Part shown: one piece after another, positions 1-42,138 of the stretch | How the letters are laid out: each line of letters opens with the position of its first letter | Numbering within the stretch: the first letter of the stretch is position 1 | IMG/VR virus record: IMGVR_UViG_3300028835_001079 | Span: 1 to 42,138 of that record | Length of the DNA: 42,138 bases | Strand: one strand, 5' to 3' | Origin: a virus | Translations under genes and position numbers: made by a program | Notes under the pieces: model-generated | Told to the model about the DNA's origin: nothing | The model's input: the letters and a program-made list of their open reading frames with translations, nothing else | Databases searched by the model: none

Positions 1-563
1 TCTCCTGTCAGTCCGGTGTCTCCAGTTGCTCCCTGAAAACCTTGGTTTCCTTGAGGACCAATTTCTCCCTGTTCACCTATATTGCCTTGATGTCCTTGAC
101 TGCCTTGAACCCCCTCGTCGCCCTGAAAACCTTGTGCTCCCTGCACTCCTTCAGAACCCGTCTCTCCTTGTTCCCCGATATTGCCCTGAGTCCCCTGAAC
201 GCCCTGCGTTCCTATGTCGCCTTGGAATCCCTGGTTTCCCTGTGCACCAGCTTCGCCCTGCTCTCCAACATTTCCTTGAGGACCGATGACGCCCTGCGGA
301 CCCTGAGGACCTTGATAACCCTGATAGCCCTGGAAACCTTTGTCCCCCTGCTCCCCTTTGTCTCCCTGCTCCCCCTGATATCCCTGAAAGCCTTGAGGAC
401 CTTGTGCTCCTTCCTCTCCCTGAGCTCCCGTCGTTCCTTGGTCTCCCTGCGGTCCCTGGGGACCCTGCGCTCCCGTCAGCTTGTAAAGACCATGGACGAC
501 TTTGGGGTCTTTCCTCTTGTGATCCTCCAGGTCTATCGCACGCGCGAATCCTTCTTTTCCCAT
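1..563 (-). CDS. Collagen-like tail fibre protein (partial, C-terminus off the left edge)
   Basis: The ATG at 563 follows the ribosome binding site GAGGTGAGGATTTAA. After about 28 residues of ordinary sequence (MGKEGFARAIDLEDHKRK and onward) the rest of the visible protein is an unbroken Gly-X-Y repeat, roughly 50 triplets, with Gln in the third position in most of them (GPQGPQGDQG, GFQGYQG). Such repeats form collagen-type triple helices and are common in phage tail and head fibres, where they make trimeric stalks. The position downstream of the tail hub genes fits a host-contact fibre. The receptor-binding end is missing. A Gln-rich Y position instead of Pro/hydroxyproline is typical of phage collagen. 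Open reading frames on the other strand and in a second minus frame across this region are by-products of the nine-base periodicity. Confidence 0.9.
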   Translation of the reverse strand, partial: MGKEGFARAIDLEDHKRKDPKVVHGLYKLTGAQGPQGPQGDQGTTGAQGEEGAQGPQGFQGYQGEQGDKGEQGDKGFQGYQGYQGPQGPQGVIGPQGNVGEQGEAGAQGNQGFQGDIGTQGVQGTQGNIGEQGETGSEGVQGAQGFQGDEGVQGSQGHQGNIGEQGEIGPQGNQGFQGATGDTGLTG

Positions 564-571
564 TTAAATCC

Positions 572-697
572 TCACCTCTCCAGTCCTGCAGGCTTTTTGT
601 CATAAGGTGGTTTAAGGGCAAAGAAATCCGCCTGTACGATTCTTTTATGTTTGTGAGGTTGGAGGCTTGATTCTCTAGCGAAGTTTGGTTTTTTCAT
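572..697 (-). CDS. 41-residue mini-protein with a QADxxALKPPYDxxPxG motif
   Basis: This short ORF starts at ATG 697 inside the 3' end of the Com-like gene. AAAGGG lies nine bases upstream, and the last codons (CTG GAG AGG TGA GGA) form the ribosome binding site of the collagen-like gene. Residues 22-38 read QADFFALKPPYDKKPAG. The same motif closes the glycosyltransferase-methyltransferase encoded at 1839-3116 (QADLIALKPPYDERPVG). The two DNA segments differ at many synonymous positions, so the resemblance is at protein level rather than from a recent DNA duplication. Other weaker matches (NFAR, RIV) occur in the same order in both. The function is unknown. It may be a docking or recognition peptide, or the remnant of a second methyltransferase gene. 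I regard it as a real gene mainly because of the conserved motif. Confidence 0.6.
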   Translation of the reverse strand: MKKPNFARESSLQPHKHKRIVQADFFALKPPYDKKPAGLER

Positions 698-845
698 CTC
701 CCGATACCCTTTGTTTCCGGGCTTCGGGAGCCTCAATTTTTTCTTTATTGATTTTTTTGCACCGAGGACACTTGAACTCTATCTCATTTTTTTTTATTAT
801 CGCCAAAAGTTTGTTGCAATCTGTGCAACGGAATTCTTTTGACAT
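675..845 (-). CDS. com: Com-like zinc-ribbon protein
   Basis: A 56-residue protein starting at ATG 845 behind AGAGGATAACATT. It carries two CxxC knuckles, FRCTDCNKLLA (Cys7, Cys10) and FKCPRCKKIN (Cys26, Cys29), spaced as in the Com family. In phage Mu, Com is a small zinc protein that binds the mom mRNA and allows its translation, so the family is known as an RNA-binding translational activator. Here there is no mom-like gene beside it. The gene lies between the RmlB-like dehydratase and the collagen-like fibre. Its target is not evident. A role in translating the fibre or the overlapping mini-gene is only a guess. The C-terminal third is Lys/Glu rich and overlaps the next ORF by 23 bases. 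Confidence 0.75.
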   Translation of the reverse strand: MSKEFRCTDCNKLLAIIKKNEIEFKCPRCKKINKEKIEAPEARKQRVSGDEKTKLR

Positions 846-849
846 AATG

Positions 850-1842
850 TTATCCTCTTATATCGATCCAATTCGGATTCTCCAGAGTCCATCTGACCGT
901 CTTCTCAAGAGACTCCCCAAAACTCTTCGACGGTATCCATCCCATCGAAGCCAGCCTGGCCCCGTCCAGAGCGTAGCGGAGATCGTGTCCAGGACGGCTG
1001 GAATGGAAATCGACCAGCTCGTATTTCAAGGGCTTCCCCACGAAGCCGGCGATCAGAAGGGCAAGTTCCAGATTGTTAACCTCTTTCTCTCCGACAATGT
1101 TCATCTTGTCCCGCTCGAAAGATTCCGCATTCAAAAGGAACAGAAGTGCAGAGGCCATGTTCCGGCAGTGCAGATAATACCGGCTACCGGGGATTGTCTT
1201 CGTGGCATCGGAATGGACGAAGACCGTTTCCCCCTTCAGGGCTTTCTGGATGACCATGGGGACGAATTTCTCCGGATGCTGCCTTTCCCCGAACAGGTTC
1301 ATGCAGTGCGTCACCAGCACGGGGATTTTATAAGTGTTGGCATAGGCCAGGGAAAGTTCCTCGCCCCCCGCCTTGGTCGCGGCGTAGGGATTGGACGAGT
1401 TGAATCCGTCCCACTCCTTGAAATCCTGTTCTGGCCCGGCTGGCCCAAAGACCTCGTCGGTCGAGAAATAAACGAATTGCCTCAGGTTTTTCTGGAGCTT
1501 TGCGAATTCCAGCATCCACATGGTCCCCAGCACATTGGAACGGACGAAAGGCTCCGGGTTCAGTATACTGTTGTCGACATGGCTCTCGGCCCCCATGTGG
1601 ACGATATAATCGACCTCCCCGACCTCCTGCACAACACCTTCGCTGAGGGGAATCGAGAAATCGTAGCAGATGGTGAAGATCCTCTTATCGTCATAGGCGT
1701 TGATGTCCCGCAACCGGTTCCAGCCGTTCGAGGCATAGTTCAGCCTGTCCATGACAACGATGCTCCAGTCCGTATTTTTAAGGAAATGCTCTACCACATG
1801 GTGTCCGGCGAATCCCGCCCCTCCCGTAATAAGGACTTTCAT
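850..1842 (-). CDS. NAD-dependent sugar epimerase/dehydratase, RmlB-like
   Basis: A 330-residue extended short-chain dehydrogenase. The N-terminus has the Rossmann motif TGGAGFAG (residues 6-13), then HMGAESHVDNS (82-92), STDEVFG (127-133) with the Thr-Asp-Glu triad typical of dTDP-glucose 4,6-dehydratases, and the catalytic YAATK (153-157). SRYYLHCRNMA (220-230) matches the substrate-binding segment of the family. Known enzymes of this type convert a nucleotide-activated hexose to its 4-keto-6-deoxy form. The start ATG overlaps the stop of the upstream glycosyltransferase-methyltransferase (ATGA), so the two are co-translated. In this setting it probably supplies an activated sugar to phage glycosyltransferases. 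The exact substrate cannot be read from the sequence. Confidence 0.9.
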   Translation of the reverse strand: MKVLITGGAGFAGHHVVEHFLKNTDWSIVVMDRLNYASNGWNRLRDINAYDDKRIFTICYDFSIPLSEGVVQEVGEVDYIVHMGAESHVDNSILNPEPFVRSNVLGTMWMLEFAKLQKNLRQFVYFSTDEVFGPAGPEQDFKEWDGFNSSNPYAATKAGGEELSLAYANTYKIPVLVTHCMNLFGERQHPEKFVPMVIQKALKGETVFVHSDATKTIPGSRYYLHCRNMASALLFLLNAESFERDKMNIVGEKEVNNLELALLIAGFVGKPLKYELVDFHSSRPGHDLRYALDGARLASMGWIPSKSFGESLEKTVRWTLENPNWIDIRG

Positions 1843-3116
1843 ATCAAAATCGCTCCCACAGGTCTCTCGTCGTAAGGCGGTTTCAACGCGATCAGGTCGG
1901 CCTGCGTTATCGGGATGTCGTTTTTCTTCTCAAAATCAGTCGGAAACCAAGTGACGATCCGGCTCTTCTGGAACCGGCAGTTCATTCGAGGCTTTATGAA
2001 TCTTGCGAAATTCTTGTTCGTGTAATACCAGAACGAGTTCTCATTCCAGAACGAGACGTGGCTCGGGTCCTGGAAAGCTCCTCTGCCGTCCGTGGACGGA
2101 ACTTCGATGAAAAGCCATCCTCCAGGAGCAAGAACCCGGTAGGCCTCGTTCATCGCATGGACAGGGTCTTTCAGATGCTCGAATATGTGGTAGGCCTTCA
2201 GCACACCAACAGAATTGTCCCTAAGTTTCCAATCTTTATTCAGATCGCAGACGATGTCCGCCGGCTCATACATGTCCACTGTCTTATATTCATTCCACCT
2301 GTTGAACCTTCCGCCTAGGTCGATCAATTCAAGCCCCTCGTCTTTGGCCCAACGAGTAGCCAAATCCCTGCTGTATTTCAGATAATTTTTGTCCGTCTGT
2401 ACTTGGATTTCCGCATTCAACTCACCCATGCAGACATTCTTCTCATGAATCCTGTACAGGTACAGGCACTTGTCTATGTGGCGGAACCCGCCCATCCCGT
2501 ACTGGATGTAGAACCTGCAACAGAGGTCGTGGTCGTCGCCGACCATCAACGCTTTGTCATGCCCTCCTATCTTCCAGTAATCCTTCGTTCTCCATGCCCT
2601 AATGTGATTCGGAGCCCAGAAAATGAATCTCATCATCTGAGCCGACGGAGGCCAGGCTATCTGCTCGAAGAGCTTGTGGCCTTCGTATTCGAAATCCCTC
2701 CACCGCCATCCGTAATAATCGGAAAAGTGGTCGCTCTCCCATGTGCCGTCTTTGAAATGTGCGCTGTTCGAATATGCGAAGACCACGGACTCGTCCCGGA
2801 AGGCGTTGTGGACTTCCTGCAGGGCATCGGGTATCAGGATGTCATCGGCATCAAGTTCCGCTATTATCTCCCCGTCCGACTCAGAACAGGCAATCCTCTT
2901 CAGCCGCCCGATGAGATTATGCGGCTGGCCTCTGTCGTCTTCCGCTTTCACGACTTTCACCCTTTTGTCTTTGCCTATGTTTTCAGGGACGATGCCTCCC
3001 GCATTGGCTACCAGTACCCACTGCCAGTCCTGGAAAGACTGGTGGCATAAAGATTTGTAAGTCTCGCCGAGGAATCCCTCGTGCGTCTTGGCAAATGGCG
3101 TTATTATTGAGATCAT
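1839..3116 (-). CDS. Glycosyltransferase family 2 - SAM methyltransferase fusion
   Basis: A 425-residue, two-domain protein. Residues 1-235 are a GT-A glycosyltransferase: MISIITPFAK start, ELDADD (87-92) as the metal-binding DxD, and GGHDKALMVGDDHDLCCR (184-201) as the acceptor/catalytic segment. Residues 262-385 are a class I methyltransferase: LIDLGGRFNRW, VDMYEPADIVCDL, AYHIFEHLKDP (308-318) and the strand-loop APGGWLFIEVPS (330-341). The last 20 residues hold QADLIALKPPYDERPVG, also found in the mini-protein at 572-697. ATG 3116 overlaps the tail hub stop (ATGA), which fixes the start; upstream in-frame sequence is a shadow of the hub gene. The fusion suggests that a transferred sugar is then methylated. 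Acceptor unknown; virion protein glycosylation is likely from the context. Confidence 0.88.
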   Translation of the reverse strand: MISIITPFAKTHEGFLGETYKSLCHQSFQDWQWVLVANAGGIVPENIGKDKRVKVVKAEDDRGQPHNLIGRLKRIACSESDGEIIAELDADDILIPDALQEVHNAFRDESVVFAYSNSAHFKDGTWESDHFSDYYGWRWRDFEYEGHKLFEQIAWPPSAQMMRFIFWAPNHIRAWRTKDYWKIGGHDKALMVGDDHDLCCRFYIQYGMGGFRHIDKCLYLYRIHEKNVCMGELNAEIQVQTDKNYLKYSRDLATRWAKDEGLELIDLGGRFNRWNEYKTVDMYEPADIVCDLNKDWKLRDNSVGVLKAYHIFEHLKDPVHAMNEAYRVLAPGGWLFIEVPSTDGRGAFQDPSHVSFWNENSFWYYTNKNFARFIKPRMNCRFQKSRIVTWFPTDFEKKNDIPITQADLIALKPPYDERPVGAILI

Positions 3117-5689
3117 GACACTATCACTCCTTTGATCGTTGATTTGCCGGACGAGATTATCTTGTCCAGCTTGAGAAGCCTGACGTTGATTTTGTCCGCT
3201 ACCCCCGACGAGCCGTAGAACCTGTCCCGGCTCAGTATTATCACATCTCCCGCTCGGCAGCCATAGAGCATCCAAGGTAGGGTCTCGTTGATGAATCCCG
3301 CCTCCAGCTCCTCTAGCTTGGTTGCGATGTCGTCGGCCAAGGCCGAAGCCGAGGTATCACTGATGAAATATGTGTCTATATCCAGAGATTTCAGAGGCTT
3401 CCTCTTCCCGTACTTCCAGACGAACTTGGGAAGCGACTTCGTGAACACTTCTGGTTTCTCTTTTCCTGGGTCTTCCGCATAGTAGATATTTATTTCCTTA
3501 AACAGGAACTCAGCCCCTTTCTCCTGCTTGTGGCCATCCTCGGATATGTGAAAGTTCTCCACATAGACCGCATCCGATGCCGGGACGGATTGTGCGACCC
3601 GAAGCCCGATCCTTCCTTTCTCGTCCTGGAAGGTGCTGGCCCGCACCGAGTTCTCGATCTTGTTGATTATGTCCGCAAGATTCTCCTCCTTGTAGATTTG
3701 CACCGAAAGATCCAAGCTGGTGTCGTATTTCGTCCCGTATATGCTGTCGTGGTCGAGTTCGTCGTTCGAGAGTCCCATGATCTCATTCATGATGGACTTG
3801 AAAATCTCCGCCCCGTCGACCACCGCCGCGTTCGCCGAATCCACCATGCCTATGAACTCGATATCGACAGTATCCTTCTCCCAATCCATTTCCATCGTCC
3901 TGGCGAATGTTATGACGGCCCGCTGGTAGTCGACATAGTAATGTGTGTCCTTTGTCTTCACGGCATCATTCACTTTCACCGTATTCACTTCCTTGATTCG
4001 CCCGTCATGGAAACTCCATTTCTTGTTCTCCGTGTCTATGCACACTGATGGGATGTTCCTCCCGTACCGAAACACCCTCGGAATCACCGCACCTTCCTTC
4101 TCTCCGTCCATAGCTGGGAAATCCGCAATCTGGTATTTGTTCACCGGAATCCGCCCGCTGAGGTTCGCCCTCAAGTCCTTCAGGTTGAGACTGATTAGCC
4201 TGTCGTTGCAGTCGACCCTATCGATTAGCGAGGTGAAGGCCTCCTCGTATTTCGAGTAGGCAAACCCCTCCTTGCCAATCTTCAGGACCAGCTTCGCATC
4301 GCTCCACAGGTAGTCGGCGAACCTTTTGTCGAAGAATTTCTTGCTGGTCTCCTCATCATTCTTGAGCGAGATCGTGCCTGATGCGATCTTGAACGATCCG
4401 CCGTAGAAGGCGTTTATCTCGCTATTCATGCTCGGGATGTTCTCGAGCGAGAGGAATGGCAGGTAGAAATTGCCGTTGAATGTCATGTTCTTCTTGTTCG
4501 AGAAGTATGTCCAGAACCTGCCCTCGTTGTAGAATCCGATGGGGTCGGCTCCGGTGCTGGTATGGACATAAAGTATCCTGGTAGAAGTGTCGAACCAGAA
4601 GGTCGAGGCGGTCGCCTCCACTTCGTTTATCGAGGCTTTCTCGGCGTATTCTTCTCCGTTCTCGTAGACCTTTTCGAAGTCGACGATTGCCCTGTCGGTT
4701 ATGGCGAGCTCGTATGTATATGTCTTGCCGCCAGTTAGCGTGAATCCACTGAGCTTTTTCCCGGGATTTATCTCGCAGAGCGCCACAATCTCAATTTTCG
4801 GCTTCCTGATGAATTTCTCGAAATCGGTGAATTCGTACTGAGCGTCGGTCGTGTCGTTTACAGAGGATGTGAAAGCGGAACTCCCCACGCCGTTGTACGA
4901 ACAAACCCGAACCCAATACTGGTCATTCGGAGCAAGACCCGTGAAAAGAAAGTCCACCACCCCTGTGGCCACAATGTATTCGGTCTCTTCCCCGCCGAAT
5001 GTGTCTTCATCGGAAATCTGGACTTTGTATCCGGTCAGCGGATCACCGGCAACAGGTGCAGTCCAGGAGAAGCGCATCGACTTATCTTTGACTTCGGAGA
5101 GAGTTGGACTTGTCGGTATGCTGGGTGCGCTCAGGGCGATTGCCGAATCCTCATTGGAATAACCAGGCGAATAGCTTACGCCCTGTTTCGCTCTGGCCCG
5201 GTATGTGTAGGTCTCCCCGGGAGTGACGCTTGTGTCTCTGTAGAAATCCATGTTTGCGGGAATTGTCGCATATTCTGAAAACTCGCCTGTGCCTACTTTC
5301 CGCTCAAGCCTGTGGTCGTCCTCCGTTCCCGAATTGTCCTTGAATGTTATATCGATGAAATCGGCGAAGGCCTCGGCTTCCAGGTCGGTTGGATCTTCAA
5401 GCACGCCGTAGGTGGTTGCGTCATCCTCGTTCGAGTATGGCGACCATTCCTCGGGATAGAACCGGTATCCCCTGACTTGGTAATTGTATTCGGTGTTCGG
5501 ATCCAGTTCGATGTCACAATATTCATTGTCCGAACCATCGGTATAGTAGATTTCCACGAATCCACCGTCGATCGGGGATTCCCTCTCTACATAAATCCGA
5601 TCATATTGTCCATTGTTCTGCCATACGAGGTAAATTGAAGTCGACGACAGGGGCGTAACAACAAGATCGCTTGGACCGGAAAGCGCCAT
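3113..5689 (-). CDS. Tail hub/baseplate protein with three N-terminal fibronectin type III domains
   Basis: An 858-residue protein starting at ATG 5689 after GGAGGTCAAGTAG. Three FN3 domains occupy about residues 4-95, 97-185 and 188-285. Each has the family's Trp/Tyr core and the L-x-P-x-T/D-x-Y-x-(Y/V)-R-(V/A) strand (for example LDPNTEYNYQVRGY, LAPNDQYWVRVCSY). Residues from about 290 on are beta-rich and resemble the tail-tip/hub proteins encoded after distal tail proteins in siphoviruses. FN3 domains on virions are thought to help weak carbohydrate binding. Placing them at the N-terminus of the hub is less common than in the C-terminal half. The downstream glycosyltransferase gene overlaps its stop codon. 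The assignment of the large C-terminal part rests on position and length. Confidence 0.75.
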   Translation of the reverse strand: MALSGPSDLVVTPLSSTSIYLVWQNNGQYDRIYVERESPIDGGFVEIYYTDGSDNEYCDIELDPNTEYNYQVRGYRFYPEEWSPYSNEDDATTYGVLEDPTDLEAEAFADFIDITFKDNSGTEDDHRLERKVGTGEFSEYATIPANMDFYRDTSVTPGETYTYRARAKQGVSYSPGYSNEDSAIALSAPSIPTSPTLSEVKDKSMRFSWTAPVAGDPLTGYKVQISDEDTFGGEETEYIVATGVVDFLFTGLAPNDQYWVRVCSYNGVGSSAFTSSVNDTTDAQYEFTDFEKFIRKPKIEIVALCEINPGKKLSGFTLTGGKTYTYELAITDRAIVDFEKVYENGEEYAEKASINEVEATASTFWFDTSTRILYVHTSTGADPIGFYNEGRFWTYFSNKKNMTFNGNFYLPFLSLENIPSMNSEINAFYGGSFKIASGTISLKNDEETSKKFFDKRFADYLWSDAKLVLKIGKEGFAYSKYEEAFTSLIDRVDCNDRLISLNLKDLRANLSGRIPVNKYQIADFPAMDGEKEGAVIPRVFRYGRNIPSVCIDTENKKWSFHDGRIKEVNTVKVNDAVKTKDTHYYVDYQRAVITFARTMEMDWEKDTVDIEFIGMVDSANAAVVDGAEIFKSIMNEIMGLSNDELDHDSIYGTKYDTSLDLSVQIYKEENLADIINKIENSVRASTFQDEKGRIGLRVAQSVPASDAVYVENFHISEDGHKQEKGAEFLFKEINIYYAEDPGKEKPEVFTKSLPKFVWKYGKRKPLKSLDIDTYFISDTSASALADDIATKLEELEAGFINETLPWMLYGCRAGDVIILSRDRFYGSSGVADKINVRLLKLDKIISSGKSTIKGVIVS

Positions 5690-6448
5690 CTACTTGACCT
5701 CCTTTATCACCAAATTCCAGTTCCAGATGTTGAAGAACTGGAATTCCGGCGAAGACGCTTCCTCAATCCTTACCAGATGAGAATCGCTGTTCGGCAAAGC
5801 CTTGTCGAAAACAACAACAAAAGCCTTGTGCTTCCCGCACTCCTCCATGAGTGCAAGCACCTCGTCTTTCGAGGCATCGTCAAGGCTCCAATAAGGGAGT
5901 CGCCATGTCTTCAGGATGGGCTTTTCCTGAGCGAAGAGTACCATGTCGTCCGTTAATTCCACCTCCGAGGGATCTTCCCTTCCTGGCGCATATCCTCTCA
6001 CATAGTCGATATTCGGCTCGAAGTACTTCCCGCAGATGACATTCGCAAACTGGGGGTAGTCCGTGAAATCCGTTGCCTTCTCCAGCAACACTCGGACATA
6101 TTGTCTGGCTGGCCATGCGGTAAAGAATTCAAAGATGTCCGTGGCATTGTAAGTAAGCTCCTCGGTCACGATCCCGGTAGTGAAAGCTGAGTTGGTAGCA
6201 CCCTGGAACTTGATCGTGACATCGGTCGGCTCGAAATTATGGCCGAGAATTGCCACGAAATCTATCACCTGAGGCGTTATCAAGTCGTTCGGCACGGTGC
6301 AGGGAGAGGTCTTGACCAATGCTTTGTAGTACATGGATTTCGTATCAACCTGGGTATCCGTGGCCGGATGCTGGGGGTCTTCGGAGGAAGCATCCAGCAT
6401 CGTTCCCTTGCGCCAGAGATTATTGTAAATAAATCTTGTCTCAGCCAT
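5690..6448 (-). CDS. Distal tail protein-like (tail tip component)
   Basis: A 252-residue protein directly between the tape measure and the hub, the place of distal tail proteins in siphovirus genomes. The start ATG overlaps the tape measure stop (TAATG). The N-terminal half is a beta-sandwich-like sequence (IDFVAILGHNFEPTDVTIKFQG, here in two parts IDFVAILGHN and DVTIKFQG), and the C-terminal half contains aromatic segments ending in NIWNWNLVIKEVK. Proteins of this form often read 'structural protein, F5/8-like' in related genomes, with the phrase VAILGHNF recurring. No catalytic residues are visible. The function follows from order and size only. Confidence 0.6.
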   Translation of the reverse strand: MAETRFIYNNLWRKGTMLDASSEDPQHPATDTQVDTKSMYYKALVKTSPCTVPNDLITPQVIDFVAILGHNFEPTDVTIKFQGATNSAFTTGIVTEELTYNATDIFEFFTAWPARQYVRVLLEKATDFTDYPQFANVICGKYFEPNIDYVRGYAPGREDPSEVELTDDMVLFAQEKPILKTWRLPYWSLDDASKDEVLALMEECGKHKAFVVVFDKALPNSDSHLVRIEEASSPEFQFFNIWNWNLVIKEVK

Positions 6449-9400
6449 TACTTTATCACCTTTGCCGGGAGAGTCAGATTGCCCAACTCGCCCTCATCCA
6501 TAACAATTTTCGTAATCTTTTTCTTGATTGTGTCCTCTCCAATCCTTATCGTCTGGTGGAGATGGATTGTTTGAAGCCTCCTTGCCCCCGCCTCGCCTGC
6601 TCCTGCGAACCCGCCTCTCTCCGCCATCATGGCCCGGCCGAGACCGCCGGCCGAGGCCAAGGCTGGGATGGTTGCAACCTGAGGTATTATTATCTGGGGC
6701 GGTGGGATTATCGGGATCACCGCCTTCTTGATTATCTCAACCAGCTTCTCCAGGGGAGCGACGACTTCCGGTCTTTCCTCCGCCAGTTCCGCAACCATGT
6801 GTTTCTCGACGATTCCGCCTTTTTTGAGGGCCGGCAGCGGGGTACTCATAATCGTTGCGATTTGGGCGGCACCCAGAACACCGACCGCTACTGCCTTGAA
6901 GATTTTCGGCAACGCCTCTGCCACGGCGGATGCCGTGTAGACGATGGCCTCCATAAGTGCTATGGCTTTCGCCCTTGCCGCTGCTTTCCGTTCGACTTCC
7001 CGCCTTTCCTTGTCCATCTTATGCTGGAGTGCGTCTTTTTTTCTTGCCTTCTCTTCATCCAATGCTTCAAGGGCCGCCACCAGCTCTTCCTCATTCGTGA
7101 TGGTAGTCTCTAACTTCGTTTTCTCCCGCTCATACCAGCTCTCGAGCGCGTCGGTCTGCTTTTTTTCCTCGTTCTCTATCCTCACCATCTGTTTCTGGTA
7201 CATCAACCCGAACAACTCGTCGATTTCAGGTATGATCAGATCCGTATATTCCCGCACTTTCCCCATTGCTCCCTGGAAATCTTCTGCGAATTCTTCCACT
7301 TTCTGCTTCCAGCTCTTGGTGCCATAATAGGTAATTTGCTGATCTACCCCCTCTAAGGCCTCTATTACTCCCGATAGATCCATCGACATTGGAGGAAGCG
7401 GAGTTAGTCCGAGCGTCTCTCTCAGGTCTTTTATCGCATCGTTGATTTCCTTGATCAGCCTGACGTATTCCTTCAATTCCAAATTTCCTGCCTTGTATTC
7501 CTGGTGGGCTTTGTTTAATATTCTCTCGAGTTCCGCCACTCTTTTCATCTTTGTTTCGATCGTTTTTATTCCTTTGCTTTCGAGGTAACTCGTATATTCC
7601 TCTTCAGCCTCCAGCTCGTCCTTCTTCGCTTTTATTTTCCTCTCCAGTGCTTCTTTCGTCTCGTTCAGCTTGGTTATATATGCGACACTCAGGTCATACT
7701 GTCTTCTCTTCTCGCCACTCTCGTCCTTCACTATCGTGACCCCTGCCGCCAACACCGAGTTGATCCTCTTGATGGCATCCTCCTGGTCTCCGATCGTCCC
7801 GGTGTACGCTTCCTCTGCCACCTTCAGGGTTATCCTCGCCTCCTTTTTCATCTCCGCTTCTCTCTTGTCCCGCTCCGCAAGCTTCGCCAGTCTCGCATCG
7901 AACTCTTCCCTTTTCTTCACCCGCTCCTCTTCCTCTTTTATCATCGTCCAGTAAAGGGAGGTCAGATCTTCCGCCCCTTTTATCTGGCCGTCCAGCAACT
8001 GCTTCCACGTCTTGGCCAGATTGCCGAAGTTCTTTTGCAATCTCATACAGAACTTGCCCCATGCTTTATCTATAATCTCGCCCGAATTCAATGCTTTCTC
8101 TTTGAGCTCATCAAAGCCTACGACCCTTCCTAAGGCCTTGTTCATCTCCCTCAGCTTCTCTCTCATATTCTCCATATTTTTCTTTGAAAACTTATCTAGG
8201 GCTATCCCCGTTTCAAATATTTTAAGCTTCAGACCTATAAAGCCTGCCACGACCATTCCGATCGGACCCAGCAAAGCCATCATTTTCAATCCCATCACTC
8301 CCAACACCGTGACCAGCTTCCCTATCAGCAGAATCAGCGGCGGGATCACTGCCGTGAGTCCGGCAATAACCATGATCATCTTCTTCTTCTTGTCCGTTAG
8401 CTTCGTGAATGCCTCGATGGCCGGTCTTATCTTATTGTCAATCAGGTCTTTTATTATCGGCCCGAGCACTGCGAATATCTGGATGCATGCCTCGTTGATG
8501 ATCGAAATCAGCAGTTTTATCGAACCTTGGAATGTTCTTATCTGTTTCTCCGCCATCTCCGCTGCGGCATTCGTGTCCGTAATTTTCTCCTCAAATTCGG
8601 CGATCTTTCTCGCACCTTGGGATAGCAGCGCGGCCATCGCTGGTCCGGACCTCACGCCGAATATCTTGATGACATCCGAAGCCCCCGCTCCCGCATCCTT
8701 GAGCTTCTGCAGGATCTCTTCCATGCTCATCATTTCGGGGTTAACATCCGCTAGCGAGAGACCCAGAGTCGCAAGGCCTTCCTTTGTCCTGCCCGTTCCT
8801 TCCGTCAGCTTCGCCAGTGCCATCCTTAGTGCTGTTCCCGCCGTCGAGGCCTCGTAGCCCGCATTGTAGAGTGCCATCAATGTGGCGGTCGTCTCTTCGA
8901 TCTCATATCCGAGCGAGTGGGCCAGCGGACCGATGAAAGTCATCGAGATCTTCAGCTTCTCGAGCGTCGCCTGCGAGTTCATGATCGCCGCGGCGAACAC
9001 ATTCGTCACCCTTCCGGTATCCTTGGTGGATATCTGGAACTGATTCATCGACGAGATGACGGCTTCGGTCGCGAACGCCAGGTCGCTCTGGGTGGCCGCC
9101 GCAAGGTCGAGGGTCGGTTGGATGGCATCCGCCATCTTCTTCGAGTCCCAGCCCGCCGAGGCCATGTAGTACATCGCATCTGCCGCCTGGCGTGCCGAGA
9201 AGATGGTCGTCGCCCCCATCTCCCTCGCCTTTGCGGTCATTGCGGTAAGGGCCTTTTCTCCCTCTCCTGTCACCGCCCAAGCGTTCGTCATGGCATACTC
9301 GAAATCCGCCCCCGCCTTGACCGCCGCCCCGGCCAGAGCAAGAAGAGGCAGGGTCAGCTTCATCGTCAGGTTCTTTCCGAGCTTGGACATCCGCTTCCCG

Positions 9401-9474
9401 GTCTTAGCCATCTTCTTGTCGAACTGGGTGGTGTCCGCACCGATTATGGCAAAGAGTTTTCCTATTACACTCAT
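6448..9474 (-). CDS. Tail tape measure protein
   Basis: A 1008-residue protein. It opens with KLFAIIGADTTQFDKKMAKT and a TP901-type core between about residues 55 and 330 (ATTIFSARQAADAMYYMASAG, LGLSLADVNPEMMSMEEIL), followed by hydrophobic helices at about 365-415. A long charged coiled coil (about 430-800, with runs such as EEEERVKKREEF) comes next, then a Gly/Ala/Ile-Pro rich tail. The tape measure sets tail length and helps DNA passage; at 1.5 angstrom per residue a helix of this size predicts a tail of about 150 nm. It lies directly after the frameshifted chaperones, as expected. Start: ATG 9474, with AAGGATGG upstream. Confidence 0.95.
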   Translation of the reverse strand: MSVIGKLFAIIGADTTQFDKKMAKTGKRMSKLGKNLTMKLTLPLLALAGAAVKAGADFEYAMTNAWAVTGEGEKALTAMTAKAREMGATTIFSARQAADAMYYMASAGWDSKKMADAIQPTLDLAAATQSDLAFATEAVISSMNQFQISTKDTGRVTNVFAAAIMNSQATLEKLKISMTFIGPLAHSLGYEIEETTATLMALYNAGYEASTAGTALRMALAKLTEGTGRTKEGLATLGLSLADVNPEMMSMEEILQKLKDAGAGASDVIKIFGVRSGPAMAALLSQGARKIAEFEEKITDTNAAAEMAEKQIRTFQGSIKLLISIINEACIQIFAVLGPIIKDLIDNKIRPAIEAFTKLTDKKKKMIMVIAGLTAVIPPLILLIGKLVTVLGVMGLKMMALLGPIGMVVAGFIGLKLKIFETGIALDKFSKKNMENMREKLREMNKALGRVVGFDELKEKALNSGEIIDKAWGKFCMRLQKNFGNLAKTWKQLLDGQIKGAEDLTSLYWTMIKEEEERVKKREEFDARLAKLAERDKREAEMKKEARITLKVAEEAYTGTIGDQEDAIKRINSVLAAGVTIVKDESGEKRRQYDLSVAYITKLNETKEALERKIKAKKDELEAEEEYTSYLESKGIKTIETKMKRVAELERILNKAHQEYKAGNLELKEYVRLIKEINDAIKDLRETLGLTPLPPMSMDLSGVIEALEGVDQQITYYGTKSWKQKVEEFAEDFQGAMGKVREYTDLIIPEIDELFGLMYQKQMVRIENEEKKQTDALESWYEREKTKLETTITNEEELVAALEALDEEKARKKDALQHKMDKERREVERKAAARAKAIALMEAIVYTASAVAEALPKIFKAVAVGVLGAAQIATIMSTPLPALKKGGIVEKHMVAELAEERPEVVAPLEKLVEIIKKAVIPIIPPPQIIIPQVATIPALASAGGLGRAMMAERGGFAGAGEAGARRLQTIHLHQTIRIGEDTIKKKITKIVMDEGELGNLTLPAKVIK

Positions 9475-9490
9475 CTGTCAATCGCCATCC

Positions 9491-10311
9491 TTACTTGCTC
9501 TTGGATTGTCTTTTTCCAAAGTTAACCACCTTCACTGGCTTCCGTTTGCCTGACTTGATTTCCTTGTATATTCCCTCAAAATACTTCGCCCTCCTTTTCA
9601 AGTTCTCCTTGTGCTTTTTCCAGTCTTCCTCCGTCTTGAACTTCTTCTCCACGATCTCCTCGAAGAAATCCGGCCCCATGAGCTGCTCGGGGGTCAGTAG
9701 TTTCTTGAGCGGTCCGCACAGAGACCAGCATCCGAGTCGTGCAATCTTGTACCACTCCTGCTTGTCCCTCCAGTCCCACGCCCTCACCATGGCGTTGAAC
9801 TCAACGAGTGTCAGCTTGTAAAATTCGTCCGGTTTCAGTCCTATTCTGCAGGCTGTCTTGAGGGCGACTGCCCAGTTCCACTCTTCTCCTTTTTCTTCTC
9901 TGTCACCCTTTCCTCTTTTTTTTCTTCCTCGTCGACCACCGAGCTTTCGAAATGCCCGATGACATCTTCTGAGATCTCCGCGATCTTCTGGAGCGACATC
10001 AGCTCGCCCACTTTCTCCTCCGTCAGTTCAGGGTCTTCCCATTTCAGGCCGATGTAGTACAGGAATCTCAGCATCTCGGCGTCCTTGGCGCATTGACCAA
10101 GGTAAAGGCTCAGGTTGTTCACCACCATGAACTTCTGCATCCTCTTCTCTTTGCAGCACTCCTCTCCTCTCTCGACCAAGTTGAGGCATTTGTCGCAGAG
10201 GCTGTACTTGTTCTGGACCTCGATGAGCGAATTCAGGTCGAACCTCATCTTTCGGGGCTTGTCCAGGTTCAGCACAACGAAGGGCAAGGTCTCCTTGCTT
10301 TTCTCTTCCAT
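9491..10311 (-). CDS. Tail assembly chaperone, long frameshift product (GT type)
   Basis: The product is read from 10311 to 9916, then continues in the -1 frame from 9916 to the stop at 9491, giving about 273 residues. The -1 frame is open across the whole slip region and encodes RGKGDREEKGEEWNWAVALK and then CRIGLKPDEFYKLTLVEF before the first in-frame ATG at 9790. The W-x-x-A...GL-P-x-E-F-x-x-LT-x-x-EF pattern is the hallmark of the T domain of G-T chaperones and would be lost if the gene began at ATG 9790. In lambda and many siphoviruses G and GT bind the tape measure during tail assembly in a fixed ratio set by the frameshift. This explains the 50-base space between the ORFs at 9790 and 9841. 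Confidence 0.88.
9841..10311 (-). CDS. Tail assembly chaperone, short product (G type)
   Basis: A 156-residue zero-frame product that ends in TAG at 9841. It sits between the major tail protein and the tape measure, as expected for the G chaperone. Residues 12-35 form a compact start typical of the family, and the middle is helical. An insert with CDKC (39-42) and ECC (51-53) could bind a metal, which is unusual for a tail chaperone. The last 30 residues are Glu/Lys rich because they cover the A-rich slippery region. Residues Lys131-Lys132 are the slip codons. ATG 10311 is preceded by AAGG. Confidence 0.82.
   Translation of the reverse strand: MEEKSKETLPFVVLNLDKPRKMRFDLNSLIEVQNKYSLCDKCLNLVERGEECCKEKRMQKFMVVNNLSLYLGQCAKDAEMLRFLYYIGLKWEDPELTEEKVGELMSLQKIAEISEDVIGHFESSVVDEEEKKEERVTEKKKEKSGTGQSPSRQPAE
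9916..9922 (-). promoter_or_regulatory. Programmed -1 frameshift site (A AAA AAA)
   Basis: Eight A residues on the minus strand (9923-9916) sit in the zero frame as GAA AAA AAA GAG, which gives a perfect X XXY YYZ heptamer A AAA AAA. Slipping back one base enters the open -1 frame that encodes the T domain. A purine-rich stretch with AAAGGAG lies about 25 bases further on. I see no obvious strong pseudoknot, though the following 60 bases should be folded to check. Confidence 0.85.
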
Positions 10312-10319
10312 CGTTAGCC

Positions 10320-10778
10320 TTATACCGGCGGGCTCGGGACGGTGGCCGTGGTCTGGACGACCTCGCCCGTGAAGATGAGGCTGAACGAGTACGTGGCTTC
10401 TCCGAAAATGGGGGCTGATGCACTGAGTGCCGTGAGATACGCTTCTCCTGTGTAGATGAATGTGGTATCTCCCGCAACGTGGGACTTCAGGGTAAAGATA
10501 ACATCCAGCTTGGTTCCAAGCCCCATGTAGGTGAACAGGTCATCGAACTGCCACTCGTCGGCGGGGTCTACATCCCTGCAGACAATCAGGCCGTCCCCGT
10601 CCAGGGTCGCTCCGATGTCCGCCACCTCATTCCTTCTCCACTTGCTCGTGCCTCGGGCCACGAAATTTCCATAGCTCGCTCTGTCGACGCTCATGGAGAA
10701 TGTCCGCGTTGCCGCTACTGCCTGCGTTTGGACCATCAGGGTGCAATGTTCACCGGGAATCGTTACATGGTCTGCCAT
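10320..10778 (-). CDS. Major tail (tube) protein
   Basis: A 152-residue beta-rich protein behind AGGAGGAAAAA and ATG 10778, immediately before the tail chaperones, which is where siphoviruses encode the tail tube subunit. Segments such as ATYSFSLIFTGEVVQT and VDRASYGNFVARGTSKWRR suit a tube-forming beta sandwich. No enzyme motifs. The two glycosyltransferase genes directly upstream make this protein, which is made in many copies, a candidate acceptor for sugar; that is inference. Confidence 0.72.
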   Translation of the reverse strand: MADHVTIPGEHCTLMVQTQAVAATRTFSMSVDRASYGNFVARGTSKWRRNEVADIGATLDGDGLIVCRDVDPADEWQFDDLFTYMGLGTKLDVIFTLKSHVAGDTTFIYTGEAYLTALSASAPIFGEATYSFSLIFTGEVVQTTATVPSPPV

Positions 10779-10800
10779 TTTTTCCTCCTATTGATTTATT

Positions 10801-11667
10801 TCATGGACGCTTTGGATTAGCCTCATTGGCTATGCCCATGTTTTTATTCTTTTCTTTTATCAGGTAATACATGTACTCGGGAAAAGGGACGACCCTTTTT
10901 CCCTTTCCATCGTGTGTCGGCTTTTCAATGGGACTCACATTATCCACATAGTCCATCTTTTTGTGGAATGTATGCCAGTCATCCATCCTTGTCCTGTGTC
11001 TCCAGTACAACTTGGAAGGGCTTTTATTGATATGCTTTCCCACCACGTCCGGGGTGGCGGCCAGCTTCCAGATTCCCTCTCTCTTCAGCCGGATCGAAAA
11101 CTCGACATGCTCCCACGAGCATTTCAAGTTCGGGTCCCATCTCAGCTCGGGAACATTCCTCATCATCAGGAACTGGTAGGCGTGGTCTACATAGTGATAC
11201 TTCACGCCATCCGCCTCCATCATCTCTTTCTCCTGGGTAGGCATGACAAGCCAGAATTTGTCTCTATCGTTGATAATGAGATTGTTCAAATATTTTTTCT
11301 TCTTCCCGTAGTAAATGAGCTCTCCGGTAATGACTCCGACCTTCGCATCATGCTCCAGGACCTTCCTGAAATTATCCAGCTTCGTCTCCTCCGTAAATTC
11401 GTAGTCGTCATCGCACACGACCACATACTCGGTTCCTGCTTCGTTTACTGCTTTGTTCCTGGACTTGGACACGCCCGAATCGAAGGGAAGCCTCAGGTAT
11501 CGACAGCCGTATCCGTTCACAATCTCGTCTTCAAGTTCCGGTCTTTTCTTCCCGTTGTCGCTCACGATGATGCCGATGTCGGGATAGAATCGTCTCACGC
11601 TCTGGAGAAATCCCCGTACCATATCCGGTCTCTCGAAGGTCGTTACCACAATAGTTACATCTTCCAT
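10801..11667 (-). CDS. Glycosyltransferase family 2 (GT-A fold)
   Basis: A 288-residue enzyme. It begins with VTIVVTTFERP and IIVSDNGK (33-40) for nucleotide binding, then PFDSGVSKSRNKAV (61-74), the DxD motif as VCDDDYEF (84-91), and WEHVEF (185-190), the expected place for the catalytic base. It overlaps the upstream glycosyltransferase by 13 bases, so the two are translated together. Such enzymes move a sugar from a nucleotide donor to an acceptor. Because the gene lies in the middle of the tail operon rather than in an accessory island, a virion protein is a likely acceptor. Base composition is like that of its neighbours. Confidence 0.88.
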   Translation of the reverse strand: MEDVTIVVTTFERPDMVRGFLQSVRRFYPDIGIIVSDNGKKRPELEDEIVNGYGCRYLRLPFDSGVSKSRNKAVNEAGTEYVVVCDDDYEFTEETKLDNFRKVLEHDAKVGVITGELIYYGKKKKYLNNLIINDRDKFWLVMPTQEKEMMEADGVKYHYVDHAYQFLMMRNVPELRWDPNLKCSWEHVEFSIRLKREGIWKLAATPDVVGKHINKSPSKLYWRHRTRMDDWHTFHKKMDYVDNVSPIEKPTHDGKGKRVVPFPEYMYYLIKEKNKNMGIANEANPKRP

Positions 11668-12527
11668 GCTAATGATATGAACCTCCTTGCTATTTCCATG
11701 TAATTGTTGTTCTGAAATATAAGCCTTCTGTTTTTATAACCCTGTTCCTGATTGTATTTTTTAAGCTCTTTTTCCAAATCTCGGAATGAGCAGAGGCTGA
11801 TTTCATTGCATCGGCCACTCATGTTTTTCTTCCAATATTCATAGAATGTGCTACTGTCAACAAATCCATCCATGATCGGCGCGAGTCTCTTTCCGTTATT
11901 CATCCCCACCACGATGACATTCTTCCCCATCGACATCGCCTCGTATACTGGCCTCCCGCTTCCGATGAGGAGGTCCACCTCCGCTATGCCCTTTTCAATG
12001 GCAGAGATCATCTTGGGGCTTATCACCTTCACTTCAAGTCCCGTCGCCTCCATTTCCTCTACGAAGAATGTCTTGTTCCAGGACATAAGAAAGCCCACCG
12101 TTTTCAAAGATTCGCTGCACTCCGAATGATGAAACTTATCGAAGTCAATCGGCTGCCTCATAATCGCATCAGCATGAAAACCTTTTTTCCTGAAATTGTC
12201 GGCAACCTCTTCTGAGACGGCAATATACGCATCCGCGCCTTTCACCGGCTGTTCTGGCGGCGGTATGATGCCATGTGCTATGAACACCTTTTTGCCCTTG
12301 ATCTTTTTAAGGTCTTTCAGGACATCTCCGGTGTTGCACAGGATCAGGTCGTATTCTTTATCCAGCTTGATCGGAAGTTCTCTGAACACAGGGTTAATCT
12401 TCGGGAAATGGGCAAAGACATGGACCTCATGGTCGAGTTTCCTGAATGCCTTGAGCATCGTTAGCGCCCACGTTGCTATGCCGTTCCAAAAGCTTCCCAA
12501 ATCCCATACTCCTATTAGTATCTTCAT
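11655..12527 (-). CDS. Glycosyltransferase, GT-B fold (family 4-like)
   Basis: A 290-residue protein with a Rossmann-like start MKILIGVWDLGSFWNGIATW and the C-terminal donor-binding segment SGRPVYEAMSMGKNVIVVG (190-208), whose Glu/Gly-Lys pattern is that of family 4 enzymes. AYIAVSEEVADNFRKKGF (100-117) matches the inter-domain helix of the same fold. It is shorter than the usual 350-400 residues, so the acceptor domain is reduced. ATG 12527 follows AGGTGTGATGACGAG. It precedes the GT2 gene with overlapping ends, so it most likely works in the same modification step or the next one. Acceptor and donor unknown. Confidence 0.83.
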   Translation of the reverse strand: MKILIGVWDLGSFWNGIATWALTMLKAFRKLDHEVHVFAHFPKINPVFRELPIKLDKEYDLILCNTGDVLKDLKKIKGKKVFIAHGIIPPPEQPVKGADAYIAVSEEVADNFRKKGFHADAIMRQPIDFDKFHHSECSESLKTVGFLMSWNKTFFVEEMEATGLEVKVISPKMISAIEKGIAEVDLLIGSGRPVYEAMSMGKNVIVVGMNNGKRLAPIMDGFVDSSTFYEYWKKNMSGRCNEISLCSFRDLEKELKKYNQEQGYKNRRLIFQNNNYMEIARRFISLAWKM

Positions 12528-12534
12528 CTCGTCA

Positions 12535-12942
12535 TCACACCTTGTTCATCAGGATCATGAACGTCACCGTCCCCTGATAATTGAGTCCCGGCTCCTTCTC
12601 CAGCCTCCGGACCTGCCCCGTCCTGTATGTCTTCTGGACCTCCTGCCAGCCCGCTATCGTTACCAGCTGTGCCGTCATTGTCTCCACGATCTCCGCCATG
12701 ATTCCGTAGCACTCGAACTTTCCTCCTGCGTCTTTGCTCCATACATGGAACGGCCAAGTTACCAGTCTGCCCTTGACTCCACGTGCTTCGCTCTCCGTGT
12801 CCACTGGCTCCCCGAAGGTCATGTAGGGATGGACTGCCTTGTCCGGCACCTCGTCATAGACATTCCCCGTGATGACGCCCTGCAGCAGGGTGTAATACGC
12901 CGTCTGCATGGCCTCGTAGGGTACGCTCGTGTCTATGCTCAT
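12535..12942 (-). CDS. Tail terminator / tail completion protein (DUF3168-like)
   Basis: A 135-residue protein starting at ATG 12942, with TTGGAGTCGTT upstream; the start overlaps the previous stop by ATGA. The N-terminal YEAMQTAYYTLLQGVITG, the VHPYMTFGEP strand, VTWPFHVWSKDAGG and VETMTAQLV are the sequence landmarks of DUF3168 proteins, which cap the tail tube end next to the head. The order connector, stopper, gp10-like, terminator, tube fits. Longer in-frame sequence before 12942 is a shadow of the gp10-like gene. Confidence 0.8.
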   Translation of the reverse strand: MSIDTSVPYEAMQTAYYTLLQGVITGNVYDEVPDKAVHPYMTFGEPVDTESEARGVKGRLVTWPFHVWSKDAGGKFECYGIMAEIVETMTAQLVTIAGWQEVQKTYRTGQVRRLEKEPGLNYQGTVTFMILMNKV

Positions 12943-13361
12943 AACGACTCCAATTCCGTCTTTAGGGCGGCCGCCATCATAGCCATGTATTTCTCCTTGT
13001 TCATCGCAAATGCTGGCCACAGATAGGGCGATCTGTCCTCCACGGGTTCGGCATACTCCACATTCGTTCCCACTGCCGAGCAGAATCCTGGCATGACTGC
13101 CTCTGGAGAACCGACCCCGTCGTCGGCCTGCGCCGCTCCCGACACACTTCCTCTGTCCTTTCCGCTTCCCGTCCAGTTCACCGAAATCGAGCCTCTCAGC
13201 CTGCCCGTAAGGACTGGGCAGAAATACTTTGCCTGGTTATGCACCATCCAGGCTGCGGCCAGGACGACCTTCTCCGCCCTTTTTCTCACCTTTTTGGAGG
13301 CACGCTTCAGGTTCCGCACCATCGCCTCGGTGCCTCTGATTGAAATCGTAGGCTTTATCAT
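12939..13361 (-). CDS. HK97 gp10-like neck/tail protein
   Basis: A 140-residue protein. The Lys/Arg-rich N-terminal helix (LKRASKKVRKRAEKVVLAAA) followed by CPVLTGRLRGSI (the conserved P-x-x-T-G-x-L-R-x-S-I motif), VGTNVEYAEPVEDRSPYLWPAF and a C-terminal helix identifies the HK97 gp10 family, which takes part in head-tail joining. A Cys replaces the usual Ala or Ser in front of PVLTG. ATG 13361 is preceded by AGGTGGTGGG and overlaps the previous gene's end. Confidence 0.88.
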   Translation of the reverse strand: MIKPTISIRGTEAMVRNLKRASKKVRKRAEKVVLAAAWMVHNQAKYFCPVLTGRLRGSISVNWTGSGKDRGSVSGAAQADDGVGSPEAVMPGFCSAVGTNVEYAEPVEDRSPYLWPAFAMNKEKYMAMMAAALKTELESL

Positions 13362-13732
13362 CCCACCACCTGTGCCGAGTTGGGGTTCACGCCCCACTCT
13401 CCGTCCGGGGAGGGAAGCATCGGCTCCTTCTCGCAGATGACCCTCACATCATTGACCGTGTTCTTAACGACACCTCTCGCGATCAGGAATTCCGCTTTTA
13501 CCATGGCTGCGAACACCACATTGTTGAGCATCTTCTCCTCAATTATTTCCGCATTAGTCAGCCTGAATTGGAACATGTTCTTCAACAGTTCCCTCGATTT
13601 CGGCATCGATTCTACCCACGAGACCTGGGACGCCTTCGAGAGAGCCTCCCAGTCCGCCTCCTTCCATGCCTTATAGAATTCCGCCAATTTTCTCTGCGGA
13701 GTTCCTTCCTCATAGTCTTCCGGCTTAATCAT
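13358..13732 (-). CDS. Neck-region protein, possibly NTF2-like
   Basis: A 124-residue protein between the head-tail stopper and the gp10-like gene. Residues 15-40 (KLAEFYKAWKEADWEALSKASQ) resemble the opening helices of NTF2/SnoaL-like folds, and the rest alternates helix and strand. I cannot assign catalytic or binding residues. Both ends overlap neighbours (ATGATTAA at the start; ATGA at the end), so it belongs to the head-tail connection block. A virion or assembly role is likely, but the function is unknown. Confidence 0.6.
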   Translation of the reverse strand: MIKPEDYEEGTPQRKLAEFYKAWKEADWEALSKASQVSWVESMPKSRELLKNMFQFRLTNAEIIEEKMLNNVVFAAMVKAEFLIARGVVKNTVNDVRVICEKEPMLPSPDGEWGVNPNSAQVVG

Positions 13733-14069
13733 CCGTCATCTCCGTCACGGCCAGGAGCAGGTACCTGTCCTGCTCGTCCCAGTTGGCGATATGCTTCACG
13801 AGAAAAGTCCTGCCTCTGACATAAAGCCTGTCCCTGGTCGATATCTCCGGCTTGTGCCTCATCATCCAGACAAGGTCGGCAAACACCTTCTGCCTGTCGA
13901 AATACAGGATTTCAAGCCTCCTGGTCAAGGCCGCTAGCCGGCCTGGAACATTGTGATGCCTCATCTTCCAGGTCTTCGTGAGCTGGCCTCCCGCTCCAAT
14001 CGTCCCTTCATCAAGATACCTGATGTCTCCCTTCGTTCCTGCTTTCCTGATGATCGTTTTCAAGCTCAT
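13725..14069 (-). CDS. Head-tail stopper/adaptor protein (SPP1 gp16-like)
   Basis: A 114-residue, strongly basic, beta-rich protein. The pattern RLEILYFDRQKVFADLVWMMR, then RDRLYVRGRTFLVKHIANWDEQDRYLLLAVTE, is that of the small barrel head-tail adaptors: an early strand pair, the G-R-x-F-x-V-x-x-I strand and a final Y-L-x-L-x-x-x-E strand. They seal the connector after packaging. ATG 14069 follows AAAGGATAAAAA. It precedes the gp10-like and terminator genes in the standard order. Confidence 0.75.
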   Translation of the reverse strand: MSLKTIIRKAGTKGDIRYLDEGTIGAGGQLTKTWKMRHHNVPGRLAALTRRLEILYFDRQKVFADLVWMMRHKPEISTRDRLYVRGRTFLVKHIANWDEQDRYLLLAVTEMTDD

Positions 14070-14108
14070 TTTTTATCCTTTAAATAGCTGGAGTGTCACA
14101 CCGCATGA

Positions 14109-14267
14109 TTAGGCAGAAGGTTCCGCTCCCGATGCACCAGGAGCTTCACAAGCCACCTGTCCAGCAGACATTCCCGTCAACAGTGACACATTTAAACATC
14201 GCTTTCCCCAGCGACATCCCAAAGCATCAGCCTCATGAAGGCCTTTGCACGCTATTTTTTTCTTCAT
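14109..14267 (-). CDS. Small Cys-containing protein, hypothetical
   Basis: A 52-residue ORF whose ATG at 14267 overlaps the stop of the connector gene (ATGA) and is preceded by AGAGGCCGTTG. Cysteines at 7, 18, 24 and 40 (ACKGL, GCRWGKRC, ACEAP) could bind zinc, and the C-terminus is Ala/Gly/Ser rich. It fills the space between the connector and the stopper genes. I do not recognise a family. The coupled start and the absence of another gene here are the support. Confidence 0.5.
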   Translation of the reverse strand: MKKKIACKGLHEADALGCRWGKRCLNVSLLTGMSAGQVACEAPGASGAEPSA

Positions 14268-15607
14268 ATCAACGGCCTCTGGTATTTCTTCAAACCCTTC
14301 ATGTTCTCCGGGCTCAGTGCCTTCTCGATATCCGCTGCCGTCCAACTGTAGTCGAGAGCCTTTTCCGATTTTAGGGTCTCGTCATGCTCTCTGAGATTAT
14401 CCATATAAGCCACGAACTCGCAGCACCAGCCAACCAGGTCATACGGAATCGTGACATAGCCAGCCGTGTAGGAGACAAAGACATTGAGGAATCCTGCACT
14501 GGCTTGCGAAGACAGCTCAATTTCTCCTGTCTCCATGTCTATCTCCAAGCCTGACATCGGCTCGCAAGGCACTTGGATTTCCGTATCTTCCTGAAGGCAG
14601 AATCTCGAAAGATGGGTGAACAGGTCGGCTGTCAGCCACAGGGCATGGAGAGGATTTATGAGGCTCGCCGTCCATCCCGATACCGCATTCATCGCCGTGG
14701 CAAGCGCCGTCATCGTGGTTATCGTTTTGAGGTCATGGGTCGCATCCGTCGTCCCATCCCTCATCATCTTCACCGTCTGAGCCACTGCGTCTACCTCCAC
14801 ATAGGCATTCCTTGCGGTTGTGGAATCGCACCTCACCCGAATTACATCCTCCACGCCCTCGCAGACTTGGATTACAGCGGTCACAGGATAATTCTTGAGG
14901 AATATCGAGTTGCTCCCCCCGTCATACCTTTCGTTGACATACGCCCGAGTCTTGATATTCCGCCTCAAATACGACTCGATGGCGGAGCTCGCTCTGTCTA
15001 TCAGTTTCTCCAAGATGTAGTTGTCGTAGAAAATAAGCGTTTGTATGTCATCCGCTCCGAGGCAGTGCGTTGCGGCCATGTTCTTCAGGTCTGTGGACGG
15101 TGCGGACGCCCATCCTTCGAGGTTCGCCACCCATCCCGAGTTGACGTTTATGAAAGCCACCAGTTCAGAGAGCGTTGTGCAGCCGAGAATGCAGGTGGTT
15201 GCCGTCACCGCTCCCGGGTTCACGGTCAAATCGTCTATTGTGAAACTGGTATCGTTGGTCAAAGCCGTTATCTCGTATGTGTTCCCGTTGACCGAAACAT
15301 CACCCGTGAAGACAACCAAATCGCCGACCTTCAAGCCCTCCGTCTCCGCTGTCGTGCAAATGCCGTTCGTGATGCCGGTGACGACCACAGGAGTGCCACC
15401 TGTCAAATCGATGGCGTTCGAACTCGCATCAAGTCCTCCGGTTATGACCAAAGTCAGCGTGTTTCCCGCCTTGCCCACCGTGGCGTTCGTCGCATCCCCG
15501 GACGAACAGTAGATGCTGAGGGCATCCGCCTCAAGCTCGGCACTTCCTATCTCCGCCCAGCTCTTGTAGTCCTCCAGGGTTATCAGCGAATAAGCTTCGA
15601 CACTCAT
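14264..15607 (-). CDS. Head-tail connector (gp6-like) with large inserted domains
   Basis: A 447-residue protein; ordinary connectors of this class have 100-200. The core is recognisable in pieces: MSVEAYSLITLEDYKSWAEI at the start, ILEKLIDRASSAIESYLRRNI (about 197-217) with the following DGGSNSIFLKNYPVTAV, and the C-terminal YVTIPYDLVGWCCEFVAYM. Two inserts interrupt it, each with a beta part followed by a helix ending in N-x-x-SGW-x-A (FINVNSGWVANL and MNAVSGWTASL), so they appear to be copies of the same module. The first insert also holds a small Ig-like beta domain (VVVTGITNGICTTAETEGLKV). The inserts probably face outward. Start: AGGAGAGATGAG then ATG 15607. Confidence 0.75.
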   Translation of the reverse strand: MSVEAYSLITLEDYKSWAEIGSAELEADALSIYCSSGDATNATVGKAGNTLTLVITGGLDASSNAIDLTGGTPVVVTGITNGICTTAETEGLKVGDLVVFTGDVSVNGNTYEITALTNDTSFTIDDLTVNPGAVTATTCILGCTTLSELVAFINVNSGWVANLEGWASAPSTDLKNMAATHCLGADDIQTLIFYDNYILEKLIDRASSAIESYLRRNIKTRAYVNERYDGGSNSIFLKNYPVTAVIQVCEGVEDVIRVRCDSTTARNAYVEVDAVAQTVKMMRDGTTDATHDLKTITTMTALATAMNAVSGWTASLINPLHALWLTADLFTHLSRFCLQEDTEIQVPCEPMSGLEIDMETGEIELSSQASAGFLNVFVSYTAGYVTIPYDLVGWCCEFVAYMDNLREHDETLKSEKALDYSWTAADIEKALSPENMKGLKKYQRPLI

Positions 15608-15617
15608 CTCATCTCTC

Positions 15618-15914
15618 CTACACGACCTTCACCAGGACCGAGTCTTTGCCCGGTCTGTTGTAAATATGCCCTACAGAGGTCGTCACCTTGAATAGGACTT
15701 CATAGTTCACTCCGGAGTTTCCTCCGGATATCATCTGGCTGACCTCTCTGCCATCCGCGCTTATCTGGGGATCTCCCACTACCGTCAATCCTTCCGGGCT
15801 TATTCCGACCGTCACGCCAATCACGGTTTCGCCAGCCAAGAGGTCTGGCGTCTTGTATTTAAGTCCCACAGCAAACTTTTCCGAAGTTGCCTTCTTGACG
15901 AATTTTTCAGCCAT
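15618..15914 (-). CDS. Small virion structural protein, hypothetical
   Basis: A 98-residue protein starting at ATG 15914 behind GAGGTCGAAC. It is beta-rich (TVIGVTVGISPEGLTVVGD, NYEVLFKVTTSVGHIYNR, VLVKVV), like the Ig-like phage proteins (VxxVTVTVSPEG type) found between capsid and connector genes. It probably decorates the virion. No catalytic motifs. An extra 12 residues in frame before this start are the end of the previous gene read in another frame. Confidence 0.65.
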   Translation of the reverse strand: MAEKFVKKATSEKFAVGLKYKTPDLLAGETVIGVTVGISPEGLTVVGDPQISADGREVSQMISGGNSGVNYEVLFKVTTSVGHIYNRPGKDSVLVKVV

Positions 15915-15924
15915 GTTCGACCTC

Positions 15925-17040
15925 TTATATCTTCCTCTTCCTCGGCACAACTTCCTTGATCCTTTCTCTCGGCATTGCCTCCATTATCCTCTCCCTCGGA
16001 TCGACCAGAAAAAGACGGGGGACATGCTCTCTGGATATGACCAGATTGCCATTCCCCGATATCGATGCCATGCCGACGGCTGATTTCGCGCCCAAGCCGA
16101 TAAGCACGCCGTCTCCAGAGACGGCAGCGATGCCAGAGTGTTCCTCCGCCTCAACGGACTGACCAGTCGCAACAATCGAGCCTCCGCCAGCGACAACCGA
16201 ATCGCCACGAGCTTGCTTTGTTCCCGTTCCAACAATAACGCCATTCTCGGAGACAATGGCAATGCCAGAGTGTTCCTCTATCTCGCCAGCTTGGCCAGTC
16301 GCAATGACCGAGCCTCCGCCTGAAACGGATGCACTGGCTGAAACATCCTTCTTGCCGACCGCAAGTTGGGAGCCTCCGCCTGAAATGCTCATGCCCGCAG
16401 AGGCAGATTTCTTGCCGACTGCAAGTTGGGAGCCTCCGCCGACAATCGATGCAATGACCAGCATTCCCGCAAGGCCGATGGCCAGAAGCGTCCCACCTGC
16501 TGATTTCAATGCGGAGCCTTTTCCGCCCTTCTTGGCTGTTCCCGCTAACGAGCCGTTCCCAGAGACTGAACTGGAACCAGAATGCTCTTCTCCTGTGGCA
16601 TCAGGGACTTGAACCTCCGCCCAAGTGAGTCTCATCACCTCGGTATCGCCTTGGTCGGGTACGAACTTGAGCCTCAAATCGTTGTAATTGCCAATCGAGT
16701 TCGCCTCGATCTCCGAAAGTGCATATTCGAAAGACACATGAGAGCCTCTCGTGAGCGTCTGCAAGCCTGTCTCTGCTATCAAGACACCCCCTTCATAGAG
16801 CTGGCAGTTCAACTTCTCTGGTCCTTTGGAGCCTGACTGTTGCTTCGCTCGGAATCTGATGATATGATCTGTCCCGACTCCTGGGTCGTTGACACCACTC
16901 AGACCGAACTCAAGAATCCCTAATCCTGTCTTTTCTGTATAACTGCCATCATCATCAGGTACGACTTCATTGGTCTTTGACCAAGCCGGACTGCTCCATC
17001 CGCCCAAAGAGATGTCATTTGCGGGTCGTGCAAATTGCAA
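15925..17040 (-). CDS. Virion surface protein with Gly-rich beta repeats
   Basis: A 371-residue protein with a TTG start at 17040 behind GGAGCGTGAAAA. Residues 1-145 form a beta-sandwich domain of the kind found in phage structural proteins (FARPANDISLGGWSSPAWSK, then LRLKFVPDQGDTEVMRLTWAEVQVP). Residues 150-345 consist of 20- to 24-residue repeats of the type ISGGGSQLAVGKKSASA, with variants SGNGSLAG, SENGVIVGTG, SGDGVLIGLG. Such repeats form beta-solenoid or sheet stacks. The last 25 residues are Arg-rich (PRERIMEAMPRERI). The TTG start suggests reduced translation. A fibre or spike on the head is the likely role. Confidence 0.72.
   Translation of the reverse strand: MQFARPANDISLGGWSSPAWSKTNEVVPDDDGSYTEKTGLGILEFGLSGVNDPGVGTDHIIRFRAKQQSGSKGPEKLNCQLYEGGVLIAETGLQTLTRGSHVSFEYALSEIEANSIGNYNDLRLKFVPDQGDTEVMRLTWAEVQVPDATGEEHSGSSSVSGNGSLAGTAKKGGKGSALKSAGGTLLAIGLAGMLVIASIVGGGSQLAVGKKSASAGMSISGGGSQLAVGKKDVSASASVSGGGSVIATGQAGEIEEHSGIAIVSENGVIVGTGTKQARGDSVVAGGGSIVATGQSVEAEEHSGIAAVSGDGVLIGLGAKSAVGMASISGNGNLVISREHVPRLFLVDPRERIMEAMPRERIKEVVPRKRKI
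16041..16580 (-). repeat. In-frame 60-bp repeats within the Gly-rich surface protein gene
   Basis: Units of 60 bp (20 codons), with some of 72 bp, follow one another. The clearest pair lies at 16350-16380 and 16410-16440, where AGGCTCCCAACTTGC-type segments recur exactly 60 bases apart with few differences. The other units are diverged. Such repeats can expand or contract by slippage, so the number of units may vary between related phages. Confidence 0.75.
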
Positions 17041-17071
17041 TTTTCACGCTCCTTGAATCAACTCTTTACCT

Positions 17072-17425
17072 TCATGCGTTCAAATCCAAATCCGCATCCG
17101 TCAGGGTGTATGTCCCCTGTGTACCGAAAACCTCGTCCACGACATCCGACGCTCCATACCAATCTCCGCCACTCTCTGCTGACCAGAATCCAACATAGTT
17201 GACCGTCTTCCCAGCAGGCACATCAAGTACCGGTGCGATTATCGAATCTAAACTCCCACCGTTAGCTGGATTCCATGTGATAGCCTTTCTCACATAAGCA
17301 GGACTGCCGCCTGAAATCTCGCCCGCTCCATTGTCTCCAGGGTCGCTCTCATGGAGCGATACGAAGAGGGCAACTGCTCCGAGTGCATCAAGCATTAAAT
17401 TTTTTGCTAATGTACTATAAGGCAT
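17072..17425 (-). CDS. Virion structural protein (phage tail-fibre-like family)
   Basis: A 117-residue protein. The sequence landmarks LFVSLHESDPGDNGAGEISG, SPAYVRKAITWNPA and a VNYVGFWSAESGG strand belong to a family of small phage proteins often annotated as tail-fibre or structural proteins, with the L-x-x-SLHxxDPGxxGxxE-x-xG signature. The role is not established beyond presence in virion gene clusters. It starts at ATG 17425, with GGAGGTAATA upstream. It lies with other beta-rich surface proteins between the capsid and the connector genes. Confidence 0.75.
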   Translation of the reverse strand: MPYSTLAKNLMLDALGAVALFVSLHESDPGDNGAGEISGGSPAYVRKAITWNPANGGSLDSIIAPVLDVPAGKTVNYVGFWSAESGGDWYGASDVVDEVFGTQGTYTLTDADLDLNA

Positions 17426-17437
17426 TATTACCTCCCT

Positions 17438-17803
17438 CTATCTGATAAAGACATATACCGTGCCTTTCTTGGTGATTCCCGCAGCCGTGATATAGAGATG
17501 GAGTTTGTCATTGGCCACAGCTCCGAGCGAAGCCGATAAAACATGCTCCGTGTTTGCCGTGTCCCTGAGCAATCCTCCGCCCATCAGCACATCCACCCCG
17601 TCCTCGTCCATGAGTTCCACGCCGTAATTGTCAGCAGGCGCATCCCCGCCGGTGCCGGGCACTGTCGTCAGGCCGAGTATCTTTCCGGAGTAGACCTCGG
17701 TGGTCTCGAGATCCGCAACTCCTCCATCCGTGCATGTCCACTCAAACTTTATCTTCTTTACCGTGTAGGATATTTCTTCCTCTACCGTTACTGTTCCAGC
17801 CAT
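17438..17803 (-). CDS. Virion structural protein, hypothetical
   Basis: A 121-residue beta-rich protein starting at ATG 17803 behind AGGAGGAGAGC. It contains KKIKFEWTCTDGGVADLETTEVYSG, LMDEDGVDVLMGGG and KLHLYITAAGITKKGTVYVFIR, here given as separate landmarks. This set of segments is common in small phage virion proteins encoded near the major capsid gene. It lacks enzyme motifs. Two hairpins lie just upstream of it, so its translation or transcript level may be set apart from the preceding gene. Confidence 0.62.
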   Translation of the reverse strand: MAGTVTVEEEISYTVKKIKFEWTCTDGGVADLETTEVYSGKILGLTTVPGTGGDAPADNYGVELMDEDGVDVLMGGGLLRDTANTEHVLSASLGAVANDKLHLYITAAGITKKGTVYVFIR

Positions 17804-17827
17804 GCTCTCCTCCTAAATTGAGATATA

Positions 17828-17854
17828 GGGGGAGACCCACATCAGTCCTCCCCC
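17828..17854 (-). other. GC-rich hairpin in the leader of the 17438-17803 gene
   Basis: Perfect 7-bp stem GGGGGAG/CTCCCCC with a 13-base loop, about 23 bases before the start codon at 17803 and just after the terminator-like hairpin at 17855-17885. It may block exonucleases and give a stable mRNA end, or it may slow translation. Confidence 0.55.
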
Positions 17855-17885
17855 GAAAAAGCAGAGTGCAGATACATTCCTCTGC
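17855..17885 (-). terminator. Intrinsic terminator-like hairpin after the lectin-like gene
   Basis: On the minus strand GCAGAG pairs with CTCTGC (6 bp, 13-base loop) and is followed at once by TTTTTC. It begins a few bases beyond the stop codon at 17890. The stem is short, so partial read-through into the downstream genes is likely, which would lower expression of the genes that follow. Confidence 0.55.
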
Positions 17886-17889
17886 CTTA

Positions 17890-18696
17890 TTATCTTTGCT
17901 GTGCGACCCAGAAGTAGTCGATGTCGATAGATTCCTCTGTTACTCCGCCAACGTCGCCAGTCTTGCAACCGAAAAATGCCTGCATCTCTCCTCCGCCGAG
18001 TGCCAGATTCTGTACCTGAGCTGTCCCTAAAACTCCTCTTGCATTTCCAATCGAATACCAGGGATAGACCAAAAACGTGGTGGGCGAACTTGGAACGCAC
18101 CAGGCTCCAAACCGATAGGTTACGCCTGATACATGCGGAACATAATCCACTGACGTGACTTGCGCTGCTGCCAGCGAGGTCTCGAAATTGAAGAACATAT
18201 CGGAATCCACTTTAACCCAGCACATCCCGTCATAGTTTGCGGGCGGGCCAGCTCCTGCGTCCTGCAGGTGAGCTGCTCCGACATTCTCCGAAAGTCCGAA
18301 AATGTAATTCGCTGTAACCCCGCTCACCTCTGTGAGCGTGACTCTTGCTTCCCACCAAAGATGTTTTCCAGCCTCGAGTAGGAACATCTCGTTCGTGGTG
18401 TGGAGATAAAACTCATCCTCATCCTCACCATCAGTGAACTGTCGCCAAAAGCCATTCTTTATGTCCAGCATAAGGGGAGCTGTTCCTCCTGCATCTTCCA
18501 CCAATGTCCAGCCGTTGGCAACTGCAGGCGGACGCAAGAAATCATCCTTCCAAAAACATCCAACGCTCGGGTCCTGGGTTATACACTCCGGGACCAACTG
18601 CATGAGCGAGCCTTGTTCTACCGGCCCACAATGCTCATCCCTCGGCCTCTGGTTTCCATACCACCATGGCCTCCGTGTCTGTAGCTCATAAGCCAT
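17890..18696 (-). CDS. Virion protein with concanavalin-like (lectin) fold, probable
   Basis: A 268-residue protein beginning with MAYELQTRRPWWYGNQRPRD. The body has the pattern of a LamG/concanavalin-type jelly roll: FWKDDFLRPP, GFWRQFTDGEDEDEFYLHTT, LWWEARVTLTEVSG, NYIFGLSEN, then YRFGAWCVP and SIDIDYFWVAQQR at the end. In phages this architecture occurs in proteins annotated as structural or surface proteins next to capsid genes and may bind carbohydrate. The N-terminal 40 residues likely anchor it. Start ATG 18696 follows AAAGGAGGTGCATT. A strong hairpin precedes it at 18718-18747. Confidence 0.66.
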   Translation of the reverse strand: MAYELQTRRPWWYGNQRPRDEHCGPVEQGSLMQLVPECITQDPSVGCFWKDDFLRPPAVANGWTLVEDAGGTAPLMLDIKNGFWRQFTDGEDEDEFYLHTTNEMFLLEAGKHLWWEARVTLTEVSGVTANYIFGLSENVGAAHLQDAGAGPPANYDGMCWVKVDSDMFFNFETSLAAAQVTSVDYVPHVSGVTYRFGAWCVPSSPTTFLVYPWYSIGNARGVLGTAQVQNLALGGGEMQAFFGCKTGDVGGVTEESIDIDYFWVAQQR

Positions 18697-18717
18697 AATG
18701 CACCTCCTTTGTGCAAT

Positions 18718-18747
18718 GGAAGAGGGGCTTGTTCAGCCCCCTCCTCC
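18718..18747 (-). other. Strong intergenic hairpin without a T tract
   Basis: GGAGGA(G)GGGGCT pairs with AGCCCCTCTTCC around the loop GAACA: 12 bp with one bulged G and one G-U pair on the minus strand. It lies between the stop at 18755 and the start at 18696 and is not followed by T residues, so it is more probably an mRNA-stabilising or processing element than a terminator. Confidence 0.6.
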
Positions 18748-18754
18748 AAATCAT

Positions 18755-19027
18755 TTACTTGCTTTTCCGCTTCTTCTCTTCCTCCGCTTCTGGGGCCTCT
18801 TTTTCTTCAGCTTCTACTAAGGCCTCTTTCGTTTCCTCTTCCCTGACCATCCTGTCAGCCGGCGGCTCATTCAGAGCCTTTGATTTTCCGGAGGGACGCA
18901 CCCTTCCGGGAACTTTTGGCCGTTCGATGACCTTCAGGCCAAGCAAGTAGTTGTAAATCCTGTGACTCACGTCCAGCTCCATTCCTGCGGGGTGGTTCTT
19001 GAATTGCCTTATCAGCGTAACCTTCAC
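18755..19027 (-). CDS. Small head-region protein, hypothetical
   Basis: A 90-residue protein with a GTG start at 19027 behind AAGGAGGCTGGCT. Residues 1-35 (KVTLIRQFKNHPAGMELDVSH followed by YLLGLKVIERP) form a small beta/helix domain like the short proteins found next to many phage major capsid genes. Residues 45-90 are an acidic, Lys/Glu-rich disordered tail. The function is unknown; head-tail or capsid accessory roles are possible. Confidence 0.6.
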   Translation of the reverse strand: MKVTLIRQFKNHPAGMELDVSHRIYNYLLGLKVIERPKVPGRVRPSGKSKALNEPPADRMVREEETKEALVEAEEKEAPEAEEEKKRKSK

Positions 19028-19038
19028 AGCCAGCCTCC

Positions 19039-19671
19039 TTAGGTAATCAGAGAAGCCGGCTCAACTCTCAACGGGGTTCTGACAACGACAGCTCCGACAA
19101 CTCCGGCGTTCGCTCCGGCCGCGGTTATCTGAACGACTATCGATTCGTATCCGTTCGCCACATCCAGCTCCGACGCATCGAGTTCGAGAATGCCCACGCA
19201 CTCATCCGTGGCAGTCGTGTATGTCACCGTCTTGGCAGGGGCGAAGACCTTGACCAGGGTGAGGTATCCGTCCGCAACGGCGGAAGCCACTGCCTCGTCC
19301 ACCTCGATCGTGGTCACTCCTCCTGCATAAGCCGCACCTGCCGCATCGACCGTGTAAATCTCATCGTTGCCCGTGCTACCGTGTACCACCAGGAGCAATC
19401 CAACCGTGAAGAGTGCTGCGTAGTCGCCCGCTATGCCGAAATTCCCCGCTTCCGCTCCGCCTGCTGTCGCTGCGACTATGGGGTGGCTCTTCATTCCCTG
19501 AAGAACCGAGCAAACCACATCGCTGCCGAGGACTCCGACATCGAAGATCACCGCCGCATGATGGGCTTTCGACATGCTCCAAGCATCTCCCACAAAGGAA
19601 TTGGCATCGATGTCCTGGTTAAGGACGCCGAGAGTCACTTTGTTCTCTTTCTGAAATTGTGTATGTGCCAT
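19039..19671 (-). CDS. Probable capsid decoration / structural protein
   Basis: A 210-residue, Ala/Val/Gly-rich, beta-rich protein directly after the major capsid gene, starting at ATG 19671 behind GGAGGAAAATC. Features: HTQFQKENKVTLGVL at the start, DAWSMSKAHHAAVIFDVGVLG, DVVCSVLQGMK, and a second half with TVTYTTATDECVGILELDASELD. The pattern 'SxKNAxxVxxxxxxGxxGxDVxxxLxQ' occurs in phage structural proteins of unknown fold. A role as a decoration or accessory head protein is inferred from place and composition. Confidence 0.66.
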   Translation of the reverse strand: MAHTQFQKENKVTLGVLNQDIDANSFVGDAWSMSKAHHAAVIFDVGVLGSDVVCSVLQGMKSHPIVAATAGGAEAGNFGIAGDYAALFTVGLLLVVHGSTGNDEIYTVDAAGAAYAGGVTTIEVDEAVASAVADGYLTLVKVFAPAKTVTYTTATDECVGILELDASELDVANGYESIVVQITAAGANAGVVGAVVVRTPLRVEPASLIT

Positions 19672-19682
19672 GATTTTCCTCC

Positions 19683-21101
19683 TTACAGCCTACTCGCAAG
19701 AGTAATGAACGGAGAGCGTGTGCTGCCTCTCTTCGGGGTGAAGGGCTTCGGCCACCAGGGCTGTCCGTCCAACCTGATGACATACCTGAAAGCGGTCTGG
19801 TCGTGCAGGAACATGAGATGAATCGACTTGGCAAATTGGATTCCCGCTCCCGCTCCTCTCTTCTGTCCGACGAGATACTCGCCGAAATCGATGAGGCTCA
19901 GGTCTCCCTCCGTTCCGAGTGCCGAGGCATGCTCGGTCCAGACGAGTTCCTTGCCCATGAGGGTCTCGTACGGGGCTCCGGAAAGTCCTCCAGCGGGCAT
20001 GTACACCACGCTTCCGCCGGTTCCGACTGCGATTGACATTTTGAACAGCTGGGGAAAGATGTCGTCATTCCCCACCCAGATGGCGTTCTTCTTCGACATG
20101 GAAAACATCCTGCCCCACATCTTGCCGATGTTCTCGGCTTTTATGGTGGCGGCTGCCTGTCCTGCCTCTTTGGCAACAGGGATCTTTGCGGTATTCCCGG
20201 CATTCAGAATCCCCAGAGGCTGGCCTGCGCCTGTCCCTCTGAGTATCGCCTCGTCGGTCTTCCAACCGAACACATCGACGGATTTCTTCATGAGTAGGGG
20301 TTCCATGGAGATGGGGCTGTCTTCCAACAGCTCATCGGAAGAATAGATCAGGATGCAGAGCTTGTTGAGGCTCATCGTCACCTTTCCGAATTTCGGCTTC
20401 GTTGCCGTCTTCTCATCCAGCTCGTCCTTCCAGTATGCCATCATGGCTCCGTGCAGGTACGTGGTGTGGGTAAAATCTTCCTGGAACGGCATGCTGACCG
20501 TGTTTCTCTGCATGGGGATCTTTGTGCATCTCTTCAGGAAATTCGAGTTCTCGAACCCTCTTGTCATAAGAGTGGCCGCAAACTCGGGAGGAATCAGCGC
20601 TCCGCCCTGCTCGGGATCTGCAATCTCAAGGCTCGGGTCTCCTGCCGTCCTCAATGCGGTCACATCCGCCATCCACTTCAGGTAGGTGGCGGTCGGCCCG
20701 GCTGCCTCTTTGTTCCCCGCGCGGTAGACATCGACGGCGAATTCCGAGACGCAGCTGTATCCGCCTGTCCTGCTCAGTCCTTTCCACTCCGAGTCGTCAC
20801 CCGTGATGTCCTTGAGTCCGTCCTTGCCGGGAAGGTTGGCCAGCTTCTTGAGTTCCTCTTCCAGGGTCTTCTGTCCTTCCTCAACTGTAGCTGCTATGGG
20901 TTTGAGTTCGTTATGGATCTCTTCCTTGAGCTGACCGAGCGGGACGAATTCCTTCTCCAGGACGATATTCTCCGCAATGCTCCTGACCAGCTTCTTCAGG
21001 TCTTCGAGAGTGAACTGTCGGTTGACTTGGGTGTCATCTTTTTCAAAACGAGCTTCGACGTCGCCGGCTTCTGGTTTCTTCTTTTCTTCTGGTTTTTCCA
21101 A
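19683..21101 (-). CDS. Major capsid protein, HK97 fold
   Basis: A 472-residue protein with a TTG start at 21101 behind GAGGAGAATTATA. The first 145 residues are charged and helical (LEDLKKLVRSIAENIVLEKEF, KTLEEELKKLANLPG), the delta domain that acts as scaffold and is removed by the head protease. The shell domain begins near the landmark GGALIPPEFAATLMTRG and runs through RCTKIPMQRNTVSMPF, SDELLEDSPISMEPLL, DEAILRGTGAGQPLGIL and DQTAFRYVIRLDGQPWWPKPF, all standard for HK97-type capsids. A TTG start is unexpected for the most abundant virion protein. Together with the 240-base structured leader it suggests translational control. Confidence 0.95.
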   Translation of the reverse strand: MEKPEEKKKPEAGDVEARFEKDDTQVNRQFTLEDLKKLVRSIAENIVLEKEFVPLGQLKEEIHNELKPIAATVEEGQKTLEEELKKLANLPGKDGLKDITGDDSEWKGLSRTGGYSCVSEFAVDVYRAGNKEAAGPTATYLKWMADVTALRTAGDPSLEIADPEQGGALIPPEFAATLMTRGFENSNFLKRCTKIPMQRNTVSMPFQEDFTHTTYLHGAMMAYWKDELDEKTATKPKFGKVTMSLNKLCILIYSSDELLEDSPISMEPLLMKKSVDVFGWKTDEAILRGTGAGQPLGILNAGNTAKIPVAKEAGQAAATIKAENIGKMWGRMFSMSKKNAIWVGNDDIFPQLFKMSIAVGTGGSVVYMPAGGLSGAPYETLMGKELVWTEHASALGTEGDLSLIDFGEYLVGQKRGAGAGIQFAKSIHLMFLHDQTAFRYVIRLDGQPWWPKPFTPKRGSTRSPFITLASRL

Positions 21102-21341
21102 TATAATTCTCCTCTATAGATTTCTCGCTTCTCGCCTTCCTCGCCAAGCACCTACTATTCGCTGCTTCCTCGGAGCTACTGACCTTCGCTCCTCCACAGC
21201 TACCCAGGCTTTACGCCTGACTTCACTGCTCGGCTCGTTTGACTCCAAGCCAAGATTTATGTAATTGAGTTACAGCCTTCGCTGTAAGTCAGCTACATGC
21301 TATTCTTAATAAATAGGGGATAGACCCCTTTTTTCACTTTT
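21102..21341 (-). ncRNA. Structured leader RNA of the major capsid gene (candidate)
   Basis: No ORF is supported in these 240 bases between the protease-scaffold stop and the capsid TTG. On the minus strand a row of hairpins can be drawn: AGGGG/CCCCT (21315-21329); GACTTACAGC/GCTGTAACTC with GAAG loop and one mismatch (21267-21290); CTTGGCT/AGCCGAG with a 12-base loop and a G-U pair (21229-21254); CAGGC/GCCTG with loop GTAAA (21205-21219); GGAGC/GCTCC (21172-21192); AAGCA/TGCTT (21146-21167). The G-U pair would be an A-C mismatch on the other strand, so the RNA is most likely in the sense of the capsid gene. Loops are purine-rich. It might control capsid translation, resist decay, or be an independent small RNA. 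Confidence 0.6.
21315..21334 (+). terminator. Terminator-like hairpin facing the plus direction
   Basis: On the plus strand AGGGG-ATAGA-CCCCT is followed by six T residues, the form of an intrinsic terminator, but no plus-strand gene precedes it. On the minus strand the same stem is followed by TATTTATT, so it could also end part of the transcripts coming from the protease gene. It may stop antisense transcription into that gene. Confidence 0.4.
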
Positions 21342-23201
21342 TCACTTAATCTCTCCCTGCGTCTTGTCCAAGACTTTCTTGAACAGCTTTCCGATATCCA
21401 GCTTATCCTTCATGTCTTCCTTCTTCTCGTCCTTCAATGTCAGTATCACTCCGTCTTCCTCTTTTTCCTCGAACTCTTTCTCCTTCCCGCTCAATTCCAT
21501 GACAACCTTGGATTCTTCTTCCGTTACCTCTTCTTCTGGCTCCTTCGGTTCGGTCGCTTCCAGCAACGCCTCAAGCTTTTCCGTGGCTTTCTTCGTGGCC
21601 GAAACCGCATCCTCGACTATCTGCCTGTTCTTGCCTGACAGGACTCGGCCTTCCTTGACCTCAATCAATTCCCTTAGTTCCTTCAGCTCGGATATGATTG
21701 CTTCCCAAAATTCGTATGTAATTTTCAAATTCTCCGCATCTCTAGAGTCCGGAGGCATCATTTTCTCCCACATCTCTTTCAAATCCTTGATCTCTATGCC
21801 TTCCATGCTCTTCCCCGCCGCTGGCTCGAATAGTATCCCCTTATGCTCCTTGCAGTGCTTCTTCGCTTCGCTCGCACTCCATGTGTCCTTCGCATACCTG
21901 AACGACTGCTCGGTCATTTTGGTCTTGCCCTTCAATCTTCCTGCTATGACTTGGTATGCCTTCCCGTTTCCCGCCGTCCTCGAATAGCTCTTGAAACTGC
22001 CCTTCTTGAATTTCTCCGGGTCGACTAGTCGGCAACTATGGGTATTGGGCAGGGGCTTCGTAACCTCGTCGTCAGTGATTTCCTTCCCTGCCTCGTACTC
22101 CTCTTTGAAAATAAAAGGCTCGATACCAAAGCTGCCTTCGGATGCCTTTTCTGCGCTGTCCCATTCCAATCCTTCCTCGTTAGGGTCATATTCAAATAGT
22201 TCTTCGCCTCTTATAATCCTAACCCAACCAAGCCCTTCAATTTTAGAATAGTGCCGGTCTTCTCCATCTTTCTCTGCCTTTCCAACCGTTGACATCTTTT
22301 CTACTTTTCTTCCCAGCTCATCTTCTGACACCTCGTACTTGAGACGATCCAGTTCTCCTAAATAGCCGGTTGCCTCTACGAATTCCTTTTTTGCTTTTGC
22401 CTCTGCCTTCTTCGTCTCTTCCTCTTTGCGTTCTTCTTCTTTCGGATCATCCTTGCTCAAACCTCCTAAATCGATAATGGTCTTGCCCCCCTCGATTTTC
22501 TCCAGCAGGCATTCCTCAAAACTCTTGCATTCCTCAACCATGTCATCGGGACCGCCGATTGATTTCACGGCCACGGTCAGTGCGTCAGGGTTCGCTCCCA
22601 CAGGCACTGCCGAGTATTCGAGCAGACGCCACTTCTGATGTACCCACTGCACCTCTTCCGGGTTCGGAAGCCACTCGTACAGCTTCTCGAGGTCTGCATC
22701 CTTTTTCGGTTTCTTCGGCTCCGGTTTCACTCCCTTGATGGGGATGAATCCCACACTCCACATCCGCAGGTGCTTGCCCTTGTACAGCCGATAGACTCGG
22801 GCGGCCTTCTCCTCGCTCAAGGCGAACTGGGTCAAAGCCATCAGCCCTGTGTCTGATGCCTCGATCTTCAGGTTTGTTCCCATCACATTCTCCGGCTCAC
22901 GGTAGTCGTGCGCCCAGAGCACCATCGGGTTCTTCTTGTAATATTTGAGCTGTGCCCCTTTTGGCAGCATCACCTCGCCATAGGTGTCGATGGATACGGT
23001 CGATATCCAGTGCTTCACCTGGCCTTCCTGGAGGCCTTCTATGACAACCTTCTCCTGGACTCCGTACCGCCTGTAGAACGGGATCTCCGCCTCTTTCCGA
23101 TACGGCATAGCCGGGTCTCCCAGGACATCCTTTACCAAGTCCTTTATGGAGAATGAGAAATCAATGTCTTTCAGCAGTAATTTGTCTGTGAATAGATTCA
23201 T
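21342..23201 (-). CDS. Prohead protease-scaffold fusion with inserted domain
   Basis: A 619-residue protein. The N-terminal 210 residues are an HK97-type (Herpes assemblin-like) head maturation protease: STVSIDTYGEVMLPKGA (67-83), WAHD with His98, RMWSVGFIP with Ser149, and EYSAVPVGANPDA (195-207). A Lys/Glu-rich linker (250-275) follows. Then comes a domain at about 383-460 with NTHSCRLVDPEKF, QVIAGRLKGKTKMTEQSFRY and SEAKKHCKEHKG, seen inside other phage proteases and portal-associated proteins. Residues 495-619 are acidic and coiled-coil, as in scaffolds. HK97 proteases usually have 200-250 residues, so the internal scaffold appears fused here, although the capsid protein also carries its own delta domain. 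Start: GGAGGCTTGAA, ATG 23201. Confidence 0.85.
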   Translation of the reverse strand: MNLFTDKLLLKDIDFSFSIKDLVKDVLGDPAMPYRKEAEIPFYRRYGVQEKVVIEGLQEGQVKHWISTVSIDTYGEVMLPKGAQLKYYKKNPMVLWAHDYREPENVMGTNLKIEASDTGLMALTQFALSEEKAARVYRLYKGKHLRMWSVGFIPIKGVKPEPKKPKKDADLEKLYEWLPNPEEVQWVHQKWRLLEYSAVPVGANPDALTVAVKSIGGPDDMVEECKSFEECLLEKIEGGKTIIDLGGLSKDDPKEEERKEEETKKAEAKAKKEFVEATGYLGELDRLKYEVSEDELGRKVEKMSTVGKAEKDGEDRHYSKIEGLGWVRIIRGEELFEYDPNEEGLEWDSAEKASEGSFGIEPFIFKEEYEAGKEITDDEVTKPLPNTHSCRLVDPEKFKKGSFKSYSRTAGNGKAYQVIAGRLKGKTKMTEQSFRYAKDTWSASEAKKHCKEHKGILFEPAAGKSMEGIEIKDLKEMWEKMMPPDSRDAENLKITYEFWEAIISELKELRELIEVKEGRVLSGKNRQIVEDAVSATKKATEKLEALLEATEPKEPEEEVTEEESKVVMELSGKEKEFEEKEEDGVILTLKDEKKEDMKDKLDIGKLFKKVLDKTQGEIK

Positions 23202-23202
23202 T

Positions 23203-23361
23203 TCAAGCCTCCTTGAAAGCCCTTAGCTTGTTTCTGGCTTTCCTGAAAAGTCTTTTATAAATGGCATTGTCTTCTTTGCTTTTATGTGTATTTGCTACCC
23301 TCATTTTGTCCCGACAATTTTCCTGCTCATTGAGCAGGCGATAATCTTGGATGCTTTCCAT
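23203..23361 (-). CDS. Small basic protein, hypothetical
   Basis: A 52-residue ORF between the Mu F-like gene and the protease gene, starting at ATG 23361 behind GGAGGCTTGAT. It is helical and basic (DNAIYKRLFRKARNKLRAFKEA) with one Cys. The end, AAG GAG GCT TGA, forms the ribosome binding site for the protease gene, just as the Mu F-like gene's end (LKEA) does for this one. No family recognised. Its size and basic helix would suit a DNA- or scaffold-contacting head protein, which is only a possibility. Confidence 0.65.
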   Translation of the reverse strand: MESIQDYRLLNEQENCRDKMRVANTHKSKEDNAIYKRLFRKARNKLRAFKEA

Positions 23362-23362
23362 A

Positions 23363-24256
23363 TCAAGCCTCCTTCAGTATCGCCATTAGGGTGCACCGGC
23401 AATCCGGATGCATCGGGCAATGCTGAATCTCCTCGTAGTCGAAAACCATGGTCTTGCCAGATTTGAAGGTGTGGCTCTCTCCCAGCTCGAAAAAGGGGTC
23501 GTCCAAAGGCATGGTCGCCCCGTCCATCTCCGCGCATTCCGCGCAGGTTCTCTTGTCCATCGCCGCCATCCACTGCTTGCCCTCCACGACTCCGCTCTGC
23601 CTCATCCCCAGCCATACGCCCCTATTCGTCGCCTTCAGGGTCTCAGTCCTGGCTATCATCTCAGCCCGGACTTTGCTGATATTCTCGAAGATCTCCTCTA
23701 CCCTTTTCCTGATCTTGGGGATGCTCTCTCCTGCCTCGACGGCATCCATCAACGCCTTCTTCAGCCTTGCGTGAACCGTGTTCGTGACAGACCATGCAGC
23801 ATTCTTGGAGTTCGCTGCCAGCCACTCTATCGCATTGGGGTCCGCCCCGTCGAAGACCAGCTCGACTTCCAGCTCGTCCAAGATATACTGACCGCCGTCA
23901 GCCATCGGCTTGGCCGCCATCAGCTTCCCGTCCTTCTGGAAAGTCCCCTGCCATTTCTTCTTTGAGAACAGCCATTTCTCAACATCGAATCCGGCCTTGT
24001 CAATCCAATACTCCTTCGTCGTGTGATATACGGACTTCCCGGGCTTTTTTATCTTTCCCAGGACTTCCTTTTCCATCACGCCAAATCGTTTCTGCAAGAG
24101 CTTCTTCCACTTCAAGATGTGCGATTCGGTGCTGTCCAAGAACTTCATGTGGACTCGGAACAACGGCAGTCTCCGCTCGAGGACCAGGTCTTTGATATTC
24201 CGCACGACGAGGACAACCAGCCTCTCCTTCTCTCTCCTGCTCAATGCCACGCTCAT
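23363..24256 (-). CDS. Phage Mu F-like head morphogenesis protein
   Basis: A 297-residue protein next to the portal gene. Residues 200-290 hold the diagnostic part: ARTETLKATNRG (202-213), KQWMAAMDKRTCAECAEMDG with Cys238 and Cys241, and the end QHCPMHPDCRC (278-288). The Cys/His set could hold zinc. Family members are minor head proteins required for correct capsid assembly; SPP1 gp7 is the well-studied example, and it binds the portal. The start ATG overlaps the portal stop (ATGA). Confidence 0.92.
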   Translation of the reverse strand: MSVALSRREKERLVVLVVRNIKDLVLERRLPLFRVHMKFLDSTESHILKWKKLLQKRFGVMEKEVLGKIKKPGKSVYHTTKEYWIDKAGFDVEKWLFSKKKWQGTFQKDGKLMAAKPMADGGQYILDELEVELVFDGADPNAIEWLAANSKNAAWSVTNTVHARLKKALMDAVEAGESIPKIRKRVEEIFENISKVRAEMIARTETLKATNRGVWLGMRQSGVVEGKQWMAAMDKRTCAECAEMDGATMPLDDPFFELGESHTFKSGKTMVFDYEEIQHCPMHPDCRCTLMAILKEA

Positions 24257-25710
24257 TTGTAGATCTCCTCCACCATCGCCTTGGCTACCTTCTGGGCTAT
24301 CTCCTGGAGCTCCTCATCGTTCATGTCTTTCCTGGGAGGAGGCATGCTACCCAAGGGAATCATCGTACCCGGCATAATCGGCACATCGCCCCACGGCACC
24401 TCATCCTCGCCAGCCTTCGCCCTCTCGATGTTGACCGAGCTGTAGCCGGTCTTGAGATGGCTCTCCTTCTCCTTGAGCAGGAACTCCACATTCTCGGGAA
24501 CACAGTTATCAAAGGCCACGAACAGGTTCTCGCCTCCCTTGTAATCGGGCAGTAACTGCTCGTTTATCTTCTGCTCGTACACCTTAAGCTTCGGGTCAAT
24601 CGTGTCCCGCATGTACTGGGCAAAGGCAATTCTTGCGTTTGCTAGGTTCGACTTGTCTGGAGAAAGCAATGAGCGTGGGACTCCATAGCCGTTGGCTATC
24701 TCCTCCATAGTCATTCTCCGCCCTTCCAGATGGCTCAGTTCCCTGGGACTCATGCTCACCCTCTCGATCTTCGCTCCACCCTCGAGCATCGCCGCCTTCC
24801 CGGTCTTGCTCACTCCCTCAAATGCTGCCTTGAACTCCTTCTTGATTCTCTTGAACTCCGTGGGGCCAAGGTCTGCATCCTTGTCCAAGGAAATGATAAT
24901 GTCCGGTCTCGCCATATTCTGGAAGCTGGCCCGTTCGTACTTGTAGATCGACTCATTGACCGAGATCGGGTCGCTCATCGCCTCTATCGGACTCATGCCC
25001 ATAACCTTGTTCGTGAGGCTCGGGTACTTGTGATGTACCAAGTCCTCCATGTCGAACGGCACCCGGTTCTTGCCGTTGTCGTATACGAATCCCAAGACAA
25101 ACTCGTCTATGTTCTCTCCCAAGACCGGGGTCAGGAACTGGGTCTCGAGAATCCATATCTGATAAGGCACTCCCAATGCGTTCTTCCTCTTCCACCACAC
25201 GCAGTTGCCGGTTATTCCCATGAACTTCTCGGTCAGCATCCATGTGTCTGCTTGGTTCATCATCGGGTTCATATGCCTCATCATCACTTTGAACGGATGA
25301 TCAATGACCTCCTCGACATCCACCGCCTTTGTCAGCCACGGGTCCAGCCCCTCGTTCTTGTACAGCCACTGCTTCTGTTCCCTTGTCAGTAGCTTCGTGT
25401 TTCGAGAGACAGCCGCACCCGGACCTTTGGCTATGTAGAGCCTCAGCCTCTGTCTCGACACTGATCGAGCATTATAGTCGTTGCAGACATAGACATAGTT
25501 CCTGTTGTGTTGGATCTGGCTTCGGGCATCCCTTATCACCACGGAGCTGCCCACGCCCTCCCCCCAAGTGTCCGTATTCTCCCATATCGTCTCGTCGGTA
25601 GCTTTGGGGGGCTTCCACTTTCCGAATCCTTTGACCCGGACATCCACCGGCCTGACTCCCAGGCTCAGAGTGTTGTTCTTCAGGCTCACGCTCGGCATGG
25701 GAAGCTTCAT
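24253..25710 (-). CDS. Portal protein (HK97 family)
   Basis: A 485-residue protein starting at ATG 25710 behind AAGGAGGCTGAC, overlapping the terminase stop. The HK97-type portal pattern is clear: NYVYVCNDYNARSVSRQRLRLY near residue 70, VIDHPFKVMMRHMNP, LVHHKYPSLTNKVMGMSPIEAM, KAAMLEGGAKIERVSMSPRE, and IANGYGVPRSLLSPDKSNLANA with the following Asn-Ala-Arg. It forms the dodecameric ring through which DNA enters. The sequence open upstream of 25710 in this frame lies inside the terminase gene and is a shadow. Confidence 0.94.
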   Translation of the reverse strand: MKLPMPSVSLKNNTLSLGVRPVDVRVKGFGKWKPPKATDETIWENTDTWGEGVGSSVVIRDARSQIQHNRNYVYVCNDYNARSVSRQRLRLYIAKGPGAAVSRNTKLLTREQKQWLYKNEGLDPWLTKAVDVEEVIDHPFKVMMRHMNPMMNQADTWMLTEKFMGITGNCVWWKRKNALGVPYQIWILETQFLTPVLGENIDEFVLGFVYDNGKNRVPFDMEDLVHHKYPSLTNKVMGMSPIEAMSDPISVNESIYKYERASFQNMARPDIIISLDKDADLGPTEFKRIKKEFKAAFEGVSKTGKAAMLEGGAKIERVSMSPRELSHLEGRRMTMEEIANGYGVPRSLLSPDKSNLANARIAFAQYMRDTIDPKLKVYEQKINEQLLPDYKGGENLFVAFDNCVPENVEFLLKEKESHLKTGYSSVNIERAKAGEDEVPWGDVPIMPGTMIPLGSMPPPRKDMNDEELQEIAQKVAKAMVEEIYK

Positions 25711-27203
25711 GTCAGCCTCCTTATCCGGACTTGCTTCTTCTTTGCGATGTGGCGCATCACGAAATACCTGGTCTCGTCCATCGCATGGTTCAGCTCGTCC
25801 ACGGGCGTCCCGTTCTTCTCGTAATAAGCCTTGACCTCCGTCCTCCAAGCCTTGCATTTTCGGTTTATGAATATCCTGGGATTCCCGAGTACCGGGGCGA
25901 GTGCGTTCCGCATCGCTTCGATCCCAGGCTCTATATCGTTCCTCGCCTTGTAAACATGGACCTTGGCATCCTTCCATTCTTGGATCAGGTCGGGACGCGA
26001 CGGGTCGGCAACCCCTTCCTTTACATTCTTCCACCAAGGAAGCTCCTTGAGCTTGTTCAGCAGACGCTGGTTCGTGGTATGTCCTTGGTATATCTCGTCC
26101 GCCCTCACCCATCCGAGGCCTTTGACATTCTGCCAGACACCGACCGAAAAGGGGTTTGTGCCTCCCCAGTCTATGCTCAGATAGACGGGGAGTTCGAGGT
26201 TGACCCCCGGCAGGCTCATCGGGCTGTGTAGTTCTTCGTCGTACTGTGCTCCGTAGACCAAGTCGTCCCGCCCCACCTTCACGCAGAACCATTCGACCTG
26301 GAGCGAGATCTCCGACAGCTCGTAAAGCTTCTGGATGAAATCGGATATCGGATAATAGCCATCCGCCTTTTTCATATGCTGACCCGGGCAGTATGTACCC
26401 AGCTTGCAGGTTGAGCACGAGTAGTCTTTGCAGGATTCGAGGCACTCCCAGATACACCACTTGTAAATACTCGTCCCCGATTCCAGAGCCTTCTCCAACG
26501 CCGTGTCCATGACCCCGCCGAGCTTGTGGTTCGTCGAAAGCCGACCGAGCGATGCAGGAATCCCGTGTTTCGACTGCGGTTGCGAGAGGGCAGCCATGTA
26601 GACATCCTCGTCCATCTCATCAATCTCGTCCTGAATAAGGGACTGCGGATGAGGGCCTCTCACCGATTTCTGGGAAGCCGTCAAGACAGAAGCGACGCTT
26701 CCGTTCTTCCAGACAGTCCTCATCCTGATCGGTTCGCCCACGAGATACTCGTCTATCATGTCCGTTGTCTTCCAGAAATCTCCCATCGCCTTGTAGCTTT
26801 TCTCCGACTGCTCCAGGCTTCCTCCGAGGATGGATGTCTCCATCTTCGACAGGAAGGAACTTCTGACCCACGTTATCAGCCCAGCAAGATACGACTTGGA
26901 GCCTGCCCTGTTCGCCCAGACTATGTAGTTCTGGACCCGGTTCAGCAGCACATCGGCCACGAAGGAGAAGGGTGCCGTATGGTCGTCGGCATTGCAGTTC
27001 TTCCTTGTCCCGATGATAGGGTCGACAAGCCCAATCTTCGTCAGGAGATAGACGTCCATGTCGTTCTTTAGGCCTCGCCGCCTGTAGTATTCAACGAGCC
27101 TTTTGTGCCCGGGTTCGAAGTAAGGGTGCTCCCTAATGGTTCTGACGTTGATTTCTGGGAACGACCGTTGCTCCAAGTCCCTTGAAGAATTTAGCGATTC
27201 CAT
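25707..27203 (-). CDS. terL: Terminase large subunit
   Basis: A 498-residue packaging ATPase/nuclease. ATPase: Walker A variant ANRAGSKS (97-104) and Walker B SLIQDEIDE (188-196). Nuclease: SIDWGG (Asp345), VADPS (Asp400) and HAMDETRYF (Asp476), the three acidic positions of the RNase H-like fold. Between the two domains lies a Cys cluster, six Cys in residues 250-272 (C250, C254, C258, C263, C266, C272), probably a metal site. The ATG at 27203, preceded by AAGGGAGAG, gives a 71-base overlap with the small-subunit gene. A shorter form would need a non-ATG start. Confidence 0.94.
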   Translation of the reverse strand: MESLNSSRDLEQRSFPEINVRTIREHPYFEPGHKRLVEYYRRRGLKNDMDVYLLTKIGLVDPIIGTRKNCNADDHTAPFSFVADVLLNRVQNYIVWANRAGSKSYLAGLITWVRSSFLSKMETSILGGSLEQSEKSYKAMGDFWKTTDMIDEYLVGEPIRMRTVWKNGSVASVLTASQKSVRGPHPQSLIQDEIDEMDEDVYMAALSQPQSKHGIPASLGRLSTNHKLGGVMDTALEKALESGTSIYKWCIWECLESCKDYSCSTCKLGTYCPGQHMKKADGYYPISDFIQKLYELSEISLQVEWFCVKVGRDDLVYGAQYDEELHSPMSLPGVNLELPVYLSIDWGGTNPFSVGVWQNVKGLGWVRADEIYQGHTTNQRLLNKLKELPWWKNVKEGVADPSRPDLIQEWKDAKVHVYKARNDIEPGIEAMRNALAPVLGNPRIFINRKCKAWRTEVKAYYEKNGTPVDELNHAMDETRYFVMRHIAKKKQVRIRRLT

Positions 27204-27540
27204 CTCTCCCTTGCTCCTCGAAATATTCGTCCAAGCGGTCTTCAAATTCCTGTCTCACCGTAAGGTCGCCTGTGACATCCAAGTCTACATTCGAAGGAAG
27301 CATCTTCATGAGCCATGTGTAAAACAGCTCCTTGTTTCTTTTGCTGGCTATAATCCACTTGACGAACTCCTCTTCTCCCCCGACCCGCTTGTCGTTGAGG
27401 GCGTTGAGAACCATCTCTTTGATGCTGCCGGTGAATTTATTCTTCGCTCCTTTCGGTCTTCCCGGATTGTCTTCCTGGAAGCCTCGCTTGCCCTTTTTGG
27501 CATAGGCATTCGATGTTTTTTTTATGTTGTTTACATTCAT
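27133..27540 (-). CDS. Probable terminase small subunit / packaging DNA-binding protein
   Basis: A 135-residue basic protein directly before the large terminase gene. It starts with KKTSNAYAKKGKRGFQ and the AT-hook-like GRPKGAKNKF (28-37), then helical segments SIKEMVLNALNDKR and EEEFVKWIIASKRNKELFYTWLMKMLPSN, split here as landmarks. The 'NPGRPKGAKNK' opening is frequent in small phage packaging proteins. The start overlaps the previous gene's stop (TGAATG with GAGAAGAAA). No helix-turn-helix can be confirmed by eye, so the assignment depends mainly on position. Confidence 0.7.
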   Translation of the reverse strand: MNVNNIKKTSNAYAKKGKRGFQEDNPGRPKGAKNKFTGSIKEMVLNALNDKRVGGEEEFVKWIIASKRNKELFYTWLMKMLPSNVDLDVTGDLTVRQEFEDRLDEYFEEQGRDGIAKFFKGLGATVVPRNQRQNH

Positions 27541-27722
27541 TTCTTCTCGTCCATTATCACGACCATCACGGTCTTGTCGGCCTGGTGAAGCTTGTTGAGG
27601 GCATTCAATATCTTTATTTGCTTCGCCGACTCGAACTCCAACTTCACCCAGGTCGCCTTGTCTCCGCTGACCAAGCTTTTGTGGTTCACCTCTTTTATCA
27701 ATGCCTCAAATGCGACCTTCAT
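27537..27722 (-). CDS. Small conserved-looking protein, hypothetical
   Basis: A 61-residue protein starting at ATG 27722, one base after the stop of the preceding small ORF. The segments VAFEALIKEVNHKSLVSGDK and KILNALNKLHQADKTVMVVIMDEKK predict a compact alpha/beta fold. A longer form could begin at ATG 27797 or 27809, adding SRPVWSAVGNGGVWGVSRYG, but no binding site precedes those ATGs at a good distance. It leads into the terminase small subunit, so a packaging-related role is possible. Confidence 0.62.
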   Translation of the reverse strand: MKVAFEALIKEVNHKSLVSGDKATWVKLEFESAKQIKILNALNKLHQADKTVMVVIMDEKK

Positions 27723-27723
27723 T

Positions 27724-27879
27724 TCACTCTGTCTTCCGTATCTCGAGACACCCCACACTCCGCCGTTGCCGACGGCTGACCACACGGGGCGGCTCATTGT
27801 TAGCCGCATGCCAGGAGAGTGGCTTCTCCCTCCGCGGAATAAACGGCTTATTCATGTTCATCCTTTTATCTATGCTCAT
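27724..27879 (-). CDS. Short ORF coupled to the preceding gene, hypothetical
   Basis: A 51-residue ORF whose ATG at 27879 overlaps the stop of the coiled-coil membrane gene (ATGA), with AAGGAG 14 bases upstream. It is basic and Arg-rich in its second half (RVVSRRQRRSVGCLEIRK). It competes with the possible N-terminal extension of the next gene in another frame. I think it is at least translated, because it carries ribosomes to the start at 27722, but the protein may have no separate role. Confidence 0.35.
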   Translation of the reverse strand: MSIDKRMNMNKPFIPRREKPLSWHAANNEPPRVVSRRQRRSVGCLEIRKTE

Positions 27880-28088
27880 TTTTTACTCAGCTTCTCCTTT
27901 ATCTCCTTGATATCCTTTTTTATATTCTTAACCGCCTCTTCCAGCGTTGCTAACCGCTCGCCATGCGTGGGATTTTCAGCTTTGCTATTCTTCTTGATTT
28001 TATACTTTGACCGATAGTAAAAAACTCTCTCGATGAGGAGACTTATCATGCTCAACGTAAAGAGAACCGTCCAGAGATCTATTCGCAT
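27876..28088 (-). CDS. Membrane-anchored coiled-coil protein of the lysis region
   Basis: A 70-residue protein with one membrane segment (5-22, LWTVLFTLSMISLLIERVF) and a C-terminal coiled coil (46-70, ATLEEAVKNIKKDIKEIKEKL). The order amidase, two-span membrane protein, then membrane/coiled-coil protein recalls lysis cassettes in which a holin works with a small partner such as XhlA, although XhlA has the reverse order of domains. ATG 28088 overlaps the stop of the preceding gene. A lysis role is an inference. Confidence 0.65.
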   Translation of the reverse strand: MRIDLWTVLFTLSMISLLIERVFYYRSKYKIKKNSKAENPTHGERLATLEEAVKNIKKDIKEIKEKLSKK

Positions 28089-28288
28089 TTATGCTCCTTC
28101 TTCCCATTGAATTCCTTCCGCTTCTGAATGAGCCGTTTGCCCGTATAGGCAGTAAGACCTCCCGTGAGCCAGCCAGCAAATACAGCATATGATGCGTCCG
28201 GCTTGAATCCCGTAAAGACGAATCCCCCTGTCAGTAAAACAGCCCAGATGATGAACGCCACGGATGTGCGGATTGTGATTTTTTTCAC
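28079..28288 (-). CDS. Holin-like two-span membrane protein
   Basis: A 69-residue protein with a GTG start at 28288 that overlaps the amidase stop (ATGTGA), preceded by GTGGAGAAATCAAT. Two hydrophobic spans (about 9-26 and 33-49) are separated by a short loop (TGFKPDASYA), and the tail is very basic (KRLIQKRKEFNGKKEHKCE). Small proteins of this make-up next to an amidase are usually holins, which make the membrane hole that releases the endolysin. In-frame sequence before 28288 lies in the amidase gene and is not used. Confidence 0.7.
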   Translation of the reverse strand: MKKITIRTSVAFIIWAVLLTGGFVFTGFKPDASYAVFAGWLTGGLTAYTGKRLIQKRKEFNGKKEHKCE

Positions 28289-28734
28289 ATTGATTTCTCC
28301 ACGAGTAGCTTTAGTTGCTCCATATCGAAGAGTTCGCCCGGGCATGACTTGTTGATATTGAAATTATGGTGAGGGTAGATGTCGTCGACTGTTAGACCAT
28401 AGAGCTTCAACCAGAGAGCAATAATTTTGGCACCCGCCTCAAGCATTTCTTTTTTGGGTGCGATCTTGTCGTAGTTACCGACGAAGCAGATGCCGAGCGA
28501 GTCGTGATTGTGTCCTCGCACATGAGCACCTGTTCTGTCCCACGACCTGCCGAACAGCACCTCATAACACGGCTCATCGCCGCTGATGATGAGTTCGACT
28601 CCTATGTGGTATCCGATCCCGGCCCATTTCAGCGTCTTTGTGTGGTATTTCCGAATCGCTCCCCAACTCACAGTGCCACTGTCTTTCGTAAGACTGTGGT
28701 GGACAATCACCCTCTTCGGTACGAGGTTTGCCAT
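28285..28734 (-). CDS. N-acetylmuramoyl-L-alanine amidase (endolysin)
   Basis: A 149-residue single-domain Amidase_2/PGRP enzyme, near in size to T7 lysozyme. It splits the bond between muramic acid and L-alanine in peptidoglycan. Visible elements: VIVHHSLT (zinc ligand His12), IGYHIGVEL (40-48), GAHVRGHNHDSLGICFVGNYD (69-89) and the second ligand set PHHNFNINKSCPG (His122 or His123, Cys131). There is no cell-wall binding domain and no signal peptide, so it depends on a holin. It is the first gene of the late operon. No Shine-Dalgarno is seen before ATG 28734, and the TATATT box ends only nine bases upstream, so the mRNA may be leaderless. Confidence 0.93.
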   Translation of the reverse strand: MANLVPKRVIVHHSLTKDSGTVSWGAIRKYHTKTLKWAGIGYHIGVELIISGDEPCYEVLFGRSWDRTGAHVRGHNHDSLGICFVGNYDKIAPKKEMLEAGAKIIALWLKLYGLTVDDIYPHHNFNINKSCPGELFDMEQLKLLVEKSM

Positions 28735-28743
28735 ATCGTTGAT

Positions 28744-28749
28744 AATATA
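28744..28749 (-). promoter_or_regulatory. Candidate -10 box of the late operon
   Basis: TATATT on the minus strand, nine bases before the amidase ATG. At 16-19 bases upstream no sequence resembles TTGACA, so a classical sigma-70 promoter is unlikely. The three 24-bp repeats begin where an activator would bind. Transcription from this box would start within a few bases of the ATG. Confidence 0.45.
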
Positions 28750-28772
28750 AACCGTGCTTTTTGGATGGGGTG

Positions 28773-28829
28773 AACCTATAGGGTGTCGTTTTGTACAACC
28801 TATAGGTTATCCGAAATGGCAACCTATGG
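28773..28829 (-). repeat. Three AACCTATRG repeats at exact 24-bp spacing
   Basis: On the plus strand AACCTATAGGG starts at 28773, AACCTATAGGTT (a 12-base perfect palindrome) at 28797, and AACCTATGG at 28821. The steps are exactly 24 bases. A spacing near two helical turns places proteins on one face of the DNA. The array fills the gap between the early block stop at 28859 and the amidase start. The likely use is as binding sites of an activator or repressor of the late operon; an origin-type iteron is an alternative. Confidence 0.72.
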
Positions 28830-28858
28830 ATGGGGGAATTAGGGACTTGACAAGGTTT

Positions 28859-29152
28859 TCAATTTGGGGGGATTTTTCTGATTTTGAATCTCCCGGTGAT
28901 ATTCCTGCACCATATCTCCTTGGTGCAGTTGGAAGGAAGGATGACGCTCAGAATGGCTTCCTCGTCTTCCTTTTTTATCTCATCAAGGACGATCCTGATC
29001 TTGCGAATCTCATGCCTTCTTATGGCTTCGATATGAAACTGCTTACTCTCCAGCTTATAGATAACATCGTAATTCCCTTCGGGATAGGAGAGGATGTCAA
29101 TCGCGGCCTGGATGGCCCGTTTCGTCCTTTTCTTTATTGCGTCTTCAGGCAT
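28859..29152 (-). CDS. Hypothetical protein at the end of the early/accessory block
   Basis: A 97-residue basic protein, the last gene before the 124-base intergenic region. It begins with MPEDAIKKRTKRAIQAAIDIL and has an HEIRKIRIVLDEIKKEDEE stretch, followed by a strand with two Cys (NCTKEIWCRNI). I do not recognise a family. The start ATG 29152 overlaps the previous gene. The His/Glu/Arg-rich centre could be nucleic-acid binding, which is not shown. Confidence 0.6.
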   Translation of the reverse strand: MPEDAIKKRTKRAIQAAIDILSYPEGNYDVIYKLESKQFHIEAIRRHEIRKIRIVLDEIKKEDEEAILSVILPSNCTKEIWCRNITGRFKIRKIPPN

Positions 29153-29357
29153 TCTTGTTGGCTTTCATCAGCTTTAATATGTCTTTCCTCGTTATCACGA
29201 CCTCAATCAATATTTTCTTGTCATCGGAAATCATATAAACCAATTCTCCTATGGATTCCGGATATTTCGAAATGTTTTTGATTAAGTCCAAATTCTTTGC
29301 CACTAACGAAGCGAAAACACCGATTCCGATTGCTTGAAAAAACTCACGCCTTTTCAT
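29145..29357 (-). CDS. Small exported or membrane-anchored protein with a twin-arginine-like N-terminus
   Basis: A 70-residue protein starting at ATG 29357 behind GAGGTTGACC. The start MKRREFFQAIGIGVFASLVAK has RR at 3-4 followed by a phenylalanine pair and a hydrophobic stretch, like twin-arginine signal sequences of the RRxFF type. The mature part (about 45 residues) has a strand pair (LVYMISDDKKILIEVVITR) and a final helix. Phage proteins with this signal are rare. A plain signal-anchor is the other reading. No function assigned. Confidence 0.62.
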   Translation of the reverse strand: MKRREFFQAIGIGVFASLVAKNLDLIKNISKYPESIGELVYMISDDKKILIEVVITRKDILKLMKANKNA

Positions 29358-29748
29358 GGTCAACCTCCACCCATTTCGCCCCACTCCAAGTCTTCCCGTA
29401 CTTCTCGTGCATGTAGAATGCGAGCCACAGTTGTTCCATTGATTTTATGGTTAATTTAAACCTATGGCTACCATAGAGACCCTCAAACATTTCTTCATTA
29501 TTGGCAAATAAAGAAAAATACATTATCATTGTAGAAGGATGGTCATAGGGTGGCATCATCTCCTGAATCTGATCTTGGCGAGGAAGCCAGCTTTCACCTT
29601 TAAAGAAGAAATGACCTTCATGGTTAATCCAAATTTCTTTGTTTTGATAACCTACAGAAAATTCATTTGATATTTTTAGTATTTTTGATTTTTGTTCCTG
29701 AATCTCGAGGCAATCACACATCTTGATATAAGTTTCTGAAGTGTCCAT
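29344..29748 (-). CDS. Hypothetical protein
   Basis: A 134-residue soluble protein starting at ATG 29748 after AAAGGAGGAAAAC. It is rich in aromatic residues and Met (IWINHEGHFFFKGESWLPRQ, MIMYFSLFANNEEMFEGLYG), and has a CDC pair near the start. No family is recognised. AT-richer codon use than in the structural genes matches other genes of the right block. It overlaps the start of the Tat-like gene. Confidence 0.62.
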   Translation of the reverse strand: MDTSETYIKMCDCLEIQEQKSKILKISNEFSVGYQNKEIWINHEGHFFFKGESWLPRQDQIQEMMPPYDHPSTMIMYFSLFANNEEMFEGLYGSHRFKLTIKSMEQLWLAFYMHEKYGKTWSGAKWVEVDHEKA

Positions 29749-29759
29749 GTTTTCCTCCT

Positions 29760-30479
29760 TTATTTCCCCAGAAAGAACACTGCGATGATGACAATGGTTG
29801 CAACCACGGCGCCTTCCTTTCTTCCTTTCGCCCTGGCCTTCTTCCTCCTGCCCTCGCTGAGGTCGAACTTGTCTTTCCAGTCGCCCGATATGCCCTGCTC
29901 GCCGGCAATCTGCGAGTCCTTCTCCACGATTATGCCCTCAAGACCGACAATTTTCATGTTCAGGTCCAGCATGCTGGCATCCTGCAATGCGACCTTCTCC
30001 TCCAGCTTCTGTATGTCCGGCATCGCAAGAGAGAATTCGCCTGTCCTCAATGCCCGAAGATTTATCCTGGCACAAGCAAGCGTGAACAGCACCCCGTCCG
30101 GTCGCTCGAATATGTTCGCACAGTTCAGGACTTTCCGAGTCTCGACGACGACCTCGGACGGCGCCATCTCTTCGACCTTGTCCTTCCAGGAATCCCTCTC
30201 TTCCCGGATAACCCCAATCTCCGCATCCTTCTCCCTCAGCTTGTTGTTTCGCTCGGCTATGGCATCGTCTCTGGCCGCTATCGTCCTTCGCAGGGCTTTG
30301 ACATTGCCTCTGCTCTTCCGAATATCGTTCTCCTTCTCCATTATGGACTTGTCGAGCTTTCTGATCTGTGACTTGTAATTCAGAACTCCCACTATGGAGT
30401 TTATCCCGACAATCACCATTACCAGGGCCATGAACATTCCCATGAGTGGGAGCCAATTTCTCTTAATCCAGTTCATCAT
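29760..30479 (-). CDS. Coiled-coil protein with a membrane segment at each end
   Basis: A 239-residue protein starting at ATG 30479 or 30476 behind GGAGAAAGAAA. An N-terminal span (8-33) is followed by long coiled coils (about 36-105 and 165-215), a central stretch with two Cys (LNCANIFERPDGVLFTLAC), a Lys/Arg-rich segment and a second hydrophobic helix at the very end (about 223-238). Proteins anchored at both ends with a coil between can span the cell-envelope gap, as unimolecular spanins do, but spanins have a lipobox, which is absent here. It lies near the lysis genes, in the operon before them. Confidence 0.6.
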   Translation of the reverse strand: MMNWIKRNWLPLMGMFMALVMVIVGINSIVGVLNYKSQIRKLDKSIMEKENDIRKSRGNVKALRRTIAARDDAIAERNNKLREKDAEIGVIREERDSWKDKVEEMAPSEVVVETRKVLNCANIFERPDGVLFTLACARINLRALRTGEFSLAMPDIQKLEEKVALQDASMLDLNMKIVGLEGIIVEKDSQIAGEQGISGDWKDKFDLSEGRRKKARAKGRKEGAVVATIVIIAVFFLGK

Positions 30480-30663
30480 TTTCTTTCTCCTTTTCAATTT
30501 CCAAAAGCTCATCTGCATGAAAAGTACAAAAATGACCAGACATTTCTTCCCCATACAAAGAAACAGCTGCAATTTTTGGGCAAATCAAACCACCTTTGCG
30601 ATAGTCACAGGTGATAGGATCATCAGTGTAATCTTGATTGATATATCTTTTTTCAATATTCAT
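30463..30663 (-). CDS. Small Cys/His protein, hypothetical
   Basis: A 66-residue protein with Cys at 19, 28 and 46 and His at 44 and 49 (ITCDYRKGGLICPK, GHFCTFHADELL). The pattern resembles a short zinc-binding fold of the C-x8-C...H-x-C-x2-H type. The start ATG 30663 overlaps the previous gene, whose last codons (GGA GGA GTG AAT) make up the ribosome binding site. Function unknown. Confidence 0.62.
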   Translation of the reverse strand: MNIEKRYINQDYTDDPITCDYRKGGLICPKIAAVSLYGEEMSGHFCTFHADELLEIEKEKENDELD

Positions 30664-30970
30664 TCACTCCTCCTCCAATTCTCTTTCTGGTTATCAGTTT
30701 AAGCTTCCCTTCAATCCACGCTGCCATGGGTTCTAAGTCCTGCATGAATATTACCGAGTCAGGCGGAAGTGAGCGATTTGGCTTCATCTTAAATCCTGGA
30801 GGATATTTGCATTTGATATCCTCAAGCTCCTTTTTCTTTCTCATTCTGTTCAAAAATCCCTTGCTCACTTTATGAGACATCACTATCAGATTATAAGTAG
30901 GATTCTCCTTCGTCTGGATTAAAACTTGCGTCCTGGATTTCAGCATAGCTATAGTCTCATCAAGATTCAT
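30653..30970 (-). CDS. Hypothetical protein
   Basis: A 105-residue basic protein starting at ATG 30970 behind AAGGAGGAGAA. Landmarks: DETIAMLKSRTQVLIQTKENPTYN, then IVMSHKVSKGFLNRMRKKKELE, KCKYPPGFKMKPNRSLPP and AAWIEGKLKLITRKRIGGGVNEY, cited in parts. The layout is alpha/beta with a basic face. I do not recognise a family. The longer form beginning at 31009 reads into the previous gene and lacks a binding site. Confidence 0.6.
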   Translation of the reverse strand: MNLDETIAMLKSRTQVLIQTKENPTYNLIVMSHKVSKGFLNRMRKKKELEDIKCKYPPGFKMKPNRSLPPDSVIFMQDLEPMAAWIEGKLKLITRKRIGGGVNEY

Positions 30971-31284
30971 TTCTCCTCCTTGCCTTTGTCTTCCCACTTG
31001 GTTCCACACAATGAAGCATCCATCACTTTGAATTCCTTCAAGCCAATGCGCGTGAAATTTCCTATGCCATAAGCGGCACCCTTGGTGTTCATCTCAGGCA
31101 AATACATGAACACAGTGAATTCTTTCCACTTTCTATTGCCGTCCCCCCAGATTTCTATTGCCGCCTCTTTCATGGTTTTCTTGTCTGGCACTTTCTCTAC
31201 TTCCAACGCAACTCTGTATACCATTCTGGGGGTGTTCAAATAGCTTGTATCCTCCTTCCCTACTATTCTATAATTTAATGACAT
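30967..31284 (-). CDS. Hypothetical beta-rich protein
   Basis: A 105-residue protein with strands RMVYRVALEVEKVP, AIEIWGDGNRKWKEFTVFMYL and TRIGLKEFKVMDASLCGTKW. It resembles a small single-domain beta protein, and no motif allows a function. It overlaps the Ntn hydrolase stop and ends in GKEEK, which encodes the next ribosome binding site. Co-translation with the hydrolase suggests related use, which is only a possibility. Confidence 0.6.
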   Translation of the reverse strand: MSLNYRIVGKEDTSYLNTPRMVYRVALEVEKVPDKKTMKEAAIEIWGDGNRKWKEFTVFMYLPEMNTKGAAYGIGNFTRIGLKEFKVMDASLCGTKWEDKGKEEK

Positions 31285-31849
31285 CCTTCTTATCTCCTCG
31301 CTTTTTCACCTTCAATCTTCTCACCACAAAAGGCCTTCTCACTCCTGCCGAGAAATACTCTGCGATTTTCAAAGCCTCCAATATGCTCCATTTCGGGTCA
31401 AGGTTGTTCTTGTTGGAATAAAGGGAACCCAGAGCATAGTCGCTTCCGCAGCCCACCGCATCGAATCCGTCGAGCGTTTCCCCGACTTGGAAATCATCGT
31501 CAATCTGATAAAGCCTGCCTTTGTAGCCGACCAGGAAAACGCCTCCCTCTTCCCGGCTATCCTTGACTTTGACATAGCCTCCGTCTTTCAGTCTTTTCCT
31601 TGCCGCATCGATGAAAACGGTACACATGTATTCATAATCACTAACCTTACCCATGTGTTTTGGCGGATTGAATCCAAACCTCAGCAACTGACCCATCCGG
31701 AACGAGCTCGTGTATCCGATCAGGAATCTTCCATCCACCTCGAAAACCTTCGTGTCCTTTCTGCTCCTTATATTCAGGTTGGCCACGCCGGCACTGTCTC
31801 CGCCCATCCACACCATGCCGGCGTGGACTAATCCGATTATGCAGGTCAT
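31268..31849 (-). CDS. Ntn-hydrolase, HslV/proteasome beta-like
   Basis: A 193-residue protein starting MTCIIGLVHAGMVWMGGDSAG. After loss of Met the N-terminal Thr becomes the nucleophile. Asp17 (GGDSAG) and Lys33 (DTKVF) stand at the very positions of HslV and proteasome beta subunits. Other landmarks: FLIGYTSSFRMGQLL, GGVFLVGYKGRLYQIDDDFQVGE, and GCGSDYALGSLYS with the GxGxxxAxG form of the family. HslV needs the HslU ATPase to open it; no such gene lies in the window, so this enzyme may use a host ATPase, act alone on small or unfolded substrates, or have become non-proteolytic. The start overlaps the preceding gene by ATGA, which excludes the longer in-frame form. Confidence 0.88.
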   Translation of the reverse strand: MTCIIGLVHAGMVWMGGDSAGVANLNIRSRKDTKVFEVDGRFLIGYTSSFRMGQLLRFGFNPPKHMGKVSDYEYMCTVFIDAARKRLKDGGYVKVKDSREEGGVFLVGYKGRLYQIDDDFQVGETLDGFDAVGCGSDYALGSLYSNKNNLDPKWSILEALKIAEYFSAGVRRPFVVRRLKVKKRGDKKDVIKL

Positions 31850-32259
31850 TTCTTTGTCCTCACCTCCTTTGCGATCTTGCTCATGTCCATGCCTCCTTTG
31901 GGGATGATGATCCCGCCACCTGTCCTCTTGTCGTCCGGCAGGATGATTTTTCTGGACATGTCCGCATACAGTTTGTCCGCCTCCTTCGTCACATAGTCCA
32001 GGTCGAATGTGTTCCAGATCTCCTTTATCCTCTTCTCGGAAATCTTGAAGTGTTGGACCAGGACCTTCTTGCAACAGTTGAACACGACCTCAAGCTCCAG
32101 CTTGTCGATGTTCGTTATACCGCCCCTCTTCATCCAACCCTGATAGGTTGTGGCGATTATTCGCATGAACAAAACCGTACTCCGGACTCCCTTGTTGTAA
32201 ATCCCTCTGGAAGCAAGGGCGGATGAATGGGGGACTCTATGCTTGTTTTTCTTCCCCAT
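31846..32259 (-). CDS. Hypothetical basic protein
   Basis: A 137-residue protein starting at ATG 32259 behind AGAGGATTCG. It is helical and basic: HRVPHSSALASRGIYNKGV, FMRIIATTYQGWMKRGGI, ELEVVFNCCKKVLVQHFKISEKR, and a Gly-rich segment RTGGGIIIPKGGMDM near the end. No recognised family. It is translationally coupled to the Ntn hydrolase after it, so it may be a partner or substrate; no direct evidence. Confidence 0.62.
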   Translation of the reverse strand: MGKKNKHRVPHSSALASRGIYNKGVRSTVLFMRIIATTYQGWMKRGGITNIDKLELEVVFNCCKKVLVQHFKISEKRIKEIWNTFDLDYVTKEADKLYADMSRKIILPDDKRTGGGIIIPKGGMDMSKIAKEVRTKK

Positions 32260-32284
32260 CGAATCCTCTCAACTCCTTTCTTCT

Positions 32285-32518
32285 TTATTCGATTTTCGGC
32301 CAGAGTTCGAATACCTCACCACTACGCATATCGACATAATGTTCTTCAAGGATGCCGAGATTATAAGCTTCTCGAACCTTATCCCATATTTGATATTTCC
32401 TTCGGAAGGCTTGGTCAAGAATCCTGCCCGTGGCTTCGACGCGTCCGTCGATGCTTCGGAACTCCTGGAGTTGCTCTTTCGTGAGCTTGGCAATCGGCTT
32501 GGGTTTTGTTTCTTTCAT
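32285..32518 (-). CDS. Small hypothetical protein
   Basis: A 77-residue protein starting at ATG 32518 with AGGAGGTAAAA. It is rich in charged residues (LTKEQLQEFRSIDGRVEAT, DKVREAYNLGILEEHYVDMRSG). The mixture of helix and a short C-terminal strand (GEVFELWPKIE) looks like a compact regulatory or anti-host protein, but I recognise no family. Confidence 0.62.
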   Translation of the reverse strand: MKETKPKPIAKLTKEQLQEFRSIDGRVEATGRILDQAFRRKYQIWDKVREAYNLGILEEHYVDMRSGEVFELWPKIE

Positions 32519-32538
32519 TTTTACCTCCTATTAAAATT

Positions 32539-32961
32539 TTAATTATTACTTTCTGGTTTCTCAGGTTGTACCTTTTCTCCTTTCATGGCTTCGATGATTT
32601 CAATGATGTCTTTCTTGATGACATCTTTGAAATTACCGCCCGTTTCAATAGCTTTGATAACATTGTCGGTAGTGACGAAATTGGCTACATACATGGCAAT
32701 CACAGTCTTCTTAGAAGGAACAAGAATTGCCAACACCAGAAGAATTAAAAATGGCAGAATAAACTTTTTAGACTTGTTTCGTATTATCCTGCCCTTCTTC
32801 TTCTCGTCTTCTCCCCAAGCGCAATCAATTTCAATAAGTCCTACTACAAATAAAACAAAGACAGCAATTCCAAGCACCACAGCTCCTATAGTAAGCAATG
32901 TCTTAATAGAGCCGATGACCATAATTAAATAAATAAACCAAGGACTAACTATTGGTTCCAT
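32539..32961 (-). CDS. Membrane protein, hypothetical
   Basis: A 140-residue protein with three membrane stretches (about 7-18, 22-44 and 67-81), an acidic/basic loop (GEDEKKKGRIIRNKSKK), and a cytoplasmic C-terminal half with VPSKKTVIAMYVANFVTTDNV and helix EIIEAMKG. Phage membrane proteins carrying the VPSxKTxxxMYVAxxVT phrase occur in many siphoviruses without known role. Start: GGAGGTAAAA then ATG 32961. Confidence 0.68.
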   Translation of the reverse strand: MEPIVSPWFIYLIMVIGSIKTLLTIGAVVLGIAVFVLFVVGLIEIDCAWGEDEKKKGRIIRNKSKKFILPFLILLVLAILVPSKKTVIAMYVANFVTTDNVIKAIETGGNFKDVIKKDIIEIIEAMKGEKVQPEKPESNN

Positions 32962-33003
32962 TTTTACCTCCTTTCAAGATTTTGACCTAATGGTCTTTTT
33001 CCT

Positions 33004-33315
33004 TCAAAAATCTTTGTCGTAATTGTCCTGTTCGACGAATGACTTTATCGCAGGGAACATCATCATGCCATGTACATGCGAATCGGTTGGCACAATCCAC
33101 CACCATTGATTGGCCGCCCAGAAGAAAAACACGGCGACTTTTTTCTCTGTCTTGTCTTTTCTGTACACGCAGGTCGCCGTGTCCTCCGACAACGGGAAAA
33201 CCTTCCATCGGGTGAACTTTTCGCCCAGCGGATTCTTCTCCCTGTCCGGGTTGGACAGCATGTCCGCCACCTTCCGGATCGCTTCTTCTAGGGGAGGCTT
33301 CAGTTCCTTTCTCAA
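33004..33315 (-). CDS. Hypothetical protein (VxPxSEDTAxCxYRK type)
   Basis: A 103-residue protein read from a TTG at 33315 that overlaps the previous stop (TTGA). An ATG at 33261 with AAGGTGG five bases upstream would give 85 residues. I prefer the longer form because the helix LEEAIRKVADMLSN continues across that ATG. Landmarks: KVFPLSEDTATCVYRKDKTEKKVAVFFFW and WWWIVPTDSHVHGMMMFPAI (quoted in parts). The aromatic core and charged rim suggest a soluble alpha/beta protein. Function unknown. The 295-residue frame that surrounds it is mostly a shadow of two other genes. Confidence 0.62.
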   Translation of the reverse strand: MRKELKPPLEEAIRKVADMLSNPDREKNPLGEKFTRWKVFPLSEDTATCVYRKDKTEKKVAVFFFWAANQWWWIVPTDSHVHGMMMFPAIKSFVEQDNYDKDF

Positions 33316-33527
33316 TGGATCTTGTCCGAGCCGGGACTCAAGGTTTCCCTGTTCAAGCCTTCCGCCCTCATCGCGATAATCTGCGGCAAAGCCAGATGGG
33401 CGAACTTTATCTTTCCCGCCACCGCTAGCTTCAACGCTCCCTGCGCAGCCTCCTCCTCGGTGTCGCACTCCATCGTGACCTCCGTCATGTAGCAGGTCTG
33501 GATGACCAGGAATTTGAACTTCTTCAT
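33312..33527 (-). CDS. Small hypothetical protein
   Basis: A 71-residue protein starting at ATG 33527 behind AGGGGACGAGG. A two-strand start KKFKFLVIQTCYMTEVTMEC is followed by a helix with DTEEEAAQGALKLAVAGKI. The form resembles small ferredoxin-like folds with the E-x-A-x-x-A helix, but no metal-binding set is present. The strong overlap with the next gene suggests one operon. Function unknown. Confidence 0.6.
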   Translation of the reverse strand: MKKFKFLVIQTCYMTEVTMECDTEEEAAQGALKLAVAGKIKFAHLALPQIIAMRAEGLNRETLSPGSDKIH

Positions 33528-33536
33528 CCTCGTCCC

Positions 33537-33821
33537 CTAACCTTTGATGACCTTTTCCTCGCCCTTCACAATAAAAGTTATGGCGAGAATCCCGCCCAAG
33601 GCAATCTCTTTCTTTTCTCCTTCGACCTCCTCTTTTCTCTCGACCTCGATGCGGTCGTGTCCGCACTCGGGACACTTGATTATTCGGTTTCCGCTCTCCT
33701 GCTTGATCCTGATGAGCCGGCCTTCCTTGGCTGCCTCCTCGATGAACTTGATCCTCTTCGGCAGAACCTCCGCCAAGTGGGCAGCAAACTCTTCCCCGTT
33801 CATTTTCTCGTCTTCTGACAT
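33537..33821 (-). CDS. Hypothetical protein with a single CxxC knuckle
   Basis: A 94-residue protein. It begins with an acidic helical part (MSEDEKMNGEEFAAHLAEVL), then IIKCPECGHDRIEVE (one CxxC knuckle, Cys50 and Cys53) and a strand-rich end ILAITFIVKGEEKVI. A lone CxxC with no second pair could bind metal as a dimer. The start overlaps the previous stop (TAATG). No family recognised. Confidence 0.6.
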   Translation of the reverse strand: MSEDEKMNGEEFAAHLAEVLPKRIKFIEEAAKEGRLIRIKQESGNRIIKCPECGHDRIEVERKEEVEGEKKEIALGGILAITFIVKGEEKVIKG

Positions 33822-33994
33822 TATTCCTCCTTCTTCTTTGCCGTTTTTCCGAGCCTCTTCTGGAGCTCCTGCTTTTTCTCGAATAAGGCACTCGTGCTTT
33901 TCCCTTCTCTCGCCGCAGCCTCGATTTCTCGGGTCACCTTCCCAATCTCTTCGTTGAGACTCTTCACGCTTTTTGATTCTTTTTTTTGAGACAT
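33821..33994 (-). CDS. 57-residue coiled-coil protein
   Basis: It starts at ATG 33994 behind GGAGGTTTTAAA. Nearly the whole protein is charged helix (VKSLNEEIGKVTREIEAAAREG, then LFEKKQELQKRLGK) and ends in KKKEE, whose codons form the next ribosome binding site. Its small size and heptad-like pattern suggest a helical hairpin. No function assigned. Confidence 0.65.
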   Translation of the reverse strand: MSQKKESKSVKSLNEEIGKVTREIEAAAREGKSTSALFEKKQELQKRLGKTAKKKEE

Positions 33995-34027
33995 TTTAAA
34001 ACCTCCTTAAATTTTATTTAATGGCTA

Positions 34028-34303
34028 TCATTCCTTCCCTTTCGTTATTTTCTTCATTCCCTCCTGATATTCCTCCACGGTTATCAGGCTTCGCCTCCGA
34101 AGCGATTTCAGGTACTGGATCCTCTTCTTGCGAATCCTCTTCAGTCGCCTCTTTTCCTTGAGATTCAATCTCAGCTCTTTCTCCAGCTTGAACTGTTCTT
34201 CTCGAAGCCTCGTTTCCTTTTGGTGGGAGTTGTTGTAAGCGGTCTTTTGAGCCTGCGATTCCTGGATGCTCTTTTTCCGCTTCTCCCGCTGACTTCGGTT
34301 CAT
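34028..34303 (-). CDS. Highly basic helical protein, hypothetical
   Basis: A 91-residue protein starting at ATG 34303, which overlaps the stop of the small gene before it (ATGA) with GGTGGAG upstream. About 40% of its residues are Lys, Arg or Glu (RLREEQFKLEKELRLNLKEK, RRLKRIRKKRIQYLKSLRRR), giving a long basic helix suited to nucleic-acid contact. The 106-residue form that starts at 34348 lies in the preceding gene and is not supported. Function unknown. Confidence 0.62.
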   Translation of the reverse strand: MNRSQREKRKKSIQESQAQKTAYNNSHQKETRLREEQFKLEKELRLNLKEKRRLKRIRKKRIQYLKSLRRRSLITVEEYQEGMKKITKGKE

Positions 34304-34464
34304 TTCTCCACCGCCACCTTCTCTTGGATTTCGCAGGGCTTGTGGCATTGGAAGCAGACATTTGGATATTTCTTAAAATCAAACATTGATTGTTGCATCC
34401 ACCAAGTTACAATAAGATTTTTTCCCACATCAGCCCCATGACATTTGCTTCTTAATTCACTCAT
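34300..34464 (-). CDS. 54-residue Cys-rich protein
   Basis: The start ATG 34464 follows AAGGAGGAGTGA, the last codons of the preceding gene. The protein has Cys at 8, 37, 40 and 44 (SKCHG, NVCFQCHKPCEI), fitting one zinc or iron site, and an aromatic centre (VTWWMQQSMFDFKKYP). It is coupled at both ends (TGAATG at the start, ATGA at the end). No family recognised. It belongs to a run of three Cys-rich genes here. Confidence 0.66.
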   Translation of the reverse strand: MSELRSKCHGADVGKNLIVTWWMQQSMFDFKKYPNVCFQCHKPCEIQEKVAVEK

Positions 34465-34722
34465 TCACTCCTCCTTCGCTTTTTCCTGGACTTTAGTAGG
34501 ATGTGGGATATAATAATTTTTTGTCTTATTTTTGAGTTCCTTCATCCACCCGCTTCCTTTCTGGAATCCTTTGCATTCAAATATTGGGTGAGGATAGTTA
34601 GGATCAAAACCCTCGTAGAACCAAACATGCCCCCTGTGTCCTCGCTGCCATGCACATTCGATATGGGCGGAGTCAGGAACTTTCATTTTGAATTTGCAAT
34701 CCCAACACAACACTTCACTCAT
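34465..34722 (-). CDS. Cys-rich hypothetical protein
   Basis: An 85-residue protein with the CxxC start LCWDCKF (Cys6, Cys9), then IECAWQRGHRGH and FECKGFQKGSGW, a C-x2-C...C...C pattern with His. Proteins with 'C-x-x-C-K-F...C' in phage accessory regions are frequent and unassigned. The start overlaps the previous gene (ATGA); it ends in AKEE, which forms the next ribosome binding site. Confidence 0.62.
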   Translation of the reverse strand: MSEVLCWDCKFKMKVPDSAHIECAWQRGHRGHVWFYEGFDPNYPHPIFECKGFQKGSGWMKELKNKTKNYYIPHPTKVQEKAKEE

Positions 34723-35060
34723 TCATCCCTCCTTCTGATATTTCTTATCGCTTCCCGAAAACCCTCAATGCCCACTTTTTGATTCCTCACATTAAGAATC
34801 AAGTAAGGCAATGAAATGAAATCACCCTTTTTTATTGTCATTAGCCTTTGAAAAGCACACTCCCATGAGCAAAAATGGAGATCCTTCGCGTTGTCTGACT
34901 TACGATAAAAAATTGTCATGCTCAAATGTTCGCATTCGTCGGGGGGCTTATTGAAATCAATGGGCTTCTTACAAATATCGCAGCCGTATTCTTCGCCCGA
35001 AACCATCTTTCTGTTCCCACACTTCGAACAAGTCTTGAATTCTTGTTTCTTTATTATCAT
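34719..35060 (-). CDS. Zinc-binding hypothetical protein
   Basis: A 113-residue protein with three pairs of Cys: FKTCSKCGNRK (Cys11, Cys14), YGCDICKKP (27, 30), and HFCSWECAF (64, 68), with His residues nearby (CEHLSM). That suits two zinc sites in a treble-clef or ribbon fold. The C-terminal 40 residues are basic and helical. It sits at the head of a run of three Cys-rich genes. Protein or nucleic-acid binding is likely in general terms; the target is unknown. Confidence 0.64.
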   Translation of the reverse strand: MIIKKQEFKTCSKCGNRKMVSGEEYGCDICKKPIDFNKPPDECEHLSMTIFYRKSDNAKDLHFCSWECAFQRLMTIKKGDFISLPYLILNVRNQKVGIEGFREAIRNIRRRDE

Positions 35061-35315
35061 TCACTCCTCCTTCGCCTCTCCCCATTCGGGTATGGGTCTC
35101 ACACTCTGCAGGTTCCATTCGAAATTATCCTTACGCTGTTGCAGAATGTCCTCGCTGAAATACAGTATCTTCTTGATCGCCTTGAGCTCCGCTTCATTCT
35201 GAATGTGCGTCTGCTCAAGCCCTACATATGTGGCCCAGACGGAGAGCCAGCCGTAGAGGAAGCCGACGAGGATGCCTATGACGAGGCCGAGCCAGAAATG
35301 CTTTCTTTTAATCAT
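35061..35315 (-). CDS. Single-span membrane protein, hypothetical
   Basis: An 84-residue protein with a membrane span at 8-30 (FWLGLVIGILVGFLYGWLSVW) after a basic MIKRK, then a soluble helical tail (NEAELKAIKKILYFSEDILQQRK). ATG 35315 overlaps the last base of the preceding gene's stop and is preceded by GGAGGCTTGTA. The end AKEE encodes the next ribosome binding site. Function unknown. Confidence 0.64.
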   Translation of the reverse strand: MIKRKHFWLGLVIGILVGFLYGWLSVWATYVGLEQTHIQNEAELKAIKKILYFSEDILQQRKDNFEWNLQSVRPIPEWGEAKEE

Positions 35316-35686
35316 TACAAGCCTCCTGGTTCAAAATCTTCTGGGTTATAAACTTTGACCCTCGGTTTCCATGTCATCATTTTTCCGCCTCTTTTCAGTT
35401 TTATTTTCCTCCAGCCCCAGAGTTCAAGATGACCTCCGACCTTCAGCCACTCTACAGCAAATTCATTTTCGAGAATCGTTCTATTGTGTTCAGCGAAACT
35501 CTGTCCACAACTTTGAATGCCGCAAATCGCATTATGTTTTATCGCTATAATATCTATGATTCCGAACAAATCCTGTCGCACCCCAAACTTCCCAGCATAA
35601 GGATTAAAGCGCTCAACTATCCCACAAATAAAGCCCTCTTGTCTGAGTTGTCGTAAAGTCCGTTGAGTAGGCGATAATCCCTTCAT
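35315..35686 (-). CDS. Probable PD-(D/E)XK-like nuclease
   Basis: A 123-residue protein with RQDLFGIIDIIAIKHNAICGIQ (38-58): acidic residues Asp39 and Asp45, then a strand ending in Gln58, which fits the D...x(E/Q) core of restriction-endonuclease-like folds such as VRR-NUC and resolvase-like proteins. HLELWGWRKIKLKRGGK near the end adds the basic/aromatic strand. The lysine normally found after the E/Q is not obvious, so catalysis is uncertain. It starts at ATG 35686, overlapping the gene before it (ATGA). Confidence 0.6.
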   Translation of the reverse strand: MKGLSPTQRTLRQLRQEGFICGIVERFNPYAGKFGVRQDLFGIIDIIAIKHNAICGIQSCGQSFAEHNRTILENEFAVEWLKVGGHLELWGWRKIKLKRGGKMMTWKPRVKVYNPEDFEPGGL

Positions 35687-36141
35687 TTTTCCCCTTTCGC
35701 TTTTTTTCCTTGAGTTAATAATTTCCCCTCCATGTATGCCTGATAGAGTGTCTGTTTGCCATCAAACATATAGGGCAGGAAAATTTCATGCGGATGTGCT
35801 TGGCCGGAAGCGATCAAGCTCAGTTGAGCATGTATCCAATCCTTGATTATTCTCCAGGCAACTCGATACGCTTTCGCCTCCCGGCTCCTGATCAAAGCCT
35901 CCCTGCCATAGTCCTTCTTTCCCTCAAACAGGGTGGCTTTGACACCCTTCACGTTTGCGGGAAGCTTGAAGGTTTGTTTCTCCAATCTAAAACAAAGAAC
36001 ATCAATCCCTCCATCCGATGAAAGCTCCTTCATTATCGCTGTTGCTCCGAACAAGGCGAGCAGTTTTTCAATCTCTCCGATGCTCCTTTCTGCCGGAACG
36101 TCGGTCGTGTAGTTCTTGATGTTGAATTTCTTTGCTGTCAT
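35683..36141 (-). CDS. Conserved phage protein of unknown function
   Basis: A 152-residue protein. The landmarks TTDVPAERSIGEIEKLLALFGA, then LEKQTFKLPANVKG, REAKAYRVAWRIIKDWIHAQLSLI and HEIFLPYMFDGKQTLYQAYMEG appear together in proteins from many unrelated phages, usually near recombination or replication genes, with no established function. The start overlaps the previous gene (GAGGTTGAGAAATGA). Confidence 0.75.
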   Translation of the reverse strand: MTAKKFNIKNYTTDVPAERSIGEIEKLLALFGATAIMKELSSDGGIDVLCFRLEKQTFKLPANVKGVKATLFEGKKDYGREALIRSREAKAYRVAWRIIKDWIHAQLSLIASGQAHPHEIFLPYMFDGKQTLYQAYMEGKLLTQGKKAKGEK

Positions 36142-36404
36142 TTCTCAACCTCAAATCCTGCCTCTTCAAATCCTTCTCGAACATGTGCCTTTACAGCTTT
36201 TGACGACCTCCTATCACAATATATTCGTGCCGTCACTTTCCCCACAAGTCTCTTGCTCACTTTCGACTGACAATCCTTGATGATGGATAAGATAAAGTTT
36301 CCCCAATATGTTGTTGACCTGAAAGCAGGGTAAATATCTTCAATTTTATCAATTAACTCTTTAGCCTTCTTCTCCACATACTCATTACGCTGTTTGTCTG
36401 TCAT
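36138..36404 (-). CDS. Hypothetical protein
   Basis: An 88-residue alpha/beta protein: a charged helix (VEKKAKELIDKIEDIYPAF), a middle with CQSKVSKRLVG, strand VTARIYCDRRSSKAVKAHV and the end FEEAGFEVEK, whose codons give the next ribosome binding site. It starts at ATG 36404, preceded by GAGGTTGAAC. No recognised family. Confidence 0.6.
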   Translation of the reverse strand: MTDKQRNEYVEKKAKELIDKIEDIYPAFRSTTYWGNFILSIIKDCQSKVSKRLVGKVTARIYCDRRSSKAVKAHVREGFEEAGFEVEK

Positions 36405-36592
36405 TGTTCAACCTCCACAAGTTTGACCTTAACAGCTTTCCATCCTCTTTTTTCATATTTTTGCCATTCTATCTGTCCAATCATTCTTGCATTCCTGAAG
36501 TTATCAATCGCATCTTTTTTATTGATATAAACATGGCAACCATAATGATATCCTTTGGGGCTTTTTACTCTCCACCCATCATATTTCTTCAT
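36401..36592 (-). CDS. Small hypothetical protein
   Basis: A 63-residue basic protein with the pattern YDGWRVKSPKGYHYGCHVYINKKDAI, a helix NFRNARMIGQIEWQKYEKR, and the end strand AVKVKLVEVEQ. Small alpha/beta folds of this type are common in phage early regions. The start codon overlaps the preceding gene, whose end GGGK encodes GGAGGTGGC. Confidence 0.6.
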   Translation of the reverse strand: MKKYDGWRVKSPKGYHYGCHVYINKKDAIDNFRNARMIGQIEWQKYEKRGWKAVKVKLVEVEQ

Positions 36593-36783
36593 TTGCCACC
36601 TCCGAATATTCTTTTATAATCTTCCCTCGCCCATTTCCATAAAAAGGGAAATAGATAAATGCTAATTATCAATAAGATTAACCATGTAGAAAAATGAAGG
36701 CAATACAGAATAATAGCAATAGCTGTTCCGCCACCTTGTAACAGGAAATATCGTTTAATCTTTTTCCAATTCCATAGCTTCAT
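36589..36783 (-). CDS. Two-span membrane protein, hypothetical
   Basis: A 64-residue protein with a basic N-terminus (WNWKKIKRYF), spans at about 17-30 and 33-50, and a C-terminal WAREDYKRIFGGGK. It is small enough to be a membrane-active or superinfection-type protein, but there is no evidence for that. ATG 36783 overlaps the DUF433 gene's stop. Confidence 0.62.
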   Translation of the reverse strand: MKLWNWKKIKRYFLLQGGGTAIAIILYCLHFSTWLILLIISIYLFPFLWKWAREDYKRIFGGGK

Positions 36784-36989
36784 TTCGCCACCTCCTTATC
36801 AATAACATCTCCCAATTCTTTTATTGCCAAAGAAATCTTTACTTCAGTAAGATGGGGATATAATTCTTGAATATGTTGGATTGTTTTGCCTTCAGACAAT
36901 CTATACAAAATAACTGACATAGGAATTCTTGTGCCTTTAATACACAATGCTCCTCCCATAACTTTCTTTTGTCGGCTTAAATACTCCAT
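36780..36989 (-). CDS. DUF433 family protein (antitoxin-like)
   Basis: A 69-residue protein with the DUF433 signature MGGALCIKGTRIPMSVILYRLSEGKTI (quoted in pieces: GALCIKGTRIP and MSVILYRLSEGK) and YPHLTEVKISLAIKEL. Family members resemble VapB-type antitoxins with a winged helix-turn-helix-like fold and usually neighbour a PIN-type toxin. Here the neighbours are a two-span membrane protein and an unknown protein, with no PIN domain in the window. It could be a stand-alone regulator or protect the host from a toxin encoded elsewhere. Confidence 0.85.
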   Translation of the reverse strand: MEYLSRQKKVMGGALCIKGTRIPMSVILYRLSEGKTIQHIQELYPHLTEVKISLAIKELGDVIDKEVAK

Positions 36990-37303
36990 CCTCCCCTCCT
37001 CAGCTTGTCGTATTCTTTGAGCACCTTCTTTAAGTTGTCAAAGACATAGAAATCAATAGAACCGTCCCCATAGAATCTGTCAGGCCACTGTCTCTTAAAC
37101 AAGTGTGCCTGCTCACCTATAAACTCCCCAACCTCTGCCTCGCTCAGCTCTGCCTGTGCTTCGATTAGCTCCTTGATTTGCTCATAGGTTTGCTCTTCTT
37201 CTAATGGGGGATAATCAATTACTGGTAAATTTTCTCTTAAATAAAGCTTTCGTAGGTATTCAAGATACTTCAACAGCTTTTCCTTGCTCAGTTTTTCGCT
37301 CAT
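36977..37303 (-). CDS. Acidic helical hypothetical protein
   Basis: A 108-residue protein starting at ATG 37303 behind AAGGAGGAGTGA. It begins with MSEKLSKEKLLKYLEYLRK and holds an acidic centre EEEQTYEQIKELIEAQAEL, then FKRQWPDRFYGDGSIDFYVFD and helix NLKKVLKEYDKLRRG. No motif for an enzyme. It overlaps the DUF433 start by 13 bases, so the two may act together, which is unproven. Confidence 0.62.
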   Translation of the reverse strand: MSEKLSKEKLLKYLEYLRKLYLRENLPVIDYPPLEEEQTYEQIKELIEAQAELSEAEVGEFIGEQAHLFKRQWPDRFYGDGSIDFYVFDNLKKVLKEYDKLRRGGWSI

Positions 37304-37684
37304 TCACTCCTCCTTATCCAATAGCTTTAAGAATTTCTTTAATCTCCAGAGAAAATTAGCTATGGCTACTCTAAGTCGCACTCGCTTCGGGTAAATAAAA
37401 TGACACCACAAAGCCTTTAAAAGAAGTCGATTTCTATGTATGGCCCACTCACCATAAGTATCAATCAATAAGATTCTTCCATCCTGTAACCGGATATCTC
37501 CCAATGGCCTTCCATGACCGCAACAGGAACTACTCATATCAATTCCACCTTCCTGTAATGCCTTCACAATAGAAGATATACATCTATCAATCGGCATTTC
37601 ATCCCAATATGATTTACCAGAACAGGCTAAATCAGCAGGAATCTTTACTAAAACTTTTTCATTAGTTCCGAATTTACACATCAT
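37304..37684 (-). CDS. Conserved phage protein with a CCGHG motif
   Basis: A 126-residue protein starting at ATG 37684 or 37681 behind GGAGGAGGA. Residues about 50-75 hold GIDMSSSCCGHGRPLGDIRLQDGRILL. The CCGHGxxxGxIxLxDGR phrase recurs in proteins of unknown function from many phages, with a Cys-Cys-His set that could bind metal. The C-terminus is basic and hydrophobic (WRLKKFLKLLDKEE). It may be a small regulatory protein. Confidence 0.72.
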   Translation of the reverse strand: MMCKFGTNEKVLVKIPADLACSGKSYWDEMPIDRCISSIVKALQEGGIDMSSSCCGHGRPLGDIRLQDGRILLIDTYGEWAIHRNRLLLKALWCHFIYPKRVRLRVAIANFLWRLKKFLKLLDKEE

Positions 37685-37878
37685 TCCTCCTCCTCTTCGA
37701 ATGCCCTCGGATGGACATGGTATTCCTCATGCCCCGGCTCTCCCTCGACCCAGATGTTCTCCAGTATCTTCCGTATGGCCACCGCTCTTCCGTCCCTCTT
37801 CGCCCAATGATGGTATGCCAGGAACAGACACATCCCATCGAAATATTCGACCAATTTTTTCTTGTTGAATTCACTCAT
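37681..37878 (-). CDS. Small hypothetical protein
   Basis: A 65-residue protein beginning at ATG 37878, which overlaps the previous gene by eight bases (ATGAGTGA). It has an aromatic/His centre (YFDGMCLFLAYHHWAKRDGR), a helix with KILENIWVEGEPG, then HEEYHVHPRAFEEEEE. The His cluster HEEYHVHP may bind metal. The EEEEE tail encodes the ribosome binding site for the next gene. No family recognised. Confidence 0.6.
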   Translation of the reverse strand: MSEFNKKKLVEYFDGMCLFLAYHHWAKRDGRAVAIRKILENIWVEGEPGHEEYHVHPRAFEEEEE

Positions 37879-38095
37879 TCGATTCTTCCCCCCAGTCTTT
37901 ATCGTCTGGCTTGATTCTATCCTCTTCAGTTAATTCACACTTGGATAAATGACCATCGCAACTTACAGATTTGGCTGCATCGTTGTATTTCTTACTACCA
38001 TAGGCTCTCAGGCACTCTGCTCCACGTTCACCCGAATAGTATTTGCACACCAGATTTAAGTGGGATAAAAGCACATCGATTCTTGGGTCTCTCAT
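37871..38095 (-). CDS. Cys-containing hypothetical protein
   Basis: A 74-residue protein starting at ATG 38095 behind AAGGAGGAGTAA. Cys residues occur at 17, 29, 46 and 53 (LVCKYYS, AECLRAY, VSCDGHLSKCEL), enough for one metal site. The end is acidic (DDKDWGEESNE). No family recognised. Confidence 0.6.
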   Translation of the reverse strand: MRDPRIDVLLSHLNLVCKYYSGERGAECLRAYGSKKYNDAAKSVSCDGHLSKCELTEEDRIKPDDKDWGEESNE

Positions 38096-38605
38096 TTACT
38101 CCTCCTTTTCCTCAGTCTCGACAGGCTTGATTCCAAGCGTTGCCCTGTTGCTCGTCTGATAATAGTAAGATTTGACGCTCGTCCCTCTCGGCATCATCCC
38201 CTTGATTCTGCGCATTGCTGATACCAACAAATTGGTTTCCATCCTGCAATCCTTGTCCTGGAACCATCCCGCGCTTTCAATGATAGTGAATCCCGAGCCA
38301 TATGGTTCAAGCAACCCCCATTTTTCAGGCAATTCTTCGGGACTAATCATGCCCTTGGGTGCAAGATAGTATCTCTTGTCACCCATGCTACGTCCTGCCC
38401 TGCGGTGGCATTTGTGCTTGTCTTTCAGAAAATCAGACCGGTTTGCCTTGCATTCAATCAGGATAGAATAAGTGGGACAGAAACCTATGGCATCAGGCTC
38501 TTGGCTTCTGCCTGCCATTTCCGTTATCACGATGGCACAACCCTGTCTCCACAGCCATTTCGTGGCTTTCTTGACTAATTGGTCGTGAGTGTATTTGATT
38601 GGCAT
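38096..38605 (-). CDS. PD-(D/E)XK endonuclease-like protein
   Basis: A 169-residue protein with EPDAIGFCPTYSILIECKANRSDF, quoted as EPDAIGF (36-42) and ILIECKA (48-54). That is Asp38, 12 residues, Glu51-x-Lys53, the core of PD-(D/E)XK nucleases of the VRR-NUC/MmcB-like group. The helix before it (HDQLVKKATKWLWRQGCAIV) is typical. GDKRYYLAPKGMISPEELP follows, as in related phage nucleases. Possible roles are recombination, repair or host DNA attack. The initiation site is weak (only AGGT before ATG 38605), suggesting modest expression. Confidence 0.8.
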   Translation of the reverse strand: MPIKYTHDQLVKKATKWLWRQGCAIVITEMAGRSQEPDAIGFCPTYSILIECKANRSDFLKDKHKCHRRAGRSMGDKRYYLAPKGMISPEELPEKWGLLEPYGSGFTIIESAGWFQDKDCRMETNLLVSAMRRIKGMMPRGTSVKSYYYQTSNRATLGIKPVETEEKEE

Positions 38606-38612
38606 ATTTTAC

Positions 38613-38849
38613 CTATGCGACACTCCCCCTCCACCGTCGCCGGCTGAATTCATCCTCTTCCTCCTGGCTTTCTCCTAAATGTTCTATCTCATCAGGCTGA
38701 TCATAACAGGCAATCGTATAGCTATCGCCTCCGCCCAGGTCGAAGCTATGTTCGCAGTTCTCAATCGGGTCTATGCCTTGCTCGGCACAGAATTGTATCC
38801 ACTCCAGCCAGCGAAGATGATATGTCTTTCCCGCTCTTGAATCTGTCAT
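38613..38849 (-). CDS. Small acidic hypothetical protein
   Basis: A 78-residue protein starting at ATG 38849 behind AAAGGAGAAGCC. Landmarks: YHLRWLEWIQFCAEQGIDPIE, DLGGGDSYTIACYDQPDEIE, and an acidic stretch (SQEEEDEFSRRRW). It begins with helix and ends acidic, like the small proteins that imitate DNA charge, but no such role can be claimed. Overlaps the previous stop by ATGA. Confidence 0.6.
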   Translation of the reverse strand: MTDSRAGKTYHLRWLEWIQFCAEQGIDPIENCEHSFDLGGGDSYTIACYDQPDEIEHLGESQEEEDEFSRRRWRGSVA

Positions 38850-39013
38850 GGCTTCTCCTTTCGCAAAGCGTTTCGGCTAATAATCTCTCTCTGCCCATTC
38901 TCGAATTCCACCAATACGCTATTCATCTTTCCCCTCTTCACTGCTCGGCAAGTCCGTCCATACAATCCCTTTCTCTTGGAATTGTTCTTCCAGACATAAA
39001 CATATTTATTCAT
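38846..39013 (-). CDS. Small beta-rich protein, hypothetical
   Basis: A 55-residue protein (MNKYVYVWKNNSKRKGLYGR, then AVKRGKMNSVLVEFENGQRE and IISRNALRKEKP) whose pattern of strand, Gly, strand with basic residues resembles KOW/SH3-like folds. The ATG at 39013 lies three bases after the stop of the 29-residue gene; GAGG touches the ATG, so initiation is probably by coupling. Sequence in frame up to 39082 is a shadow of that mini-gene. Confidence 0.62.
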   Translation of the reverse strand: MNKYVYVWKNNSKRKGLYGRTCRAVKRGKMNSVLVEFENGQREIISRNALRKEKP

Positions 39014-39015
39014 CC

Positions 39016-39105
39016 TCAGCAAGTCCAGACCATCAAGACCAAAAGCACGATGAACAGCAGTATCCACCACACAATATTCCAAGGGGACTCGTTTGACTCG
39101 CTCAT
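39016..39105 (-). CDS. 29-residue single-span membrane peptide
   Basis: ATG 39105 follows AAGGGAGAATAAG. After a hydrophilic MSESNESP start, the peptide is one hydrophobic helix with Trp at the edges (WNIVWWILLFIVLLVLMVW) and ends TC. It is too short for usual gene calling. The stop is followed closely by the next gene's ATG at 39013. Such micro-membrane proteins often regulate a membrane partner; here none is known. Confidence 0.66.
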   Translation of the reverse strand: MSESNESPWNIVWWILLFIVLLVLMVWTC

Positions 39106-39116
39106 CTTATTCTCCC

Positions 39117-39512
39117 TTATGGTTTTATCTCTTCCAGTCTCCATTTATCCTTGAAGAGCTGTCCTGTGCTATCCAAGATAAGAACGACATGATCGGCATC
39201 ATCCTTTTCTCTTTTGAACACTCCGAACTTCATGGCGGATTTGGGGAATCCTAACCGACCTAATTCATACCGATTGAAAAAAGCGATCTGTGTGCAATCC
39301 AGGTTCTTAACCGCATAGACAATGAGCTTCAACCTGCTCGAAAAACCCAATTTGCTATTGATGGATTTTACATGAGACCTGATGGTGTTTTTGCTTACGA
39401 ACAAATCCTTGGCCATCTCATCGTTTCCTAAGCCTTCGCCAACGAGTTTCAAGATTTTAAGCTCTGTCTCTGTCAGACTCGCAAGTCCCACCACTTTCCT
39501 CTGACTTCCCAT
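39117..39512 (-). CDS. LuxR/GerE-type helix-turn-helix transcription factor
   Basis: A 131-residue protein starting at ATG 39512 behind AAAGGAGGAGTGA. Residues 13-68 are a full GerE/LuxR domain: LTETELKILKLVGEGLGNDEMA (quoted as LTETELKILKLVGEG and NDEMAKDLFVS) and KNTIRSHVKSINSKLGFSSR for the recognition helix. There is no receiver or autoinducer domain before it, so it works without those signals. A C-terminal region (69-131) with KFGVFKREKDDADHVVLILDS is new to me and may sense something or bind a partner. It could bind the 24-bp repeats before the late operon, as GerE-family sites contain TAGGT; that is inference. Confidence 0.85.
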   Translation of the reverse strand: MGSQRKVVGLASLTETELKILKLVGEGLGNDEMAKDLFVSKNTIRSHVKSINSKLGFSSRLKLIVYAVKNLDCTQIAFFNRYELGRLGFPKSAMKFGVFKREKDDADHVVLILDSTGQLFKDKWRLEEIKP

Positions 39513-39523
39513 TCACTCCTCCT

Positions 39524-39781
39524 TTAATCACCACTTATCTGCGTATCGTCCCACTCCTTTTTCGGGGGTGGAATTTCAATCATTTCCTCATCTTTTTTCG
39601 CTTTCTCTTCCACCACGGTTGCAATTTTCACATCTTTTACTTTCAGATGACCATCTTGGAGAGCTATCCTAACCACATCCTCCAGAAACATCTGTGTTCC
39701 AAAACCTCCCGGTTTCATGGTCTCTTCCAATGAAGATAATATTGTGAAACTACCTTTAACTTTGTATAATTTTCTACTCAT
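39524..39781 (-). CDS. Hypothetical protein
   Basis: An 85-residue protein starting at ATG 39781 behind AAAGGAGGTGATAAAGA. A strand-rich start MSRKLYKVKGSFTILSSLEE, a helical middle (MFLEDVVRIALQDG), a strand VKDVKIATVVEE, and an acidic end with IPPPKKEWDD. No known family. It lies immediately ahead of the LuxR-type gene in the same operon. Confidence 0.6.
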   Translation of the reverse strand: MSRKLYKVKGSFTILSSLEETMKPGGFGTQMFLEDVVRIALQDGHLKVKDVKIATVVEEKAKKDEEMIEIPPPKKEWDDTQISGD

Positions 39782-39797
39782 TCTTTATCACCTCCTT

Positions 39798-40073
39798 TTA
39801 GTTAGCTTCGAGCTCTGACTCGTGGACGAGTTCCCCGAGGCTATCGATATGACCATAGTAAACTTGGCCATCGCCTTGAATGGCTTTATTGAAAGCACGT
39901 CGTACAGCGTATGCTATGCAGGAGGGATTGCCATCTTGCATCGCCCATCCTCCTCCGAACACTTTTTCGTCTGTATCTTCAATGATGATATTCGGGTCTG
40001 ACATTCCATACTTGTCAACGAAATATGGGGAGTCGCTTTTTATTCGGTAGGTCTTGCCTTTTTTTATGTTCAT
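39798..40073 (-). CDS. Hypothetical protein with an SH3-like start
   Basis: A 91-residue protein (MNIKKGKTYRIKSDSPYFVD, DTDEKVFGGGWAMQDGNPSC, AYAVRRAFNKAIQGDGQVYY, IDSLGELVHESELEAN). The 'KKGKTYRIKSDSPYF' opening is seen in small barrel-type proteins. A Gly-rich turn precedes a helix. No function can be given. The ATG at 40073 has AAAGGAAGTGATAAAG upstream; the same style of site (GTGATAAAGA) is used by the next gene. Confidence 0.6.
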   Translation of the reverse strand: MNIKKGKTYRIKSDSPYFVDKYGMSDPNIIIEDTDEKVFGGGWAMQDGNPSCIAYAVRRAFNKAIQGDGQVYYGHIDSLGELVHESELEAN

Positions 40074-40112
40074 TCTTTATCACTTCCTTTTTTTTGGATT
40101 AGGATAGTTCCT

Positions 40113-40793
40113 TCAGGATTGGTCTCTTCCTCCAGGATAAATTCTTTTAAGATTCTTCTTTATTTTGACCTGAGTAAATTCGCTTAATCCCACTATCAGT
40201 TCCTTGATCTTCTCCGGGGAAGGCTCATCGAGATTGTGTCCCTTGGAGTCGGCACCGACCGCAACGAAGTCTGGTCTTGCTCCTTTGATCAGGGTCAACA
40301 AAGGCTCGAGATCAAAATCCATTATTGGCTCAATCGTCACCTCTCTCTTGTAGGTGTCAGGAATTGTGGCCAATGCCAAGGCTCTCTGGAACACCTGCGG
40401 TGCAAGGGAAATCTTGCTCGTCAACCGATTCGTCTCGATCGTCGTGCCCAATATGACATTGTCGGGCATCTTCTCCAGGAATGGATGGAATCGCCGTGGA
40501 TCCTTGCTCTGAAACAGATACCTGTTTTTATGGAATCTCCGGCAGATATGCAATACATGGAGAATCGAGCTGTCTGCCATCCAAAAGCCCCACATATCGG
40601 CCATCGAGCCGACAAAAATCGTGTTCCCTTCGCCCAAGTTATCCCTCAGCCTTTTCTTGTGAAGCTTCGGCATGTCGTGTTCGGGTTGCCCTTGAGCGTA
40701 GCAGTACTTGCAGTTGAATTTGCAACCGGTGATTGGCGACCATGTGTGGGTAACCCAGTCATACATGTTGCCGACCGATTTATTCAAGGACAT
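40113..40793 (-). CDS. Radical-SAM-like phage protein Gp37/Gp68 (DUF5131)
   Basis: A 226-residue protein. WSPITGCKFNCKYCYAQ holds Cys24, Cys28 and Cys31, the CX3CX2C iron-sulphur motif of radical SAM enzymes. FVGSMADMWGFWM, FQSKDPRRFHPFLEKMPDNVILGTTIE and VTIEPIMDFDLEPLL are the family's other blocks. Members in phages and bacteria have no proven reaction; spore photoproduct lyase-like repair has been suggested for similar sequences. The C-terminal Lys-rich end (KIKKNLKRIYPGGRD) is in the expected form. ATG 40793 overlaps the prior gene's tail (AAG GAG GAA TGA ATG). Confidence 0.9.
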   Translation of the reverse strand: MSLNKSVGNMYDWVTHTWSPITGCKFNCKYCYAQGQPEHDMPKLHKKRLRDNLGEGNTIFVGSMADMWGFWMADSSILHVLHICRRFHKNRYLFQSKDPRRFHPFLEKMPDNVILGTTIETNRLTSKISLAPQVFQRALALATIPDTYKREVTIEPIMDFDLEPLLTLIKGARPDFVAVGADSKGHNLDEPSPEKIKELIVGLSEFTQVKIKKNLKRIYPGGRDQS

Positions 40794-41000
40794 TCATTCC
40801 TCCTTCCCTTTCTCTACGAAGCCTTTTATGACTGCGTCTTTTCCTTCTATCTGCCCCTGCAGGATCCGGATTCTGGAATCCTTGAGATCCCTCGAATCCC
40901 TGAGTCCTTTTATTTTCAGGCAGGCGAAGAATATGGTTATCAGGATACCCACAATAATCCCACCCCCGAAAATCAGCCAGCAAATGACCTTCAGACTCAT
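40794..41000 (-). CDS. Membrane-anchored coiled-coil protein, hypothetical
   Basis: A 68-residue protein with a membrane span at 5-28 (VICWLIFGGGIIVGILITIFF) and a C-terminal coil (about 30-68, LRDSRDLKDSRIRILQGQIEGKD). It ends in KGKEE, whose codons make the next ribosome binding site. ATG 41000 overlaps the previous stop (ATGA). Several proteins with this 'span plus coil' form occur in the window. Function unknown. Confidence 0.64.
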   Translation of the reverse strand: MSLKVICWLIFGGGIIVGILITIFFACLKIKGLRDSRDLKDSRIRILQGQIEGKDAVIKGFVEKGKEE

Positions 41001-41329
41001 AGTGCCTCCTTTGATGCAGGTCTTGGGAATTCTATGAATTCCGTGTTCTCAATATCGACGACATCCTGCATGATCTCTTTCAGGTTTGTCCGGCGATTGT
41101 AAACAAAACATTGCCTTATGGCCTTTGCCTTCCACCGATCAAGAGCCTTCCACCTTTCCTCCAGAGTAACGACTGCATCGCATTCCACGCAGAATAAAAA
41201 CAGACCGCTATGATTGCTTACTCTGTGGTCAGCATGCTTTTTCCACCCCCAATTACCGCCGCATCGAGAACACTCGGAGTAGCCTGGATGAAACCGATTC
41301 CTAAACCTTATATATCGGCTTTTTCTCAT
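40997..41329 (-). CDS. Zinc-finger/HNH-like hypothetical protein
   Basis: A 110-residue protein starting at ATG 41329 behind AAGGAGGCGAC. It has YSECSRCGGNWGWKKHADHRV (Cys20, Cys23) followed by GLFLFCVECDAVVTLEERWKAL (Cys47, Cys50), two CxxC pairs with DHR between. This resembles the zinc frame and the 'DH' of HNH nucleases, but the third conserved His/Asn cannot be placed with certainty. A zinc-ribbon nucleic-acid binding protein is the more cautious label. Confidence 0.62.
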   Translation of the reverse strand: MRKSRYIRFRNRFHPGYSECSRCGGNWGWKKHADHRVSNHSGLFLFCVECDAVVTLEERWKALDRWKAKAIRQCFVYNRRTNLKEIMQDVVDIENTEFIEFPRPASKEAL

Positions 41330-41338
41330 GTCGCCTCC

Positions 41339-41737
41339 TTATTCAATCGGCTTGATGGCAAGGATTTTCTTGCTGTAGAACCAGTTCGAAAGGGGATGGG
41401 TGGCCCAGAATTTCATGCTCGCCAATTCCTCGTTCTTCTCTACGGCCTTCTGTTGGATTGCAGCCAGCTCAAGAGGAGAGATCTTCTCGTTGAGCCTCGC
41501 CCCGTCCATCGTCGACTGCACGGCCTCGAATTCCTTCACATGGGCACCCGCGCACGACTCTCTCATGACAATGGCGAACAGACAAATAGCCAGCAACATC
41601 CCGCCTATGACGAGAAGAAATCGATGAATTAGTTCTTGGTCGCTATAGCCGTGATTGCCTTTGTGATGGATGCGATAAATCCCAAGAAAAACTAACCCCA
41701 GAAAAACGATGAAAACACATAGTAAAGTCAAAATCAT
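41339..41737 (-). CDS. Two-span membrane protein, hypothetical
   Basis: A 132-residue protein with membrane spans at about 2-20 and 38-57, a loop with HHKGNHGYSDQEL between them, and a soluble C-terminal half (GARLNEKISPLELAAIQQKA, KFWATHPLSNWFYSKK). ATG 41737 is preceded by AGGAGGAAAAA. No family recognised. Confidence 0.64.
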   Translation of the reverse strand: MILTLLCVFIVFLGLVFLGIYRIHHKGNHGYSDQELIHRFLLVIGGMLLAICLFAIVMRESCAGAHVKEFEAVQSTMDGARLNEKISPLELAAIQQKAVEKNEELASMKFWATHPLSNWFYSKKILAIKPIE

Positions 41738-41758
41738 TTTTTCCTCCTCTCTATATTT

Positions 41759-42007
41759 TTAATTTCCATCTGCCCTATCCTTAGAAGACACTACGGCGAA
41801 TTCCGGATAAACCTCCTTCAATTTTTTCTTAAGGGATTCATTCATTTTCTCAAGCTTTCTGATTTCTGGTCGAATATTCACCAAGAGTTCCTGCCGTGCT
41901 CTTAGGGTGAGCGAGCTGATTGTCTCGAAAAGAGTAGCGGCTTCTTCTTCTATTTCTTTCATTTTTCTTTCAAGCTCTTTTTTCGTTAACTTCAGTTTTT
42001 CACTCAT
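41759..42007 (-). CDS. Coiled-coil hypothetical protein
   Basis: An 82-residue protein starting at ATG 42007 behind GGAGGACTTA. It begins MSEKLKLTKKELERKMKEIE and continues helical (ATLFETISSLTLRARQELLV, RKLEKMNESLKKKLKEVYP). The overlap with the upstream stop (ATGAGTGA) fixes the start; an in-frame ATG at 42070 lies inside the preceding gene. No family assignment. Confidence 0.66.
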   Translation of the reverse strand: MSEKLKLTKKELERKMKEIEEEAATLFETISSLTLRARQELLVNIRPEIRKLEKMNESLKKKLKEVYPEFAVVSSKDRADGN

Positions 42008-42138
42008 TAAGTCCTCCATAATGTTTCTCGTGATGTTCATAGGCTTTGACGATCCGCCTCCTGTGTGCATCTATATGGCTCGGCCTCTTCTTCTTCGCCA
42101 GGGCCTCTTTCGTCACGTTGTATAAACATTGGCATGGC
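42000..42138 (-). CDS. Partial gene at the right edge, basic C-terminus
   Basis: The last 45 residues of a gene that starts beyond the window. They read PCQCLYNVTKEALAKKKRPS, then HIDAHRRRIVKAYEHHEKHY and GGLNE, with the stop overlapping the next ATG (ATGAGTGA). Basic and His-rich, with one CxC. The GGA GGA codons form the ribosome binding site of the next gene, as in the rest of the block. It cannot be named from this piece. Confidence 0.6.
   Translation of the reverse strand, partial: PCQCLYNVTKEALAKKKRPSHIDAHRRRIVKAYEHHEKHYGGLNE

Follow-up and report, generated by a model that had tools for sequence, protein, structure and literature searches.

The 240-nt gap in front of the major capsid gene in the window, by which we mean the whole 42,138-nucleotide stretch of viral DNA that was analysed, encodes, as judged from comparison of related sequences, a conserved folded RNA belonging to a family found before HK97-type capsid genes in many uncultivated phages. 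The gap (21341..21102, - strand) interrupts a packed late operon on the - strand of the window, which carries the terminase, portal, head morphogenesis protein, prohead protease and capsid genes. It had been singled out as the longest gene-free stretch, and indeed no longer stretch without an ORF of at least 60 aa exists on the coding strand of the window, the runner-up measuring 228 nt (622-849). Stop codons interrupt all three - strand frames of the gap. The TTG start that had been read for the capsid gene was also confirmed, and a Shine-Dalgarno (SD) sequence precedes it. At the edge of the window lies a nucleotide-sugar epimerase-like gene (850-1842, - strand; phrog_540, E 4e-85). The gap and its flanking genes, in the direction of transcription, contain the following features:

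21342..23201, - strand: prohead protease S78 with a long C-terminal extension (PF04586, E 2e-7), upstream of the gap
21315..21329, - strand: terminator-like hairpin AGGGG-UCUAU-CCCCU directly following the protease gene; its + strand version is the better terminator (bidirectional)
21259..21298, - strand: long hairpin with a GAAG loop, AUGUAGCUGACUUACAGC-GAAG-GCUGUAACUCAAUUACAU, from the minimum-energy fold; window-specific as far as seen
21247..21255, - strand: P1 5' strand UCUUGGCUU, pairing with 21123-21130; UCUCUGCUC/GGGCAGAGA in the relative L021
21227..21234, - strand: P2 5' strand GCCGAGCA, from the minimum-energy fold; one compensatory change in the inner part compared with L021
21201..21224, - strand: unit 1, a GAA ... 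GUA half-loop (L021 alignment) with an inserted hairpin CAGGC-GUAAA-GCCUG at 21205-21219
21196..21200, - strand: P3 5' strand GCUGU, pairing with 21161-21165; GCCGC/GCGGC in L021, one two-sided and one one-sided change
21172..21192, - strand: P4 hairpin GGAGC-[GAAGGUCAGUA]-GCUCC closing unit 2 (GAA × AGUA), kept with changes in L021
21161..21165, - strand: P3 3' strand GCAGC, pairing with 21196..21200 (L021 comparison)
21153..21160, - strand: unit 3, a GAA-U-AGUA half-loop opposite unit 1 (L021 alignment and window fold)
21143..21150, - strand: P2 3' strand UGCUUGGC, from the minimum-energy fold
21123..21130, - strand: P1 3' strand AAGCGAGA (L021 comparison)
21109..21115, - strand: SD sequence AGAGGAG, mostly unpaired in the fold
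19683..21101, - strand: HK97-fold major capsid gene with a TTG start (PF05065, E 7e-42), downstream of the gap

The gap folds with a minimum free energy of -77.4 kcal/mol, against -61.9 ± 4.1 in dinucleotide shuffles (z -3.8, reached by 0 of 200). The folding energy of the opposite strand is just as extreme relative to shuffles, and energy alone therefore does not give the strand of the RNA. The original prediction of a structured gap with GAAG and GUAAA hairpins was confirmed, with one correction: both hairpins exist, but neither is conserved. An insertion of 12 nt, absent from L021, the nearest relative of the window (capsid identity 64%), holds the GUAAA hairpin, and the GAAG hairpin has no counterpart in the L021 leader as read. 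The exact 18-mer of the latter gave 0 matches in viral contigs, indicating that it is not the conserved part of the leader.

What is conserved in the window leader is the rod at 21123-21255. In the alignment with L021 three GAA..AGUA units match those of the window while the spacers drift, and the two leaders share the P1-P4 rod, with 22 pairs that are 95.5% paired and show 4 two-sided and 5 one-sided changes; when the partners are slid, the same pairs are at most 65% paired. As only two sequences are compared, and both were consulted when the structure was drawn, we take the pair changes as support for the rod, short of proof. The rod is also the minimum-energy fold of the window leader, with -76.9 kcal/mol both constrained and unconstrained. 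Throughout the window clade (L021, L023, L027, L028, L002/L003 and L007) the loop is GAA opposite AGUA, and helix-flanked cases of this loop number 11, against 1.07 ± 1.1 in shuffles.

Capsid-based searches, four over 2.9 million viral contigs and one over cellular genomes, led to about 80 loci; nearly all of those with available upstream sequence have a pre-capsid gap, mostly of 85-370 nt. In most relatives of the window capsid, the preceding gene, usually that of the head protease, is separated from the capsid gene by a same-strand leader of 50-450 nt. A further scan with more distant capsids drew on the best 80 of 546 capsid relatives. Among the 60 second-scan relatives that were tried, 17 kept a usable leader-length gap and 42 had an upstream gap of <30 nt, so that the leader behaves as a present/absent trait that is dispensable for the capsid fold; the second-scan gap extraction also took in four loci found by DNA pattern. 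In total 67 distinct gaps were collected, 52 in the first set and 15 in the second. Short gaps are found in isolated phages whose capsids are related (Bradyrhizobium ppBdUSDA122-1, Streptomyces Dagobah, Caulobacter Kronos and gut phages of the NatCom/CHVD kind); the modules described below are absent from those of their gaps that were read, and no cultured model was found. At two loci (L078:429-2918 and L034:110-2683) the position of the head protease is taken by a long protein with an AAA ATPase domain (PF00004), which is an unusual neighbour of the capsid or an unusual fusion.

Across the wider group the leaders are built around a second loop. Counting words in the 52 distinct gaps revealed CTGGAGAT, GGAGATATTAG and TATCAGGC to be strongly enriched, in the sense orientation only, and structure sampling with ViennaRNA, to which no motif was supplied, showed that these words form the opposing sides of a 3x1 internal loop, 5'-GGA-3' × 5'-A-3'. 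In the sampled structures of the 52 leaders, GGA × A occurs 27.1 times (expected copies), against 0.17 in shuffles, an enrichment of about 160-fold. A helix-based search over the 256 possible 3x1 loops likewise found GGA/A to be the commonest, followed by AGA/A and GGG/A, with 55 descriptor matches for GGA/A against a median of 3 across all 256; in the gaps, GGA/A occurs 60 times in the sense and once in the antisense orientation. The second set of 15 leaders, which was selected by capsid similarity only, again had GGA × A as its top loop (6.05 against 0.042 shuffled).

The GGA × A loops occur in both orientations within one rod, typically 6 bp apart, so that two copies of 5'-GGAGAUAUYA-3' pair together. 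Rods differ greatly in size and copy number: that of L063 has five loops (GGA, GGG or AGA opposite A), and those of L078, L082 and L084 have three each. In the leader of L083 (about 2766-2882) all three GGA loops have changed together, to AUA, GUA and AUA opposite A, with the rod and its helices kept. The window leader itself has no GGA × A loop (score 0 in structure sampling, no match to the covariance model R1 of the module). It is placed in the family by the position of its leader, by the enrichment of GAA × AGUA, and by two leaders that hold both loop types in one rod, L007 (GUC-A-GGCGAU-[GAA...AGUA]-AUCGCU-GGA-GAU) and L049 (AGUA/GAA beside a GGA/A loop).

Pairing in these rods is maintained by compensatory change. 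The 24-pair structure of alignment A7, which holds the homologous leaders of L078, L082, L083 and L084, is 97.9% paired and includes 4 two-sided changes; when the partners are slid by 1-3 columns, pairing falls to 31-49%. Two-sided cells number 24 in module alignment A8 (12 hairpins) and 7.6 in shuffles, a comparison that is partly circular since the hairpins were chosen for pairing; this does not apply to the homologous alignments or the validation set. Within the module helices, G-U pairs number 26 and A-C pairs one, which indicates that the capsid-sense RNA is the selected molecule.

The best matches to the module lie in capsid leaders. R1 was trained on 12 hairpins from 11 loci and scanned over 3-14 kb around capsid genes. 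At loci outside the training set, all nine matches with E<1 fell in capsid leaders on the sense strand, leaders making up about 0.5% of the strand-bases searched, and four more matches with E above 1 lay outside leaders; in a second such search all ten matches with E<5 were in leaders, sense strand (about 1% of strand-bases). Two unrestricted DNA patterns run over the 2.9 million viral contigs matched 17 contigs, and in 11 of these (L095-L099, L101, L104, L105, L106, L109 and L110) the motif is non-coding and directly before a capsid gene, with PF05065 found in 6/6 of the downstream genes tested among pattern-matched contigs. The other six (L100, L102, L103, L107, L108 and L111) appear to match by chance, inside coding sequence or at a distance from any capsid gene. 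Across 22 whole contigs, GGAGATATYAG has 16 exact matches, every one of them in a tight cluster at the leader position. R1 run over 395 genomes of one bacterial phylum gave 3 marginal matches, not above chance.

In keeping with the original prediction, in which no described family was recognised, the RNA matches none in Rfam. The window gave 0 matches at gathering score to the 4227 families of Rfam 15, the best permissive match having an E of about 2, and 20 relative loci likewise gave 0 at gathering and nothing convincing in the leaders in a permissive search. A tRNA/tmRNA search found none in the window and none in L030, L055 and L129; in the gaps of these three loci, tRNA-like stretches are seen by eye just 5' of the leader, where ARAGORN calls none.

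The SD region of the window lies outside the rod and is 0.65 unpaired, against 0.57 with a shuffled leader. Over 51 loci the leader has on average no effect on the predicted accessibility of the ribosome-binding site (p 0.43). A leader of the riboswitch or thermometer type, in which the SD or start codon is paired in the ground state, thus finds no match in the window and no trend over the 51 loci. The only clearly occluded loci are L002 and L003 (start region 0.09-0.13 unpaired, about 0.4 with a shuffled leader), where the leader begins with GGCCAUAGAGUAGCC, a complement of the SD/start sequence GGCUACUAUGGCC (L002:3075-3210, L003:3815-3955); from the predicted folds, these two leaders may possibly form a translational switch. 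As regards transcription, no sigma-70-like promoter was found in the leader stretch of the window, including after the terminator-like hairpin at the start of the gap, which is the single terminator-like site on the coding strand of this stretch; from the RNA to the capsid SD there is no other. By reading, L021, L007, L023 and L026 have a terminator-like hairpin at the same junction of protease gene and leader, and most distant members show none.

In the reading to which we give about even credence, the RNA is a cis-acting 5' leader of the capsid cistron, whose repeated loop modules serve a trans-acting factor that sets the translation or lifetime of the capsid mRNA. A cis-acting RNA had been one of two forms originally predicted, and it is supported by the conserved position of the leader, the recurrent internal loops and the compensatory pair changes; the circumstances that might have spoken against it, a lack of conservation in relatives or a conserved ORF, were looked for and did not hold, and no conserved frame crosses the leader. 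Its predicted control of capsid output is plausible. Each internal loop would be a recognition module, the rod would present several copies of it, and the bound factor would then act on the message. The fixed loop letters, the several copies and the joint loop change in L083 argue for such a trans-acting reader, most likely a protein of phage or host, and the concerted change is as expected if one factor reads every copy. Because the ribosome-binding site is outside the rod, base-paired sequestration is not the expected mode of control, which would instead work via recruitment, stabilisation or the bound protein. One may speculate, although we hold this to be unlikely, that the repeated loops bind the capsid protein, by way of its N-terminal delta region, or else the head protease; the leader would then count free head protein and couple capsid synthesis to assembly, or nucleate proheads on the mRNA.

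The main rival is a leader that stabilises or processes the mRNA with no specific ligand, the rod blocking 5'-end-dependent decay or a host RNase cut yielding a stable monocistronic capsid mRNA. This would suit the most abundant product of the phage, rods that are stable with the ribosome-binding site outside, and the terminator-like hairpin ahead of the leader in the window clade, and it has a precedent in T4 gene 32 (PMC3014915). However, a plain roadblock needs no fixed loop letters, yet GGA × A exceeds shuffles about 160-fold and the loops of L083 change in concert, and we consider this explanation possible but somewhat doubtful. A rod released from the mRNA and acting elsewhere, for example in head assembly or packaging, would account for the strict tie to the capsid gene across very divergent phages, and multiple identical modules would fit a multimeric partner; rod size and copy number vary greatly, however, and the window has neither a promoter-like site nor a terminator between the RNA and the capsid start. 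This makes the separate small RNA that had been the other predicted form less likely, and we judge a trans-acting or structural RNA improbable. The hairpin at the start of the gap in the window clade could also point to a transcription element, either an RNA that modifies RNA polymerase (antitermination) or an attenuator for the capsid and downstream genes. Yet the rod lies downstream of that terminator, and hence is made too late to act on it, and most distant members lack a terminator by reading, which leaves this a highly improbable reading. Hardly credible, finally, is a DNA-level element for packaging or recombination, or a small protein-coding gene: the repeats are partly palindromic as DNA and the L013 gap is spanned by an open 43-aa frame, but the strand asymmetry and G-U use are strong, the window gap has stops in all three frames, and no common frame is seen between relatives. 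A small conserved ORF was also sought in the short similar peptides of L006 and L007, which are in different frames; these frames, too, break between relatives.

By analogy with phage translational operators, such as the coat protein operator hairpin of RNA phages and the autoregulatory leader of T4 gp32, which are likewise structured RNAs 5' of the gene for an abundant phage protein, a protein-bound cis element would be the simplest model for the leader. The capsid leader differs from these in having several internal loops in a rod, in belonging to tailed dsDNA phages, and in lying upstream of the SD with the start codon uncovered. CsrB/RsmZ similarly repeat a short purine-rich element with GGA in one RNA, whereas in the capsid leaders GGA lies in a 3x1 internal loop that faces one A; these leaders are in cis to one gene and have no Rfam match. 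A CsrA sponge of this type would have GGA in hairpin loops, which the leaders do not show, and the loops of the window rod have no GGA at all. The letters 5'-GAA-3' and 5'-AGUA-3' are those of the bulged-G (sarcin-ricin/loop E) internal-loop motif; the window half-loops match it by letters, a resemblance of sequence only, and are used in symmetric pairs in the phage leader. The phi29 prohead RNA (pRNA) is also a structured phage RNA tied to head function, but it is a separate transcript, and the capsid leaders have no Rfam match. RNase E processes the T4 gene 32 mRNA 71 nt before the start, and this mRNA is unusually stable (PMC3014915). Its 5' leader is comparable as a structure of a highly expressed phage gene; unlike it, the capsid leader has no pseudoknot, is not at the start site and carries repeated modules.

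Structured leaders are already known, but the GGA × A module appears to be new, as do its tandem use and its link to a single gene, and no description of such a capsid leader was found in open-licence papers. To our knowledge, little is known in tailed dsDNA phages of RNA-based control over major capsid output. R1 and alignment A8 together make up a searchable new RNA motif that is missing from Rfam. If the loops do bind a head protein, the logic of coat protein and operator would extend to tailed dsDNA phages, with the loop type (GGA × A, AUA × A or GAA × AGUA) as a changing specificity code. A leader family tied to one gene, with a countable candidate binding module, swaps of loop type and natural members without the leader, makes both the reader of the loops and a coupling of capsid supply to assembly testable.
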